The notes beneath the pieces were generated by a model. It saw only the letters and a program-made list of their open reading frames with translations. It did not search any database and was not told the DNA's origin. From Myxococcus xanthus (GTDB taxonomy: Bacteria > Myxococcota > Myxococcia > Myxococcales > Myxococcaceae): a DNA stretch of 64,000 bases. Numbering within the stretch: position 1 is the first letter of the stretch; every line of letters starts with the position of its first letter. The translations under genes and the position numbers were made by a program. The stretch is taken from contig NZ_CP017174.1 in NCBI RefSeq assembly GCF_006402735.1, positions 5,335,001-5,399,000 of the forward strand, given 5' to 3'. Below, in pieces: positions 1 through 64,000 of the stretch.

Positions 1-83
1 CTAGCGGGACGGCCACGCCCAGTGCCGGGGCCAAGAACCGTGTTAGCACGGGGTGTCGCCGCAAAGGCACGGAGGGACGTCCC

Positions 84-1415
84 ATGGCCGGTGGGCCCCC
101 ACGCGAACACGCCATATCGTTATATGGAGACGAACTGGAACCCGGAGCGCTGGTGGGCGACTGGGTCATCGAGTCACGCGTCCACGCGGGTGTGACCGCG
201 TGGCTCTATCGCGCGTCGCACCTGTCCACCCGGGCTCCCGCCGCGGTGAAGGTGGTCCGTGCCGAGTTCAACCACGTCACCAACGTGCTCCGCCGCTTCC
301 AGCAGGAAGCGGACACGCTCCGGGTGCTGCGCCATCCCCACATCGTGGAGGTGCTCGAGCATGGCGACCTTCGCGACGGACGCCCCTGGCTGGCCATGGA
401 ATGGCTGGAGGGCGAAAGCGTGGACCAGTGGCTCACGCGCCGAGGCCCCTTCTCCCTCGCGGAGACGCTGACGGTGATGGAGGAACTGGGCGCCGCGCTG
501 CACTTCGCCCATGGCCGCGGCATCCTGCACCGGGACCTCAAGGCCCAGAACGTGATGGTCATCCCCCGGGCGGAGGGCTTCACGGTGAAGCTGGTGGACT
601 TCGGCATCGCCCGCGTGGAGCCACCTGAAGGACTCTCCGGCCTGACGTCCGGCGGCGCCGTGCTCGGCACTCCCGTGTCCATGGCCCCCGAGCAGATTCG
701 CGGGCAGGCCATGGACGCACGCACCGACCTGTACGCGATGGGCGTGCTTCTCTACCAACTCCTCACCGGGAGCCTGCCTTTCGAGGGCACCAGCGTGGTG
801 GAGGTCGAGGAGCAGCACCTCCATGCGCCGCCGCCGCACCTGGATGAACGGGGGCACGCACCGCCAGCACTGGACGCCGTGGTCCAGCGGTGTCTCGCGA
901 AGGCCCCTGGGGACCGCTGGCCGGACGTGCCCGCCTTCCTCGATGCCTTGCGCGCGGCGCTGGCGCCCGCCCCGGATGAGACGTGGGCCGTGGCTGTCTA
1001 TGTGGACCTCCGCTTCCCGGTGGCCCTGGACGAGCACACCGACGCGGACCTGGATGCCAGGGACGCCGCGCTGGACGCGACGCTCACCGAACTGGAGACC
1101 CGTGGATGGGCGCTCGCCATGGAGAGTGGAAACGCCGTGCTCGCGTGGCGGTTGCTGCCTCCCGCGGCCGAGGCCCGTGTCCCCACACTGGTGGAAGCGC
1201 GCCATGTGGCGGACGCGCTGTTGCGGCAAGCGTGTGAGGCCGCGGGTGACAGCGTGGAAGTCCGCGTCTATGCACACGCAGCCTTGTGTGAGCTGAACAC
1301 GGACGCCCAGGGCCTTCCGAGGTTGGCGGGCGGTGAGTTGCTCCGCCTGGAGTCCTGGGCTTCGGGAGGTACCGCGGGCGAAATCCTACTGTCGGATGCA
1401 CTCGCCAGCCGCTGA
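84..1415 (+). CDS. Ser/Thr protein kinase with a C-terminal cyclase-like region
   Basis: This 443-residue protein is a eukaryotic-type Ser/Thr kinase that should phosphorylate protein partners in the cytoplasm. The kinase domain spans about residues 28-292. It has the ATP-anchoring Lys56 in AAVKVV, Glu75, the catalytic HRDLKAQN at 149-156, DFG at 172-174 and APE at 201-203. The glycine loop is poor (residues 32-38 read RVHAGVT), as in many myxobacterial kinases. There is no transmembrane segment. Residues 300-443 read like a degenerate nucleotide-cyclase homology fold, with a VYVDLR opening strand, a later SGNAVLAW and a closing GEILLS; this is inference. GGAGGG seven bases upstream supports the ATG. 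The gene converges on an FHA-sigma54 activator five bases away. Kinase identity is sure; the substrate is unknown. Confidence 0.93.
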   Translation: MAGGPPREHAISLYGDELEPGALVGDWVIESRVHAGVTAWLYRASHLSTRAPAAVKVVRAEFNHVTNVLRRFQQEADTLRVLRHPHIVEVLEHGDLRDGRPWLAMEWLEGESVDQWLTRRGPFSLAETLTVMEELGAALHFAHGRGILHRDLKAQNVMVIPRAEGFTVKLVDFGIARVEPPEGLSGLTSGGAVLGTPVSMAPEQIRGQAMDARTDLYAMGVLLYQLLTGSLPFEGTSVVEVEEQHLHAPPPHLDERGHAPPALDAVVQRCLAKAPGDRWPDVPAFLDALRAALAPAPDETWAVAVYVDLRFPVALDEHTDADLDARDAALDATLTELETRGWALAMESGNAVLAWRLLPPAAEARVPTLVEARHVADALLRQACEAAGDSVEVRVYAHAALCELNTDAQGLPRLAGGELLRLESWASGGTAGEILLSDALASR

Positions 1416-1420
1416 GCGAG

Positions 1421-2800
1421 CTACGTCCGCAGCCGGTGCCGGCGCAGCAGGCGGTACAGGTACACGCGGTCCATGTCCGCGGCGGTGGCGGCCTGCGACA
1501 CCTTGCCTCCGTGGAGCTTGAGGAGCGCATCCAGATACTCGCGCTCGAAGACCTCCAGCGCGCGGCGACGGGCCTCCGCGTAGGGCTGCTTCGGGTCCAC
1601 CAGGCTGCGCAGCACCGCTTGCGCGCTCACCTCGTCGGCGTCAGGCGGCATGGCGTCCTGGAAGACGAGGCAACGCTCCAGGTGGTTGCGCAGCTCGCGC
1701 ACGTTCCCCGGCCACGCGGCGTGCTGGAGCTGCGCGATGAACTCCGGAGTGCTCAGCGCCGCGAGCTGCTCGGAGCCGGCCCCGAAGGCCGTGAGGATTC
1801 GCTCCGCGATGAGGGGGATGTCCTCGGGCCGCTCCCGCAGCGCGGGGATGATGATGCGCACCACCGCGAGGCGGAAGAACAGGTCGGAGCGGAAGCGCGC
1901 CGCGTTCACCTCGGCGCGCAGGTCCCGGTGCGTCGCGGCGATGACGCGCACGTTGACGGGCTGGTACCCGTTGGCGCCCAGGCGGCGAATCTCCTTGTTC
2001 TCCAGGACGCGCAACAGCTTCGGCTGCAGCTCCGCGGGCAGCTCGCCAATCTCGTCCAGGAAGATGGTGCCGCCGTCCGCCTCCTCGAAGGCACCAATGC
2101 GGCGCTGGATGGCGCCGGTGAAGGAGCCCTTCTCGTGACCGAACAGCTCGCTCTCCAGCAGGTTGCCGGGAATGGCGCCGCAGTCCACGGTGAGGAAAGG
2201 CCCTGAGGCCCGGGCGCTGGCCTGGTGGATTGCGAAAGCCGCGCGGCTCTTGCCCGTGCCCGTCTCCCCCTCCAGCAACACCGTCGCGTCGCTCGCGGCG
2301 GCTCGCTCCATGAGGGCGAAACTGGCGCGCGTCACGGGCGACGAGCCCACCAGCTCACCGAACGTCGTGCGGTCGGAGATGAGCAGCCGGTTCGTCTCCG
2401 GGCTGAAGTCGAACCGGACGCTCACCCGGCCCAGGCGCAGGATGCTGCCGCCACGAAGGTACGCGTCGCGCACGTGGACGCCGTCGAGCACGGTGCCGTT
2501 TCGGCTGTCCAAATCCCGCAGGCGGGCACCCTCGTGGTCGACCTTCACCTCGCAGTGGAAGCGCGAGACGGTGGGCTCCTCGATGACGAAGTCGTTGAGC
2601 CCATGCGAACCGATGGAGAACGTGTCCGCGTTGCTGTCCTTGGACTGCCCAGGCTGCGGACCTTCGAGGACGGTGAATCGGAAGCGGCGAACAGCGCCCG
2701 AGCTCCCGGGCCTTCCTGTACCTGTGGGCCGCGTCTGCTGGACGGAATCAGGCCCTTCGGCTGGACGGCCCGCCCCCTGGGGTCGCTCGGTGTGACTCAT
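1421..2800 (-). CDS. FHA-domain sigma54-dependent transcriptional activator
   Basis: This 459-residue bacterial enhancer-binding protein should open sigma54-RNA polymerase promoters in response to a phosphothreonine signal. An N-terminal FHA domain (about 40-135) carries SRFH at 79-82 and NGT at 101-103, the phosphopeptide-binding signature. The AAA+ domain (about 148-375) has Walker A GETGTGKS at 178-185, the sigma54-contact loop GSFTGA at 225-230 (Ser replaces the usual Ala) and Walker B TIFLDE at 245-250. A Fis-type helix-turn-helix ends the protein at about 425-457. There is no receiver domain, so the FHA replaces two-component input. This architecture is expanded in myxobacteria. The convergent kinase 5 bp away could be its phosphorylating partner, but that is inference from proximity. 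Confidence 0.95.
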
Positions 2801-2857
2801 AAGGGATGGACGCTATCACCGTGGACGTCACGCCAGCGGGCCCCGTGGCCACTTGAC

Positions 2858-5176
2858 CTACCGGAGGCCCCATTCGACGACGAAGTCCGGCATGTCCTCC
2901 GCGCGGGACAGCCGGGCAAACGACTCCGGGCGTTCGTCCCCCGTCCACAGACCGACGAGGTCGCCCAACAGCCAGTGGGACAGTGAGCGCGCCACCCGCT
3001 GCACCCCGTCTCGCGGCACACCCGACAGCGAGCGCTGCGATTCCATCATCGCGCGCACCGTTCGCGACGGAACCACCCAGCACTCGGCCCGAGGAAACGG
3101 AGGCGCCAGGAACAGGCAGAACGCGGCATCGGTCCGCAGCAACTGCGCGTCCAGGTGCTCCCGGCCCAGCCGGAAGGCGGGCAGCCACTGACCTTCTCCG
3201 CGCTGTTCGAGCTTCACCACCTGCACGGACACCACGCGCCGCGTGCGCAGGAAGTCGCCCACCGCCACGTCGAGGACGAAAGCCACCTCCACCCCAGGTC
3301 GCGCGACGGCCAAAGGCGGAGGTACGGCGGCCGGAGCCGCCTCGCCGTCCACCGGCACGGGCACGGGCTCGGGCTCCGGTTCACGGCGCCGGACCGTCAT
3401 CGACAGCTCCCACGGCGAGGGCTGCCCCTGGGACATCAGCGCGGCGACGTCCGCCTTCACCCGCGCCAGCTCGGCGCGCAGCGCTTCGAGCAGGTCCGCC
3501 GCCAGCGTCTCGGTGTCCTCGCGGAAGCGCTCCGGATAGCGAGAAGAGAACTCCGCCTCCACTCGACCGAAAGCGCCCAGCAACAGCTCCTCCAGGTCCC
3601 GGTCACGCAGCCACGTCCGGCCGCCGAGCGGCACCGCGCGCGTCACATGCAGGTGCCGCAACGCCTCCGTCAACGTCGCGGGGCCCGAAGCCTGTGAAGG
3701 CTCCACGGGGGCGCCCGGCTTCCCCTTCGCCGACGAGCCCTGGAACCAGGACTGGAGCGTCCGGACGCGGAGGCGAACGCGTGACGACGGGTGCTCCTTC
3801 AGCCGCTTCACCTGTCTCCGGTCGGTCGCGGTGCGCACCAGCGCCAGCACCGTGAGCTCCGCCTCGGACGAAGCGGCATCCGGCGCGCACCAGAGGAAGA
3901 ACTCGATGGCCGCCTTGCGCAGCACGGGCTTGCGCCCCACGCGGTCGGCGACTTCCTGACGCCACGCCGCCAGCTCGTCCAGACCGGGCCGCACGGCACC
4001 GGGCATGAAGCGAGGCCACAGCTCGGCACATTCTTCCGCCAGCCAGTGGAGCTGGTCGAATCCCGGCGCCCCCGGCTTGAGCTTCGACAGCGCGCGCTTG
4101 CGGCGGTCGAAAGCATCTGGCGCGCCCTTGCGCACAGCGGCACGGAACAACCGCTCCTCCAGCCACAGCAGCGTGAGCACCAGACCCGGCTCGCCCTTGC
4201 GCAGCGTGGCCTGGCAGTGGTCGAGAACGAAGCGCACGGGGCCCAGGTCCGCCGAGGCCTCGAAGTCGCCGTGCACCAAAGCGCCCAGCGCCCCGCGCAG
4301 GCCGTCCACCGGCGGCGCATCGAAGCGCGCCAGCAGCTCGCACAGGTTCTCCACCACTTCGGGAGGACCGCCGACCTCCAGCGTGCGCGACAGCAGCAGC
4401 CCCGCCCGAGCGCACCAGTCCGGCTCCTTGCGTCCACCGGGGTAGCACGCCAGGAAGCCACTCATGCCGCTGCGGCCCTCCGGCGACGTCGCCAGCGAGA
4501 AGAGCCGCTCGGCCAGGACCTCCGAAGCTTCCCGCCACGGCAGCCGCGCGGCCCGTGTCCGGATGAACTCCGCCAACCGGTCGCGCCCGTCCGCCGCCGT
4601 CGCCGGCATCAGCGCGCGCAGTTGCTCCAGCAGCGCGACGGACTTCGCGCCGGTGCCCAACACCTGACGCAGGTCCACCTCCACTGCGCCGTGGAAGCGC
4701 AGGGCCCGGCCGTCGAAGGTGCACGGCGCGTCGCCGACGAGGGACTGGAGCGCGTCCGGGTGCCGCTTCAGGATGCGCGTCAGCACCGTGGTGACGGTGG
4801 CCTCCGTCTCACGCCGCACCCGCGCGGCCGTGTCCGCATCCCCCACCTCCAACAACGCAGCCAGCATCGTCTCCTGCCGCGCCATCAAGCGCGGCAGCAG
4901 GCCTCGAGGCGGCGCGGCGTAGGGCCACAGCAACTCACTGCACGAAGAGAGCAGGAACAACAGCTCGCCGAGGGTCCGCTCGCCCTCGTCCAGTCGGCTC
5001 CAGGCCGCCGCTTGCGCCAGGGTGCGCTCATCCAGCGAAGCGCCTCGCACCCAGGCCGCGAAGGACTCGCGCCACTGGGCCGACGCGGTCATGGCATCCG
5101 CCGCGGGCGTCCCCGTCACCGTCTCATAGAGGGACCGGAGCGACTCCGGCCAGCCGGTTTCATTGACGGGCTGCAT
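2858..5176 (-). CDS. Large protein of unknown function
   Basis: This 772-residue cytoplasmic protein is one I do not recognise. It has no signal peptide or membrane span. Residues 1-540 are rich in helices, Leu, Ala and Arg, with Trp-containing segments spaced like a helical-repeat scaffold. Residues about 600-625 form a Pro/Glu linker containing EPEPEPVPVPV. Residues 628-772 form a separate alpha/beta-looking module with strands VEVAFVLDV, VVSVQVVKLE, AFCLFLAPP and ECWVVP. Codon use matches the neighbours, so it looks like resident DNA. It lies 57 bp upstream of the FHA-sigma54 gene on the same strand and could be its operon partner. The module order is seen; any function would be guesswork. 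Confidence 0.75.
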   Translation of the reverse strand: MQPVNETGWPESLRSLYETVTGTPAADAMTASAQWRESFAAWVRGASLDERTLAQAAAWSRLDEGERTLGELLFLLSSCSELLWPYAAPPRGLLPRLMARQETMLAALLEVGDADTAARVRRETEATVTTVLTRILKRHPDALQSLVGDAPCTFDGRALRFHGAVEVDLRQVLGTGAKSVALLEQLRALMPATAADGRDRLAEFIRTRAARLPWREASEVLAERLFSLATSPEGRSGMSGFLACYPGGRKEPDWCARAGLLLSRTLEVGGPPEVVENLCELLARFDAPPVDGLRGALGALVHGDFEASADLGPVRFVLDHCQATLRKGEPGLVLTLLWLEERLFRAAVRKGAPDAFDRRKRALSKLKPGAPGFDQLHWLAEECAELWPRFMPGAVRPGLDELAAWRQEVADRVGRKPVLRKAAIEFFLWCAPDAASSEAELTVLALVRTATDRRQVKRLKEHPSSRVRLRVRTLQSWFQGSSAKGKPGAPVEPSQASGPATLTEALRHLHVTRAVPLGGRTWLRDRDLEELLLGAFGRVEAEFSSRYPERFREDTETLAADLLEALRAELARVKADVAALMSQGQPSPWELSMTVRRREPEPEPVPVPVDGEAAPAAVPPPLAVARPGVEVAFVLDVAVGDFLRTRRVVSVQVVKLEQRGEGQWLPAFRLGREHLDAQLLRTDAAFCLFLAPPFPRAECWVVPSRTVRAMMESQRSLSGVPRDGVQRVARSLSHWLLGDLVGLWTGDERPESFARLSRAEDMPDFVVEWGLR

Positions 5177-5191
5177 GCTCTCTCACGCACC

Positions 5192-7570
<2,379 letters not shown>

Positions 7571-7818
7571 GGCACTCCCTCCAGGCATCGCGCGGCCGGC
7601 TGGCTGGCTGGTCGCGGCAGGGGACTCTACCGCGCTCTGGCCGCGCGGGAACGCTCATGGAACGACTGGCGCCTCCCCCGGCATACGGCGGCCACTCCAG
7701 GGCCCCCATGCCCGGCCGAGCCCCTGGCGGGGCCTGCCTGCATTGCCAGCAGCGCTCGCGGTCCAGAACGTCAGGAGACAGGCCCTGGGCGAACGCTTAA
7801 CGAGAGGAGGCCATCCAG

Positions 7819-9036
7819 ATGAACGGCAGGCGCGATGACGACCGGCGATGGGGAGACAGGGAGCGGGAGCAGCGGCCCTCGAGGGGCTGGGAGGACGAAC
7901 ACACCCATCCGAGGGACACCTGGGCCCGCGCCCCGGCCAGGGATGATGAGCACGGCTACGAGCGCGGGTCCGAACGCAGGGGCGACTTCGAGCGGGACGA
8001 CGCCGGCGCCGAGCGACGACGGGGCGATCCGCACCGGGGCCACCACCGCCGAGGCGGTTGGGCCTCCGAGGATGATGCGTTTCCACGCTCCTTCGACAGC
8101 GAGCGGCACTTCCGGGACGCGGCGAGGGACCGGGACACACGCGACTACCAACAAGACGTGGACTTCGGACGCGCCGCGCGCGCCCTGGACCAGGGCCGGG
8201 AGTATGGCCGCGACTTCGACCTGGACCGGGAGCTGGACCGCCGCGCCCGGAACTTCGACCCGGAGCGCATCGCCAGACGGCCCGGCTACAGCCCGAGCGG
8301 CACGTTCCGCGAAGTCGAGGAAGACTGGCGCCTGGAGCCTCCCTACCTCGGCGTCCTGGAGGACGTGGGGACGGAGGTAGGACGCCGGGGCGGACACGAG
8401 AGGCCAGAGCGCCGGGGGCACGGCGGAAGGCACCATGGCCACCGAGGCGCCGACGACGCCCACGAGCGCCGACGACGGGAAGCGGGCGGCATGGACCGGG
8501 GCCGGCCCTGGCGCGCCGCCGGACGCATGGCCGAAACGGATGTCCGCTACGGGGGCACACAGCCCGCGGGCCACGGCCCTGGTGTGGAGAACATGGCGCC
8601 ACCGTGGGATGGGTACGCCACCAGTCCGTCACGGCCGGACGACCACGATCTGGGGCAAGGTGGCTTCTCGGGTGGGCGCTACCGGCCCGAAGGCCCTGTG
8701 AGGGCGCCACCCCGGGGACGCGCGCCGCGAGGCTACCGGCGCTCCAGCGAGCGAATCCTGTCGGACCTCTGCGACCGGCTGATGCAAAGCTGGGTGGACG
8801 CCGAGGACGTGGACATCCGCGTGCGGGACGGCGTGGTGCTGCTGGCCGGCGTGGTGCGCAGCCAGGATGAACGACACGCGACGGAAGCGCTCGCCCGGGA
8901 CGTGCTGGGGGTGAAGGAGGTCATCAACGACATTCGCATCGACCGCGAGGACGGCGTCGTGGACCGGCCCGCGTCACGCAGCCCCGTCCAGACTCCGGGT
9001 ATGGACGCCTCCGACGACGACACGCTGCATTCGTGA
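7819..9036 (+). CDS. BON-domain protein with a long charged disordered N-terminus
   Basis: This 405-residue protein has a C-terminal BON domain at about residues 305-375. That domain contains DLCDRLMQSWVDAEDVDIRV, then GVVLLAGVVRSQDERHATEALA, then GVKEVINDI. BON folds bind phospholipid or other ligands, often at the cell envelope. The first 300 residues are almost all Arg, Asp, Glu, Gly and His and include several RD, RE and ER dipeptide runs, so they should be disordered. No signal peptide is visible. AGGAGG lies seven bases before the ATG. The gene is divergent from the molybdopterin oxidoreductase and stands 108 bp before hutU. Similar Arg/Asp-rich BON proteins occur in other myxobacteria. 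The role is unknown; an envelope or osmotic-stress function is only a guess from the domain. Confidence 0.8.
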   Translation: MNGRRDDDRRWGDREREQRPSRGWEDEHTHPRDTWARAPARDDEHGYERGSERRGDFERDDAGAERRRGDPHRGHHRRGGWASEDDAFPRSFDSERHFRDAARDRDTRDYQQDVDFGRAARALDQGREYGRDFDLDRELDRRARNFDPERIARRPGYSPSGTFREVEEDWRLEPPYLGVLEDVGTEVGRRGGHERPERRGHGGRHHGHRGADDAHERRRREAGGMDRGRPWRAAGRMAETDVRYGGTQPAGHGPGVENMAPPWDGYATSPSRPDDHDLGQGGFSGGRYRPEGPVRAPPRGRAPRGYRRSSERILSDLCDRLMQSWVDAEDVDIRVRDGVVLLAGVVRSQDERHATEALARDVLGVKEVINDIRIDREDGVVDRPASRSPVQTPGMDASDDDTLHS

Positions 9037-9144
9037 CGCGGCAGACGCGACGCGGCGCGACGCGGACATCGCGGTGGCCCGGAAGCACGCTGGTTCAGGT
9101 AGTGTGCCGGGCCTTTCCGTCCGCCACACTCTAGGAGTCCGTTC

Positions 9145-10800
9145 ATGTCCCGCGTCATCCGCGCCCCCCACGGTTCCACCCTGTCCTGCAAGGGCTGGGT
9201 CCAGGAGGCCGCGCTCCGGATGTTGATGAACAACCTCGACCCGGACGTCGCCGAGCGCCCCGAGGACCTCGTCGTCTACGGCGGCACCGGCAAGGCCGCC
9301 CGCGACTGGCCCTCCTTCGACCGCATCGTGTCGAGCCTCCAGAACCTGGGCGACGATGAGACCCTGCTCGTCCAGTCCGGCAAGCCCGTGGGCATCTTCC
9401 GCACGCACCCGGACGCGCCGCGAGTGCTCATCGCCAACTCCAACCTCGTGGGCCGCTGGGCCAACTGGGAGCACTTCCACGAGTTGGAGAAGAAGGGCCT
9501 GATGATGTACGGCCAGATGACCGCGGGCTCGTGGATCTACATCGGCACGCAGGGCATCCTCCAGGGCACCTACGAGACCTTCGCCGCCGCCGGCCGCTTC
9601 CACTTCGGCACCGACGACCTGGCGGGCCGCCTCATCCTCTCCGGCGGTCTGGGTGGCATGGGTGGCGCGCAGCCGCTGGCCGCCACCATGAACAACGCGG
9701 TATTCCTCGGCGTGGAGATCGACCCCACTCGCGCTCGCCGCCGCGTGGAGACGCGCTACCTGGACGTCGTCGCCAAGGACCTGGATGAAGCGCTAGCCCT
9801 GGTAAAGGACGCCCAGGAGAAGCGCGTGGGCCGCTCCATCGCCGTCATCGGCAACGCGGCGTCGGTGTTCCGCGAGCTGTACCGCCGCGGCATCAAGCCG
9901 GACCTCGTCACGGACCAGACGAGCGCCCATGACCCGCTCAACGGCTACATCCCCACGGACCTGTCGCTGGAGGCCGCCGCCGAGCTGCGCCAGCGGGATC
10001 CGGAGACGTACGTCCGCCGCGCGCGCGAGTCGATGATGATGCACGTGCAGGCGATGAACGACTTCCAGAAGGCCGGCAGCCACGTCTTCGACTACGGCAA
10101 CAACCTGCGCGGCCAGGCGGAGCTGGGCGGCATGGAGAACGCCTTCGAGTTCCCCGGCTTCGTCCCCGCCTACATCCGTCCCCTCTTCTGCGAGGGCATG
10201 GGGCCCTTCCGCTGGGTGGCGCTCTCCGGCGACCCGGAGGACATCCGCGTCACCGACCGCGTGGTGCGCGAGCTGTTCCCCCAGAAGGCCTCGCTCCAGC
10301 GCTGGCTGAACATGGCCGAGGAGCGCGTGGCGTTCCAGGGCCTGCCCTCGCGCATCTGCTGGCTGGGGTATGGCGAGCGCGCCAAGGCGGGCCTCGCGTT
10401 CAACGAACTGGTGCGCAAGGGCGAGGTGAAGGCGCCCATCGTCATCGGCCGGGACCACCTGGACTGTGGCTCGGTGGCGTCGCCCAACCGCGAGACGGAG
10501 GCGATGAAGGACGGCACGGACGCGGTGGCGGACTGGCCCATCCTCAACGCGCTGGTGAACGCGGTGAACGGCGCCTCATGGGTGTCCTTCCACCACGGCG
10601 GCGGCGTGGGCATGGGCTACTCGCTGCACGCCGGTCAGGTCATCGTCGCGGACGGGACGGCGGAGGCCGCGCGCCGCATCGAGCGCGTGCTCACCAGCGA
10701 CCCCGGCATGGGCGTGCTGCGCCACGCGGACGCGGGCTACCCGGAGGCCATCGAGGTGGCGAAAGAGCGCGGCGTGAAGATTCCCGGCATCACCACCTGA
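9145..10800 (+). CDS. hutU: Urocanate hydratase
   Basis: HutU converts urocanate to 4-imidazolone-5-propionate with tightly bound NAD+, the second step of histidine degradation, in the cytoplasm. The 551 residues match the usual 550-560. Characteristic stretches are [20 protein letters not shown] near the start, [12 protein letters not shown], the NAD-binding [44 protein letters not shown] and, near the C-terminus, [26 protein letters not shown] precedes the ATG by seven bases. It is followed after about 20 bases by a lipoprotein gene and then by hutI, so the three probably form one transcript. hutH, needed for the first step, is not in the window. The assignment is secure. Confidence 0.98.
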
Positions 10801-10820
10801 AGATGAAGCAGGAGGCCGCA

Positions 10821-11558
10821 GTGAAGCGCTTGTGCGCGGCAGGGGTCGGACTGTGGGGCGCCGCCGTCGTGGGACTGACGGGGTGCGCCCCCACGGCGAT
10901 GGGCCCCATGGTGATGCGGATGGGGCCCGGGGCGCCGGACCGCAACGTCATGCAGGTCGGCATGCGCTCCGGCCCCCGGCTGAGCGCGCCCATCGCGGGG
11001 ACGCAGGCCGGCGTCGGAACGGGAAACAGCTTTCGGGGAAACGAGTCGAGCTTCTCCACGCAGCAGTGGGGCGTGGCGTTCGACGCGGCCCTGACGGTGC
11101 CCCTGTCCGAGCGGCTGCACCTGCACACCGGACTTCAGGGCGAGTTCCTCCTGCCCATCCCGCTGCCCGGGTACGGGCTGTACGCCGGGGCCTCGTACTA
11201 CGTGGGCTCGGAGCAGCTGGGCCTGGCCCCGGCGTTGTCGCTGCGAGGCGCCTCTGATTTCGGGCTAGGCACCCCGCGCGGCGGGCCGGGCAGCATCTTC
11301 GGCGCGGAGGTGTCGTGCGCGCTCACGATGCAGCCGGAGAAGAACGTGTCCATTGGCCTGGTGCCCTTCGCGTCGTGGCACACGGTGGCGTCGCACGGGC
11401 GCAACGAACAAGCGTTGTATTACGGCGGCGTGGTGGCGGCGCGCGTCTCCTGGGGCGGAATGAACGACTTCGAGCTGTCGGGCGGGTTTGGCCGCGCGAA
11501 GGTTGGCAAGGGTGTGAGCTGGAACGTGCCCATCATGGGCGCACGCGGAGGACGTTGA
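10821..11558 (+). CDS. Predicted lipoprotein between hutU and hutI
   Basis: This protein has about 245 residues and an unknown function. The N-terminus is a lipoprotein signal: MKRL, a hydrophobic stretch, then the lipobox GLTGC with Cys22. The mature part alternates short hydrophobic and polar segments with many Gly and aromatic residues (for example LHTGLQGEFLLPIPLPGYG, AGASYYVG), resembling a small outer-membrane beta-barrel or barrel-like lipoprotein. The GTG at 10821 has AGGAGG five bases upstream. An ATG at 10803 is also in frame but would put the signal sequence off the N-terminus. It sits inside the hut cluster, 20 bp after hutU and 3 bp before hutI, so it is co-transcribed and may serve substrate entry; that link is positional inference. 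Confidence 0.8.
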   Translation: MKRLCAAGVGLWGAAVVGLTGCAPTAMGPMVMRMGPGAPDRNVMQVGMRSGPRLSAPIAGTQAGVGTGNSFRGNESSFSTQQWGVAFDAALTVPLSERLHLHTGLQGEFLLPIPLPGYGLYAGASYYVGSEQLGLAPALSLRGASDFGLGTPRGGPGSIFGAEVSCALTMQPEKNVSIGLVPFASWHTVASHGRNEQALYYGGVVAARVSWGGMNDFELSGGFGRAKVGKGVSWNVPIMGARGGR

Positions 11559-11561
11559 GAC

Positions 11562-12827
11562 ATGGACGTGCTGGACCTGCTGGTGCGCAACACCTCCGAA
11601 GTGCTGACGGTGGAAGGCTCGCACCGCGAGCGCGCGGAGGACGCCCTCACGCCGCGCCCTGGCGCCGTGGTGGGTGTGCGAGGAGGCCGCATCGCCTACG
11701 TCGGCCCCGAGGCGGAGCTTCCCTCGAGCGCGGTGGGCCCTGACACCGAGGTGGTGGACGCCCAGGGTGGCTTCGTGGGCCCCGGCTTCGTGGACCCGCA
11801 CACGCACCTCGTCTTCGCCGGTGAGCGCTCGGCGGAGTTCGACCTGCGCAACCAGGGCGCCACCTACCTGGAGATTGCCAAGGCGGGCGGTGGCATCGCC
11901 GGCACGGTGCGGGCCACGCGGGCCGCGAGCGAGGACGAGCTGGTGCGGCTCGCCCTCCCCCGCACGAAGCGCCTGTTGGAGCAGGGCGTGACGACGGCGG
12001 AGGTGAAGAGCGGCTACGGGCTCGACCTGGAGACGGAGCTGAAGATGCTGCGCGCGGTGCGGCGGCTCGGAACGCTGACGCCGCTTGAGCTGGTCCCCAC
12101 GCTGCTGTGCGCGCACGCCGTGCCGGAGGAGTATCGCGGCAAGCGCGAGGACTACGTGCGGCTGTGCATCCAGGAGATTCTCCCCGCCGTCGCGCGCGAG
12201 GGGCTGGCGCGCTTCTGTGACGTCTTCGTGGAAGACAGCGCCTTCACCGTGGACGAGGCGCGCCGCATCTTGAGCGCGGGCCGGGCACTGGGAATGGTGC
12301 CGCGGCTGCATGCGGACCAGCTCACCGCGTGTGGTGCCTCCGAGCTCGCCGCGGAGCTGGGCGCCGCCACGGCGGACCACCTGGAGCAGGTGACGGACGC
12401 GGGACTCAAGGCGCTGGCGGACGCCAACGTCACGGCGGTGCTCGTTCCCACCTCCACGCTGTTCCTGCGCATGCGGCCCTACGCGCCTGGACGCCGCATC
12501 CGCGATGCGGGGCTCAACGTCGCTTTGGGTACCAACGTCAACCCCGGTTCCGCCATGAGTGAAAACACAGCGCTGGCGCTGGGACTTGCGTGCCTGGAAA
12601 ACGGGCTTACTGCGGCAGAGGCGTATTGGGGAGCCACCCGTGGCGCGGCGGTGTCCTTGGGACTGCAACAGCACGGCAGGCTGACCGTGGGTGACCCGGG
12701 CGACCTGGTGGTCTTCAGCTGTGCTTCGTACCGCCATCTGCCCTACCATCTAGGGGTAGCGCACGCGCGAGTGGTCGTGAAGGCCGGACGCATCGCTGTC
12801 CGGCAGCAGATGGAAGGCTGCGCGTGA
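11562..12827 (+). CDS. hutI: Imidazolonepropionase
   Basis: HutI hydrolyses 4-imidazolone-5-propionate to N-formimino-L-glutamate, the third step of histidine degradation, in the cytoplasm. The 421 residues are the normal length for this amidohydrolase. The metal site begins with the PGFVDPHTHLVFAG motif. Also present are substrate-loop residues in AGGGI, the SGYGLDLETELKML segment, LCAHAVPEEY, PRLHADQLTACG with a further metal His, and ALGTNVNPGSAMSEN. The stop of the upstream lipoprotein gene is 3 bp before the ATG, so translation is probably coupled. The downstream amidotransferase is 90 bp away and need not belong to the hut cluster. The assignment is secure. Confidence 0.97.
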   Translation: MDVLDLLVRNTSEVLTVEGSHRERAEDALTPRPGAVVGVRGGRIAYVGPEAELPSSAVGPDTEVVDAQGGFVGPGFVDPHTHLVFAGERSAEFDLRNQGATYLEIAKAGGGIAGTVRATRAASEDELVRLALPRTKRLLEQGVTTAEVKSGYGLDLETELKMLRAVRRLGTLTPLELVPTLLCAHAVPEEYRGKREDYVRLCIQEILPAVAREGLARFCDVFVEDSAFTVDEARRILSAGRALGMVPRLHADQLTACGASELAAELGAATADHLEQVTDAGLKALADANVTAVLVPTSTLFLRMRPYAPGRRIRDAGLNVALGTNVNPGSAMSENTALALGLACLENGLTAAEAYWGATRGAAVSLGLQQHGRLTVGDPGDLVVFSCASYRHLPYHLGVAHARVVVKAGRIAVRQQMEGCA

Positions 12828-12917
12828 ACCGGCGTCGCAGAGACACAGCGGCTCCGAGTGGATAAAGACGGGACGACATCCGTCAGGGCCGGACGTTAAG
12901 AGTATTCGTTGCTAGCC

Positions 12918-13781
12918 ATGTGCCGACTATTTGGATTCCGTTCAGCGATTCCCGCCGCCGTGCACCCCTCCTTGGTGACGGAGAAGAACTCGCTCCTCAT
13001 CCAGTCGCGCGAGCACAAGGATGGATGGGGCATCGCGGCCTACGGCGCCGAGCAGGCGCCGGTGGTTGCGCACGGTGTGGGGCCCGCCCACAGTGACCCG
13101 GACTTCGAGCGGGTGAGCAGCCGGGTGTCCTCCCACACGGTGGTGGCGCACATCCGCCTCGCTTCGGTGGGCGCGGTGGAGCTGCGCAACTCGCACCCCT
13201 TCCTCCATGGCCGCTGGGCGTTCGTACACAACGGTACGGTGCGGGAGTTCGCGCAGCACCGGGCTGCCGTGGAATCGCTCATCTGCCCGAGCCTTCGGAC
13301 GAACATCCAGGGCACCACCGATAGCGAGCGGTGCTTCTACCTGTTCCTCACCCGCCTGGCGGCCCGGCATCCGATTGACCGGCAGGTTCCGGTGGAGGCC
13401 GTGGCGCGCGCGCTGGCGGAGACGATGACGCTGGTGGCCGCCATCACGGATGCCGCGAATCAGGATGGCCGCTCGGCGATGAACTTCCTCGTGTCCGACG
13501 GCGAGCTGATGGTGGCCTCGCGGCGCAACCGAACGCTGTTCGTGTCCACGGGCTCGTCGCGCGACGACGTGTCGACGCTGCCGGCGCCAGGAACGAAGCT
13601 GGAGCAGCTCGTCGTGGCCAGTGAGTCACTGTGTGGCGGGCCGTACTGGGCACCGGTGGCCGAAGAGGACGTCATCGGCGTGGACGCGAACCTCGTGTTC
13701 CACCACTGGCGCGTGCCGGAACTCGCGGGTCCGGACCTCTTCCCCGCCGTGAAGCCGGACACGTCGCGCGGCGTGGCCTGA
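12918..13781 (+). CDS. Class II glutamine amidotransferase
   Basis: The protein of about 287 residues is an Ntn-type glutamine amidotransferase of the YafJ/EgtC-like group, which releases ammonia from glutamine. The ATG at 12918 is chosen because it places the catalytic Cys directly after Met (MCRLFGFRS); upstream in-frame TTG would hide that Cys. Further family features are LVTEKNSLLIQSREHKDGWG, VVAHIRLASVG, NSHPFLHGRWAFVHNGTV, GTTDSERCFYLFLTRL and a late ASESLCGGPYW. No synthase domain is fused to it, so the ammonia acceptor is unknown. It is not beside ergothioneine genes. The stop codon overlaps a possible CTG start of the next gene, which hints at coupling. Confidence 0.92.
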   Translation: MCRLFGFRSAIPAAVHPSLVTEKNSLLIQSREHKDGWGIAAYGAEQAPVVAHGVGPAHSDPDFERVSSRVSSHTVVAHIRLASVGAVELRNSHPFLHGRWAFVHNGTVREFAQHRAAVESLICPSLRTNIQGTTDSERCFYLFLTRLAARHPIDRQVPVEAVARALAETMTLVAAITDAANQDGRSAMNFLVSDGELMVASRRNRTLFVSTGSSRDDVSTLPAPGTKLEQLVVASESLCGGPYWAPVAEEDVIGVDANLVFHHWRVPELAGPDLFPAVKPDTSRGVA

Positions 13782-14920
13782 GGCCTCCGCTGCGCGCCGA
13801 ACTCATCGAACGGTGGCAGACGGCCGACGGTCAGCGGCGGCGCTCGGAGTTCCTGCAAATGGGGCTGCGGGGCAACTGGCCCGAGGCCTTGAGCGGTTTC
13901 GTGGCAACCTCCGAGCTGGGTGACAACCCAAGAGACCTCCGAGGCATCGACTTGTCAGGGCAGGACCTGGCATCCGCAGACTTGGTGCGCGCGCGGCTGG
14001 AGGGGGCGAGGCTCGATGGCAGCGGGCTGGAGTACGCCCAGCTCGACCTGGCAACACTCACGGGCGCATCGCTCCGGCTCGCCCGGCTGAACCACGCGAG
14101 CCTCCACGCGTGTGTCGCGTTAGGTACTCAATGGGATGACGCTCAGCTGGAAGGCACCCGGCTCACGGCGTCCAACTTGACGGGGAGTTCCTTCCGCCGA
14201 GCCCGGTTTCGAGGCGCTCAGCTCGAACAGACCATCTTGCTGAACGCGGACCTCCGCAACGCGGACCTGCGTGACGCGAGGTTGTTCCTCTGCGACCTGG
14301 AAGGCGCACTCCTCACTTGCGTCCAATGGAATCCGCCACGAACGTATCCCGTCACGAGCCAACACCTGGCCGAGATTGCTCGTCGTGCCGGATTCCCCTC
14401 ATTCATCGAGCCGCTCCTGGTGCCCGGCGGCATCATGGACCTTCTCCACATGTCGAACAGGCAGGTTCTGCTCCACGTGGAGGCCGCGATAGAGGCCAGC
14501 ACGGACGTCCAGTCGGAGCTGCGCGCCATTCTGCACGAGAAGAACTGGCGCATCGTGCTGATGGCGGCTGCAGGCATCGTGCTAGCGGGAGCCGACGAGG
14601 TCACGTTGGCGGCGCTCTGGGCGCGGATCGATGAAGGGAGCTGGGTCCACCCTCAGCTCACGGTGGCCGCGGTGCTCCGCGATCCATCCTGCGATGACCG
14701 GGTACGCGAGCGACTCATGCATCATGAGTTGCCGCGACGGAACAACATCCGAGAGAGCCTGGAGTGGGCGGCGACCGTTGGACGCAACGTGCTCGGCTTA
14801 CGCGAGCCCCACTCCGGGCACCACACCTGCCAGGCTCACCGCTGGCTGAGACAACTGCAAGCCTTCGCCCCCCTGAAGGTCCAGGAACAGTGGTTACGCG
14901 GAGGCAGCGCCAAAACGTGA
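13778..14920 (+). CDS. Pentapeptide-repeat protein with unclear start codon
   Basis: This protein of about 380 residues has a right-handed pentapeptide beta-helix near its N-terminus, built from A(D/N)LXX-like units (DLRGIDLSGQDLASADLVRA through LLNADLRNADLRDARLFLCD). A helical C-terminal domain of about 200 residues follows. The conserved opening segment RAELIERW lies right after the upstream stop, yet no ATG, GTG or TTG precedes it in frame without running deep into the amidotransferase gene. A CTG at 13778 overlaps that gene's stop (CTGA) and another CTG lies at 13790. The first ATG is at 13858 but would drop the conserved segment. I list the CTGA start as the best guess. Function is unknown; related myxobacterial proteins are common and uncharacterised. 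Confidence 0.72.
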   Translation: MRPPLRAELIERWQTADGQRRRSEFLQMGLRGNWPEALSGFVATSELGDNPRDLRGIDLSGQDLASADLVRARLEGARLDGSGLEYAQLDLATLTGASLRLARLNHASLHACVALGTQWDDAQLEGTRLTASNLTGSSFRRARFRGAQLEQTILLNADLRNADLRDARLFLCDLEGALLTCVQWNPPRTYPVTSQHLAEIARRAGFPSFIEPLLVPGGIMDLLHMSNRQVLLHVEAAIEASTDVQSELRAILHEKNWRIVLMAAAGIVLAGADEVTLAALWARIDEGSWVHPQLTVAAVLRDPSCDDRVRERLMHHELPRRNNIRESLEWAATVGRNVLGLREPHSGHHTCQAHRWLRQLQAFAPLKVQEQWLRGGSAKT

Positions 14921-14965
14921 ACAGGCCACGCGGGCGGCGGGGCCCCGATTGAGATTGAGCAGCTC

Positions 14966-15022
14966 CTGTTCGGAAATGTCGGGACTTTCGCCGCCGCCAA
15001 AACCCCCGACATTTCCGAACAG
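14966..15022. repeat. 18-bp perfect inverted repeat between convergent genes
   Basis: The arms 14966-14983 and 15005-15022 are exact reverse complements (CTGTTCGGAAATGTCGGG) around a 21-base loop. It lies between the convergent ends of the pentapeptide-repeat gene and tsaE, where a bidirectional terminator is expected. Neither side has a T-run, so it may instead be a dispersed palindromic element. Confidence 0.8.
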
Positions 15023-15086
15023 CACGCGCTCAGACCGCCCAGGGAGGCAGGGCCTGCCTGATGGGAGTCCGGTACCCCGCTTCGAG

Positions 15087-15572
15087 TCAGCCCATCCACG
15101 CGTCAAGCAACGCCGCAGGCCGTACACCAAACGCCTCCGCCATCAGCTCGCGTGCCTCGCCGCCCGCGTGCTTCAGCGTGACGCGCAGGTAGTCACGCGG
15201 CGCAGCCTGCGGAATCTTGTCCAGCCACTCCACCAGCATCGCGCTCTCGGTGCCTTCCAGGTCCAGGAAGCCCGTGGCGTACAGGTCGTCGTAGTCCGTC
15301 AGCCGGTACAGGTCCGCGTGGTACAGCGGGATGCGTCCCGAATACGGATACACAATCGCGAACGTGGGGCTCGCCACCTCGGAGCGAGGAACGTTCGCCC
15401 CGTCCGCCACTCCTCGCACCAGGTGCGTCTTTCCCGCGCCCAGGTCGCCAATCAGCCCCACGAAGTCACCGGGCTCCAGCAACTCACCCAGGCGCACACC
15501 CAGCCGGTGCGTCTCCTCGGGAGACTCCAGCCGTACCGTCCGCACACGCGCAGCCGACGCTTCCGTGCTCAT
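15087..15572 (-). CDS. tsaE: tRNA threonylcarbamoyladenosine biosynthesis ATPase
   Basis: TsaE is the small P-loop ATPase that, with TsaB and TsaD, completes the N6-threonylcarbamoyladenosine modification at position 37 of ANN-decoding tRNAs. The 161-residue reading uses the ATG at 15572, whose codon overlaps the stop of the upstream nnr gene (ATGA at 15569-15572), so translation is coupled. Visible features are the Walker A GDLGAGKTHLVRG, the SPTFAIVYPY segment and the YHADLYRL acidic motif that coordinates the metal. Longer in-frame upstream sequence exists but would run inside nnr and has no family match. nnr-tsaE adjacency is common in bacteria (the E. coli yjeF-yjeE pair). Confidence 0.95.
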   Translation of the reverse strand: MSTEASAARVRTVRLESPEETHRLGVRLGELLEPGDFVGLIGDLGAGKTHLVRGVADGANVPRSEVASPTFAIVYPYSGRIPLYHADLYRLTDYDDLYATGFLDLEGTESAMLVEWLDKIPQAAPRDYLRVTLKHAGGEARELMAEAFGVRPAALLDAWMG

Positions 15573-17104
15573 CGTTCCCACCGCAGCCACACCTCGCACA
15601 GCCCCTGCTCCACGATGTCCCCTGCAACCAATCCCAGTTGCCCGCGCTTCGCCGCCGCCAGGTCCCCAGCGAGCCCGTGCGCGTACACCGCCGTCCAGAT
15701 GGCCGAGGGCACTGGAAGCGACTGAGCCAGGAACGCGCCACAAATCCCGGACAGGACGTCCCCCGAGCCACCCGTCGCCATGCCCGGGTTGCCCGTGGTG
15801 TTGAGGTACACGCGTCCATCCGCGCCACTCGTCAGCGTCCGGTCCCCCTTCAGCACGAGCGTCACCTGAAGCCCCTCGGAGAACTGCCGCGCCACGTCCA
15901 GCCGGTGCGCTTGGACTTCCTTCGTGGACTTGCCCGTCAGCCGGGCCATCTCTCCCGGGTGCGGCGTCATCACCACTGGCCCCTTCGCCCGGCGCAGCAC
16001 CGACAAGTCCGTGGCCACCGCATTGAGCGCGTCCGCATCCAGCACCGCGGGCACCTCCACGCGCGACAACAGCTCGCCAATCAGCGCCCCCGTCTCCGGG
16101 CCCCGAGGAATCCCCGGCCCGATGACGAGCGCATCCTTCCCCTCCGCCGCCGCCACCAGCGCGTCCAGGTCACCCATGCCCAGCGGCCCGGAAGCCTCCA
16201 GCGGGATGCCCATGATTTCCGCCGAATGCGCCTGGATGGTGTCCAGCGCGTCCGCGCGAGCCGCCACCGTCACGAGCCCCGCGCCTGAGCGCAGCGCCGC
16301 CTTCGCCACCAGGGCCGCGGCCCCCGTCTTCCCCCGGCTCCCCGCCACCACCAGGACGTGGCCGAAGGTCCCCTTGTGGGAGTCCGCCTTGCGCACCGGC
16401 AGCGTGCGCCGCGCGTCCGCCTCCTCCACCACGAAGAGCTCGGGACCGGAGACCTCCTTCGAGGACTCGCCCCCCATGCCGATGTCCACCTGGTGCACGC
16501 GGCCACACAGCGAGGCCCCCGGCTCCAGCACCTGCCCCGGCTTGAGGAAGCCGAAGGCCACGGTGGCATCCGCCTCCACACACGGAGAGAAAGGCTCCCC
16601 CGTGTCGCTCTGGAGCCCGGACGGCACATCCGCCGCCACCACCTTCGCCCCCGCGGCCCGCCAGCCGCGAATCGCCGCCACGGCGTCCGCGAAGGCCCCA
16701 GCGGGCGCGCGGCTCAAGCCCGTACCAAAGAGCGCATCCACCACCACGTCGCCCCGCCCGGGCGGCACCACGACCTCCAGCGCGCGCGGCGTCACACCGA
16801 AACCCTTCACCGCCTCCAAGTTCCGGCGCGCCTCGGGCGTCAGCTTCGCGGCGTCGCCCACCATCACCACCGACACGCAGGCGCCGCCCTCCCGGAGGAA
16901 GCGCGCGGCCACCAGCCCATCCCCTCCATTGTTGCCCGGTCCACACACCACCACGAAGCGCCCACCCGAGCCGATGAGCCCCCGAGCCACCTCCGCGAGC
17001 CCCCGCCCGGCATTCTCCATCAGCAACGCGGAGGGCATGCCGTGGCGGGCTTCGGCGGCCTGCTCGGCCTGACGCATCTGGGCGGCGGTGAGGACGCGCA
17101 ACAT
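15569..17104 (-). CDS. nnr: Bifunctional NAD(P)H-hydrate epimerase/dehydratase
   Basis: This 511-residue repair enzyme epimerises and then dehydrates NADHX and NADPHX, the hydrated forms of NAD(P)H, in the cytoplasm. The N-terminal epimerase domain (about 1-215) contains GPGNNGGDGLVAAR and the VVVDALFGTGLSR stretch. The C-terminal ADP-dependent dehydratase of the ribokinase-like fold (about 230-505) contains GHVLVVAGSRGKTGAAALVA, VIGPGIPRG, MTPHPGEMARLTGK and the closing GNPGMATGGSGDVLSG. I chose the ATG at 17104 (MLRVLTAAQM) because GGGGA lies upstream and it matches the family start; an in-frame extension reaches into acpS. The start lies 4 bp after the acpS stop and the gene's own end overlaps tsaE. 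Confidence 0.97.
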   Translation of the reverse strand: MLRVLTAAQMRQAEQAAEARHGMPSALLMENAGRGLAEVARGLIGSGGRFVVVCGPGNNGGDGLVAARFLREGGACVSVVMVGDAAKLTPEARRNLEAVKGFGVTPRALEVVVPPGRGDVVVDALFGTGLSRAPAGAFADAVAAIRGWRAAGAKVVAADVPSGLQSDTGEPFSPCVEADATVAFGFLKPGQVLEPGASLCGRVHQVDIGMGGESSKEVSGPELFVVEEADARRTLPVRKADSHKGTFGHVLVVAGSRGKTGAAALVAKAALRSGAGLVTVAARADALDTIQAHSAEIMGIPLEASGPLGMGDLDALVAAAEGKDALVIGPGIPRGPETGALIGELLSRVEVPAVLDADALNAVATDLSVLRRAKGPVVMTPHPGEMARLTGKSTKEVQAHRLDVARQFSEGLQVTLVLKGDRTLTSGADGRVYLNTTGNPGMATGGSGDVLSGICGAFLAQSLPVPSAIWTAVYAHGLAGDLAAAKRGQLGLVAGDIVEQGLCEVWLRWER

Positions 17105-17108
17105 GGCT

Positions 17109-17489
17109 TCAATCCCCTTTCGATTGGAGCACCACCGTGGCGGCGGCGACGTCCGCATCGTGGGTCAGCGCGAGGAAGGCCTCCAGCCCTCGCGCCTCCA
17201 TGACCTCCAGGGCCACGCCGGACAGTGCGAAATAAGGCGCTCCGCCCTGCCGCCGGACCTCCATGTCCTTCCAGCGGATGCCCGGCGGCGCGCCCAGCGC
17301 CTTCACCAGGGCCTCCTTGGCGGCGAAGCGCGCGGCATAGGCACTGGCCGCGTCACTGCGCCGGCCGCACAGGGCCCGCTCCGCCTCGGTGTAGACGCGG
17401 TTCAGGAAGGGCTCCGCGCGAGGCCCGTCCAGGATGCGCTGAATGCGGGAGATGGAGCAGATGTCCAGGCCCAGGCCGCGGATTCCCAT
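17109..17489 (-). CDS. acpS: Holo-[acyl-carrier-protein] synthase
   Basis: AcpS transfers the 4'-phosphopantetheine arm of CoA to apo-ACP, activating it for fatty-acid and polyketide synthesis. The 126-residue length is normal. The Mg-binding Asp sits in GLGLDICSISRI and the second conserved motif is RFAAKEALVKALG. A third family block, GGAPYFALSG, follows. The gene is six bases downstream of pdxJ and four bases before nnr on the same strand. The pdxJ-acpS pair is a classical bacterial linkage. There is no sign of degeneration. Confidence 0.96.
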   Translation of the reverse strand: MGIRGLGLDICSISRIQRILDGPRAEPFLNRVYTEAERALCGRRSDAASAYAARFAAKEALVKALGAPPGIRWKDMEVRRQGGAPYFALSGVALEVMEARGLEAFLALTHDADVAAATVVLQSKGD

Positions 17490-17495
17490 GGCGCC

Positions 17496-18221
17496 CTACC
17501 CCGGGTTGCGCATGAGCTCGAGCATCTCGCGCACCGCGCGCTCGAAGCCCACCAGCACCGCGCGCCCCACGATGGCGTGCCCGATGTTCAGCTCGTCGAT
17601 TTCGGCGATGCGAGCAATCGGCTGCACGTTGTCGTAGTTGAGCCCGTGGCCCGCGGCCACGCCCAGGCCCAGCTTGGTGCCCGCCTTGGCCGCGTCGATG
17701 ATGCGCGCCAGCTCCCGGGCCCGCTCCTTCTCGTTGCGCGCCTCGCAGTAGCGGCCGGTGTGCAGCTCGATGCGGTCCGCGTTCACCTTGTGCGCCGCCC
17801 GCACCTGGTCCAGGTCCGGGTCGATGAAGAGCGAGACGGAAATCTCGCCGTCCTTCAGGTTCTTGATGATCTTCGCGATGTGCTCGCGCTGGTTGGCGAC
17901 CTCCAGGCCGCCCTCCGTGGTGAGCTCCTCGCGGCGCTCGGGCACCAGCGTCACCACGTCTGGCTTGTGCTCGTAGGCGATCTTCACCATCTCCGCGGTG
18001 GCGGCCATCTCCAGGTTCAGGAGCGTCTGCGTCGTCTCACGAAGGATGCGCAAATCCCGGTCCTGGATGTGACGCCGGTCCTCGCGCAGGTGGATGGTGA
18101 TTTGCTGCGCGCCGGCAAGCTCCGCCAGCGCCGCGGCCGTCACCGGATCCGGATACGTGGTGCGCCTCGCCTGACGCAGCGTCGCCACATGGTCCACGTT
18201 GACACCCAGTCGCTGTCCCAT
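17496..18221 (-). CDS. pdxJ: Pyridoxine 5'-phosphate synthase
   Basis: PdxJ condenses 3-amino-2-oxopropyl phosphate with 1-deoxy-D-xylulose 5-phosphate to form pyridoxine 5'-phosphate, the last ring-forming step of DXP-dependent vitamin B6 synthesis. The 241-residue TIM-barrel has the expected [14 protein letters not shown] start, [47 protein letters not shown] and GHGLNYDNV. The ATG at 18221 is preceded eight bases upstream by GAGG; a GTG at 18230 is in frame but has no ribosome site. The gene leads the pdxJ-acpS-nnr-tsaE run and lies about 110 bp after glmM. Confidence 0.97.
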
Positions 18222-18332
18222 CGACCGCACCTCGCTCGTGCGCGGCCATGGGATTGTCGAAGGGCCCCGGTGCGCGCCGGCCCTTCTTCACGCCGGCTGC
18301 GTCCGGAAGTCAACCGCCGTTCGCAGCGGCCC

Positions 18333-19727
18333 TCAGACGCTGAGGGCCTTGGACAGCGCGTCCGCGATTTCCTTCGCGTAGGCCTGGTTGCGGGCGGCGT
18401 CCTCGCCCTCGATGAGGACGCGGGCCTTGGGCTCGGTGCCGGAGAAGCGCACCAGCACCCGGCCGGAGTTGCCCAGCCGCTGCTCCACGCTCTTGATGAC
18501 CTTCATCACCGTCGGGAGCTCGCCCAGCTCCTTCTTCTGCTTCACGGCGACGTTGACCAGCGTCTGGGGCACGGGCTCGAAGATGGAGGCCAGCTCGCTC
18601 AGGGGCTTGCCCGCCCGGCACATCACCGCCAGCAGTTGGAGCGCCGCCAGGGTTCCGTCACCCGTGGTGGTGTGGTCCAGGAAGATGAGGTGGCCGCTCT
18701 GCTCGCCGCCCAGGTTGTAGCCGTTGCGGCGCATCTCATCGACGACGTAGCGGTCCCCCACGCGCGTGCGCGCCACCTTCACGCCCCAACGCGCCACCGC
18801 GCGCTCCAGGCCGATGTTGCTCATCACCGTGGAGACCAACATCTTCTTCTTCAGTTGCTTGCGGGCCACCAGCTCGCCCGTGCAGATGGCCATGATGGCG
18901 TCGCCGTCGACGACCTTGCCCTTCTCGTCCACGACGATGAGGCGGTCGGCGTCACCGTCCAGGGCGATGCCCAGATGCGCGCCGTGCTTCACCACCGTCT
19001 TGGCCAGGTTCTCCGGGAAGAGCGCGCCGCACTTGTGGTTGATGTTCTTGCCGTCCGGCGAAACGCCGAGCGCAATCACCTTGGCACCCAGCTCCTCCAG
19101 CACGGCGGGCGCCGTCTTGTAGGCCGCGCCGTTGGCGCAGTCGACGACGATGGTCATCCCCTCCAGCGTCAGCTCGCGCGGGAAGGTGGCCTTCAGGAAG
19201 ACGATGTAGCGGCCCCGCGCGTCCTCCATGCGAAAGGCCCGGCCAATCTTCGTGGCCGTGGGCCGGATGGAGTCGATGGAGCCGCTGGACACCAGCTCTT
19301 CAATCTTGCCTTCCGTCTCGTCCGGCAGCTTGAAGCCGTCGCGCCAGAAGAACTTGATGCCGTTGTCCTCGTAGGGGTTGTGGGACGCGGAGATGACAGC
19401 GCCCGCGTCCGCCCGCATGGAGGTGGTGATGTTGGAGATGCCCGGGGTCGGCAGCGGCCCGACGAGCTCCACGTCCACGCCCATGGAGGTGAGGCCGGCG
19501 GCCAGTGCCTGCTCCAGCATGTAGCCGGACAGCCGCGTGTCCTTCCCAACAATGACGCGGTGGCGGTGCGGGCCGTTGCGGATGAGGAACGCGAGCGCCC
19601 GCCCGAGCTGCATCGCGACCTCGGCAGTCATGGGATAGACGTTCGCCTTCCCACGAACACCATCCGTGCCGAACAGCTTCTGGGAAGCCTGCGCCTCCTT
19701 GGGAGGCATGTTCATCCTGTACGCCAT
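18333..19727 (-). CDS. glmM: Phosphoglucosamine mutase
   Basis: GlmM interconverts glucosamine-6-phosphate and glucosamine-1-phosphate on the way to UDP-GlcNAc for peptidoglycan and LPS. The phosphoserine loop is visible as [15 protein letters not shown]. The N-terminal block is [10 protein letters not shown], the metal-binding loop is [14 protein letters not shown], the sugar-specificity segment is [12 protein letters not shown] and the phosphate-binding loop is [11 protein letters not shown]. With the ATG at 19727 (GGAG eight bases upstream) the protein has 464 residues, slightly longer than the usual 445-455. Internal ATGs at 19715 and 19709 are alternatives that would give 460 or 458 residues. 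It lies downstream of folP, the classical folP-glmM order, with a 261 bp gap that may hold its own promoter. Confidence 0.96.
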
Positions 19728-19988
19728 GTGTGCCGCTCCGCCTTTCCCACGCCGGGCCTGCGCCGGCCTCTCGACGTCGGGGCTTATACCCCGCCCACCA
19801 CGCGGGCTCGAAGTTAGGAACCCACTGCCCCCTGGGCAACCACCCAGGCATGCGGGCCGGCGCAGACTAAAAGAGGTTGCGAAATCAGTACCAACCGAAT
19901 CGCCGCCGTCCATACACGGCGGCTCGGGGAGCGGCCAGCGGAAGGTGAAGTTTTCGGCCACAGCCTGAGGGCTGTAAGCCACACTTTG

Positions 19989-21203
19989 TTACCGGGCGTA
20001 GAGCGTTCCTCCGTCTTCGCACCGCCGGATGGCGTCCGTGACGGCCAACGCGTCCCGGGCCTCGGTCACGTCATGGACGCGGACCACGTCGGCCCCGCCC
20101 AGCGTCGCCATGGAGGCCACCGAGCCCAACGTCGCCGCCAGCCGTTCGGAGGCCGGCTTGCCGCCCGCCAGCCGACCGAGGAAGCCCTTGCGGCTGGTGC
20201 CCACCAGCAACGGCAGCCCCAGCACGCGCAGCTCCGGGAGGCGGCGAAGCAGGAAGAGGTTGTGCTCGAAGGTCTTCCCGAAGCCGATGCCGGGGTCCAG
20301 GAGGATGTGCCCCCGGGGGATGCCCGCCGACTCGGCCCGGATGATGGCGGCCTCCAGGAAGGCCAGCACGTCCTCGACGACGTCGTCGTAGCGCGGCGCC
20401 TGCTGCATCGTGGCCGGAGTGCCCTGGATGTGCATCAGGCAGCAGGCGGCGCCGGCCTCGGCCACCACGCGGGGCAGGTCGGCATCGGCGCTGAAGCCGG
20501 TGATGTCATTGATGAGGTGCGCGCCGGCCTTCAACGCCTCGCGCGCCACCGCGGCCTTGGTGGTGTCCACGGACAGGGGCACGTCGGTCCGGGCCCGCAG
20601 GCCCTCGATGACGGGAACCACCCGCGCCAGCTCCTCGTCGGCGCTCACCGGCAGGGAGCCGGGCCGGGTGGACTCGCCGCCCACGTCGAGCAGGTCCGCC
20701 CCCGCCTCGGCCAAGGCCAGCCCGTGGGCGATGGTGGCTTCCGTCCCGGCATAGCGCCCGCCATCCGAGAAGCTGTCCGGCGTCGCGTTCACCACGCCCA
20801 TGACGTAGGTGCGGGAGCCCCACTCGAAGCGCCGGGCGCCCAGCGTCAGCACCGCCGGCGCCACACCCGCGGCCAGCGCGGACGCCACCGCCGATGCCAG
20901 CGAGGACAAGCCCCGGGCGTCGGTGCGAGCGGCCGTCACCAGCCGCTGGAACTGCTCAGCGCGTCCCGTCAGCAGCCCCGTCCCCGGGCGGGCCTGTGCG
21001 TCACCGGGAAGCCATGCGGGGAACGCGTCAGACAGCGTCTGCAGGAAGGCTTCGTCCTGGTGACTCAGCCCGGTGAGGAGGAGCCGTGTGAAGGGCAGCG
21101 TCTCCAACAGGGCCCGTTGCGTGGGCTCCGTCAGCCCCATCCGCCGGAAGGCCAGGATGAGGTCCTCCGGGGGCTCGGAAGTCAGGGGGCGGGCGCGAAT
21201 CAT
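19989..21203 (-). CDS. folP: Dihydropteroate synthase with N-terminal extension
   Basis: FolP condenses 6-hydroxymethyl-7,8-dihydropterin pyrophosphate with p-aminobenzoate to give dihydropteroate, the sulfonamide-sensitive folate step. The catalytic TIM barrel occupies about residues 125-404 and shows MGVVNATPDSFSDGG, DVGGESTRPGS, SVDTTKAAVAREAL, INDITGF, CLMHIQGTPATMQ, LDPGIGFGKT and GTSRKGFLG. The first 120 or so residues are an extra helical domain not present in the 280-residue enteric enzyme (it includes LLTGLSHQDEAFLQTLSDAF). The extension has normal codon use and an uninterrupted frame, so it appears genuine. The gene is followed by glmM, as in E. coli, but ftsH is pushed 4 kb upstream by the redox genes. 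Confidence 0.95.
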   Translation of the reverse strand: MIRARPLTSEPPEDLILAFRRMGLTEPTQRALLETLPFTRLLLTGLSHQDEAFLQTLSDAFPAWLPGDAQARPGTGLLTGRAEQFQRLVTAARTDARGLSSLASAVASALAAGVAPAVLTLGARRFEWGSRTYVMGVVNATPDSFSDGGRYAGTEATIAHGLALAEAGADLLDVGGESTRPGSLPVSADEELARVVPVIEGLRARTDVPLSVDTTKAAVAREALKAGAHLINDITGFSADADLPRVVAEAGAACCLMHIQGTPATMQQAPRYDDVVEDVLAFLEAAIIRAESAGIPRGHILLDPGIGFGKTFEHNLFLLRRLPELRVLGLPLLVGTSRKGFLGRLAGGKPASERLAATLGSVASMATLGGADVVRVHDVTEARDALAVTDAIRRCEDGGTLYAR

Positions 21204-21289
21204 CGGGAGGCTCCAGGGAGGGGGCCGCGTACCGTCACCAGGACGGGACGCGCTTCCCTACCCTACCGCTCCCGAGCGCGCCCGGGGGC

Positions 21290-21694
21290 TCAGGCTTCGA
21301 GCGGCTCGGTCACGATGTCCACCGTGGACGTCGTCATCAGCTTGTGGACGGGGCACTGCGCGACGGCGTTGTACAGCCGCTGCTTGTCCGCCGGTGACAG
21401 CGCCCCATGGAACGCCAGCTTCACCTTCAGCGTGTAGGTGCCCTGCCGCTCCCGCGAGTCATCCCGTTCGACGTGCGTCTCCACGCGCTCCAGTGCCAGG
21501 CCGTTGCGCTTCGCGTACCACGTGGCCGTCAGGGCCTTGCATGCCGCCAGCGCGGCGTCGAAGTAGTCGTGCGGGCCGGGCGCGGAGTCCTCGCCGCCCA
21601 GCGCGGGGGCCACGTCCGCATGCAGGGTATGGGTGCCGGTCTGCAGGACCTGGCGAAACGCTCCGGGCTTCTCGGTCTGGCTGTGGGTCGTCAT
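21290..21694 (-). CDS. OsmC-family peroxiredoxin-like protein
   Basis: The 134-residue protein belongs to the OsmC/Ohr superfamily, thiol-dependent hydroperoxide reductases or their relatives, in the cytoplasm. The family fold is indicated by HTLHADVAPALGGEDSAPGP, then PHDYFDAALAACKALTATWY, which carries the central conserved Cys, and by AKRNGLALERVETHVERDDS. The second Cys appears late in AQCPVHKLMT, as in the YhfA/OsmC subgroup. It is 72 bp downstream of the YceI gene on the same strand and probably shares its promoter and the LysR control region. The redox role is known for the family; the physiological substrate here is not known. Confidence 0.9.
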   Translation of the reverse strand: MTTHSQTEKPGAFRQVLQTGTHTLHADVAPALGGEDSAPGPHDYFDAALAACKALTATWYAKRNGLALERVETHVERDDSRERQGTYTLKVKLAFHGALSPADKQRLYNAVAQCPVHKLMTTSTVDIVTEPLEA

Positions 21695-21766
21695 GGGGGG
21701 CTCCGGGAGAAGAAGGTGGACCGGAGGCCCGGTGAAGGTGCCTCCGGAGCGGTCCGCGTGGGTGGC

Positions 21767-22315
21767 TCAGGCGGCCTGCTCGGCCTGCGCCTTCACCGCC
21801 TGGACCTCGATGGCGATTTCAATCTTCTCACCGACGAGCACGCCGCCCGTCTCCAGCGCCTGGTTCCACGTCAGGCCGAAGTCGCGGCGGTCCACGGACG
21901 TCTTCGCCTCGAACGCGGCCTTGACGTTGCCCCACGGGTCCTTGCCCACGCCGAGCTGCTCGGCGTCCAGCACCACCTCGCGGGTGACGTCGCGGATGGT
22001 CAGGTTGCCCGTCACCTTCAGCCCGTTGCCGGACGCCTTCTCCACCTTCGTGCTCTTGAACGTGATGCTGGGGAACTTCTCCACGTCGAAGAAGTCCGGC
22101 GAGCGCAGGTGGTTGTCACGCTGCTCGACGCCGGAGTCGATGCTGGCCGTCTCGATGGTGACGGCGACGGAGGACTTCGTGACGTCCTGCTCGTCCAGCG
22201 AAACGGCGCCGCTGTACTTGCGGAAGCTGCCGCGAACCTTCGCGATGACCATGTGGCGGACAGAGAAGTGGATGCCGGAGTGGGTGGTGTCGATGTTCCA
22301 GGTCGTGGTGGCCAT
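21767..22315 (-). CDS. YceI-family lipocalin-like protein
   Basis: The 182-residue protein has the YceI fold, a lipocalin-like barrel that binds isoprenoid-type lipids such as polyprenyl quinone precursors. Typical features are the opening TTTWNIDTTHSGIHFSVRHM, KVRGSFRKYSGAVSLDEQD, the SIDSGVEQRDNHLRSPDFFD block and PSITFKSTKVE. It begins at MATTT with no signal peptide, so unlike E. coli YceI it should stay cytoplasmic. AAGGAAGG lies six bases upstream of the ATG at 22315, which overrules a longer in-frame reading. It is divergent from lysR, and a LysR-type palindrome lies in the shared region. Co-transcription with the downstream OsmC gene is likely. Confidence 0.93.
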   Translation of the reverse strand: MATTTWNIDTTHSGIHFSVRHMVIAKVRGSFRKYSGAVSLDEQDVTKSSVAVTIETASIDSGVEQRDNHLRSPDFFDVEKFPSITFKSTKVEKASGNGLKVTGNLTIRDVTREVVLDAEQLGVGKDPWGNVKAAFEAKTSVDRRDFGLTWNQALETGGVLVGEKIEIAIEVQAVKAQAEQAA

Positions 22316-22410
22316 GAGGTGCCTTCCTTTTTGTGTGAAGCGGTGTGTTCGACGAGGAGGAAGGTAGCGGTGTCCCCCGGGCTTGATTAGATGGGCCAGA
22401 CTGGAAGAAC

Positions 22411-22428
22411 TGTTCCACCCACGGAACA
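22411..22428. promoter_or_regulatory. Candidate LysR operator, copy 1
   Basis: The palindrome TGTTCCACCCACGGAACA lies in the divergent yceI-lysR region, 21 bp before the lysR start. It shares the GTTCC-N6-GGAAC core and the spacer letters A.CC with a second copy at 23339-23360 before the pirin genes. Confidence 0.6.
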
Positions 22429-22449
22429 ACGCTCCGGGAAGGGCAGGAG

Positions 22450-23331
22450 ATGGACCTCAACGAGCTGCTCGTCTTCGCACGCGTGGTACAGGCAGGCAGC
22501 TTCACCGCGGCGGCACGCGGGCTGCGGATGCCCAAGTCCACGGTGAGCCGGAAGGTGTCGGAGCTGGAGACGCGGGTCGGCGCGCAGCTGCTCCAGCGCA
22601 CCACGCGCAAGCTGCGCCTCACCGACGTGGGCCGGACGTACTACGAGCACTGCGCGCGCATCGTCGCGGAGGCGGAGCAGGCCGAGCTGGCCGTGACGCG
22701 GATGCAGGCCGCCCCCCATGGCCTGCTGCGCGTGACGACGCCGCTGACGTTCAGCTTCATCGGGCCACTGGTGTCCACCTTCATCAAGCAGTACCCCGAG
22801 GTCCAGCTCGAGATGGTGTGTACCGACCGCAACGTGGACCTGATGGCGGAAGGCTTCGACGTGGCGATTCGCGCCGGGCGGCTGGCGGACTCGTCACTCA
22901 TCGCGCGGCGGCTGGGCATCGTGGAGCGCGTCGTCATCGCGGCGCCCAGTTATCTCAAGGCGCGCGGGACGCCCAAGGCTCCGAAGGATTTGGAGAAGCA
23001 CGACTGCCTCCTCTTCGGCGCGGGCCTGGAGAACAACGTCTGGACGCTCCACTCCGGCAACCGCTCGGTGGACGTCAAGGTGCCCGCCCGAGTCGTCGTG
23101 AATGAGCCGGACATGCTCTACGCGGTGGCGCGGGCAGGCTCCGGCATCGCCCTGCTCCCCAACCTCCACTTCACCTCGGAGCTGGCCGCCGGGCGCTTGC
23201 AGCGCATCCTGCCAGACTGGAGCTCCACGGGCGCGCCCGTCCACGCCGTCTACCCGAGCACGCGGCACCACTCCCCCAAGGTGATGGCCTTCGTGGAGTG
23301 CCTGCGCGAGCACTGGCCCATCCCCGGCTGA
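22450..23331 (+). CDS. LysR-family transcriptional regulator
   Basis: This 293-residue DNA-binding regulator has the winged helix-turn-helix at residues 1-60 (DLNELLVFARVVQAGSFTAA, then RGLRMPKSTVSRKVSELETR). A LysR effector domain follows at about 90-290, with periplasmic-binding-protein-like segments such as VTTPLTFSFIGPLVSTFIKQ. It resembles the AaeR/DmlR/YhaJ-like branch, whose members often control adjacent oxidoreductase or pirin genes. GGGCAGGAG precedes the ATG. It stands between yceI/osmC (divergent) and two pirin genes (downstream, same strand), and matching palindromes flank it on both sides. Autoregulation and control of both neighbours is therefore likely; the inducer is unknown, perhaps an aromatic or quinone. 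Confidence 0.95.
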   Translation: MDLNELLVFARVVQAGSFTAAARGLRMPKSTVSRKVSELETRVGAQLLQRTTRKLRLTDVGRTYYEHCARIVAEAEQAELAVTRMQAAPHGLLRVTTPLTFSFIGPLVSTFIKQYPEVQLEMVCTDRNVDLMAEGFDVAIRAGRLADSSLIARRLGIVERVVIAAPSYLKARGTPKAPKDLEKHDCLLFGAGLENNVWTLHSGNRSVDVKVPARVVVNEPDMLYAVARAGSGIALLPNLHFTSELAAGRLQRILPDWSSTGAPVHAVYPSTRHHSPKVMAFVECLREHWPIPG

Positions 23332-23338
23332 ACGGGAC

Positions 23339-23360
23339 ATCGTTCCATCCGTGGAACGAT
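23339..23360. promoter_or_regulatory. Candidate LysR operator, copy 2
   Basis: ATCGTTCCATCCGTGGAACG plus AT is a perfect 9-bp inverted repeat with a four-base centre, sitting 8 bp after the lysR stop and 99 bp before the first pirin gene. Its GTTCC-N6-GGAAC core matches the site in front of lysR. Confidence 0.65.
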
Positions 23361-23459
23361 GCTTCCCATTGTCCACGCCTAGTCCTGAAAGGCCCTCACG
23401 CACATCATGACTCTCGAAACAGCGGCCGCCATCCAGGCGCTGCCGCGGAAAGGAACGTC

Positions 23460-24155
23460 ATGATTGCCATTCGCCCCTCGGAAGCCCGCGGTCACGCCAA
23501 CCACGGCTGGCTGGACTCCCACCACACCTTCTCCTTCGCCGGTTACTACGACCCGGACTTCATGGGCTTCCGAGCCCTGCGCGTCATCAACGAGGACCGC
23601 GTCGCGCCCCACCAGGGCTTCGGCACGCACCCTCACCGGGACATGGAAATCATCACCTACCCGCTCAGCGGCGCCATTGCCCACCGCGACAGCACGGGCG
23701 GCGAGGGCCTGCTGCGCGCCGGTGAAGTCCAGCGGATGACGGCCGGCACCGGTGTGCTGCACAGCGAGATGAACGGCGCGGATGAGAACCTCCACTTCCT
23801 GCAGATCTGGATCATCCCGGACCGCAAGGGCCTGACGCCTGGCTACGAGCAGAAGGCCTTCCCGGAGTCCGAGCGCCAGGGCCGCTGGCGGGTGGTGGCC
23901 AGCCCGGACGCCCGCGACGGCAGTCTCACGGTGCACCAGGACGTGGTGCTTCACGCGACGCTGCTGGGCACAGGCGAGCAGGCGACGTACACGCTCGCTC
24001 CGGGCCGCCACGCCTGGCTGCAGCTGGCGCGGGGCAAGGCCACGCTCAACGGCGTGGAGCTGAAGGCCGGGGACGGCGTCGCGGTGGCGGACGAGTCGCA
24101 GCTCGTCCTCTCCGCCACGGAGCCGGTAGAAGCGCTGCTGTTCGACCTGGCCTGA
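23460..24155 (+). CDS. Pirin-family bicupin protein (YhaK-like)
   Basis: The 231-residue protein is a pirin-like bicupin, a metal-binding cupin group that includes quercetinase-active E. coli YhiW/YhhW and the redox-sensitive YhaK. The N-terminal cupin has the metal ligands in [18 protein letters not shown] and GVLHSEMNG. Other family blocks are [11 protein letters not shown] and [19 protein letters not shown]. The ATG at 23460 has AAGGA five bases upstream; in-frame sequence further up has no family match. It follows lysR after a palindromic operator candidate and precedes a second, different pirin by 31 bp. E. coli yhaK also neighbours a LysR gene (yhaJ). The likely role is redox or quinone stress response. 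Confidence 0.93.
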
Positions 24156-24186
24156 GGCCACCTCGCTGAACGAAAGAGAGCACGAC

Positions 24187-25113
24187 ATGAGCCGGGACGA
24201 CTTGAACGCGGAGCAGCTTCCCCCTTCGATGGAGACACTCATCGTCGCGCCCTCACGCGACCTGGGCGACGGGTTCGAGGTGCGGCGCGCGCTGCCCTCG
24301 GCCCGCCGCCGAATGGTGGGGCCCTTCATCTTTCTGGACCAGATGGGCCCCGCTGGCTTCCAACCCGGCCACGGCCTGGATGTGCGGCCCCATCCGCACA
24401 TCGGGCTGGCCACCGTCACCTACCTCTTCGACGGCGAAGTCATGCACCGGGACAGCCTGGGCACGGTGCAGCCCATCCGCCCCGGCGCGGTGAACTGGAT
24501 GACGGCGGGCAACGGCATCGTCCACTCGGAGCGCACCGGCCCCGGCCCACGCGCAGCGGGCAGCAAGCTCTTTGGCATGCAGGCGTGGGTGGCGCTGCCC
24601 AAGCGCCACGAGGAGACGGCCCCGGCCTTCGTCCACCACCCCGAGGACCAGATGCCCTGCCACGAGGGTGAGGGTGCGCGGATGCGCGTCATCACCGGCA
24701 CCGTGCACGGTCAGCGCTCGCCGGTGCGGACGCTGTCGGACATGTTCTACGCGGACGTGGCGCTGGAGGCCGGCGCGCGCTTCGTGGTTCCGGCCGAGCA
24801 CGAGGAGCGGGCGATGTACCTCGTCCAGGGCACTGTGGAGGTGGACGGCATGGCCTTCGAGCCAGGAGAGCTGCTCGTCTTCCGGCCCGGCAGCGCCGTC
24901 ACCCTCCACGCCACCGCGGCGGCGAGGCTGCTGGTGCTCGGCGGAGAGCCCATGGACGGGCCGCGCTACATTTTCTGGAACTTCGTCTCCAGCTCGAAGG
25001 AGCGGCTGGAGCAGGCCAAGGAGGACTGGAAGGCCGGCCGCTTCGCCGCCGTCCCAGACGAGACGGACTTCATCCCCCTGCCCGAGGCCCCCCTCCCGGT
25101 GCGCTACCCGTAG
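24187..25113 (+). CDS. Pirin-family protein
   Basis: This 308-residue protein is the longer, classical pirin type. The N-terminal cupin carries [20 protein letters not shown] and [13 protein letters not shown] with the His/Glu metal ligands. The C-terminal cupin includes [17 protein letters not shown] and [11 protein letters not shown]. Pirins of this size include bacterial quercetin 2,3-dioxygenases and metabolic regulators. AAAGAGAGCACGAC precedes the ATG. It is 31 bp downstream of the shorter pirin and ends before a strong bidirectional hairpin terminator shared with ftsH. The two pirins are only distantly related to each other, so they probably have separate substrates. The enzyme class is solid; the substrate is not known. 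Confidence 0.92.
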
Positions 25114-25143
25114 GCGCGCGGGCCCCCGGGAGCCCGCAAAGCA

Positions 25144-25183
25144 GAAGGCCCTTCCCAGCAGCGTGGGAAGGGCCTTCTTCATT
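25144..25183. terminator. Bidirectional rho-independent terminator (pirin / ftsH)
   Basis: A perfect 14-bp stem (25144-25157 with 25164-25177) closes a six-base loop. It is flanked by TCTTCATTT on the right and by AAAGCA on the left. It lies between the convergent pirin and ftsH genes and could stop both transcripts. Confidence 0.85.
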
Positions 25184-25212
25184 TCAGCTCAACCGCTGGA
25201 AGCGCGTGAGGC

Positions 25213-27129
<1,917 letters not shown>

Positions 27130-27309
27130 GTGTCAGCTGCCCTTTCGGAACTCGGCGGGATGAGGGCCGCGCTGGGAAGAACCCCAGCTTTATCCATCAC
27201 TTGGCCGACACCAGGCGAGCTACCCAGCGGCGGACCGTATCAGCAACAGCAAAAAGCCCTCAACTATTTAGGGGGCCGCGCCCATCCCCCGAACTGCGAC
27301 TCTGCCACT

Positions 27310-28665
27310 CTATAACGCCGCGGTCCGCTGAATGCTCGAACCGGGGGGAACCGCCCAGAGGTACTCCCTGGCGGCCGCACGCGGAACCACCGGTGGCCAG
27401 AGGCCGGGGAGCCACAACACCTGCCCCTCGGCATCCGCCACCACCGGCCGCGTGGCCCGTGCTTCCGCGGGCACCCGAAAATCAACCAACACATCTTGAA
27501 GCTTGCGTTGTCCCCCAGCAGTGCACACCCGGTCGCCGGGGCGACGTGTCCGCACGGTCAGCGGCCAGCGCGTCCCGTCCCCGAGCGCCAGCCCGAGCAC
27601 GCCCGCAGGTGGAGGTCCGAACTCGACGGAAAAATTCCAACCCGTCCCCGCGAGCGCGCCCCGCGCCCCCGCGTGCTCCAGCCGAAGTTCAGCCGGTGGG
27701 GGGGGCGGCACCTGCCGCACGCAGCGCACCCGTCCGCTGGTCGCGCGCAGCACGTAGCCCCGCCCCAACGTGGCCGTGCCGCCCTGGGCCACCGCGCGCT
27801 GCACGCGGGCCAGCGTGGCCTCATCCACCACGGCCTCCGTGCTGGCCACCAGCCGGGCGAGCACCCGCCGGCGCAGCGCGGGCTCCAGCGCGCGCACGCC
27901 CACCGCATCCAGGGCGCCATCCTCCAGGCGCAACCGGTCGAAGGCCGCGTCCGCCATGGACGCCAGCAGCGACTCGTCCTCCGCGGCCACCCGCGCGAAG
28001 GCGGCCAGGTGCTTCTCCACGGCGAAACCGGCGGCGCGCGACAGAACGGGTAGCACTCCAAGGCGAACGCGCGTCCGGAAGTGGACAGGGTCGGCGTTCA
28101 TCGGGTCTGTCGTGTAGGCGACACCCTGTTCCGCCAGGAAGGCCACCACGTCCTCCCGCGTGCACGACAGCAGGGGGCGCACCAGTCCGGGGCGCGTTTC
28201 GTGGATGCCCACCGCGCCGCGCAGGGCGGTGCCTCGTGCCAGGCGCATGAGCAGCGTCTCCGCCTGGTCCGTGGCGGTGTGCGCGGTGGCCACCACCTCC
28301 AGGCCCCGCTCACGGCGGAGCGCCTCCAGCGTCGCGTAGCGAGCCTCCCTCGCGCGCGCCTCGATGCCAGCCCCTGGACGAAGTCGCAGCGCCTGGACGT
28401 GGCAGGGCAGCCCGTGAGCGGCCGCCAGGACGGACACCTGGCGGGCTTCCTCCGCCGCTTCGGGGCGCAGGCCATGGTCCAGCGAGGCCACCTCCACGCG
28501 AAGCCGGAGTCGCTCGGCGACGTGCGCGGTTCCCACCAGAAGGGCCGTGGAGTCCGCGCCGCCGGAAACGGCGAGCAGCACCGACCCTCCCTCGAGTCCC
28601 AGCCGGGTGTACGCCTCTTGAAGCGTCGTCGTCAGCAACTGCGTGGCGGAATCATGACGGGGCAT
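27310..28665 (-). CDS. tilS: tRNA(Ile)-lysidine synthase
   Basis: TilS attaches lysine to C34 of the AUA-reading tRNA(Ile), changing both its codon and amino-acid identity. The 451-residue enzyme has the PP-loop ATP pyrophosphatase motif VSGGADSTALL near residue 34. It is followed by SLDHGLRPEAAEEARQV and TAHTATDQAETLLMRLARG, and the C-terminal TilS domain contains RRPGDRVCTAGGQRKLQDVL. All are typical. The gene is upstream of ftsH on the same strand, a widespread tilS-ftsH linkage. Its 5' side is a 454-bp gene-free stretch in which its promoter should lie. The assignment is secure. Confidence 0.95.
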   Translation of the reverse strand: MPRHDSATQLLTTTLQEAYTRLGLEGGSVLLAVSGGADSTALLVGTAHVAERLRLRVEVASLDHGLRPEAAEEARQVSVLAAAHGLPCHVQALRLRPGAGIEARAREARYATLEALRRERGLEVVATAHTATDQAETLLMRLARGTALRGAVGIHETRPGLVRPLLSCTREDVVAFLAEQGVAYTTDPMNADPVHFRTRVRLGVLPVLSRAAGFAVEKHLAAFARVAAEDESLLASMADAAFDRLRLEDGALDAVGVRALEPALRRRVLARLVASTEAVVDEATLARVQRAVAQGGTATLGRGYVLRATSGRVRCVRQVPPPPPAELRLEHAGARGALAGTGWNFSVEFGPPPAGVLGLALGDGTRWPLTVRTRRPGDRVCTAGGQRKLQDVLVDFRVPAEARATRPVVADAEGQVLWLPGLWPPVVPRAAAREYLWAVPPGSSIQRTAAL

Positions 28666-28873
28666 CGGACCGCGGTGGAATGGAGTGTCGGGTGAGCGGG
28701 TTACAGAGGCACGTGCGGTTGAAGGCAGGGGGGCTGATTCTTATGATCGTCACAACATCGAATCGGCGTTGATGCGGTAGCGGAAATACACGCGGCCGAG
28801 AACGCTGTTCTTGAGACGGTCGAATTTTGAGCTGTTGGACCTAGGGGTCCCCCCCCTCCCCCTCTGGGTCCAC

Positions 28874-28905
28874 GGGTCCGCCTGGAGATTTCTCCTGGCG
28901 GTCCC
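28874..28905. repeat. 32-base imperfect palindrome
   Basis: The two halves GGGTCCGCCTGGAGAT and its mirror pair along their whole length except for three symmetric T-T mismatches, with only a two-base centre. It lies 11 bases before a terminator-type hairpin. Confidence 0.75.
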
Positions 28906-28916
28906 TCTTTCCGAAG

Positions 28917-28955
28917 CGCCCCGGACTTCCTCGTGGAGTCCGGGGCGTTTCCTTT
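28917..28955 (+). terminator. Rho-independent terminator-like hairpin without an upstream gene
   Basis: An 11-bp stem (CGCCCCGGACT with AGTCCGGGGCG, 28917-28927 and 28937-28947) closes a nine-base loop and is followed by TTTCCTTTTT. No plus-strand gene lies upstream, so it may end a small RNA or act as an attenuator 165 bp before the ribbon-helix-helix genes. Confidence 0.75.
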
Positions 28956-29119
28956 TTCGCGCATGGTTGCACAGCTTACGTGCAACTGGACGAGCAAGGG
29001 GACGGACCGTGCGACCTCGGAATGAGTCCTTGGAAACCGTTGACCCTCTTGGGAGTCTGTCGGATAACGGCCCAGGTGTGTTCAGGTCGTCACCCCGAAT
29101 CCGCCCCGGAGACCCAAGT

Positions 29120-29323
29120 ATGGCAGGCACCGACAAGCGCAAGCAGTCGCTGTACTTCCCCGAGGAGATGCTGAAGGAGATCCAGGAAGAGGCGACCCGT
29201 CAGGACCGCTCCCTTTCCTGGGTCGTGCAGCAGGCGTGGAAGATCGCCCGCGAGCGCATCAAGTCGTTCCCCGCCGTGAATGACGTGACTGGCGACGAGC
29301 GCCAGGACCCTCGGGAGGAGTAA
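29120..29323 (+). CDS. Small ribbon-helix-helix-type protein, first of tandem pair
   Basis: This 67-residue protein has the pattern of a short ribbon-helix-helix DNA-binding regulator. A basic start (TDKRKQ) leads into the strand SLYFPEEM, then helix LKEIQEEATRQDRSLSWVV and helix QQAWKIARERI. It matches a family of small myxobacterial proteins seen in tandem or in many copies. GGAG eight bases upstream supports the ATG at 29120; longer in-frame reading lacks a ribosome site. The next gene, a close paralogue, begins seven bases after the stop. The DNA target is unknown, and autoregulation through the hairpin-rich leader is possible but unproven. Confidence 0.85.
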   Translation: MAGTDKRKQSLYFPEEMLKEIQEEATRQDRSLSWVVQQAWKIARERIKSFPAVNDVTGDERQDPREE

Positions 29324-29329
29324 CGACGG

Positions 29330-29590
29330 ATGGCTACGACGGACCATCGTAAACAGAGTCTCTATTTCCCCGAGGACATGCTGGAGGAGATCCAGCGTGA
29401 GGCGACGCGGCAAGACCGCTCGCTGTCCTGGATTGTCCAGCAAGCGTGGAAGGTGGCGCGCGGGGACATCCGGAAGATGCCGTCGGTCAACGACGTGCTC
29501 AGCCCGCCTCTTCGTCCCGCGGCCCCCGCGCCCGCCCCGGCTCAGCCGGTGACGGCCGTCGCGGCGGCGCCTTCCGAAGAGCCCAAGTAG
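29330..29590 (+). CDS. Small ribbon-helix-helix-type protein, second of tandem pair
   Basis: The 86-residue paralogue of the preceding gene shares the core with only conservative changes: KQSLYFPEDMLEEIQREATR followed by QDRSLSWIVQQAWKVARGDI. It differs by a 28-residue C-terminal tail rich in Ala and Pro (APAPAPAQPV). The two genes overlap in function and probably arose by tandem duplication; they could form homo- or heterodimers. The gap between them is six bases, so translation is probably coupled. The proposed role is a DNA-binding regulator by fold only; nothing near them identifies a toxin partner, so a classical toxin-antitoxin assignment is not supported. Confidence 0.85.
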   Translation: MATTDHRKQSLYFPEDMLEEIQREATRQDRSLSWIVQQAWKVARGDIRKMPSVNDVLSPPLRPAAPAPAPAQPVTAVAAAPSEEPK

Positions 29591-29626
29591 TTCCGGAGGG
29601 CCGGCTCCACGCCCGGTCCCCCACCC

Positions 29627-30466
29627 TCACCTGCCCGCGGGCCTCGCGGGCAGGGCGCAGTTCTGGAAGACGACACGCGACTGCTCGCGCAGCGCCTGCA
29701 CGGGCGTTGGGTGCTTCGTCTTCATGTACGCTGACGCGAGGTTGGCTTCCATCCCCCCCAGCCTACGCACCTGCACCGGGTTGCGGTCGGGGTTCTGTCC
29801 CGCGTTGCCCAGCGCCGCGCCGTAACCGTCTCCGCCCTCCAGGATGTACGCGTTCATGGCCACGCGGTAGCGGATGGACGCGTCGTCGCGCGGCGGCAGC
29901 TCCACAGGCACCCCACCCACCGTCAGTTCGCGCACGCGCGAACCTCTCGGTTGGGCGCAGTCCACGCGCAGCGAGCTGCCCTCGGACACGTGGAGGAAGG
30001 CGCCGGAGGGCGAGGCGATGCTCTGCCCTTCCAGGTACAGCGAGCCCACGGACAGCTCCATCATGTCCACGAGCTCCTTCTCCGTGAGGTCCACCGTCAC
30101 GACGAGGTTCTCGAAGAGGATGAGCTCATGCAGCACGCCGTCGGTGAGCGCACCCTGGCGCAGCGAGGTCCGCGTGACGCACAAGCCCTCCTGGCGCAGC
30201 GAGCCTCCGTTGACGACCCCCAGCACCGCGGGGCGCGTGGATTCATCCTCCGCGTGGAGGAGCGCATCCGCGACGAGCTGGCCCAGCGCGTTGTTGTCGT
30301 GCCGGGTGTAGACCTTGTCGAGGAGCACGTCGTGGGCCAGGTAGCCCACGACGGCGTCCGGGTCCTCCACCAGGGGCTGGCACGAATCGTTGTAGGCGAT
30401 GCAGCCGCCGTGGAAGGCGCCCAGGGCGAAGGTGAGCGCGGTGAAGAGGGAGCGGGAGCGCGGCAT
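29627..30466 (-). CDS. Lipoprotein with 5'-nucleotidase C-terminal-type domain
   Basis: This 279-residue predicted lipoprotein has signal residues 1-21 ending in the lipobox FHGGC (Cys22). The body matches the substrate-binding C-terminal domain of UshA-type 5'-nucleotidases: NNALGQLVADALLHA, LGVVNGGSLRQEG, GALTDGVLHELILFENLVVT and RYRVAMNAYILEGGDGY. The N-terminal metallophosphoesterase domain that carries catalysis in this family is absent, so it should bind a nucleotide-like ligand without cleaving it, or act with a partner. Its ATG overlaps by one base the stop of the TonB receptor upstream (TGATG), so the two are translated together. Surface ligand capture for the receptor is inference. 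Confidence 0.85.
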   Translation of the reverse strand: MPRSRSLFTALTFALGAFHGGCIAYNDSCQPLVEDPDAVVGYLAHDVLLDKVYTRHDNNALGQLVADALLHAEDESTRPAVLGVVNGGSLRQEGLCVTRTSLRQGALTDGVLHELILFENLVVTVDLTEKELVDMMELSVGSLYLEGQSIASPSGAFLHVSEGSSLRVDCAQPRGSRVRELTVGGVPVELPPRDDASIRYRVAMNAYILEGGDGYGAALGNAGQNPDRNPVQVRRLGGMEANLASAYMKTKHPTPVQALREQSRVVFQNCALPARPAGR

Positions 30467-33282
30467 CAGTAGTGGGCCCTCACGGTGAGGAATCCGGACA
30501 TGCCCTCGCGCGGCAGCAGGCCGGGGACGCGGTCCGGACGGGGCACGTCGTCACGAAGGTCGTTGTCGAACAGGTTGTGCGCCACCAGGGCCACCTCGAA
30601 GTGCTCCAGGATGGGCTCGGTGCGCAGCTGCGCGGTGATGAGGCTGTAGGACGGAATCTTGTAGCGGCGGATGAGCTCCAGCACGGAGCGGCTGTTGTTG
30701 CGCCGCTCCGCGCCTGTGCGCACCACCACGTCGAAGTTCACATAGGCGCCGATGGGCATCGTCACGCCCGCGTTGAAGCGCGCCTGCGGCGTGTCGGTGA
30801 GCAGGCGGGACTGGGCGGGCAGCTCCAGGTCCTCCGCGCGGGAGATGCTGGCGTTGAGCCACGCATACGCGCGCTTGGAGGCCTCCAGCCGGGCCTCGCC
30901 CTCCACGCCGTACACGCGCACGCCCAGCTCGCGGTTGCGCAGCGGGACGATGTTGCCGGACGTGTCCACGGGGACGATGGGCGAGCCGAAGAAGGCCACG
31001 TACGCGTTGGCGCGCAGCCGCACACGTGCGTCCCCCGCCGCCTGGATGAGGTCGGCGCCCAGCTCGAAGGTGTCCACCGTGGCGGGCTGGAGGCGCGGGT
31101 TCCCCTCGAAGCGGCCCTGGTTGTAATCCGTGTCTGGAATGCGCTCGACCAGCTCCTGCAGCGTGGGGGCGCGGAAGGCACGCCCGTAGAGGGCCTTGAG
31201 CACCAGCGCGTCGGTGGCCGCGAACACCAGCCCCACGCGCGGATTGAGGGTGGGCACGAAGCGGGTGCCGTTGATGGCGCCGGACGCATCCACGGTGGGC
31301 AACTGGGTGGCGTCCATCCGCACGCCGAACGTGAGCGTGAGCGCGCTGACGACGGTCCACTGGTCCTGCGCGAACAGGCCCACGTTGAGGCGGCGGGACG
31401 CGGCACCGCTCGTCAGGTCCACCAGGCCCTCCGGCCGCGCCAGGCCGTCCGGACGCACCTGGGCGTCCAGGGTGTAGTTCGTCACGTAGTCGTATTCGCC
31501 CAGCGACTGCTGCTCCACCACCGCGCCCACAGAGAGGCGGTTGTAGGCGCCCAGGGCCACGTCCGCGTCCACGGAACCGGTGAGCGAGCGCACGGAGACG
31601 CGCGTCTGCTCCTGCATCCCCTCTTCGAACAGGCGGTTCGTGCCCGTGCCGGTGCTGAAGTCGTGAGGCGTGATCTGGAAGAAGCGGTCGGTGGACTGCT
31701 GGTCATACGCGGCCCGCGCGCGGAGCGTCACGTCGGGTCCGAAGGAGCGCTCCCAGGTCAGGTCCGCGAGGAAGACATTCCAGCCCAGCTTGGAGTCCTC
31801 GCCCACCGTGTCGAAGAGGCCCACCAGGGCGCTGCGGCGCTCGGTGAGGAAGCGCGCGGAGGCCCCCAGGCGGCCCGCGTCGCCCATGGCGTAGGTGGCG
31901 CCCGCGCCCGCGTTGAAGAGGAAGCGCTCGTCGCGGGTGCGCCCCGCGGGGTCCGTCACGTCGCGTAGCCCCTGCGAGCGCGTCTCGTCGTCCAGGCCGT
32001 CGTTCTCGATGACGGTGGAGTCACCGGCCTGGCTCCACACGTCAATGTCCGCGAAGACGCGCAGGTTCCCGGCGGTGTGCCCCGCGGAGAGGTGTCCGTT
32101 CCCCGTGACGGCGAGCCGGTCGTCCTGGCCCGGGTAGCCGCCGACGGACACGGCCGTCCGAACGCCGTCCGACGTGTCCGTGACGATGTTGACCACGCCC
32201 AGGAAGGCACCTGCGCCATAGAGAGCGGAGCCGGGACCGCGGATGACCTCCACCCGCTCCAGGTTCTCCACCGGCAGGTTCATCAGCGCCTTGCCGTCGA
32301 AGAAGCTGTTGAGGCGGTGGCCGTTGAGGAGGAAGAGCACCTCCGCGTCATTGCGCAGGCCACGAATGGCGGTGCGGTGGAAGCCCTGCACATCCCTGCT
32401 GACCGACAGGCCGGGCACCACGTCCAGGACGTCCGCCACGGTGCGCGCGCCCAGGGAACGCAGCTGCTGCTGACTGAACGAGGCGCCAATGGCGGGCACC
32501 GTCCGCACCGCCGCCTCGTGGCGCGTGGCCAGGGCCAGCGTGTCCTCGGCGCTGTAAAGGGCCAGGTCCTCCTCCAGCTCGGAACGTGGGGTCGCCGGCT
32601 CACGCGACGCGGGCGCGCTGCCTGCCGTCGCGGAGGTCCGGGACGGCCGTGCCGGCGACGAAGCCTCCGTGGGCGCATCCGCGGGCAGGTCCGCCGCGAG
32701 CGCGGCCATGGAGTCGTCCTGCGGCGTCGACGGGGGTGCATCCTTTCGCGGCGCCTCCACCTGCGCGCGGGAGCGCTCAGGCGGCGGCGTGCGCTCGGGA
32801 GCCGGCGTACGCTCGGGCGGAGCGGCGCGCGGTGGCGTCCGGCTCGGCGGGGGCCGGCGCTCGGGAGGCGGCGTGGGCCGGACGATGGACGCACTGGCCG
32901 GCGTCTCGCCGCCCACGAGCACGCGCGCGGGGCGCGCGGCGGACTGGAAGAGCGGCACGCGCTGGCCATCCGCGGTGAGGCCCTCGACGTAGTACTCGAT
33001 GCCGGGCGGGACGACGTGCTCCGCGGGAATCACGGCCCGGTACAGGTCGCCGTACTCCCGCTCCATGGGGCGGCGGGCGTAGGGCTCGCCCGGGCCTCGG
33101 TAGCGCACGTACAGCTCGAGGACGCGGCGGCCTTCCACCAGCGTGCCGTCGAGTTGCAGCGCGACACGCGGCTCGGCGCGTTCTGGCGGGGAATGCAAGA
33201 GCCCCGGTTCCTCGGCGCGGCCGGGCACCGCCATGATGAGGACCAGGCTGAGGAGGGTCGCGCGAGCGTGTGCGGTCTTCAA
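30466..33282 (-). CDS. TonB-dependent outer-membrane receptor with N-terminal extra domain
   Basis: This 938-residue outer-membrane receptor has a signal peptide at residues 1-23. Residues 38-125 form a beta-rich extra domain resembling carbohydrate-binding or Ig-like modules (ALQLDGTLVEGRRVLELYV through GIEYYVEGLTADG). A Pro/Arg/Glu-rich linker spans 130-235. The plug is at 255-370, with RTVADVLDVVPGLSVSRD, TAIRGLRNDAEVLFLLNG and VEVIRGPGSALYGAGAFLG. A 22-strand-type barrel ends in the terminal aromatic AHY. It probably imports a siderophore, haem or other large ligand using TonB energy. The start is TTG, without a clear ribosome site, inside an inverted repeat. It is coupled to the 5'-nucleotidase-like lipoprotein and divergent from the ChaN-like gene. 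Confidence 0.93.
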   Translation of the reverse strand: MKTAHARATLLSLVLIMAVPGRAEEPGLLHSPPERAEPRVALQLDGTLVEGRRVLELYVRYRGPGEPYARRPMEREYGDLYRAVIPAEHVVPPGIEYYVEGLTADGQRVPLFQSAARPARVLVGGETPASASIVRPTPPPERRPPPSRTPPRAAPPERTPAPERTPPPERSRAQVEAPRKDAPPSTPQDDSMAALAADLPADAPTEASSPARPSRTSATAGSAPASREPATPRSELEEDLALYSAEDTLALATRHEAAVRTVPAIGASFSQQQLRSLGARTVADVLDVVPGLSVSRDVQGFHRTAIRGLRNDAEVLFLLNGHRLNSFFDGKALMNLPVENLERVEVIRGPGSALYGAGAFLGVVNIVTDTSDGVRTAVSVGGYPGQDDRLAVTGNGHLSAGHTAGNLRVFADIDVWSQAGDSTVIENDGLDDETRSQGLRDVTDPAGRTRDERFLFNAGAGATYAMGDAGRLGASARFLTERRSALVGLFDTVGEDSKLGWNVFLADLTWERSFGPDVTLRARAAYDQQSTDRFFQITPHDFSTGTGTNRLFEEGMQEQTRVSVRSLTGSVDADVALGAYNRLSVGAVVEQQSLGEYDYVTNYTLDAQVRPDGLARPEGLVDLTSGAASRRLNVGLFAQDQWTVVSALTLTFGVRMDATQLPTVDASGAINGTRFVPTLNPRVGLVFAATDALVLKALYGRAFRAPTLQELVERIPDTDYNQGRFEGNPRLQPATVDTFELGADLIQAAGDARVRLRANAYVAFFGSPIVPVDTSGNIVPLRNRELGVRVYGVEGEARLEASKRAYAWLNASISRAEDLELPAQSRLLTDTPQARFNAGVTMPIGAYVNFDVVVRTGAERRNNSRSVLELIRRYKIPSYSLITAQLRTEPILEHFEVALVAHNLFDNDLRDDVPRPDRVPGLLPREGMSGFLTVRAHY

Positions 33283-33286
33283 GGCT

Positions 33287-33310
33287 GAGGGCCATGGTCC
33301 ATTGGCCCTC
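33287..33310. promoter_or_regulatory. Inverted repeat at the TonB receptor start
   Basis: GAGGGCCA and TGGCCCTC form an 8-bp perfect inverted repeat with an eight-base spacer. It starts five bases before the TTG of the TonB receptor, in the divergent region shared with the ChaN-like gene, where an operator would block both initiation and translation. Confidence 0.5.
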
Positions 33311-33396
33311 CGTCCCAGTCAAGGAACGCACCCGACACGCGGACGCGCCGTTTTTTTGCCGGGCCTGCGGTGGCGTGCGAGGGATTGCGGTACTCC

Positions 33397-34938
33397 ATGC
33401 GCGCTTCGCTCGCCTTGCACCTCGCCCTGTTCCGACGCCAGCGCGCGCAGATTGCCCGAGTGGTTGACGGACAGACGGCATCATTCCGAACCTACGAGGC
33501 CCGCTTCCGGCGGCGCACCTCGGGATACCGGAGCGTCACGACGCTGCCCGCCGTGTACCAGCAGGTACAGGCGGCGGACGTCGTCTACGTCGGCGACTAC
33601 CACACGCTCCCGCTCGCGCAGGAGACCTATCTCGCACTGGTGGAGCGGGCGCAGGCCTCGGGCCGCCGCGTCATCATGGCGCTGGAGTGCGTGGAGGGCC
33701 GTCACCAGGCCACCGTGGATGCCTGGCGCGCCGGCCGCGTCACCGAGCGCTCCCTGCTGGCGAAGCTGGGACACGGCTCGGGGGTCTGGTCCAATACGCG
33801 CGCCCTGCTCTCCTTCGCGCGCAAGCAGAAGCTGGAAGTGGTGGGCATCGACCGCCGGGCGCAGGGTGAGCGCTCGCTGGAGCTTCGCGACGCCTACGCC
33901 GCCGAACGCATCGCCCGCGCCGCCCGCGCGCCGGACCGGCCGCTGGTCATGGTGCTGGTGGGCCAGTACCACGTGGCGCCCTGCCACCTGCCCGCGCAGG
34001 TGGAGCGCGCGCTCGGCACGGAGACGCGCAAGGGGCTGGTCGTGTACCAGAACGCGGAGGGCGTCTGGTGGCGGCTGGCTCGCGAAGGCCGCGTTGGCGC
34101 CGCGGAGGCCGTGGAGCTGGCCGACGGCACCCTGTGCCTGATGAACGCCTCGCCCGTGGTGTGCCAGCAGAGCTTCCTGGACTACCTGGAGGCGGAGGCC
34201 GGAGACGCCCCGCTGTTGGATCGCGGCGCCGCCGAGCGCTTCCGTGAAATGTCCGCGCTGATCGGCCGGCTCGCCGGCGTGCCCGTGGGCCGTTCCCTGG
34301 ACACGGTGGACGTGGCCACCGCCGCGGACGGCGACGTCCTGGCGCGAATCCAGCGGCGCGGACGCTTCACCCAGGCCGAGCTGACCCAGCTTCGCCGCCA
34401 CATCCTCTCCCGCGAGAGCAGCTACATCCCGCGCGCGCGGGTGGCCTACCTGGCGTCGCTGTCACTGAACCACGCGGCGGAGGAAGCGGCGCACTTCGTC
34501 CGGCACTGCGCCGTGGGTGACGCCATGGACGCGCCGCGCGGCGCCTCGGAGGCCTTCTACGCGCGCTGTCTGGAAGAGGCGCTGGGCTTCTTCGGCTCGA
34601 AGCTGGTGAACCCCCGGCGCACCTGCCTGGGCGTGGCCGAGTGGGCCAAGCGCTTCGGCGAGAGCCGCGGCGTGGAGCGGCAGATCGCCGCCTTCGTGCT
34701 GGCCCACAAGGCCACGGAGGCGGAAGCGCCGGAGGAAGCCGTGAAGCTCCTCCCCCTGCGCAAGGACCGGCTGTTCCACGGCGTCAGCCACGCCCTGGGC
34801 TATCTGCTCGGAGACCGGCTGTACCAGGCCTTCGACAGTGGCCAGGTGGCCAAGGCGGAGGTGCAGGCCCTGTTCCGCGACCCCTTCGTGGACCCGCGCG
34901 CGGCCTACTTCGCCTGGGCGGAACGCCTGGGCATCTGA
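33397..34938 (+). CDS. ChaN-like haem/iron-regulated-type protein
   Basis: This 513-residue protein has an N-terminal ChaN-like domain at about residues 45-265. ChaN binds haem and belongs to a TIKI/EreA-like fold. Characteristic are VVYVGDYHTLPLAQETYLAL, RVIMALECVEGRHQATVD and VMVLVGQYHVAPCHLP, which carry the conserved His and Glu. The C-terminal half is a helical domain with no match I recognise (CLGVAEWAKRFGESRGV, LPLRKDRLFHGVSHALGYLL). There is no signal peptide at the ATG at 33397; an in-frame GTG at 33370 is possible but unsupported. It is divergent from the TonB receptor, and this pairing suggests shared iron or haem control. That last step is inference. Confidence 0.8.
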   Translation: MRASLALHLALFRRQRAQIARVVDGQTASFRTYEARFRRRTSGYRSVTTLPAVYQQVQAADVVYVGDYHTLPLAQETYLALVERAQASGRRVIMALECVEGRHQATVDAWRAGRVTERSLLAKLGHGSGVWSNTRALLSFARKQKLEVVGIDRRAQGERSLELRDAYAAERIARAARAPDRPLVMVLVGQYHVAPCHLPAQVERALGTETRKGLVVYQNAEGVWWRLAREGRVGAAEAVELADGTLCLMNASPVVCQQSFLDYLEAEAGDAPLLDRGAAERFREMSALIGRLAGVPVGRSLDTVDVATAADGDVLARIQRRGRFTQAELTQLRRHILSRESSYIPRARVAYLASLSLNHAAEEAAHFVRHCAVGDAMDAPRGASEAFYARCLEEALGFFGSKLVNPRRTCLGVAEWAKRFGESRGVERQIAAFVLAHKATEAEAPEEAVKLLPLRKDRLFHGVSHALGYLLGDRLYQAFDSGQVAKAEVQALFRDPFVDPRAAYFAWAERLGI

Positions 34939-34944
34939 GCCCGG

Positions 34945-35865
34945 CTACAAGTCAACCTGTCCCGAGGGAGGCGGAGGCGCGGCTTCCTCCTCCATGTCGA
35001 GCGGGCCGAACGTCCCATCCGGCTTCAACATCCGCTGCCGCTCCGGCGCTTCGCTCAGCACCCGGATGGCTCCGTCCGGGGTCAGGAAGTAGGCGATGCG
35101 GGACGCGGCGTGGATGACCGTGAGCGCGCCCAGCTCCGGGTAGAGCATCAGCGTCGCCAGCTCCGTCTCCAACGGCCCCCCGAAGAGGACGTGGGAGTGG
35201 GCCGAGCCCTGGTACAGCTCACCCTCCGGCCCAGGCTCCAGACTGATGGCGAAGACGTTCTGGTGCAGCCGCACCGCCTCCCGCTGCGTGCGCCCGTCAG
35301 GGCCGTAGCGGAACCGGATGTCCCCACCGAGATAGAAGCGCATGGGGTCCCGCGTGCCCTGGAGGACATAGACGGTGAGGTCACCATCCTCCTCCACGAA
35401 GACCACCGGATTGATGGTCCCCCGTTCGAAGGCCTCCACCGTGGCCAGCATCGACGTCTTCACCGCTCGGGCGACGGGGCTGAAGTCCCCGGGCAGCTCG
35501 TTGAGTGGCAGCGGAGCCATCTGCTCCGCGTCGTCACGCGGAGCCTTGAAGGCATAGGCCGGGGTGAAGGTGCCCGCATCGTCCAAGGTGCCGAAGAGGG
35601 CGTACCACCCGTCCTCACGAGGCACCGTGAAGAACCACTCCATGCGCGAGCGGTCCAGCGCGTCCTGGATGAGGAGCCGATCCGTGGCGAAGATGGCGGC
35701 GCGCTCCGCATCGAAGAGGTATTTCGCCCGCGTCTGCACCCGGCGCAGCTCCGCGTCATCCGGAACGGCCACCGTGGACTCCGGGCCCTCGGGCTTCACG
35801 CGGCCCGAGCGCGCGCCGCAACCGAAGAAGAGAACGGCGACGGCCAGCAATGGGAACACGCGCAT
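34945..35865 (-). CDS. Predicted lipoprotein of unknown function
   Basis: The 306-residue protein is a predicted lipoprotein: MRVFPLLAVAVLFFGC with the Cys at residue 16, then a short polar linker. The mature part has no domain I recognise. It has evenly spaced beta-type segments (for example MEWFFTVPREDGWYALFGTL, VVFVEEDGDLTVYVLQGT, RFYLGGDIRFRYGPDGRTQR), consistent with a globular beta protein. The ATG at 35865 has GAGG five bases upstream; an in-frame longer reading would bury the signal. It is convergent with the ChaN-like gene (6 bp apart) and stands alone on its strand. The function is unknown. Confidence 0.8.
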   Translation of the reverse strand: MRVFPLLAVAVLFFGCGARSGRVKPEGPESTVAVPDDAELRRVQTRAKYLFDAERAAIFATDRLLIQDALDRSRMEWFFTVPREDGWYALFGTLDDAGTFTPAYAFKAPRDDAEQMAPLPLNELPGDFSPVARAVKTSMLATVEAFERGTINPVVFVEEDGDLTVYVLQGTRDPMRFYLGGDIRFRYGPDGRTQREAVRLHQNVFAISLEPGPEGELYQGSAHSHVLFGGPLETELATLMLYPELGALTVIHAASRIAYFLTPDGAIRVLSEAPERQRMLKPDGTFGPLDMEEEAAPPPPSGQVDL

Positions 35866-36009
35866 GAGGACCTCGTCCGCGAAGGCAGGTCCACGCATTC
35901 TGCGCCAGCCGCCCACGACGCGCCACGCCGCGTGCGCCGACACGGTGTCCGCCACCGCCGGAGGGTCGGCGGCACATCCGCCGCCCCCTCCCTGGCGTTT
36001 GGCACGGGA

Positions 36010-36411
36010 CTACGTCTTCTGCGGCGCGTTCGCCTGCATGGCCGACTTCACCTTCTCGCGGAAGGCGCGCATCTTCGATCGCATCTCGTCCTTCTGCGCG
36101 TCGGAGAGCTGGCCGCCCGAGGCTTCACGCTGGGCCTTCATCTCCTCACGCAGTTGGCGGCCCTCGGCCTTGAACTGGTCGGCCTGGGCCTGGGAGAGCC
36201 TTCCCTCGGCCACGGCCTTGTCCATCCGGTGCTCCATACGGGCCATCTTGTTCCCGTGCTTCTTGCCCTTGTGCCGGTGGTGCCCACCGTGCCCCTTGCA
36301 GTCCGCGGCAGGCGGATTTGCGGACTCGGGCGCGGCCGTCTGGGCCAGCACGGGCGCGGTGATGAACAGCGAGGCGACAGCAACGGAACGCAGGGCGGTC
36401 ATGAGCTTCAT
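36010..36411 (-). CDS. Small secreted coiled-coil protein (Spy/CpxP-like in type)
   Basis: The 133-residue protein has a clear signal peptide (MKLMTALRSVAVASLFITAP, cleaved near VLAQ). A His/Lys-rich linker (KGHGGHHRHKGKKHGNK) leads to a helical region whose heptads include MARMEHRMDKAVAEGRLSQA and SDAQKDEMRSKMRAFREKVK. This resembles the Spy/CpxP/LTXXQ periplasmic chaperone type, although the LTXXQ motif itself is not present. The His-rich linker could bind divalent metals. It stands alone, with a rho-independent terminator of the neighbouring operon upstream. The role in envelope stress is inferred only from composition. Confidence 0.7.
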   Translation of the reverse strand: MKLMTALRSVAVASLFITAPVLAQTAAPESANPPAADCKGHGGHHRHKGKKHGNKMARMEHRMDKAVAEGRLSQAQADQFKAEGRQLREEMKAQREASGGQLSDAQKDEMRSKMRAFREKVKSAMQANAPQKT

Positions 36412-36474
36412 CGTGGTTTGCTCCTCAGGGTGACTGAGGCTTCGGGGGCCGGCCTTCCCGTCACCTCATGCCCT

Positions 36475-36531
36475 GAAAAACCCCGCGCGGCGCGAAAGGT
36501 TAAATCCGCCCGAGCGGACGCCTTTCGCGCC
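36475..36531 (-). terminator. Rho-independent terminator of the methyltransferase/SDR operon
   Basis: On the minus strand, GGCGCGAAAGG (36521-36531) pairs with CCTTTCGCGCC (36489-36499), with an inner TCCG/CGGA pairing, and the hairpin is followed by a GC stretch and a five-T run at 36475-36480. It lies 20 bp past the methyltransferase stop. Confidence 0.75.
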
Positions 36532-36550
36532 TGCTTCCCTGCCCCACGCC

Positions 36551-37342
36551 CTACCGCGATGGGAGCTTCATCGCGCGGGTGGCGATGAAGCCGTTGTAGT
36601 ACTGCGACAGGGCATCTTCCGGACCGAACGAGTCCTCGAAGAGGCCAATGATGGCGAGCCCCGCATCCGCCTGACCGCCAAGCTGGTCCTCCAGGGAGTG
36701 CCCCACACAGAGCGGCTCGCCCGCGTCCGTGAAGCGGCGGCGCTCCTCGTCGGACAGGCTGGTGAAGTCCGAATAGGGCATCCGGTACTTCAACGTGAAG
36801 ATGCCCTGCTTCTCCAAGGAGAGGTCGAACAGGTAGTTCACGGGGTTGGTGAAGCCGGTCAGCAGCACGCCGCCGGGGCGCAGCACGCGCGCCGCTTCAC
36901 GCCACACGGGGCGCACCGCGTCCACGAAGCCGTTGGAGCACGGGTGGAAGATGAGGTCGAAGCTCGCGTCCTCGAAGGCGGAGAGGTCGCGCATGTCGCC
37001 CTCCACCAGCCGCAGCTCCAGGCCCTCGCGCTCCGCCACCATGCGGTCCTGGCCGAGTTGCGCGGGCGAGTTGTCCAGCACCGACACCCGGGCGCCCGCC
37101 GCCGCCAGCACCGGGGCCTGCTGTCCACCCGAGCCCGCGAGGCAAAGGATGTCCTTGCCCCTCACGTCGCCGAACCACTCGCGCGGCACCGGCTTCATGG
37201 GAGTGAGGACGATGCTCCACTCGCCTTTGCGCGCCGCGGCGATGACCTCTGGGCTGACGGGAAGCGTCCACTTGTTGCCCGTGGCCACCTGACGGTCCCA
37301 CGCCTCGCGGTTGTACGTCCGCACGTCCAATTCAGTCGTCAT
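36551..37342 (-). CDS. Class I SAM-dependent methyltransferase
   Basis: The 263-residue enzyme is a class I SAM-dependent methyltransferase of the UbiE/COQ5-type methyltransf_11 group. Motif I is LCLAGSGGQQAPVLAAAGA, followed by VSVLDNSPAQL with the acidic ribose ligand, then VEGDMRDLSAFEDASFDLI. The motif III-like RPGGVLLTGF is present. The acceptor substrate is unknown. The ATG at 37342 has GGAAGG upstream. Its first codons overlap the 3' end of the upstream SDR gene by 11 bp, so the two are one operon and may act on the same metabolite. A terminator lies 20 bp past the stop. Confidence 0.9.
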   Translation of the reverse strand: MTTELDVRTYNREAWDRQVATGNKWTLPVSPEVIAAARKGEWSIVLTPMKPVPREWFGDVRGKDILCLAGSGGQQAPVLAAAGARVSVLDNSPAQLGQDRMVAEREGLELRLVEGDMRDLSAFEDASFDLIFHPCSNGFVDAVRPVWREAARVLRPGGVLLTGFTNPVNYLFDLSLEKQGIFTLKYRMPYSDFTSLSDEERRRFTDAGEPLCVGHSLEDQLGGQADAGLAIIGLFEDSFGPEDALSQYYNGFIATRAMKLPSR

Positions 37343-38108
37343 GCAGCACCCTTCCTTCCATGCCTCCGGCGACAGTGACGACTTCACCCGTCACATGTCC
37401 GGAGATTCGATCCGACGCGAGCGACACCACCGCCCGCGCCACGTCCACCGGCTGCGCCACCTTGCGCAGCGGCATCGTCCGCGTGACGCGTTCAACGAAG
37501 CCCGGCTGGGCCAGTTTGTCGCGGCTGCGGTCCACCGCCGTCCATCCCGGGCACACGACGTTGACGCGGCCCAGGGGCGCGATGCGGCCCAATTCGTTCT
37601 TGAGGCTCTTGAGGAAGCCACTCGCCAGCGCGCCCTTGGCGGCGGCGTAGTCAGCATGTCCTGCTTCACCGAACAGCCCCGCCGTGGAGCTGATGATGAC
37701 GATGCTGCCCGTCTTCGTGGTGGCCACGTGCCGAAGGAAGGCGCGGCAGCACAGGAAGACGCTGTCCAGGTTCTCCGCCAGCGTGCGGCGCCAGCGCGTC
37801 AAGGACATCTCCCAGACAGGTTCATCCGGGGCGGGCCATACCCCCGCGTTGCACACCAGCACGTCCAACCGTCCCAGCGCGGCCACCGCCGCGGGAACCA
37901 GCGCGTCCACGTCGGCCTCCACCGTCAGGTCCGCGCGCAGCGCGGCGCCGCAAACGTCACGCGCCAGCGTCTGGGCCTTCTCGGTACTGGAGTGGTAGTG
38001 CACTGCCACCTTCGCGCCTTCTTCCGCGAAGGTATGGACCAGGGCGGTGCCGATTCCTCCGGCGCCGCCCGTGACCAGGACGCCTCTGCCCTGCAGCTCC
38101 GTGTCCAT
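37332..38108 (-). CDS. SDR-family oxidoreductase
   Basis: This 258-residue short-chain dehydrogenase/reductase is of classical FabG-like form. The NAD(P) motif is LVTGGAGGIGTALVHTF, then a conserved NAG in VLVCNAGVWPAPDEP. The catalytic Ser lies in IISSTAGLFG and the catalytic Tyr and Lys in DYAAAKGAL. A PG-type loop (VVCPGWTAVD) follows. The ATG at 38108 has GAGGAG nine bases upstream. It leads a two-gene operon with the methyltransferase, overlapping it by 11 bases. The likely reaction is reduction of a keto group or the reverse; the substrate is unknown. Confidence 0.93.
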   Translation of the reverse strand: MDTELQGRGVLVTGGAGGIGTALVHTFAEEGAKVAVHYHSSTEKAQTLARDVCGAALRADLTVEADVDALVPAAVAALGRLDVLVCNAGVWPAPDEPVWEMSLTRWRRTLAENLDSVFLCCRAFLRHVATTKTGSIVIISSTAGLFGEAGHADYAAAKGALASGFLKSLKNELGRIAPLGRVNVVCPGWTAVDRSRDKLAQPGFVERVTRTMPLRKVAQPVDVARAVVSLASDRISGHVTGEVVTVAGGMEGRVLHDD

Positions 38109-38351
38109 CCAGGTGTTCTCCTCGGGTCGTGCTTTCACGGGGCCGCTTCGCGGCGGAGTCCCGGGCACACCGGTGGCGTCCGGCGGCTCACGACGAGAAG
38201 CGGCCCCGGCGCCTGACAAGAGCCCGTCCATTGACGTGAAGGCCAGCGGAAAAATCCGCCCTGCCCCCCGCGCCGGGACCGGCTTCCTCTCCGCGCCAAA
38301 TCCATGTTTATCTAGGCATAACCCTTTCAAGTCTACATCAAGGAGTCGCCA

Positions 38352-39521
38352 TTGGCCTCGCACCGCCTCACGACCACCCCCCAGGACGAACCTTCCATCT
38401 TCACGTTCGAACGGCGGCACGTTCTCTTCTCGGTGGAGCACACGCGGTTCGAGTTCGTCCGCATGCTGGAGCGCCGGGCCAATGGCGAGGAGTTGCTCCT
38501 GGCCGACCGCTACCAGCGGCACGGGCTCGCCGGCCCCGTCGTCATCAAGCGCGTGCGCAGCCCCGCGAGTTCCGCGCGCCGGCACCGGCTGGTGGAGGAA
38601 GTGCAACTGGCCTACCGCCTCCACCATCCCAACGTCGCCCAGGTGCACTACTTCAAGATTCACCGGGGCAAGCCGTACATCATCATGGAGCACGTGGACG
38701 GGCCGTCGCTGGAGACCGTGCTGGACCTCATGGCCATGCGGGGGAAGCCCGTGTCCCTGGCCTTCGCGCTCCACGTCGCCGCGGAGCTGGCGGACGCCCT
38801 GCACCATGCCCACTCGCTCAAGGACGCGCAGGGCCGGCTCCTGGGACTGATTCATCGCGACGTCAGTCCCCGCAACGTGCGGGTAGCGCGTACGGGCGAG
38901 GTGAAGCTGACGCACTTTGGCGTGGCCTATTCACACCTGGTCGGCCGGGAAGAGACGGCGGAGGCGCTGCTCAAGGGCGACGTGGCCTATGCGTCCCCCG
39001 AATACCTCGCGGGCAAGACGCTGACCGCCGCCTCGGACCTCTTCTCGCTGGGGCTGGTGCTGTTGGAGCTGGCCACGGGACGGCACCTGTTCGCGGCCGC
39101 GGCGGATGCGCTGGAGCCACCGCGTGCGAAGTCGCGTGAGCTGCGCTTGGAGGAGCCCCCTTCCCTGCCGCTCACACAGATGCTGATGCTGCTGGAGGAG
39201 CATGGTCCCCAGGACGTGGAGCGAGCCGCCGCGAGCCTGCCGCCCGAGGTGCGCGCCGTCCTTCACGGGATGCTGCACAAGGACGCGACGAAGCGTTTCG
39301 GCTCGGCGGGAGCGCTGTGCGAGGCACTTCGGGAATGCCTCGTCCAGGAAGTCCGTCGCACCGGCCGCCCTTTCGGCAGGGCCGACATGGCCGCGGAGCT
39401 GACACGGCTCATCAGCGACGCCAGCGCGGTACGCGACGAGGTCGAACTGCTCGACGAGAGTCTCTTCCCATCGGGCCTCGAGGCCCATGAGCTGTCGGGG
39501 CGGGGCCCCAAGGACGCTTGA
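38352..39521 (+). CDS. Ser/Thr kinase-like protein, probable pseudokinase (DFG to HFG)
   Basis: The 389-residue protein has a eukaryotic-type kinase fold at about 30-330, but not all catalytic residues are intact. Lys66 (VVIKRV), Glu82-83 and the catalytic loop HRDVSPRN (168-175) are present. The Mg-binding DFG Asp is replaced by His in LTHFGVA (187-192), and the usual glycine-rich loop is not recognisable. It is probably catalytically weak or dead, acting as a scaffold, though some kinases with altered DFG keep activity. The C-terminal extension (about 330-389) has no domain I know. The TTG start has AAGGAG six bases upstream. No membrane span is seen, and it is convergent with an XRE regulator. 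Confidence 0.9.
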   Translation: MASHRLTTTPQDEPSIFTFERRHVLFSVEHTRFEFVRMLERRANGEELLLADRYQRHGLAGPVVIKRVRSPASSARRHRLVEEVQLAYRLHHPNVAQVHYFKIHRGKPYIIMEHVDGPSLETVLDLMAMRGKPVSLAFALHVAAELADALHHAHSLKDAQGRLLGLIHRDVSPRNVRVARTGEVKLTHFGVAYSHLVGREETAEALLKGDVAYASPEYLAGKTLTAASDLFSLGLVLLELATGRHLFAAAADALEPPRAKSRELRLEEPPSLPLTQMLMLLEEHGPQDVERAAASLPPEVRAVLHGMLHKDATKRFGSAGALCEALRECLVQEVRRTGRPFGRADMAAELTRLISDASAVRDEVELLDESLFPSGLEAHELSGRGPKDA

Positions 39522-39536
39522 AGCCGGGCCCTGGTG

Positions 39537-39875
39537 CTAACGGGACAAGGCGCTCGCCATCACGACGAGCGCCTTGAGCTTCTCGTCGTCCAGCGTCTCC
39601 GAGAGCGTCATCAGCCGCCGTTGCAGCGAGGACTGCTTCTTCGCGCCCGCGCGGCCCTCTCGGGCGAGGCCCAGCAATTCATCCGTGGAGGTCCGCAGCA
39701 CCATGGCCACCTTCCGGAGCGTGGACACGCGCGGCAACATCTTCCCCCGCTCCATCCGGCTGTAGACCATGGCGTGCATGTCCAACAGCGCCGCCACTTC
39801 CACCTGCGTCAGCCCCAGCCGCGCTCGCGCCTCGCGCACGGCCTTTCCAAACGTCGCTCCCAGTTCTTCGTCCAT
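39537..39875 (-). CDS. XRE-family transcriptional regulator
   Basis: The 112-residue protein carries a Cro/C1-type helix-turn-helix at about residues 9-66: GKAVREARARLGLTQVEVAA then LDMHAMVYSRMERGKMLPRV and TLRKVAMVLRTSTDELLG. The remaining 45 residues are a polar, helical tail that may dimerise. Small single-domain regulators of this kind often control a neighbouring gene. Here the neighbours are a pseudokinase-like gene (convergent) and a kinase gene that begins 199 bp away in the opposite direction. The shared upstream region is where it would act. No toxin partner is visible. Confidence 0.9.
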   Translation of the reverse strand: MDEELGATFGKAVREARARLGLTQVEVAALLDMHAMVYSRMERGKMLPRVSTLRKVAMVLRTSTDELLGLAREGRAGAKKQSSLQRRLMTLSETLDDEKLKALVVMASALSR

Positions 39876-40074
39876 GGCTCGTCCGGAAGCCTAGCCCAAA
39901 CCCCGGGGGCCGCCGAGTGGATGGCACGGCCCTAAACCCTTCAGGACCATGTCAGGCCAAGCACTTTCATCTTCCCTGGCAGTAGCGAGAACGGCATCCT
40001 CCCGGCGAGGTCCTGCTGGCGTCTGGTGACACTTCAGGTGGGGCCCGCCGGGTGGGAAGCTTCTGGGAGACGGC

Positions 40075-41916
40075 ATGGCGGAAGCGCAGAGGCGAGAAGA
40101 TTCGCCGGGGACACGCATCGCGGGCTTCACCCTGGGCAAGCGGCTGGGCAGCGGCGCGTGCGGCGACGTGTACCTCGCGATGCGCGACGGCGAGGAGGTC
40201 GCGCTCAAGCTCCAGTACCTCCACCGGATGGCGGGGTGGCCGGAGCGCGAGTGCGCCATCCTCCTGCGCCTGCGCCACCCCAACGTGGTGGCCTTTCGCG
40301 CCTGCGGCAAGTTCCCAGGCGTGGAGCCCCGGTTGTTCTACCTGGCGATGGAGTGCGTGCGAGGACGGACCCTGCACCAGTGGGTGGAAGAGGAGAACCC
40401 CAGCGCTCGACAGGTGGCACGGCTGCTGCGCGGCATGGCCCTGGGGTTGGAGGCCACGCACGCGGCGGGGGTCGTGCACCGCGACCTCAAGGAATCCAAC
40501 GTCATGGTGCGGGAGCCGGACGGTGAGCCCGTCCTGGTGGACTTCGGCGTGGGCGACTTCGCCGGAGCCCCCCGCCTCACCCAGGGCGTCCTGCCGCCGG
40601 GCACCATGCGCTATCGCAGCCCGGAGGCGCTGGCGTTTCGCAGGGCCAGCAGCGCGGCCACGGACCCCCGATACCGGTGCGGGCCAGCGGATGACGTCTA
40701 CGCGCTCGGCGTCGTCTTCTACTGGATGCTCACCGGCCGCCCTCCCTTCCTGGAGGTGGTGACCCCCACGGAAATCGAGGCCGTCATTTCCGAGGCGCCT
40801 TGCGCTCCCCACACGGTGAATCCGCGCGTGCCACCGGCGCTGAGCGAACTGTGTCTGCGGCTGCTGGCCAAGGCCCCCGAAGCCCGAGGGAGCGCGGAGG
40901 CACTGAGCGCGGACGTCGAGCGGGCACTCGCAGCCGCCGACGCGGCATGGGACGCGCCTTTGTGCGACTGGCGGCAGGATGCGGAAACACCCGGCCCCGA
41001 CTCCGGGTCCGAGGACGACAATGACGCCGCGCTGGCGATGTGGGTCGAGGCAGGTGACGCTCGCAGGGACTCGCCCAGGCGCGGGCCCCTGCCCCACAAG
41101 CCGCCGCTGGAAATACGTGCCCCCGAAGCCGCGGCGCCACGAACGCCTGCGCGGGGACGTGTGGCTCGCTGGGCCGTGGTGCTCGCGGGGCTGGCGTGCG
41201 CGGTGGGTGCGTGGCTCTGGGTGGCGACACCCACGCCGGGTGCCGTGGGCAATCCCATCCGGGAAGTGGCTTTGCCCGGTGGCCCGCCGGAAAGTGAGCA
41301 GGCCGCGACCCTGCCCAGTCCCGGGCCCACCCTCGCGGCCGTCACCGCCGAGGTGGCGCACCCGAAGAAGGAAGAGCTCCCCGTGAAGCAGATGCCCGAC
41401 AGCGTGACGACTCCCCAGCAGCCCGCCTCCAGCGCGCGGGCCCTCAAGGCAGCGGCCCGGACGATGGTGGCTGTCGCCGCCTGCTCGGGCCTGGGCTGCC
41501 CCAGCGGCCCGCAGGTGCGGCCGGCGCCTCCCGGCGAACCTTGTCCCCCCGGCGCGGTGGAAGCCATGAAGCGGGCCGGTATTCGCATCGGCGACGCCAC
41601 CAGCCTCGCCTTCGTCGACGACAAGGACTTCGGAGAGCCCGTCCTCGTCCGGGAGGGCCGCGTCCAGGTCGAACTCGGAACAAACTTTGGCCCCCTGACC
41701 TCGGGAAAAGCCGTGGGCGAACTCATCTTCGCGGACCGCGTCTATGGCCGCTTCACGCAGGCCTACACCCGTGGAGGTGACTTCATCCCCGTGTGCCTGG
41801 AGATGGTCGAACAGTACGGAGTACGCGGCATCCGGCGGAAGGGCGGCGACCCGAGCCCGGGCACTGCCACGGTCAGCAACACCGCCGTGCTCTACGCCGT
41901 GAATCGCTTCGAATAG
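40075..41916 (+). CDS. Membrane Ser/Thr protein kinase
   Basis: This 613-residue protein is an apparently active transmembrane kinase. The kinase domain (about 15-285) has the glycine loop GSGACGDV (25-32), Lys45 in VALKLQ, HRDLKESN at 135-142 and DFG at 156-158. A single membrane span lies at about 364-384 (VARWAVVLAGLACAVGAWLW). The outside part includes a Cys-containing segment (AACSGLGCPSG) and a compact C-terminal domain (RAGIRIGDATSLAF through VCLEMVEQYGVRGIRR). Kinase inside, sensor-like domain outside is the expected topology. It is followed 47 bp later by a DUF2381-type gene, a pairing seen repeatedly in Myxococcus. The signal and substrates are unknown. Confidence 0.93.
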   Translation: MAEAQRREDSPGTRIAGFTLGKRLGSGACGDVYLAMRDGEEVALKLQYLHRMAGWPERECAILLRLRHPNVVAFRACGKFPGVEPRLFYLAMECVRGRTLHQWVEEENPSARQVARLLRGMALGLEATHAAGVVHRDLKESNVMVREPDGEPVLVDFGVGDFAGAPRLTQGVLPPGTMRYRSPEALAFRRASSAATDPRYRCGPADDVYALGVVFYWMLTGRPPFLEVVTPTEIEAVISEAPCAPHTVNPRVPPALSELCLRLLAKAPEARGSAEALSADVERALAAADAAWDAPLCDWRQDAETPGPDSGSEDDNDAALAMWVEAGDARRDSPRRGPLPHKPPLEIRAPEAAAPRTPARGRVARWAVVLAGLACAVGAWLWVATPTPGAVGNPIREVALPGGPPESEQAATLPSPGPTLAAVTAEVAHPKKEELPVKQMPDSVTTPQQPASSARALKAAARTMVAVAACSGLGCPSGPQVRPAPPGEPCPPGAVEAMKRAGIRIGDATSLAFVDDKDFGEPVLVREGRVQVELGTNFGPLTSGKAVGELIFADRVYGRFTQAYTRGGDFIPVCLEMVEQYGVRGIRRKGGDPSPGTATVSNTAVLYAVNRFE

Positions 41917-41963
41917 TGACCTCCGCCACCGGCTTGTTCCGCCAGCCAGGGAAGTGATTGTCC

Positions 41964-42866
41964 GTGCCCACGCCACTGCCCATCCCTCTTGCTCTCGCTT
42001 TCCTGCTGGCGGCGGCGCCCGCGCGCGCCCAGCCCGCCTCCTGCCGGGAGCCGACGGAACGCCCCGTAGAGCTGGACACGGAGCGGTGCGGCCGGCCACC
42101 CGAAATCCGGGTCGGCGAGGGCGTCGCCACGGTGCTGCGCTTCGACACGCCCCTGGTGCGCACGGAGGCGTCCGGACCGGGACGCTACCGGCAGGTGGTG
42201 GACGGCGAACTCCTCATCCTGGTGCCCGAGGAGCCGGTGGCCGACGAGTCCCGAACCACGCTGACCGTCTACTTCGCGGACGACGCGGTCCCCACCCAGG
42301 CCACGCTCCAACTCGTCGTGGCGACGCCCGCGCGGGCGGAGCGGCAGGTGGAGCTCTTCCGGCGAGCGCGCACGGCCGCCTCGCTCCAGCGGGAGCTGCG
42401 GGAGACCCAGCGAACGCTTCAAGAGCTGCGTGAGGAGAATGCGCGGCTGAAGGCAGCGCAGGCGCGTCCTGACGGATTGATGGGACTGTGGGTGAGTGGA
42501 GACATGGGCCGCACTGGCATCGCCGCAAGAGAGTTTCTGGACGTCCGGAAGCACGCGAGGAACAGCCTGGTGCTCCGGTCCGCGCTGACCTTCCGGGCCA
42601 GGAGCATGCTGGTGGTGGTGGGCCTGAAGAACCCGCTGGGCGCGAAGCCCTGGCAGGCCACCGGCGCGGCACTTGTGGGGCCGGATGGCGCGGAGTTGAA
42701 AGTCGCGCGAGTGTGGGCACCCGCCATCCTCAACCCCGGCGACGAAATGGACGTCCTGGTGAAGACCGAACCCGTGGAAGGCGCGCCCCGAGGCCCCTTC
42801 ACCCTGACGCTGTGGGCGGAGGACGGCAAGCGCCCCATCATCCTCGGCAACATCGAGTTCCCGTGA
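41964..42866 (+). CDS. DUF2381-type secreted protein
   Basis: This protein of about 300 residues begins with a signal peptide (PLPIPLALAFLLAAAPARAQ). It matches the DUF2381 group of Myxococcus proteins: a first beta domain with RPVELDTERCGRPPEIRVGE and VVDGELLILVPEEPVADESR. A helical coiled stretch follows at about 130-170 (LQRELRETQRTLQELREENA). The C-terminal domain has VVVGLKNPLGAKPWQATGA. GTG at 41964 is chosen because AGGGAAG lies nine bases upstream. It follows the membrane kinase by 47 bp and could form its partner in the envelope. The family function is unknown to me. Confidence 0.87.
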   Translation: MPTPLPIPLALAFLLAAAPARAQPASCREPTERPVELDTERCGRPPEIRVGEGVATVLRFDTPLVRTEASGPGRYRQVVDGELLILVPEEPVADESRTTLTVYFADDAVPTQATLQLVVATPARAERQVELFRRARTAASLQRELRETQRTLQELREENARLKAAQARPDGLMGLWVSGDMGRTGIAAREFLDVRKHARNSLVLRSALTFRARSMLVVVGLKNPLGAKPWQATGAALVGPDGAELKVARVWAPAILNPGDEMDVLVKTEPVEGAPRGPFTLTLWAEDGKRPIILGNIEFP

Positions 42867-43000
42867 GCTGACGGGGCGGCCAGGTGTTGCCGCGCACGTT
42901 TGTTGATGGCCTGGAGCGCCTCCACGGAGAGGTGAAGCGCCGCATCCGCTCCGTGGGTCGAGATGCAACCGAGCGCCGTAATTAGCCCTCAAGTCTTCGC

Positions 43001-43579
43001 TCACCTGAATCCGGAAGAATCCCCCCACTCTGCCAAGAGGATGAAGCGCAGTCCTTCGGGGGGAGGCGACAGGGACAACACCTTCACCACCACGGTGCGA
43101 TGGAATAGGTGGACCACGGACTCCGCGAGGCGGAAGGCCAAGCGCTCTTCGAGAGGAACCTCTCCAAGCACCGCCTCGTCGAGCACCAGTTTGTCAAGGC
43201 TCAGGAGGAAGTGGCCGTCCGCGTCTTCCTCGAAGACTGAATTGCCCCGGTCCATGCATGCAAGCCGCCGCCACATGTGGACAAGCCAGTATCGCAATAC
43301 GGATTCCCCTACCTGAACGTCCGCGGGAACCAGTTGAACACCATGAAGACGCTCCCGCGCGAGCGCGTCCTTGACTCGGCCGGACACCACGGGCGAGGGC
43401 AAACTGTGGTAGTCGGCCATGACGAGCTTTGGTGGCACCGGCTCGCTCAGCTTCAACTTCACAGGCGCAACTACCTGCACGGGCTTCCCTTTCCGAAATG
43501 CGGAGGCCGACTGGTCCCACGCCAGCAGAGGGTGTTGCTGGGAGCGGGCGCGAATGAGGACAAAGTAGTCGTCTTGCAT
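43001..43579 (-). CDS. Imm11-type immunity protein
   Basis: The 192-residue protein matches the Imm11/DUF1629 immunity family. A strand-rich N-terminus (DYFVLIRARSQQHPLLAWDQ, then VQVVAPVKLKLSEP) leads to the family-typical LPSPVVSGRVKDALARERLH and VQLVPADVQ. A YWLVH core and a VVKVLSLSPPPEGLRF end follow. Immunity proteins of this group neutralise a secreted nuclease effector encoded next door. It starts three bases after the stop of the AHH-type toxin gene upstream, so the two form a toxin-immunity pair. The toxin is frameshifted while this gene is intact. It contains no signal peptide and should be cytoplasmic. Confidence 0.78.
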   Translation of the reverse strand: MQDDYFVLIRARSQQHPLLAWDQSASAFRKGKPVQVVAPVKLKLSEPVPPKLVMADYHSLPSPVVSGRVKDALARERLHGVQLVPADVQVGESVLRYWLVHMWRRLACMDRGNSVFEEDADGHFLLSLDKLVLDEAVLGEVPLEERLAFRLAESVVHLFHRTVVVKVLSLSPPPEGLRFILLAEWGDSSGFR

Positions 43580-43582
43580 GGC

Positions 43583-44312
43583 CTACTCCCCCACCTGAAG
43601 CGCACGCCGCTGTAGCGGTTCCCTGGTGTCGCTGTGACTGCGCCCGACGGGGCATGCACGGCGCGGCTTGTCCTGGATGCTCGTGGCGCCGGCACAACCT
43701 CTCCCCCCAGGCAGGTAGTCCAGCCCATCGGTGGTGAGCGTCCACTTCCCGCTGGCCAGCTTCGTGAGAATCTGGCGACTGATCCGGTCCAAGGACTGCG
43801 TCAGCGCCGCAGGCTTTTGGCAGTAGTCGCCCCGCTCCACGGCATCAGCGACAGCTTCCAGCGCTCCCTTCACCGCATCTGGGTACGCCATGTCCATGTC
43901 GAAAGCCCACCCTCCTGAATGAGGACCGATGTGGACAGGGACGTGGAGTTCGCATGCCACGGCCATGACCATGGGCAGCATGACGCCATTCTCCCGCCGG
44001 TTGATGTCGTAGCCGAACTCCCGACAGAACCGGGCCCAGTTCTCGTCATCCGCCATGGCCTCCGAGCAGATGAGGTGGTGGGCGGCGATGGACCAGCGCC
44101 CCGTGTACCAGGGGGTGCTCGCTGGACTCCCGGCCCGCGAGGATGTTCTCCCGCAACTCCGTTGAGTTCCCCACGTGCCAGCCCCACGCGGCGGCGAACT
44201 TGTGCCACGCCTTCCCGCAGTACTCACACGGTGGGCGCGGAGGCGGCTTCGGCCCCTCGCCCGGCTTCGTTTTCAGAAATCGGACTCGGGCACCACGGAT
44301 GATGACGGGCAT
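43583..44312 (-). pseudogene. Frameshifted AHH-type nuclease toxin
   Basis: Two frames together make one AHH-family (His-Asn-His-like) nuclease. The N-terminal frame reads MPVIIRGARV, then CEYCGKAWHKFAAAWGWHVG and NILAGRESS. The C-terminal frame continues STPWYTGRWSIAAHHLICSE, with the AHH catalytic motif, then FGYDINRRENGVMLP. Near 44121 one extra base (or one missing) separates them, so the full protein cannot be made from this sequence. The Cys pair and the HH are retained on the two sides. An Imm11-type gene lies three bases downstream. Whether this is true decay, phase variation or a sequencing error cannot be told from the sequence. The lack of an export signal fits a contact-delivered effector. 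Confidence 0.75.
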
Positions 44313-44496
44313 GCCTGGAAGCACACACCCGCCACGCCGACTAATGAATGGCACGCGGGCGCAGGCGAACACGCACTTTCCTACAGGAGTCCTGAGCCAC
44401 ACCAAGCGCCTACCAGCAAGCAGGCTGCCCTACACACGATTCGGGCCTGGACCCTTCCGCGTCGGCTGCGTAGGCAATGGGCTCACGGTCAGTGAC

Positions 44497-45093
44497 TCAC
44501 TCCGGATAAGAGCTCTTCGCCGCTTCCGTGCGAGCGCGCTCCGCGGCCTTGCGCTCCTGCCACATGCGCTCACTCTCCGCGTTGCGCTGGATGGAGCGAG
44601 CAAGCGCCTCGGGATACTTCTCCACGATGAGGGGCGCGAGCCGTTCGAGCGACTGCTTGAGGTCGGGGAACGCGGTCTGATCCTTGTCGACCAGGATCTT
44701 CCAGGGCGCGGAGACGGAGCTTCGCGTCATGTCAAAGGCGACTTGAGACGACTGAAGCTCCTCCGGAACGCTGATGGAGACATAGGAAACCGACGCCCCA
44801 CTGCACGGCGTGACGGAGGCGGACTTCCGGGAGCCCGTCGAGCGGTGCGGCAGCGCGCCTGACCGCACTCCGTACTCAATGTGGCATGCATTCAGGGGCA
44901 GCAACTGCGCCTGGACCGCGGCGAGTTCCTGAAGGCCGCTGACGTCGGTATTCAAGCCGCCCCGGCCAAACCCGCCCCCCACGACCAGAAAGGCCCCGCC
45001 GCCCATGAGGCCAACCATCATCACCACCGCGACGATGATGATGATGGCGGAGTTGCCGGACTTCCGCGCCGACTGCGTAGACGATGGATTCAT
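44497..45093 (-). CDS. Membrane-anchored protein of unknown function, paralogue A
   Basis: This 198-residue protein has a membrane anchor at about residues 16-40 (AIIIIVAVVMMVGLMGGGAF), then GLQELAAVQAQLLPLNACHI, a compact middle domain (SVTPCSGASVSYVSISVPEE) and a conserved block SSVSAPWKILVDKDQTAFPD followed by a charged helical tail ending KSSYPE. The Cys pair in NACHIEYG and VTPCSG may form a disulfide outside. It is a close paralogue of the upstream gene, sharing the block VSAPWKILVDKDQTAFP word for word. I do not recognise the family. It lies in the decaying accessory patch. Confidence 0.75.
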   Translation of the reverse strand: MNPSSTQSARKSGNSAIIIIVAVVMMVGLMGGGAFLVVGGGFGRGGLNTDVSGLQELAAVQAQLLPLNACHIEYGVRSGALPHRSTGSRKSASVTPCSGASVSYVSISVPEELQSSQVAFDMTRSSVSAPWKILVDKDQTAFPDLKQSLERLAPLIVEKYPEALARSIQRNAESERMWQERKAAERARTEAAKSSYPE

Positions 45094-45168
45094 TGAGGCA
45101 CGAGCCTAAGTGGAGCGAGCGCACACTGAAAATCCGTCAACAGGCGGCACGCCAAAAAGGCGAGACAT

Positions 45169-45759
45169 TCACTCCGGATAAGAATTCTTCGCTTCTTCTT
45201 TGAGAGCGCGTTCAGCGTCCTTCCGCTCCTGTCTCTCGCGTGCCAGTCGCACCTTCAAGTCGGCGTCTTCCTGGCGCTCGATGGGGTACTGCGTGAGCAA
45301 GAAGGGGGCGAGTTGTTCGAGCGACTGCTTGAGCGCGGGGAACGCGGTCTGATCCTTGTCGACCAGGATTTTCCAGGGCGCGGAGACGGAGCTTCGCCTC
45401 ATGTCGAAGGCGACGTCGCGCACCTGCCGCTCCGATGGCACACGGACGGAGATACGATAGGAGGACGGAGTCCCGCAGGGCGTGACGTAGGCATATTCCT
45501 GGGAGCCAATCCAACGCCTCCCGCCCGATCCTCTTCGACTCCCGTACTCGACCTCGCATGCATCCAGGGGCAGCAACTGCGCCTGGACGGCGGCAAGCTC
45601 CGGAAGGCGCCCCACGTTCGTGGTCCGAATCCAGCCCATGGGCCGGATGCCCAACGTCACCACCCCGGTGAGCGCGATGCCCAACGTCACAACGGAAAAG
45701 CCGATGATGTTCTTCTTGACCACGGACATCCGCGCGGGTGGCGTAGGCAATGTCTCCAT
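45169..45759 (-). CDS. Membrane-anchored protein of unknown function, paralogue B
   Basis: This 196-residue protein is the paralogue of the next gene downstream. A hydrophobic anchor (FSVVTLGIALTGVVTLG) at about 20-38 is followed by LPELAAVQAQLLPLDACEVE, a middle domain with a second Cys (YVTPCGTPSSYRISVRVPS), the block RSSVSAPWKILVDKDQTAFP and a charged helix (RLARERQERKDAERALKEEA) ending in KNSYPE. The anchors differ while the outer domains are alike, suggesting an older tandem duplication. It is followed by 75 bp and then paralogue A. The function is unknown. Tandem copies beside a toxin-immunity pair could be additional immunity proteins, which is speculation. Confidence 0.75.
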   Translation of the reverse strand: METLPTPPARMSVVKKNIIGFSVVTLGIALTGVVTLGIRPMGWIRTTNVGRLPELAAVQAQLLPLDACEVEYGSRRGSGGRRWIGSQEYAYVTPCGTPSSYRISVRVPSERQVRDVAFDMRRSSVSAPWKILVDKDQTAFPALKQSLEQLAPFLLTQYPIERQEDADLKVRLARERQERKDAERALKEEAKNSYPE

Positions 45760-45859
45760 TGCCGCCGCAACCTAGCCGAGCCCACACAACCTGGACAATC
45801 CGGCGACGGGCACCGCCCGGCGGGGTTCGCACCGGCGTCAGTCACGCCCAGCGGCCGTT

Positions 45860-46131
45860 CTACGGCTCGTCGTCCATGTCGTCGAGTTGGTCTTGTGCAA
45901 GCTCCCGGTAGTACGGCACGACTTCGACGGCCAACACGTCGCGCATCAGTTGCCGCGCGCTGTTGTAGTCCCCAGCCCGCTGGTGCTGCCACATCACGTG
46001 CAGCGCATCGGTGAGCCTGTTTGAGCCGTCCGTGATGCGGCGTCCAGTCTCACGCATCAGTGCCAAGGCCCCCTCCTCAACACGCGGCGGGAGAGTGCGC
46101 GGAACAAGTCCCAGTTAGGGCGGTTGGCCAT
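45860..46131 (-). pseudogene. DUSAM-type gene with internal deletion and frameshift
   Basis: The DUSAM-type family of Stigmatella and Myxococcus normally has two helical halves. Here the first part is a 24-codon reading starting at 46131 with NWDLFRALSRRVL, ending in a stop at 46057-46059. The second part, starting at the overlapping ATG at 46057, reads the familiar ETGRRITDGSNRLTDALHVM and LMRDVLAVEVVPYYRELAQD. The middle (about 40 residues in intact members) is missing and the frame has changed. The TGATG overlap could still allow the second half to be translated as a 65-residue protein. I call it a degraded gene. Family knowledge is from memory. Confidence 0.65.
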
Positions 46132-46134
46132 GGG

Positions 46135-46480
46135 TCAGGGCCTTTTCTTCCGCTTCGGGCCGCACATATCAAGGGGCCAATCCTGCTGCCCTTCACACAT
46201 GCGAAGGCAGTCGTAGCAGGGCCCGGCGAACAGCCCCTCTTTGCAGTCGCCGTAGTTCCGAATGCAGCGGCGCTTCCATCGCCTCCATGGCCATCTTGAC
46301 GCCCGCCATGTGAGAGGCGGCCTCGCCCGCTGTGAGGCCACACGCCTCGGGCACACCAGGGTTGCGCTGGAGGCAGCACGACACCGTGTCGGTACAGGAC
46401 GCCAGGGCATAGGCATCGCGGCGGTTGGCCGCACCGCCGCCCGACAGGACTCGGGCGGCGGCCGTTACGCGGCGTTCGGA
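46135..46480 (-). pseudogene. Broken 3' remnant of a Cys-rich gene
   Basis: On the minus strand, one frame reads CTDTVSCCLQRNPGVPEACG then LTAGEAASHMAGVKMAMEAM. A second frame continues RRCIRNYGDCKEGLFAGPCY, then DCLRMCEGQQDWPLDMCG and ends KRKKRP at 46135. The two frames seem to belong to one Cys-rich protein, since Cys-rich conserved-looking blocks switch frame near 46270. The 5' end is lost against the lysine-degradation genes. Similar Cys blocks occur, to my memory, at the ends of some large Myxococcus proteins. I treat it as a decayed gene. Origin as a toxin C-terminus is a guess. Confidence 0.5.
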
Positions 46481-46484
46481 GGTG

Positions 46485-47312
46485 CTACGACAACCGCAAC
46501 AACTTGCGCGCCTGCTCCGGCGTAGCGGGCTCGCGGCCGTGGGCACGCGCGCGCTTCGCCGCCTCGGCGACGAGCTCCCAGTTGCCCTTCGCGAGCACGC
46601 CCTTGGACACGTAGATGTTGTCCTCCAGGCCCACGCGCGCGTTGCCGCCCCGCTTCGCCGCCTCGTCCACGTAGGCCAGTTGGTGCCGGCCCACGCCCGC
46701 CACCGTCCAGGTGGAACCTTCGGGCAGCGAGGCGATCATGAAGTCCAGCACCTCCGGACGCGGCTGCAACGTACCCGGCACCCCGAGCACGAAGTCGAAG
46801 TGCGCCGGCAGGTCCACCAGGCCTTCCTTCGCCAGGTAGCGGGCCTCGTCAATCATGCCCACGTCGAAGCACTCCAGCTCCGGCCGCAACCCGGCTGCGC
46901 GGATGCGCCTGGCGATGTCACGCACCAGCGGCCGGGGATTCCAGAAGACCTCCTCGCCGAAGTTCACCGTGCCCGTCGTCAAGGTGGCCATGTCCGGCCG
47001 GTCCTCGCCGGTGAGCGTCAGCGGCCCGCAGCGCTGGTCCACCGTCATGCCCACCGCGCCGCCCGTGGACGTCTGGATGAGCACGTCCGTGCGCTTGCGG
47101 ATGGCGCGGATGGCCGCGCGGAACAACTCCGCGTCCTGCGACGGCTTGCCGTCCGCCGTGCGCACGTGCAGGTGCACCATCGCCGCGCCGGCCTCGCGGC
47201 AGCGCGCGGCGTCCTCGGCGATCTCCTCCGCGGTGATGGGCAGGTGCGGCGTCTGCTCGCGCGTCGTCTCCGCGCCCACCATGGCCGCGGTGATGACCAT
47301 GGGCGTGCTCAT
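46485..47312 (-). CDS. kce: 3-Keto-5-aminohexanoate cleavage enzyme
   Basis: Kce (a BKACE-family protein) condenses (S)-5-amino-3-oxohexanoate with acetyl-CoA to give 3-aminobutyryl-CoA and acetoacetate, in lysine fermentation. The 275-residue TIM-barrel has the zinc-binding HLHVR near residue 50, [20 protein letters not shown], and the second half [20 protein letters not shown] with [10 protein letters not shown], the family signature. The ATG at 47312 overlaps the kal stop (ATGA), so it is coupled. Gene order is kamD, an exported-type protein, kamE, kal, kce. The BKACE family has several substrate types, and the operon supports the lysine assignment. Confidence 0.93.
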
Positions 47313-47707
47313 TTCTGGCCTCGCTGCTTGTCCTTGGGCACCACGCACGTCCCCGTGGCCCGGCACACCACCACCGGCTCCGTCAGGACGTCCGCCGCCG
47401 AGTCATTCACGTCCGGCCGCGGCTTGATGACCTTGCGCGCCTCGAAGCGCATCTTCCGCGACGTGTTGCCCGCGCTGACGATTTCGCCCTCCGCCTCGAT
47501 GAAGTCGCCCGCGTACACCGGGGCCAGGAACTCCACGGAGTCATAGGCGCGGAAGAGGCCCTCGTCCCCGTCGCTGCGGATGCACAGCTCCGTGGCCACG
47601 TCGCCAAAGAGGCCCAGCATCCGCGCGCCGTCGACCAGGTTGCCGCCGTAGTGCGCGTCGTGGCTGCTCATGCGCAGCCGGATGACCGCCTTCGTTCCCG
47701 TGCTCAC
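47309..47707 (-). CDS. kal: 3-Aminobutyryl-CoA ammonia-lyase
   Basis: Kal removes ammonia from L-3-aminobutyryl-CoA to give crotonyl-CoA in lysine fermentation. The 132-residue hotdog-fold protein matches the family length. The sequence includes [60 protein letters not shown] and [10 protein letters not shown] near the end. The GTG start at 47707 overlaps the stop of kamE by four bases (GTGA), and its own stop overlaps kce. So three successive genes are translationally linked. A hotdog protein alone would be ambiguous, but the operon identifies it. Confidence 0.9.
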
Positions 47708-48489
47708 TGAGGCTCTCCCTGATAGTGCGCGTCCTTCGGCTCCTTGCCTTCCTTCTTGAGGAGCGCGTGGACGATGTAGTTGGCCACGTCGGACGGCTTG
47801 GTACCGGGCCCAAAGCCGGCGTCAAAGCCCAGCTCCAGCGCCAGCTTGTGGTCCACGCGGGGCCCGCCCAGCAGCAACTGGACCTTGCCGTGGATGCCAG
47901 CGGCCTTCGCCGCGTCGATGAACTGCCGCGAGTTGTCCTTGTGCACGTCGCGCTGGGTGACGACCTGGCTGACCAGGATGGCGTCCGCGTTGCGCGCCAT
48001 GGCCTTCTTGATGAGGTCCTCGTTCGGCACCTGGCTGCCCAGGTTGAAGGCCTCGAACCCGGGGTATCGCTCCAGGCCGTAGTCGCCCGCGTAGCCCTTC
48101 ATGTTGAGGATGGCGTCGATGCCCACCGTGTGCGTGTCCGTGCCCGTGCAGGCGCCGAACACCACGATGCGCCGCTTCACCTTCTCCTTGATGAAGGCGT
48201 TGAGGTCGTCGAAGGACATCTTCTTCACGACGACTTCGGGCACGTCGATTTCGGCGTAGTCCAGCGTGACGGCTGAACGCGCGTAGACGATGAAGAAGGT
48301 GTAGGTGTCCGCGGCGCGCTCGGCGGCGGCCACCTTCACGTCGGTGAAGCCCATCTTCTTCGTGAAGACGGCGGCGGCCTCCTTGGCCTTCTCGGACAGC
48401 GGCACCGGCAGGGTGAACGACAGCTGCACCACGCCGTCGTCCCGCCGGTCGCCGTAGGGACGGATGATCTGCTTGCTCGGCTTCACCAT
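47704..48489 (-). CDS. kamE: Lysine 5,6-aminomutase, beta subunit
   Basis: KamE is the small, adenosylcobalamin- and PLP-binding subunit of lysine 5,6-aminomutase, which moves the terminal amino group of beta-lysine or D-lysine. The 261-residue protein has the B12-binding D-x-H-x-x-G motif DTHTVG (His120). Exactly eleven residues later comes Lys131 (ILNMKG), the same spacing as the known B12 His and PLP Lys of the clostridial subunit (His133 and Lys144). The B12 domain continues with [19 protein letters not shown] and [20 protein letters not shown]. The ATG at 48489 lies five bases after the stop of the exported-type protein. It needs KamD for catalysis. Confidence 0.96.
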
Positions 48490-48493
48490 CGGC

Positions 48494-48970
48494 TCACTTC
48501 CCCCCGGCCCGCTGAATCTTGACGCTGGAGCCCACCTTCTGGGCCAGCGGCGCGAACCGCTCCTTCTTCGTCTGCTCCAGGTAGAAGACGACGGACCACG
48601 TCGTCTTTCCGTCGCAGCCCACATACGTCACGGAATCCACCGCGCCACTGCCATCCGGCGCCACGTCCGTCTCCTGACGCTTCGCCGCTGGCTGGGCGCC
48701 CACCTTCAGACGCTCCCAGCCCCTGCCGCCAATGGACGCGACAATCTTGTCCACGCACGTCTGAGCCTTCATGCCCGCCGTCTGCACGGCGCCCACGTCA
48801 ACCAGGAAGTAGGCGTCCCCGCTGGGCGCCTGGAACTTGAACGTCCCCGCATCCTCGGAGCGGTTCCACGAAGCGGGAACCTGGAGGGAGACGTTCTTCA
48901 CCTGGACCTGCGCCAGCGCATCCGCGGAGCCGCCCGCGGAGAGCACCATGGCAAGGATTGAACCGAGCAT
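48494..48970 (-). CDS. Exported-type small protein inside the kam operon
   Basis: This protein of about 158 residues has a short hydrophobic leader (MLGSILAMVLSAGGSADALA, cleavage likely near ALA-QV). The mature part has two Cys (QTCVDKI, YVGCDGK) and alternates strands and turns: KNVSLQVPASWNRSEDAGTF, AYFLVDVGAVQTAG and TTWSVVFYLEQTKKERFAPL. I do not recognise the family. It lies between kamD and kamE, which encode the two subunits of one enzyme and are usually adjacent. Its ATG at 48970 overlaps the kamD stop by one base (a GTG at 48973 is an alternative) and it ends four bases before kamE. It is thus embedded in the operon, and its role there is unknown. Confidence 0.78.
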   Translation of the reverse strand: MLGSILAMVLSAGGSADALAQVQVKNVSLQVPASWNRSEDAGTFKFQAPSGDAYFLVDVGAVQTAGMKAQTCVDKIVASIGGRGWERLKVGAQPAAKRQETDVAPDGSGAVDSVTYVGCDGKTTWSVVFYLEQTKKERFAPLAQKVGSSVKIQRAGGK

Positions 48971-50520
48971 CACTGCGCCTCCAGGAGTTCCAGGAACGGG
49001 TTGAAATAGTCCGGCGCCTTCTCCAGCACGCCGTCGAGGCCCTTGCCGCCGGTCTCCTCGCGCTTCACGTCACCGAAGTGGCCCCGGCCGATGGCGGTCA
49101 CCATGCCCTCGTCGCGGCACTCCTGGAGCAGCTGCTCCGCCCGGGCGAACACCTCGCGGGCCCGGTTGGCGATCTTCCCGTCCTCGCGGACGGTGAACTC
49201 CTCGTCGATGCCTCGCGCCGCGCGGTGGATGTAGGCCGCGGACTTGAGTGCCACGTAGCGGTCCGCCAAGAGCGGCGTGTGCATGGCCTCCGTCATCATG
49301 CCCAGCAACTGGATGCCCTGCCGCGTCCACATGGCCACCAGGTTCGCCATCACGTCGTACGCGTGGCTGAAGAAGATGTCCGTCTCCTTGTGCTTGGTGG
49401 GCGGCATGTACTTCAACGGCGCGTCCGGGAAGCAGCGGCGCACCAGCATGGCCTGGGACAGCTCGAGCAGCAGCGTGTCCTCGCGGTACGGGTCGATTTC
49501 GTACGCGTGGCCGATGCCCAGCTGCCAGTCCTTGAGGCCCGCGCGCTTGGCGAAGCACTCGTTGATGAACTGGCTGGCGATGACGGTGTGGGCCGCGTCG
49601 TACGCGTCCGCGGTGGTGATGTAGTTGTCCTCGCCGGTGTTGATGATGATGCCGGCCAGGGCGCAGATGCGGCGGCTGAAGTACTGGTCGATGAACGTGC
49701 GCCGCATGTTGATGTCACGGAAGAGGATTCCGTACATCGCGTCGTTGAGCAGCATGTCCAGCTTCTCGTAGGCCGCGCAGAAGGCGATCTCCGACATGCA
49801 GAGGCCGGACGAGTAGTTGGTCAGCTGGATGTAGCGCTTGAGCTTGCGGCTCTCGTCATCCAGGGCCTCGCGCATGATGCGGAAGTTCTCCTGGGTGGCG
49901 TAGGTGCCGCCGTAGCCCTCCGTCGTCGCGCCGTGGGGCACGTAGTCCAGCAGCGACTGCGCCGTGGACCGGATGACGGCGATGACGTCCGCGCCCGCCT
50001 GGGCCGCCGCGCGCGCCTGGTCCACGTCGTCGTAGATGTTGCCCGTGGCCACGATGACGTACTTGTGTGGCGCGGGGGGCATGGGGAACTGCTTGCGGAG
50101 CTCTTCGCGCTGAGCGATGCGGGCCTTCAAGTCATCGAGCGCGGCGCGGGCTTCCGCGCGGACCTCCTCACGGAGGTTGTGCTCCTGCTCGGGAGACAGG
50201 GGGGCCAGCTTCTCGGTGGGGAGCGCCGTCAGCCGCTCCACGGCCTCCAGCGGGCTCTTCGCGCCCAGATGCAGCGCGCGGCCGTACCAGTAAGCGGCGC
50301 CCTTGTTGAGCACCCCGGCGGCCTTCAGCTTGTCCACCATCAGGTTGGCGAGCGGCACGCCCCGCGCGCCAGCTCCAGAGAGGCCGAAGAAGCGCAGCAC
50401 GGTGCGCTCGGTGGATACAGTGGTGTTACGGCGGATGAGGTCGAAGATCGGGTTGACGATTTCGTCCGCCAGCTTGCGCGCATGATCAATCCGCGCGTCT
50501 TCAATGAACGGGCCTGGCAT
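48970..50520 (-). CDS. kamD: Lysine 5,6-aminomutase, alpha subunit
   Basis: KamD is the large TIM-barrel subunit of the B12- and PLP-dependent lysine 5,6-aminomutase. The 516-residue sequence matches the family length and shows NTTVSTERTVLRFFGLSGAG, VIRSTAQSLLDYVPHGATTE, GGTYATQENFRIMREALDDE, NYSSGLCMSEIAF and the HAYEIDPYREDTLL region. The latter part has KYMPPTKHKETDIFFSHAYD. The gene heads the operon; a possible GATAAT-type minus-ten box lies about 70 bp upstream at 50591-50596 on the minus strand. Downstream genes are the exported-type protein, kamE, kal and kce. KamA (lysine 2,3-aminomutase), which would supply beta-lysine, is not in the window. Confidence 0.97.
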   Translation of the reverse strand: MPGPFIEDARIDHARKLADEIVNPIFDLIRRNTTVSTERTVLRFFGLSGAGARGVPLANLMVDKLKAAGVLNKGAAYWYGRALHLGAKSPLEAVERLTALPTEKLAPLSPEQEHNLREEVRAEARAALDDLKARIAQREELRKQFPMPPAPHKYVIVATGNIYDDVDQARAAAQAGADVIAVIRSTAQSLLDYVPHGATTEGYGGTYATQENFRIMREALDDESRKLKRYIQLTNYSSGLCMSEIAFCAAYEKLDMLLNDAMYGILFRDINMRRTFIDQYFSRRICALAGIIINTGEDNYITTADAYDAAHTVIASQFINECFAKRAGLKDWQLGIGHAYEIDPYREDTLLLELSQAMLVRRCFPDAPLKYMPPTKHKETDIFFSHAYDVMANLVAMWTRQGIQLLGMMTEAMHTPLLADRYVALKSAAYIHRAARGIDEEFTVREDGKIANRAREVFARAEQLLQECRDEGMVTAIGRGHFGDVKREETGGKGLDGVLEKAPDYFNPFLELLEAQ

Positions 50521-50724
50521 GGGCGCACCTTACCCGCCCGAACGACAGCCGGTAGCGCCGATGCGCACCTGTATGACGTTGCCGCACCGCATTATCGGTT
50601 CCGAGTTCAAAGCACCGAAGGGCCGGTGAGCTCCTCCACCGACAGGACGGTGATGCCACCGGCTTTTCGGTGGAGTCTCTTAAGCACAACGCTCAACTCA
50701 CTGGAATCATTCAGACTCTGACGG

Positions 50725-50740
50725 TGGCATGGGACCTGCT
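50725..50740 (+). promoter_or_regulatory. Candidate sigma54 promoter of catalase
   Basis: TGGCATGGGACCTGCT matches the consensus TGGCACG-N4-TTGCW at ten of twelve fixed positions and keeps the GG and GC pair at the correct spacing. It lies 42 bp before the catalase start. The region also holds a 6-bp stem with a GCTTTT loop at 50656-50673. Confidence 0.45.
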
Positions 50741-50781
50741 TGGGACGGGACTGCCTTACCCCCTGAGACAAGGAGAATCCC

Positions 50782-52317
50782 TTGCAAGCCCGCTCCCTGC
50801 TTCTAACCGCCATTCTCTTTGGCGGATCGGCCGCCGTTGCCGCGACGCCCCCTCCCCTGACGACGGACACCGGCTCCCCCGTGGGGACCAACCAGAACTC
50901 CAAGACGGCCGGCCCTCGTGGCGGCATCCTCTTGGAGGACTTCCACCTCATCGAAAAGCTGGCTCGCTTTGACCGTGAGCGGATCCCCGAGCGCGTGGTC
51001 CACGCGCGCGGCACCGGCGCCCACGGCACCTTCGAGAGCTACGGCGACTTCTCCAAGCTGACGCGCGCGTCCGTCTTCTCCGCGAAGGGCAAGAAGACGC
51101 CGATGTTCGTGCGCTTCTCCACGGTCATCCATCCGTCGGGCTCGCCGGAGACGCTGCGCGACCCTCGCGGCTTCGCGCTCAAGTTCTACACGGACGAGGG
51201 CAACTGGGACCTGGTGGGCAACAACCTGCCCATCTTCTTCATCCGCGACGCCATCAAGTTCCCGGACATGGTGCACTCGCTGAAGCCGTCACCCATCACG
51301 AACAAGCAGGACCCGAACCGCTTCTTCGACTTCTTCTCGCACCAGCCCGAGTCGACGCACATGCTCACGCAGGTGTACTCGGACATCGGCATCCCGGCGA
51401 ACTACCGCCAGATGAACGGGCACGGCGTGCACGCCTTCAAGTTCGTCAACGCGAAGGGCGAGTACAAGTACGTGAAGTTCAACTGGAGCTCGCAGCAGGG
51501 CGTGAAGAGCCTCACCGCCGAGGACGCCGCCCGCGTGGTCTCCGAGGACCACCAGCACGCCACCACGGACCTCTACGCCACCATCGGCGCGGGCAAGTTC
51601 CCTTCGTGGGAGCTGAGCGTGCAGGTGCTGGACCCCAAGGAGCTGGACAAGTTCAGCTTCGACCCGCTCGACGCGACGAAGATCTGGCCCGAGGCGCAGG
51701 TGACGTCCATCAAGCTGGGCAAGTTCACGCTCAACAAGATGCCGGACAACTTCTTCGAGGAGACCGAGCAGGCGGCCTTCTCGCCCGGCGTGCAGCCGCC
51801 GGGCATCGAGCCCTCCGAGGACCGCCTCCTGCAGGGCCGCCTGTTCTCCTACGCCGACACCCAGCGCTACCGCATTGGCGCCAACTACCAGTCGCTGCCC
51901 ATCAACCGGGCTCGCGCGACGGTGAACAGCAACAACCAGGCGGGCAGCATGAACGTCGCCAACACGAAGTCGGACGTGAACTACGAGCCCAGCGTCACCC
52001 GTGAGACGCAGGACGCGCCGCAGTACCTCTTCTCCAACGCGCCGCTCAGCGGCACCACGCAGCAGCGCGGCATCGAGAAGACGGACAACTTCGCGCAGGC
52101 CGGCGCCTTCTATCTGGCGCTCGACGCGGGCGGGAAGGACCGCCTCATCAAGAACCTGGCCGCGGACCTGAACCAGGTGCGTGACGCCAAGGTGAAGGCG
52201 CGCATGGTGGGCCACTTCTTCATGGCCAACCCTGACTACGGCACCCGCCTGGCCAAGGCGGTCAACGTGAAGGTGGACGACGCCAAGGCCGCCGTGGCCA
52301 CGCTCGCCGCCCGCTGA
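50782..52317 (+). CDS. Exported monofunctional haem catalase
   Basis: This 511-residue catalase dismutates hydrogen peroxide. A signal peptide is visible at residues 1-21 (LLLTAILFGGSAAVAATP), so it should act in the periplasm. Active-site features are the distal His in ERVVHARGTGAHGTFESY, the Asn in DLVGNNLPIFFIRDAI and the proximal haem-binding Tyr in RLFSYADTQRYRIG. GAFYLALDAGGKDRLIKNL-type C-terminal helices follow. The start is TTG with AAGGAG six bases upstream, a good ribosome site. It is followed, after a terminator, by an ankyrin-repeat gene, an arrangement like katB-ankB in Pseudomonas, where the ankyrin protein supports the catalase. It has a sigma54-type promoter candidate. Confidence 0.97.
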   Translation: MQARSLLLTAILFGGSAAVAATPPPLTTDTGSPVGTNQNSKTAGPRGGILLEDFHLIEKLARFDRERIPERVVHARGTGAHGTFESYGDFSKLTRASVFSAKGKKTPMFVRFSTVIHPSGSPETLRDPRGFALKFYTDEGNWDLVGNNLPIFFIRDAIKFPDMVHSLKPSPITNKQDPNRFFDFFSHQPESTHMLTQVYSDIGIPANYRQMNGHGVHAFKFVNAKGEYKYVKFNWSSQQGVKSLTAEDAARVVSEDHQHATTDLYATIGAGKFPSWELSVQVLDPKELDKFSFDPLDATKIWPEAQVTSIKLGKFTLNKMPDNFFEETEQAAFSPGVQPPGIEPSEDRLLQGRLFSYADTQRYRIGANYQSLPINRARATVNSNNQAGSMNVANTKSDVNYEPSVTRETQDAPQYLFSNAPLSGTTQQRGIEKTDNFAQAGAFYLALDAGGKDRLIKNLAADLNQVRDAKVKARMVGHFFMANPDYGTRLAKAVNVKVDDAKAAVATLAAR

Positions 52318-52329
52318 TTCACTCTTCTC

Positions 52330-52370
52330 CGGGCCCTGGCAGGCGTGCTTCCGCCAGGGCCCGGCGTTTC
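52330..52370 (+). terminator. Rho-independent terminator after catalase
   Basis: A perfect 11-bp stem (52330-52340 with 52353-52363, CGGGCCCTGGC) closes a twelve-base loop and is followed by GCGTTTCCC. It sits 13 bp past the catalase stop. Read-through to the ankyrin gene is possible because the T-run is short. Confidence 0.7.
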
Positions 52371-52493
52371 CCGCCACTCCCCCTGGGAGAAGGCCGGGAT
52401 GTGGTGGCGCACGGCGACTTCCCCCCTCTCGCCGCCCGTCACATCCCGGTCTTCCCTCAGCGGGAGCAGGCCCCCTCTCTTCTGGAGTCCGTC

Positions 52494-53111
52494 ATGATTC
52501 GCAAGCTGCTGCTGGGAACGCTGGGCCTGTTGATGCTGGGCGCTGGGGTGTTGACGGCCGCGTGGATGTCCCTGCGCGCCACGCCCGCGCCGCAAGGGCG
52601 CCTGCTGGCCACGAGCGAGGCGGAGCGCTACCTGCTGGCCGCCGCCCGTGCCGGGGAGACGGACATCGTCGCCGGACTCGTCCAGGCGGGGACGCCGGTG
52701 GAGGCGCGGGATGCTCGCGGCTTCTCGCCGCTCATCCTCGCCGCGTACCACGGGCATGCGGACACGGTGCGCGCCCTGCTCGCCGGGGGCGCGGATGCGT
52801 GCGCTGGCGACAACAACGGCAACACCGCGCTCATGGGCGCGGCCTTCAAAGGCTATGCGGACATCGTCGGATTGCTCAACCAGCAGCCCTGCGCGGTGGA
52901 CCAGAGCAACCGCTTCGGCCAGACGGCGCTGATGTTCGCGTCCTTGTTCGGCCGCGAGGAGGTGGTGGACCAGCTCCGCCAGCAGGGCGCCTCCCCCGAC
53001 GTGCGCGATGGCAGCGGCCGCAGCGCCCAGGACTGGGCGCGCACGCAGGAGCCCAGCGCGCCCGTGCCGCAGGCGCCCACCGCGCCGGAGACCTCCGCCT
53101 CGGCGCGATGA
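52494..53111 (+). CDS. Ankyrin-repeat protein with N-terminal membrane anchor
   Basis: The 205-residue protein has an uncleaved-signal-type anchor at about 5-25 (LLLGTLGLLMLGAGVLTAAW), then four ankyrin repeats: YLLAAARAGETDIVAGLVQA, FSPLILAAYHGHADTVRALL, GNTALMGAAFKGYADIVGLL and GQTALMFASLFGREEVVDQL. A Pro/Ala-rich tail follows. Ankyrin repeats bind partner proteins. GGAG lies six bases before the ATG. It is downstream of the exported catalase, and the two compare with the Pseudomonas katB-ankB pair, in which AnkB is needed for full catalase activity. A support role for the catalase is inferred from this. Confidence 0.92.
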   Translation: MIRKLLLGTLGLLMLGAGVLTAAWMSLRATPAPQGRLLATSEAERYLLAAARAGETDIVAGLVQAGTPVEARDARGFSPLILAAYHGHADTVRALLAGGADACAGDNNGNTALMGAAFKGYADIVGLLNQQPCAVDQSNRFGQTALMFASLFGREEVVDQLRQQGASPDVRDGSGRSAQDWARTQEPSAPVPQAPTAPETSASAR

Positions 53112-53200
53112 CACGAAGGCATTGCCCGGCCCTGGATGAGGCCCAGGAGGCCCCATCCCGGTGAAGACGCCGCCGGGAATCAGGCCAGACGGCCCGGCTG

Positions 53201-54232
53201 CTAGACGTACCGTGTGCCGAAGAGCTGGAGCAGCTCCGGCTCGGTGCGCAGCAGGTCCAGCGTCAGCGCTGCGTGGCCGGGCACGTAGCCGTTGCCCACC
53301 ACCATGGTGACGTCCTTGCCCACGCCCTCGGCGCCCAGGGCCGCCGCGGTGAAGCTGGTGGCCATGGAGAAGAAGATGGCCGTGCCGCCGTCCTTCACCG
53401 ACAGGATGGTGGCCATCTCCGTGTTGCCCACGCTGGCGCAGTTGACCACCAGGTCGCAGAGCTGGCCATCCGTCGCCCGGCTCACCGCTTCCATGACGTC
53501 CACGCCCTGCGTCGCGTCCACCTTCAGGGCCACGTCGCACAGGCCAATGCCGGACAGCAGGTCCAGCGCGCCCTGCGACACGTCGAGCGCCAGCAGCTTG
53601 CCCCGGCTCTCCAGGTTGCGCCGCGCCTGCGCCAGACACAGCGCCCCGCTCTTGCCCGCGCCCAGCACCGCCACCGTCATGCCCGGCCGCACGTGCCGGG
53701 CCACCAGCGCGGGCGCGCCACACACGTCCAGCGCCGCGAGCGCCAACGTGTCCGGCATGTCCGTGGGCAGCTTCGCGTAGATGCCGCTGGCGAACAGGAG
53801 CGCGTGTCCGCGGATGTCCACGCGGTCGATGTCCGCGTGCACCGCCTTCACCTCTTCGATGACCAGGGGCGTCAGCGTCAGGCTCACCAGCGTGGCGATG
53901 CGGTCGCCCACCTTGAGCAGCTCGCGCGCGGGGTGCCTGGCGCCCAGCTCCTTCACGCGGCCAATCAACATGCCGCCCGAGCCCGTCACGGGGTTCTGCA
54001 TCTTCCCGCGCTCACGGACGATTTCCTGGATGCGCTCGCCAATGCGCTTCGCGTCGCCGCCCACCTCGCCCTTGATCTGCTTGAAGGACGCGGCGTCGAT
54101 GTTGAGGCTCTCCACGTCGATGAGCAGCTCGGACTCGCGGCACGGCAGCGCAGGGTCCAACTGCTTCGCGCGCTGGGGCAGCACGCCCTTCTCGCCGACG
54201 ACGCGAGACAGCCCGTAGAGGTCGATGCTCAT
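53201..54232 (-). CDS. kdd: L-erythro-3,5-diaminohexanoate dehydrogenase
   Basis: Kdd oxidises 3,5-diaminohexanoate, the product of lysine aminomutation, to 5-amino-3-oxohexanoate with NAD+, feeding Kce. The 343-residue sequence has an alcohol-dehydrogenase-like NAD fold with VAVLGAGKSGALCLAQARRN. The N-terminal family block is LPQRAKQLDPALPCRESELL, and the middle has NPVTGSGGMLIGRVKELG with a conserved VNCASVGNTEMA. AGGGAG eight bases upstream supports the ATG at 54232. It lies 2.7 kb from kamD, with the divergent catalase and ankyrin genes between. It shares the same strand and pathway as kamD, kamE, kal and kce, so it completes the route, but it needs its own promoter. Confidence 0.94.
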   Translation of the reverse strand: MSIDLYGLSRVVGEKGVLPQRAKQLDPALPCRESELLIDVESLNIDAASFKQIKGEVGGDAKRIGERIQEIVRERGKMQNPVTGSGGMLIGRVKELGARHPARELLKVGDRIATLVSLTLTPLVIEEVKAVHADIDRVDIRGHALLFASGIYAKLPTDMPDTLALAALDVCGAPALVARHVRPGMTVAVLGAGKSGALCLAQARRNLESRGKLLALDVSQGALDLLSGIGLCDVALKVDATQGVDVMEAVSRATDGQLCDLVVNCASVGNTEMATILSVKDGGTAIFFSMATSFTAAALGAEGVGKDVTMVVGNGYVPGHAALTLDLLRTEPELLQLFGTRYV

Positions 54233-54265
54233 GTTCCCGTCTCCCTGAAGGTTCTCGGGCGCCCG

Positions 54266-54283
54266 GCCCCGCCGCGGCGGGGC
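54266..54283. repeat. 18-bp perfect palindrome upstream of kdd
   Basis: GCCCCGCCGCGGCGGGGC is fully symmetric and lies 34 bp before the kdd start. It may be an operator for kdd. It could equally be chance in GC-rich DNA. Confidence 0.4.
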
Positions 54284-54405
54284 GCACCCAGGGAGGCGTC
54301 TACCCGCTTGGGCAGGGAAAAGGCCAGCGTCACGTCACGCGCGGTGGGCCGGGGCGTCCCCCAGCGGGCATCCCGTCCACCGCGAGGAGGCCCTGGCCCC
54401 GTGCG

Positions 54406-55413
54406 TCAGTCCTGCGCCAGGTTCGGCACCAGGACGGACAGCGAGCGCGCGAAGCGGTACGACACACCGGAGTGGCCGTCCTCGAACTCCTCGTGGACGC
54501 GCTCCACGCCCGCGTTCTTGAACTCCTCCGCGAGCATCCGCGTGCCCCAGCGGATGTTGAACTCGTCACGCGTCCCGCAGTCCAGGTACACCGTCTTCAG
54601 CTTCCGGAACGCGTCCATGAACTTCGGCACGAAGCGCACCGGATCGTGCACCAGCCACCGGTTCCACACGTCCAGCCGCAGCCGGCCCGTGTTCGCGTCG
54701 AAGGGCAGCTCCACGTTGAGCGGCTCGCCCTTCTTCGGCGAATACGCGGCGGCCATCGCCAGGACGTTCACCACCGGGAAGTCGTCCCCGCGCATCTTCG
54801 TCTCGCTCACGCGCGCCCGGAACTCGGAGTGCCACGCCTCCACGCCGCCGGCCTTCAGCAGCGCCGCCGCGGCCTTCGGCAGGTCCGGCAGGTAGCAGTA
54901 TTCGAAGTAGGAATCCGCGGCGTGCGCGCCCACGTGGGAGAACAGGTCCGGGTGGTAGCGGCCCATCACCAGCGCGCCATAGCCACCGGAGCTGTGCCCC
55001 ACCACGGCGCGCGAAGCCGCCTTCGGCAGGGTGCGGTAGGTGCGGTCCACGAAGCCCACCACGTCCTTGGTCAGGTAGTCGCGGTACCGGCCAATGGCGT
55101 CGCTGTTCACCCACTGGCTGCCGCCCAGCGACGTCCAGGCATCCGGGAAGACGCCAATGACGGGCGGAATCGCGCCCGACTCGACGAGCGCGTCCAGGCG
55201 CTGGGGGACGGTGGGCGCGAAGCCCGACGCGTTCGTCCAAGAGCCGCCGCTGTTGCCGAAGGCATGCAGGAAGTAGACGACGGGGTAGCGCCGATCATCC
55301 GCGCCGTAGCCCGGCGGAAGATACACGGTGATCTTGCGGCGAGCCGGGTCCCCCAGCGGGTTCGACTCCAGCGCGGGCGACAGCAGCTCACTCGACTCCA
55401 GCAATCCATTCAT
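54406..55413 (-). CDS. Esterase of the alpha/beta-hydrolase (esterase D-like) type
   Basis: The 335-residue enzyme is an alpha/beta-hydrolase of the putative-esterase group that includes S-formylglutathione hydrolase and enterochelin esterase. Visible are the N-terminal ITVYLPPGYGADDRRYPVVY, the oxyanion region LHAFGNSGGSWTN, the nucleophile elbow GHSSGGYGALVM, and a final FEDGHSGVSYRF which gives the catalytic His. The Asp of the triad is probably in the YLDCGTRDEFNIRWG stretch. There is no signal peptide, so it acts in the cytoplasm. It lies 174 bp downstream of kdd's far side and 28 bp after the uracil-DNA glycosylase gene. The substrate is unknown. Confidence 0.88.
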   Translation of the reverse strand: MNGLLESSELLSPALESNPLGDPARRKITVYLPPGYGADDRRYPVVYFLHAFGNSGGSWTNASGFAPTVPQRLDALVESGAIPPVIGVFPDAWTSLGGSQWVNSDAIGRYRDYLTKDVVGFVDRTYRTLPKAASRAVVGHSSGGYGALVMGRYHPDLFSHVGAHAADSYFEYCYLPDLPKAAAALLKAGGVEAWHSEFRARVSETKMRGDDFPVVNVLAMAAAYSPKKGEPLNVELPFDANTGRLRLDVWNRWLVHDPVRFVPKFMDAFRKLKTVYLDCGTRDEFNIRWGTRMLAEEFKNAGVERVHEEFEDGHSGVSYRFARSLSVLVPNLAQD

Positions 55414-55441
55414 CCGTGCATTCCCTTCATCGGGCCCGCGG

Positions 55442-56506
55442 CTACGCGCGCGAACCGGGTTGCTTCCCCAGCGCCTTCATCACCGCCTGGAGGTCCTCCC
55501 ACGCCTTGCGCTTCTCCGCCGGGCTGCGCAGGAGGTACGCCGGGTGGAAGGTGGGCATCAGCTGGATGCCCTCGTAGGTGCGCCAGTTGCCGCGCAGGCG
55601 GGTGATGGGCGTGCTGTCCCGCAGCAGCGTCTGCGCCGCGAACTTGCCCAGCGCCACCACCACCTTGGGCTGGATGGCGGCCAGCTGCGCGCGCAGGAAG
55701 GGCTCGCAGGAGGCAATCTCCTCCGGCTCCGGATTGCGGTTCCCCGGTGGCCGGCACTTCACGACGTTGCAGATGTAGACGTCATCGCGGCGGTAGCCCA
55801 TCGCGCCAATCATCTTCGTCAGCAGGTCGCCGGCCGCGCCGACGAAGGGCACGCCCTGCAGGTCCTCGCTCTCACCAGGGCCCTCGCCCACGAACACCAG
55901 CTCCGCGCGGGGGTTGCCCGAGCCGAACACGAGGTTCTTGCGCGTCGAGCACAGCGTGCAGCGCTGGCAGTCACCCAGCTCCCGGCGAATCTCGTCCAAC
56001 GTCGGCCGCTCGCCGTTCGCCGCTCCAGGCAGCGCCCCAGCGGGCCGCGACGTGGGCGGCGGCGCATCCACACGCATCCCAGCTCCCGGCGTCCGGGGCG
56101 CCGGAGGCCGGCCCTCAACGGAGCCAAGAGCCATGCCCCCCGGACGGGCTGGGGGCGGCACCCGGGCCGGCGCTGCGACACCGTGTCCGGGCAGTCCCGC
56201 TGCACCAGCAGGAGTCGCCGGGCCCGGCCGCTCCGTGCCGATGGAACGGGGCTCCGGTGCCTGGCTTGCCAGCGGCGGCCGGGGCAGCGGTGCCTCGGGG
56301 AGAGCAGGAGGCCCAGCGTCCGCGGCCCCCTGGGTCCGGGCGAAGCGCGCACGCAAGGAGGGAGCCGAGCGTTGGAGCTCGAGCGCAGCCTTGGCGTCAA
56401 TCATCAGCACCCGGCCAGCGGCCTCCTCCTGCCAGAGGAGGTGGCGGCGCACATCGTCCAGCAGGGCGCTCAGGTCCTGCGAGGCCTCGGGCGTATCATC
56501 AATCAC
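55442..56506 (-). CDS. Family 4 uracil-DNA glycosylase
   Basis: This 354-residue enzyme excises uracil from DNA and carries a [4Fe-4S] cluster. The catalytic C-terminal half starts at about residue 165 with ELGDCQRCTLCSTRKNLVFG, giving the first Cys pair, then VFVGEGPGESEDLQGVPFVG (the family 4 motif A). A second Cys pair lies in NVVKCRPPGNRNPEPEEIAS and the following C. The HPAYLLRSP end holds motif B. The first 160 residues are a low-complexity Pro/Ala/Arg linker after a short helix. GTG at 56506 is the likely start; further in-frame sequence upstream runs through the promoter of the divergent thioesterase gene. The length exceeds the roughly 200 residues of minimal members because of the linker. 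Confidence 0.92.
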   Translation of the reverse strand: MIDDTPEASQDLSALLDDVRRHLLWQEEAAGRVLMIDAKAALELQRSAPSLRARFARTQGAADAGPPALPEAPLPRPPLASQAPEPRSIGTERPGPATPAGAAGLPGHGVAAPARVPPPARPGGMALGSVEGRPPAPRTPGAGMRVDAPPPTSRPAGALPGAANGERPTLDEIRRELGDCQRCTLCSTRKNLVFGSGNPRAELVFVGEGPGESEDLQGVPFVGAAGDLLTKMIGAMGYRRDDVYICNVVKCRPPGNRNPEPEEIASCEPFLRAQLAAIQPKVVVALGKFAAQTLLRDSTPITRLRGNWRTYEGIQLMPTFHPAYLLRSPAEKRKAWEDLQAVMKALGKQPGSRA

Positions 56507-56705
56507 GGTCCTGGATCGGTATCGGACGTGGCGCCCGTGCGCAAGGAAGCGGACGCCCGAGCCGGCTGTTCGCCTCCCGCCAGAGCAGTTCCAGGCCCAC
56601 GCCCGGAGTCCTACCCCGCCCTGCCCCCAGTCATCCGCCCCGGAGGCGCCCCTGGCCCACGCTATCTTGCGCCCCCAACCCGGTGTCACGCAGCGAGGAG
56701 CCGCC

Positions 56706-57137
56706 ATGGAGCACCAGAACCCGGATTACCGCCAGGACACGGAGGCCCTGTTCACAACGGCCGCCTTCGTCATGGACCTGGGCATCCAGCCCGTGGACAT
56801 CCGCCCCGGCGAGGTGGAGGCCCGGCTGGTGGTGCAGCCCCGTCACCTGCAGCAGGATGGCGTCATCCACGCTGGTGTCCAGGCGACGTTGGCGGACCAT
56901 ACGGCGGGCGCGGCGGCCTTCTCCGTGGTCCGCAAGGGCCAGCGGGTGTTGTCCACCAGCTTCACCGTCCACCTGCTCCAGACGGCGTCCGGTGAAGAAC
57001 TTCGGTGCAAGGCCCGGGTGCTCCGCGCCGGCCGCCGGCTCATCGTCACGGAGTCCGAGGTCCACGCCATCTCCGGCGGCACGCCCCGGCTCGTGTCGAA
57101 GACCACCGTCACCCTCGCGGTGATGGAGCCCCGTTAG
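56706..57137 (+). CDS. PaaI-family hotdog thioesterase
   Basis: The 143-residue protein is a hotdog-fold thioesterase of the PaaI/YdiI type, which hydrolyses acyl-CoA or aryl-CoA esters. The family pattern includes the LVVQPRHLQQDGVIHAGVQA segment with the conserved Gly and His. It is followed by TLADHTAGAAAFSVVRKG with the catalytic acid, STSFTVHLLQTASGEELRC and EVHAISGGTPRLVSKTTVTL. GAGGAG lies five bases before the ATG at 56706. It overlaps coaBC convergently by four bases. The substrate is not known. Confidence 0.92.
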   Translation: MEHQNPDYRQDTEALFTTAAFVMDLGIQPVDIRPGEVEARLVVQPRHLQQDGVIHAGVQATLADHTAGAAAFSVVRKGQRVLSTSFTVHLLQTASGEELRCKARVLRAGRRLIVTESEVHAISGGTPRLVSKTTVTLAVMEPR

Positions 57138-58354
57138 GACGGTGACACGAGCAGCAACTGGATGAGGGCCCGCGCCACCTCGTGCTTGCTGCCCTGGAGT
57201 TCATGCTGCGCGCCCGAGCGCGTGAGCACCGTCACCCGGTTGGTGTCCGTGCCAAAGCCCGCGCCAGGGGCCGTCACGTCGTTGGCGACAATCGCGTCCA
57301 GCCCCTTGCGCTCCAGTTTGTCGCGCGCGTGCGCCACCACGCGCTCCGTCTCCGCCGCGAAGCCCACCAGCACCGGCCGCTTCGGCTGTCCCACCACCTG
57401 GCGGGAGGCCTCCGCGAGCACGTCCGGCGTGCGCACGAGCGTCAGCGCCTCGGGCGACGTTGAAGCGCCCTTCTTCACCTTCTGCGGCGCGCGCGTCTCC
57501 GGGCGCCAATCGCTGACCGCCGCCGTGGCGATGAACGCATCCACCGTGCCCACCCGTGAGAGCACCTCGCGCGCCATGTCGTCCGCGCTCACCACGTCCA
57601 CGACGTCCAAGCCGCCGCGCTCCACGGTGCCCACGGGACCGAGCACCACTGTCACCTCGGCGCCCAGGGTCCGGGCCGCGTGCGCGAGCGCCATGCCCAT
57701 CTTCCCCGTGGAGGGATTGGAGATGAACCGCACCGGGTCCAGGAACTCGCGCGTGGGGCCCGCCGTCAGCAGCACCCGCTTCCCCGCCAGCGGGCCAGCG
57801 CCAAAACGCGCCGCGACCGCCTGGACGATGGCTGGAACGTCCGCCAGTCGCCCCTCCCCCACGTCACCACAGGCCAGCATCCCCGCGCCTGGGCCCACGC
57901 GCGAGAAGCGCGGATAAGCCAGCAGGGCCACCAGGTTCTCCTGCGTCAGGGGGTTGTCCCACATGGCCACGTTCATCGCCGGCGCCAGCACCACCGGCCC
58001 CCGGAAGGCGAGCAGCGACGTCGTCACGGCGTCGTTCCCCATGCCCGCGCGGATGCGCGCCAGCAGGTCAGCGGTGGCCGGCGCCACGACGAACGCCTCG
58101 GCCCAGCGAGCCAGGTCCAGGTGGCCGAAGTTCCCCTCCTGGGCAGGGTCGAAATAGTCCGTGAGCACAGGGTGCCCGCTGAGCGCCTGGAAGGTGAGCG
58201 GGGTGACGAACTGGCGCGCGGACTCCGTCATGGCCACCCGCACCTCGGCGCCCGCACGCGACAGCTCCCGCACCAGCTCGCAGGCCTTGTACGCCGCGAT
58301 GCCGCCACCCACGCCAACGACCACCCGGCGGCCCTTCAGAGTCGTCACGTCCAT
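57134..58354 (-). CDS. coaBC: Bifunctional phosphopantothenoylcysteine decarboxylase/synthase
   Basis: CoaBC joins cysteine to 4'-phosphopantothenate and decarboxylates the product, two steps of coenzyme A synthesis. The N-terminal FMN-binding CoaC domain (about 1-185) has [20 protein letters not shown], the catalytic-type segment [20 protein letters not shown] and [10 protein letters not shown]. The C-terminal CoaB domain (about 190-400) has [20 protein letters not shown] with [18 protein letters not shown], and the [19 protein letters not shown] loop. The 406-residue length is usual. The gene ends overlapping the convergent thioesterase by four bases. The next gene upstream is the large carboxypeptidase-regulatory-repeat protein. 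Confidence 0.97.
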
Positions 58355-58405
58355 GCGGCTTCCTAATGCGCGGGGAGGCGGGCTCGCAACCGTCCCGGCA
58401 GGGCC

Positions 58406-61375
58406 TCAGTGGGCCATCATCACGACGTCACTGCTCGAAGGCACATCCACGACGCGGACCTCCGGTCCGCCTGGGGTCTCCACGTGGAAGTTGCCCCACA
58501 CCAGCGTGTACCGCCCGGGACGCAGGCCGCTCAGGCGGACCTGCTCCGACCGGGGCTGGTACACGAGCTGCGCCCAGCGCGAGCGCATCAACGCCACCGC
58601 CGGAGGATTGCCCACCGCCCCCAGCTCTCCCGCGACGACCCACAGCGCCCGGCCCCGCTCCGGCTTCACCTGGACGACCAGCGACGCGGTGCCCGGCCCC
58701 GGGCCCAGGTCCAGCGACATCTCCGAGCCGCCCACCTGCACCACCAGCGCCGGCTCGCCAGAGAACTCCCGGTTCGCGCCCAGCGCGAAGCGGTAGTTGC
58801 CCGGGGAGACCTCCACGCTGTAGCCGCCATCCGGCCCGGTGACGATGGTGAGCGGTTCGCTGCGGTCCGCGTTGACGGCCTCGACCTCGAAGCCCGCCGC
58901 GGGGCTCCCGTCCTGGCGGTACACCCGGCCGCTCAAACGCGTGGCCTGCCGCAGCTTGAGCTCCACCGGCCCCCGCGCGCCCCGCTCCAACGACTGGGTG
59001 GCGCTCAACCGCCCCTTGCGCGCCGTGAGCGAGTAGCGCGTCACATAGGGCGGGCTGGCCACCGTGAAGGTGCCGTCCGGCCCGGAGAGCACGGAGTCGT
59101 CACAGACGTCGCACGACACCACGGCATCTGGCACCGGCCCGCCGCCCTCGTCGACCACGCGGCCCGAGACACCCGGCAGCTTCTCCAGCACCAGGTCTCC
59201 CAGGTCGGGTGAGACCGGGCGATCCACCATCAGCGGCTCGTAGCCCGCCGCGTCCACCGACGCGATGACGCGGTCGCCTGCCGAGGGCAACGGCAGCTCG
59301 AAGCGGCCATCCGGTGCATTCACATCGTGCTCGTCCACGCGGAAGCGGCGCACCGGCTCACCGTCATCGCCCATGACGCGCCCGCGGTAGACGTCGCGCT
59401 TCTTGAGCACCACTCGCACCGGTGGGCCACCCGCCTTGCCCTCGGCGCGCTCGATCTGATCATAGCCCGGGTGCCGCACCTCCAAGCGGTAGCCCCGGTC
59501 CGGCCGCAGCGCACGGAACTCGAAACGGCCGCTCGCGTCGGACTGCACGGGCTCCGCGCCACGGGGCACCACCACCAACGTGGCGCCCGCTACCGGCGCG
59601 TTCTGCCCGTCCACCACCTCGCCACTGAGCGGCGCTCCGGGCTTCAGCTCCGCCTCCAGCTTCAGCGACTGCCCTTCCGTCAGCGTCACCTCCCGGCGCT
59701 CCGACGGCTGATAGTCGGGATGGGACGCCATCATCGAATACGTGCCCGCCGGCATCCCGCGCATCGGGACCATGCCATCCGAGCCGGACGGCCGGTCACT
59801 CCGGAAGATGCCCTGCTGCTCCACCCACAACACCACGTCCGCGCCTTCCACGCGGCGGCCCTCGGCGGAGACCGTCACCTCCAACGACGCGCGAGGCTCC
59901 AGCGCCAGTTGCACGTCGGTGGCCGGCGCCGTCACCTTCAACTGGCCACCGCCCCACTCCGAGTGGTGCGCATGCAGCTCGTACAGCCCCGGCGTGGGCA
60001 CCTGCGCGATGAAGCGCCCTTCCGCGTCCGCCAGCGTCGACGCGCCCGTGGGCTGCACCAACACGGACACGCCCGGCGCGGGCCGGCCATAGACATCCAG
60101 CACCTGTCCGCTGATGACGGTGGCGCGCTCCATCTCCAGTTCGAGCGCCGTCTCCCCTGGCGCCACCTTCGCGGGCAGCTGCGCATCACGGAAGCCCTCG
60201 GCCTGTCCGGTCAGCACGTAGTTGCCCACGGCCAGGGGGCCCAGCGTCACCAACGCGCCGGTGCCACCGCGCTCCTGCCGGACGACTTCCCCCGTCGGCA
60301 TGCGCAGCAGGAGCTCCGGTTGCGGCACGGGATGGCCGTCCTCGTCCACCACCGTGACGAGCAGGCTCCCTGCTTCCTCGAGTGCCAACGTCACCTGGGT
60401 GACGCGCTCGTCCAGTGCCAAGACGCGGGGCACGGACGCCAGGCCCTTGGCCTCCGCGGTCACCACCAATTCGTCCGGATACAAGCCGGTGAAGCGCACC
60501 GGAGCGCCGTCCGTGCGCAGCTCCCGCGACAGGTGGTCCGCGCGCAGCCGCACCAACGCGGCCGCGGGGGACCCGTTCCGGGTGACGCGGACCTCCAGGG
60601 TGCGCGCGGGCGTCAGCCTCAGGCGCACGGGCTGTGGCCCCGCCTCCACCTGGGACTCCACCGCGGGCAGGTACCCCTCCGCCGTGGCCAGCACATAGAA
60701 AGGCCCTTCGCCCAGGCCCGTCAGGGTGAAGCGGCCATCCGAGCCAGTCGTGGACTCGAAGGGCAGCGGCGCCCGCCGCGACATTCCGTGCACGTGAGCC
60801 CCCGCCAAGGGCCGGCCGGCTTCGTCCACCACCTGCCCCACCAGGGTGCGCAGCGGCGGCAGGTACAGCTCCACCGGGTCTCCCGGCGCGGCCCGCTCGC
60901 GGAGCGCGACGCCCAGCCCTGGCGCGCGGGCCCACACGGAGAAGGACACGCCAGCCAGTTGCTCGAAGCGGAAGCGCCCGTCCGCGTCCGTGCTGACCGT
61001 GGCCCGCGGCGTCAGGAAGCCCTGCTGCTGCTCGAAGAACGCCAGCGTGTGCAGCGCCGTCTCACGCGCCGGGCAGGACAGGAGCGCCTGGCCACACGCA
61101 TCACAATGGACGCCCAGGAGCGTCCGCTCCGCGCTGGCGGCCAGGAACACCTCCGCGCCCGCGACGGGACGACCCGAGGCGTCCAGCACACGTCCCGTGA
61201 GCGCCAACCCCTCGCCCGCGGAGGCCACGTCCACGGCGGCGAACTCCGGCAGGGCCTTGCCAGTGGCGGCGTGCCTGTCGCGAGCGGCGGGCCCCGTCTC
61301 CGTGCCGGGCCACAGCCACACCACCCCTGCCGCGAGCAGGGTCGCCATCACGCCTATGACAATCCAGTTGCGCAT
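58406..61375 (-). CDS. Large secreted protein with carboxypeptidase regulatory-like repeats
   Basis: This 989-residue protein starts with a short cytoplasmic end and a membrane span or signal ([20 protein letters not shown]). The outside part is made of about nine or ten tandem beta-sandwich repeats of the carboxypeptidase regulatory (CarboxypepD_reg) type. Each is marked by GxVxDxxGxPVxGAxV-like openings: [80 protein letters not shown] and [17 protein letters not shown]. The C-terminal end contains [14 protein letters not shown]. Such repeats build extended surface or adhesion structures; no enzymatic domain is seen. A conserved-looking double Cys ([11 protein letters not shown]) near residue 95 may bind metal. 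Its function is unknown. Confidence 0.88.
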
Positions 61376-61477
61376 GCGCAGACGGCGCGGACGTTAGCCC
61401 GGGACCGGGCGCGGAACGGCCGATTCCCCCTGAAAATTCCGGACGCGTCCTTTCCCGGACGCATGGGCGAGCCGCGC

Positions 61478-61996
61478 CTACAGCTTGTCTTCGAGGTCAT
61501 CCAGGCGCTTCTCGACCCGCTCGAAACGCTCCTGGGTCGAATCCGCCATGGAGGTCAGCAGCCGGGCCATGCGGCCCGCGTGGGCCTCCATCCGGCTCAT
61601 GCGTCCCGACACGGAACGCAGCCCCACAATCATGGACTCCACGGTCGACATCATCGTCTCCATGTTGCCCATCATGGAGTCCATGTTCGTCTGCATGGCC
61701 GCCATGTTCGACTGCATGGCCACCATGTTCGACTGCATGACCGCCATGTTCGACTGCATGGTCGCCATGTTCGACCGCATGGACACCATGCCCATCGCCA
61801 TGCCTTCGACGTCCCCTTGCGTCGCCCTCAGCTCCTGGCGCAGCTCGACCACCTCGCCCAGGAACTTCACCACCACGTCGCCGCCCACCGCCCTCGCCAT
61901 GCGCCGCCCTCCGACAACGGAACGGCGCGAACGTACCTGGGGCGTCTGACGAGCTTGAGATTCGGGACGAAGCTGCTTCGGTCGACGAGGGGCCAT
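61478..61996 (-). CDS. Coiled-coil protein with a methionine heptad repeat
   Basis: The 172-residue protein has a long coiled coil from about residue 40 to the end. Residues 73-115 repeat a seven-residue unit of the form M-Q-S-N-M-A-x, so Met occupies both core positions in successive heptads. The DNA repeats 21 bp (61681-61785). A basic N-terminus (RRPKQLRPESQ) precedes it and a normal Leu/Glu coiled coil ends it (FERVEKRLDDLEDK). AGGAGG lies seven bases before the ATG at 61996, eleven bases after the PP2C gene's stop. It is thus in the FHA-PP2C operon. The function is unknown; assembly or scaffold is plausible from the structure. Confidence 0.82.
   Translation of the reverse strand: MAPRRPKQLRPESQARQTPQVRSRRSVVGGRRMARAVGGDVVVKFLGEVVELRQELRATQGDVEGMAMGMVSMRSNMATMQSNMAVMQSNMVAMQSNMAAMQTNMDSMMGNMETMMSTVESMIVGLRSVSGRMSRMEAHAGRMARLLTSMADSTQERFERVEKRLDDLEDKL
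61681..61785. repeat. Five tandem 21-bp units inside the coiled-coil gene
   Basis: Units start at 61681, 61702, 61723, 61744 and 61765, each of the form CCATGTTCGACTGCATGGCC plus one base, with a few substitutions. The length is a multiple of three, so the frame is kept and each unit adds one coiled-coil heptad. Flanking DNA has degenerate units. Confidence 0.9.
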
Positions 61997-62007
61997 GACG
62001 CGTCCTC

Positions 62008-63282
62008 CTACTCCTCGGCGAACGGAGCAATCGCCTGGGCCACGGCCAGCTCCTGCCGCGCCTCGCTGAGCTCCGAGTTGGTGGCGCGAAGCCGGTCGCT
62101 GAGCACTTGGACGAAGCTCCAGAGCATCTTCACCGCGAGGATGGACTCGCGCTTCATCAGGCCCATCAGGTCCGGCCGCGAGATGACCATGGTGCGCGTG
62201 GGCTCCGTCGCCCGCACCGTCGCCGAACGCGGCGCGTTGTCGATGAGCCCCATCTCTCCGAAGTGGCCACCCGCGCGCAGCTCGGCGATCTCCACGCCGT
62301 TCTTCTCGATGGCCACCCGGCCCCGGATGACGACGAAGAGCTCCTCGCCCGGCTGCCCCTCCACCACGATTTCACGCCCCGCGGGATACGTGCGCGTGGT
62401 CGCGATGGACAGCACCGCCGTCTGCTCCTTGTAGGTGAGGTGACGGAAGAGCGGAATCTTGCGCAGCGCCTCCATGCGCGACTGCGCTTCGCTCGACTCC
62501 TCGCTGACGGTGGCGCCTTCGCCCGCGACCTTCACCACCACCGCGGTGATGTTGTCCTTGCCGCCGCGCTCGTTGGCGACATCGATGAAGCGCTTGGGCA
62601 GGTCCGCGGGCGCGATGCCGGAGATGAGCGGAAGGACCTCCTCGTCCTCGACATAGCCATGCAGGCCGTCCGAGCAGAGGATGAACATGTCCCCGGGCAC
62701 CAGGTCCACGATGAGCGTGTCGACCTGGACGGACTCCTGGATGCCCACCGCGCGGGTAATCACGTTGCGGTACTGCGAGTTGGCGGCCTGGTCCTTGGTA
62801 ATCGTGCCGGCCTTGAGCTGCGCGGCGACCAGCGTGTGGTCCTCCGTCAGCCGGTGACACTGGCCATGCCGCACCAGGTAGACACGGCTGTCACCCACAT
62901 GGCCGATGACGCCCTTGTTGCCGCCCACCGCGAGGCACACGAACGTCGTGCCCATGCCGCGCTTGGTCGCGTCCGACATCGCCGTCCGGTAGATGTCCGC
63001 GCACGCGCGCTGGACGGCCACCTCGACGAGCGCCGCCGCCGCGGAGCGGCTGTCCGGCGTCGGGTTGTTGCCCAGGTCCTTCAACAGATGGCGGTTGGCG
63101 GAGATGTGCTGCTTGACGACCTCCGTGGCGCGGTTGCTCGCGACCTCGCCGGCCGCGTGACCGCCCATGCCGTCAGCCACCACGTAGAGGCCGAGTGCCG
63201 CATCCACCAGCATCGCGTCTTCGTTGTGCTGCCGCCTGCGGCCGACGTCGGTCAGTCCAAAAGCTTCTGTGGTCAAGGCCAC
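62008..63282 (-). CDS. PP2C-type Ser/Thr phosphatase fused to a cyclic-nucleotide-binding domain
   Basis: The 424-residue protein pairs two domains. The N-terminal PP2C/PPM phosphatase (about 1-245) carries the metal-binding RRRQHNEDA, VVADGMGGHAAGEVASN, VGHVGDSRVYLVRHG, LCSDGLHGYV and RGGKDNITAVVVKV. It should reverse Ser/Thr phosphorylation made by kinases like those in this window. The C-terminal cNMP-binding domain (about 265-400) has PLFRHLTYKEQTAVL, EGQPGEELFVVIRGRVAIEK, AGGHFGEMGLIDNAPRSATV and a final helix. The GTG at 63282 is chosen because GGGAG lies eight bases upstream. An upstream FHA gene and a downstream coiled-coil gene complete the operon. A second-messenger switch on the phosphatase is inferred. 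Confidence 0.93.
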   Translation of the reverse strand: MALTTEAFGLTDVGRRRQHNEDAMLVDAALGLYVVADGMGGHAAGEVASNRATEVVKQHISANRHLLKDLGNNPTPDSRSAAAALVEVAVQRACADIYRTAMSDATKRGMGTTFVCLAVGGNKGVIGHVGDSRVYLVRHGQCHRLTEDHTLVAAQLKAGTITKDQAANSQYRNVITRAVGIQESVQVDTLIVDLVPGDMFILCSDGLHGYVEDEEVLPLISGIAPADLPKRFIDVANERGGKDNITAVVVKVAGEGATVSEESSEAQSRMEALRKIPLFRHLTYKEQTAVLSIATTRTYPAGREIVVEGQPGEELFVVIRGRVAIEKNGVEIAELRAGGHFGEMGLIDNAPRSATVRATEPTRTMVISRPDLMGLMKRESILAVKMLWSFVQVLSDRLRATNSELSEARQELAVAQAIAPFAEE

Positions 63283-63352
63283 CGCGAACACTCCCGTGTG
63301 TGACAGAGGGCGACTCCGCACGTTACGCAGGCCCACGAAGACGTGGCAAGGC

Positions 63353-63865
63353 TCAGGGAGCCATCCTTACGGCCAGCATCCGCACAAAACCGCTGGCCGT
63401 GTAGAAGCCGACCTCCACCTGGCCGAAGCGCAACCGAGCCCCATCCGCCACCGGAACGGCCTTCCGGGGCACCAGGCGGACGCCCCCCGCCCAGGAGCCA
63501 TTCTTGGACCCGGCATCCGTCAGCAGGAAGCCCGCATGGCCTTCCTCCCGACTGAACCAGGCGTGGAACCGGGACACGCTCCCGTCGTCCAGGACCACGT
63601 CGTTGTTGCCCGTCCGCCCCACGGTGATGCCCCGCCCGAAGGCGTTCGTCCGCGATTTCACGACGGGAAACGCCAATGGCCCGCTGGCCCCCAGCGTGGG
63701 GGTCCCCGCGTTCGTCACCGTCTTCAGACGGTACTCCTCCCCGTCCCCGCCGCTGCCTTCCTCCGTCGCCGGAGTGAAGACGAGCAGCGCGGCTGGCAGG
63801 TTCCGCTCGAAGACTTCTCGGTTGCGGAGGTATCGCGACACATGGGCGCTGAGCGGCTCGGGCAT
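63353..63865 (-). CDS. FHA-domain protein
   Basis: This 170-residue protein has an FHA phosphothreonine-binding domain at about residues 65-150: GRGITVGRTGNNDVVLDDGS, SRFHAWFS, the conserved GSKNGSWAGGV and RLRFGQVEVGF. The first 60 residues are a polar helix with acidic stretches (RYLRNREVFERNLPAALL). Lying 71 bp upstream of the PP2C-cNMP gene on the same strand, it probably forms the operon's first gene and could recruit the phosphatase to phosphorylated targets; this is inference from gene order. The gene stands 47 bp after the end of a further minus-strand gene cut by the window edge. Confidence 0.93.
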   Translation of the reverse strand: MPEPLSAHVSRYLRNREVFERNLPAALLVFTPATEEGSGGDGEEYRLKTVTNAGTPTLGASGPLAFPVVKSRTNAFGRGITVGRTGNNDVVLDDGSVSRFHAWFSREEGHAGFLLTDAGSKNGSWAGGVRLVPRKAVPVADGARLRFGQVEVGFYTASGFVRMLAVRMAP

Positions 63866-63912
63866 ACGCGGCGTGCGAACAGAGTGCTCGCAAGCCGCAC
63901 TCTACGCAAAGC

Positions 63913-64000
63913 CTAGCGCCAATCCACGAACAACCCGACCATCGGGCCACCTACGAAGAAGCGGCCAAGGCTGCGGCGCTTGTAGCCAAATGCCTCGGCA
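63913..64000 (-). CDS. 3' end of a gene cut by the window edge
   Basis: On the minus strand a reading frame enters from the right edge and ends at the TAG at 63913-63915 with FFVGGPMVGLFVDWR. The alternating aromatic and hydrophobic end resembles the last strand of an outer-membrane barrel. Only about 28 residues are visible, so the identity is open. It may be the first gene of the downstream FHA-PP2C run. Confidence 0.5.
   Translation of the reverse strand, partial: AEAFGYKRRSLGRFFVGGPMVGLFVDWR

Follow-up and report, generated by a model that had tools for sequence, protein, structure and literature searches.

What lies in the gap between tilS and a tandem pair of ribbon-helix-helix (RHH) genes in Myxococcus xanthus? 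The window analysed here is a stretch of 64,000 nucleotides (C1:5335001-5399000) within the 9.3-Mb genome of this bacterium. A sequence-only reading of it had described a 454-bp gap holding a near-perfect palindrome and a plus-strand terminator hairpin, with no gene on that strand just upstream, and had offered two explanations, a small RNA and an attenuated leader for the RHH genes 165 bp downstream. The geography holds. The gap spans 28666-29119, the hairpin as first described ends at 28955, 165 bp short of 29120, where the first RHH gene starts, and tilS, the gene immediately upstream, points in the opposite direction. Judging from its sequence and that of its relatives, the locus is very probably a real, conserved RNA gene that lies outside Rfam. 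Its features and those of its surroundings are as follows:

27310-28665, minus strand: tilS (TIGR02432, over cut-off), divergent neighbour of the small RNA
28719-28747, plus strand: candidate promoter P1, TTGAAG-N17-TATGAT, sigma-70-like (promoter scan and genus alignment)
28782-28787 with 28806-28809, plus strand: candidate promoter P2, GGAAAT with TGTT, ECF-sigma-like; predicted transcription start near 28816
28836-28872, plus strand: stem-loop 1, a 12-bp stem of 28836-28847 with 28861-28872 (folds and covariation)
28874-28905, plus strand: stem-loop 2, the 32-base palindrome, 12 pairs (folds and alignment of 38 members)
28905-28910, plus strand: linker CUCUUU between stem-loops 2 and 3; UCUUU (28906-28910) is invariant in the 38-sequence alignment A4
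28913-28957, plus strand: stem-loop 3 and U tract, predicted intrinsic terminator (terminator scan and covariation)
29040-29068, plus strand: promoter-like motif of the RHH genes, TTGACC-N17-GATAAC, outside the small RNA
29120-29323, plus strand: RHH gene 1 (TIGR04563 family; Pfam RHH_5 only below cut-off)
29330-29590, plus strand: RHH gene 2 (TIGR04563 family; Pfam RHH_5 only below cut-off)

The earlier observation was correct and incomplete: palindrome and hairpin are stem-loops 2 and 3 of a plus-strand RNA with three stems, at about 28836-28957. The palindrome has two 14-nt arms around a 4-nt spacer, paired at 12 of 14 positions with two U-U mismatches, and the terminator hairpin has a stem of 17 pairs (28913-28951; 11 of them G-C) and a U tract at 28953-28957. 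Absent from that reading, as were the promoter-like motifs upstream, was stem-loop 1, the most conserved part of the RNA. Its loop of 13 nt (28848-28860) is C-rich, and a C8UC5 run occupies 28849-28862. The predicted fold of 28838-28957 reaches -73.3 kcal/mol, against -47.3 ± 3.9 for shuffled sequences (z -6.7; 0 of 200 as low). The terminator scanner returned 2 overlapping terminator-like sites in 2 kb, a count that is not significant alone because shuffles give 1.3 ± 1.2.

The deciding evidence for the predicted hairpins is comparative. Covariation across relatives had been suggested as a check on the stems, and the outcome favours them, since all three covary (alignments A3 and A4). Three alignments with members in common were used: A2, a MAFFT alignment of 57 sequences unfitted to structure; A3, 54 distinct rows aligned to a covariance model and hence fitted to structure; and A4, for which 38 family members were aligned by MAFFT and the structure was written from the window's fold. 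For stem-loop 1, both sides changed in 8 of 11 pairs in A3 and 3 of 12 in A2, with 99.7% and 99.6% of cells paired, against at most 70.3% and 69.7% when the partners were slid. Over all three helices of A4, 19 of 35 pairs changed on both sides and 95.6% of cells were paired, against at most 60.7% slid. Within that alignment stem-loop 2 is the weakest helix (8 of 12 pairs; 88.2% of cells), and stem-loop 3 shows such changes in 7 of 11 counted pairs with 99.3% of cells paired. G-U pairs favour the plus strand, since the complement would pair in fewer cells: 83.2% (A3) and 85.0% (A4), in a range of 82-85%, compared with 99.7% and 95.6% for the plus strand.

The loop core CCCCUCCC is present in every distinct row of A2 (57/57), A3 (54/54) and A4 (38/38), in searches that were seeded on the C-rich loop and could consequently miss relatives with a different one. 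Such a constant core on a stem that changes in concert is what a hairpin displaying a seed would be expected to show. The RNA further displays two attributes of C-rich-loop sRNAs: a stable hairpin with an unpaired run of at least four C (in a predicted fold that covariation supports), and what reads, by sequence only, as a stand-alone gene with its own terminator.

This RNA is distributed across an order. A DNA search found matches in 46 of 61 genomes, M. xanthus itself included, with close relatives 92-98% identical at the locus. A pattern search for stem-loop 1 matched 49 stretches of named genomes, in records titled Myxococcus, Pyxidicoccus, Corallococcus, Citreicoccus, Archangium, Hyalangium, Anaeromyxobacter and myxobacterial MAGs, together with MAGs labelled Proteobacteria or Deltaproteobacteria and one record labelled Comamonas. 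The name of this last record (Comamonas sp. KCTC 72670, L056) looks wrong, because its gene order is Myxococcus-like and its FtsH and TilS are 99% and 82% identical to those of the window. A covariance model, R1, built from 57 sequences and applied at E 0.001, matched 126 of 195 Myxococcota genomes, of which 125 belong to Myxococcales and one (G163) lies outside the order, within the class. Left without a match by the same model, under search filters that can lose weak ones, were 20 genomes listed in the order or family, including 7 with a completeness of 95% or more, and 49 unlisted Myxococcota genomes. The gene is single-copy in M. xanthus, where the next-best match has an E value of 0.89. 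In the outer-family members that were read, the RNA is shorter: stem-loop 1 is followed by a single hairpin at the position of stem-loop 2, directly before a U-rich run. One genome (G037, locus L046, 994-1165) has two tandem copies, and in both of them a separate hairpin follows stem-loop 1.

A motif upstream recurs across much of this range. Of 101 distinct homologues, 80 carry the pattern GGAA[TAC]-N16-20-GTT at 44-71 nt ahead of stem-loop 1, against an average of 2.3 and a maximum of 7 in 200 shuffles, a count that leaves out a weak second match in G048 with no tilS nearby (L155) and the second tandem copy in L046. Among 36 genus representatives, GGAA-N17-21-GTT occurs in 26 (1000 block shuffles: mean 0.5, maximum 4). 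Both sets of shuffle figures are optimistic, because the word was picked by eye after the alignments had been viewed and because the homologues are related; for these reasons a fairer test is the ranking of word pairs, in which GGAA...GTT comes first of 16,384 four-plus-three-letter pairs at the same spacing in the 36 representatives. These representatives were chosen by the analyst from 36 of 39 genera with a match (g30, g31 and g45 had none), and g29 is represented by L159, which has the motif, and not by L158 of the same genus, which lacks it. The motif is missing in 21 of the 101 homologues and 10 of the 36 representatives. It resembles the promoter consensus of ECF/EcfG sigma factors; a literature search found no ECF promoter of the GGAA...GTT form in Myxococcus. 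Farther upstream lies a sigma-70-like TTGAA...TATGAT element, shared by the genus and a large part of the family, and a loose TTG...-10-like pair is found in 44 of the 67 distinct family members with enough upstream sequence.

Our preferred explanation, which we regard as probable when taken as a whole mechanism, is that the locus encodes a trans-acting sRNA whose C-rich loop pairs with G-rich ribosome-binding sites. The plus-strand gene would produce an RNA of about 120-140 nt with its 3′ end at the U tract. Transcription would most likely start near 28816, from the ECF-sigma-type promoter GGAAAT...TGTT, with a possible second start of sigma-70 type near 28754. Stem-loop 1 would present the C-rich loop as the pairing site, and stem-loops 2 and 3 would provide protection of the RNA and termination. 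The loop would pair with GGGGAGGGG and similar ribosome-binding sites on several mRNAs and block their translation under whichever condition activates the sigma factor.

There are precedents, by analogy, for a functional C-rich loop: sX13 acts with such loops on G-rich mRNA motifs without Hfq, and M. xanthus has its own Pxr, a developmental sRNA that blocks fruiting-body development and depends on its C-rich first loop. As given in the available parts of the Pxr reports, a single base change in that loop abolishes function (PMC5684412, PMC5568312), and M. xanthus is reported to be without an hfq homologue (PMC5684412). The accessible portion of the work on sX13 of Xanthomonas describes C-rich loops that repress mRNAs carrying G-rich motifs near the start codon, with Hfq unneeded, and states that changing both partners failed to restore regulation (PMC3771888). 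As far as these passages allow a comparison, sX13 (RF02232) similarly has three stable stems and C-rich loops, but all three of its loops are C-rich, whereas the tilS-adjacent RNA has its long C run in the first loop and comes from a different phylum; the sX13 model scores 13.6 bits here against a cut-off of 50. Likewise, in what was available of the mycobacterial study, B11 (6C sRNA) has two C-rich loops, repression persisted when either was mutated singly, a G tract lies in the repressed 5′ UTR, and a title cited there speaks of mRNA binding by 6C through C-rich loops without RNA chaperones (PMC10470900). The likeness to 6C/B11 thus lies in the C-rich loops and the difference in there being two of them, in actinobacteria, to go by the same partial source; scanning 28500-29300 against Rfam at E values of up to 10 turned up no 6C.

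Targets were sought in four genomes. The pattern GGGGAGGGG-N2-10-ATG occurs 158 times, compared with 55 for the reversed pattern, which is weak support because any Shine-Dalgarno-like word would be enriched. The sites read comprised 32 of 40 in the M. xanthus genome, 42 of 42 in G137, 8 of 54 in G033 and 8 of 22 in G055. Among the 36 open frames that passed filters of length and GC3 in these genomes there was no conserved target, the sole matches being five copies of one gene in M. xanthus and one pair 23% identical. The five copies (L227, L244, L252, L253 and L264) look transposase-like by eye, and all of them share the start site GGGGAGGGGCCCATG, which complements the loop core without mismatch over 9 nt. 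A short membrane protein in G055 (L232), ATP synthase subunit c-like by eye, has the start site GGGGAGGGGGTCCCCATG and is a candidate target. Near-complements to 14 nt of the loop, with at most one mismatch, number 21 in the M. xanthus genome against 12 for the reversed pattern; one is the RNA gene itself, and the other 20, of which five are one repeat, form no convincing set of ribosome-binding or start sites. That G-rich repeat, found at at least five places (L099, L110, L111, L112 and L115) in blastn alignments through the site of 52-475 bp and 92-100% identity, includes GAGGGGGAGGGAGG, in which 13 of 14 bases match the complement of the loop. RNA made from the repeat, if there is any, might serve as a sponge for the sRNA. 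Because targets were sought and none was found, pairing with mRNAs is a step that we infer.

The loop could instead bind a protein, for sequestration or as a scaffold of a ribonucleoprotein, which we consider unlikely. A loop core kept in every distinct row of three alignments appears stricter than many antisense seeds need, and the limited search above, with its lack of a conserved mRNA target, also suits this reading. Yet GGA is the motif of CsrA, and a CsrA sponge is unlikely because the loop of stem-loop 1 contains no GGA. The C-rich-loop RNAs of the literature, moreover, act on G-rich mRNA sites, as far as the consulted parts of two papers go (PMC3771888, PMC10470900).

Might the sRNA beside tilS be a known one, or a relative of one? 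No Rfam family reached its cut-off in 28500-29300, nor in 12 relatives (matches up to E 0.5). The best match is the alphaproteobacterial ar14 (RF02344), at 31.0 bits in the window and 44.8 in L028, the only one of the 12 relatives matched at E 0.5 or better; both scores lie below the cut-off of 58.8. It resembles our RNA in its hairpin order and C-rich first loop, but that loop is CCUCCUCCC in the consensus.

Pxr (RF01812) is, like our RNA, myxobacterial and from the same genus, with three stem-loops and a first-loop C run broken once. That our RNA is Pxr or a recognisable paralogue is unsupported, as it scores 19.6 bits against a cut-off of 80, and Pxr proper is a separate gene of the same genome (C1:1327040; 129.2 bits). 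A far-diverged paralogue is also quite improbable. The C run of Pxr is C7AC4 at six Pxr loci rather than C8UC5, and R1 touches Pxr only over this run, at no more than 13.2 bits. All Pxr matches, in 93 of the 195 genomes, fall within a single family; the tilS-adjacent RNA, by contrast, spans the order. The two also differ in locus, neighbours and promoter: the Pxr gene lies downstream of a sigma-54 response regulator and has a sigma-54 promoter, according to the part of the report available (PMC5568312), whereas the present sRNA sits beside tilS with GGAA...GTT upstream.

The most constant neighbour is tilS, a fact that could point to a 5′ leader or antisense element of that gene. Divergent tilS lies upstream of the RNA in 92 of 95 loci (the remaining three have less than 500 bases of upstream sequence) and in 30 of another 31 (all but the weak match L155), in sets that include some genomes in both or twice and, among the 95, many from one genus. 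A tRNA suspected upstream of the RNA in L178 was not confirmed. Against such an element, the strand indicated by both the G-U pairs and the terminators is plus, so that the RNA points away from tilS. An open frame from 28811 that runs into the first RHH gene could similarly suggest a protein-coding element, but the C run and the stems differ in length by 1-2 bases, which breaks any frame, and the compensating stem changes indicate RNA rather than coding or DNA-only function. We hold this whole group of readings to be very improbable.

The RHH genes are less faithful companions. They lie within about 1.1 kb downstream of the RNA in 15 of the 31 further loci and were not found within the fetched flank in the other 16, in 15 of which tilS is beside the RNA. 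They are displaced to 2.0-2.5 kb in L051, L057, L084 and L085, again with tilS still in place, and were not found in the fetched flank of L081, L082, L087, L090 and L094, where the RNA persists beside tilS. Further, between terminator and RHH start codon, TTGACN-N17-GATAAC occurs in all 23 Myxococcaceae loci examined, a set chosen by the analyst that includes 15 from the genus Myxococcus; a loose match was seen in one of six outer-family loci. Between this motif and the first RHH gene (29069-29119), a stretch GGTGTGTTCAGGTCGTCACC is kept in most of the 23 loci and is possibly an operator for the RHH proteins. Of the two original proposals the small RNA thus stands, on order-wide conservation, three-stem covariation, terminator and promoter-like motif, and the attenuated leader, despite the shared strand and a terminator just ahead of the RHH genes, is scarcely credible, because these genes have a promoter-like motif to themselves and in many loci either lie farther off or were not found.

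The locus most likely represents a new RNA family of a known kind, the C-rich-loop sRNAs, in a model organism for which Pxr is the sRNA that has been studied. Among the matches listed, the literature on Myxococcus sRNAs concerns Pxr and contained nothing on the tilS-adjacent RNA; the search covered few subscription journals and no supplementary tables, and an earlier report is possible. The latter RNA is a second and more widely conserved one. It offers a clean example of turnover in a presenting stem with the seed itself kept constant throughout an order. It also provides an experimental handle on whether myxobacteria, reported to be without hfq, run a C-rich-loop regulon, and whether Pxr targets are common to both RNAs. 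We speculate, as a rather doubtful extension, that this is a core sRNA of Myxococcales, wider than Pxr in its phylogenetic spread, by which a stress signal received through an ECF sigma factor governs the translation of a set of genes whose ribosome-binding sites are G-rich. Its seed, a C run very similar to that of Pxr, would let it compete with Pxr, or stand in for it, on targets common to both. If that were true, signals of stress and of starvation would converge on shared mRNAs when the choice to form fruiting bodies is made.
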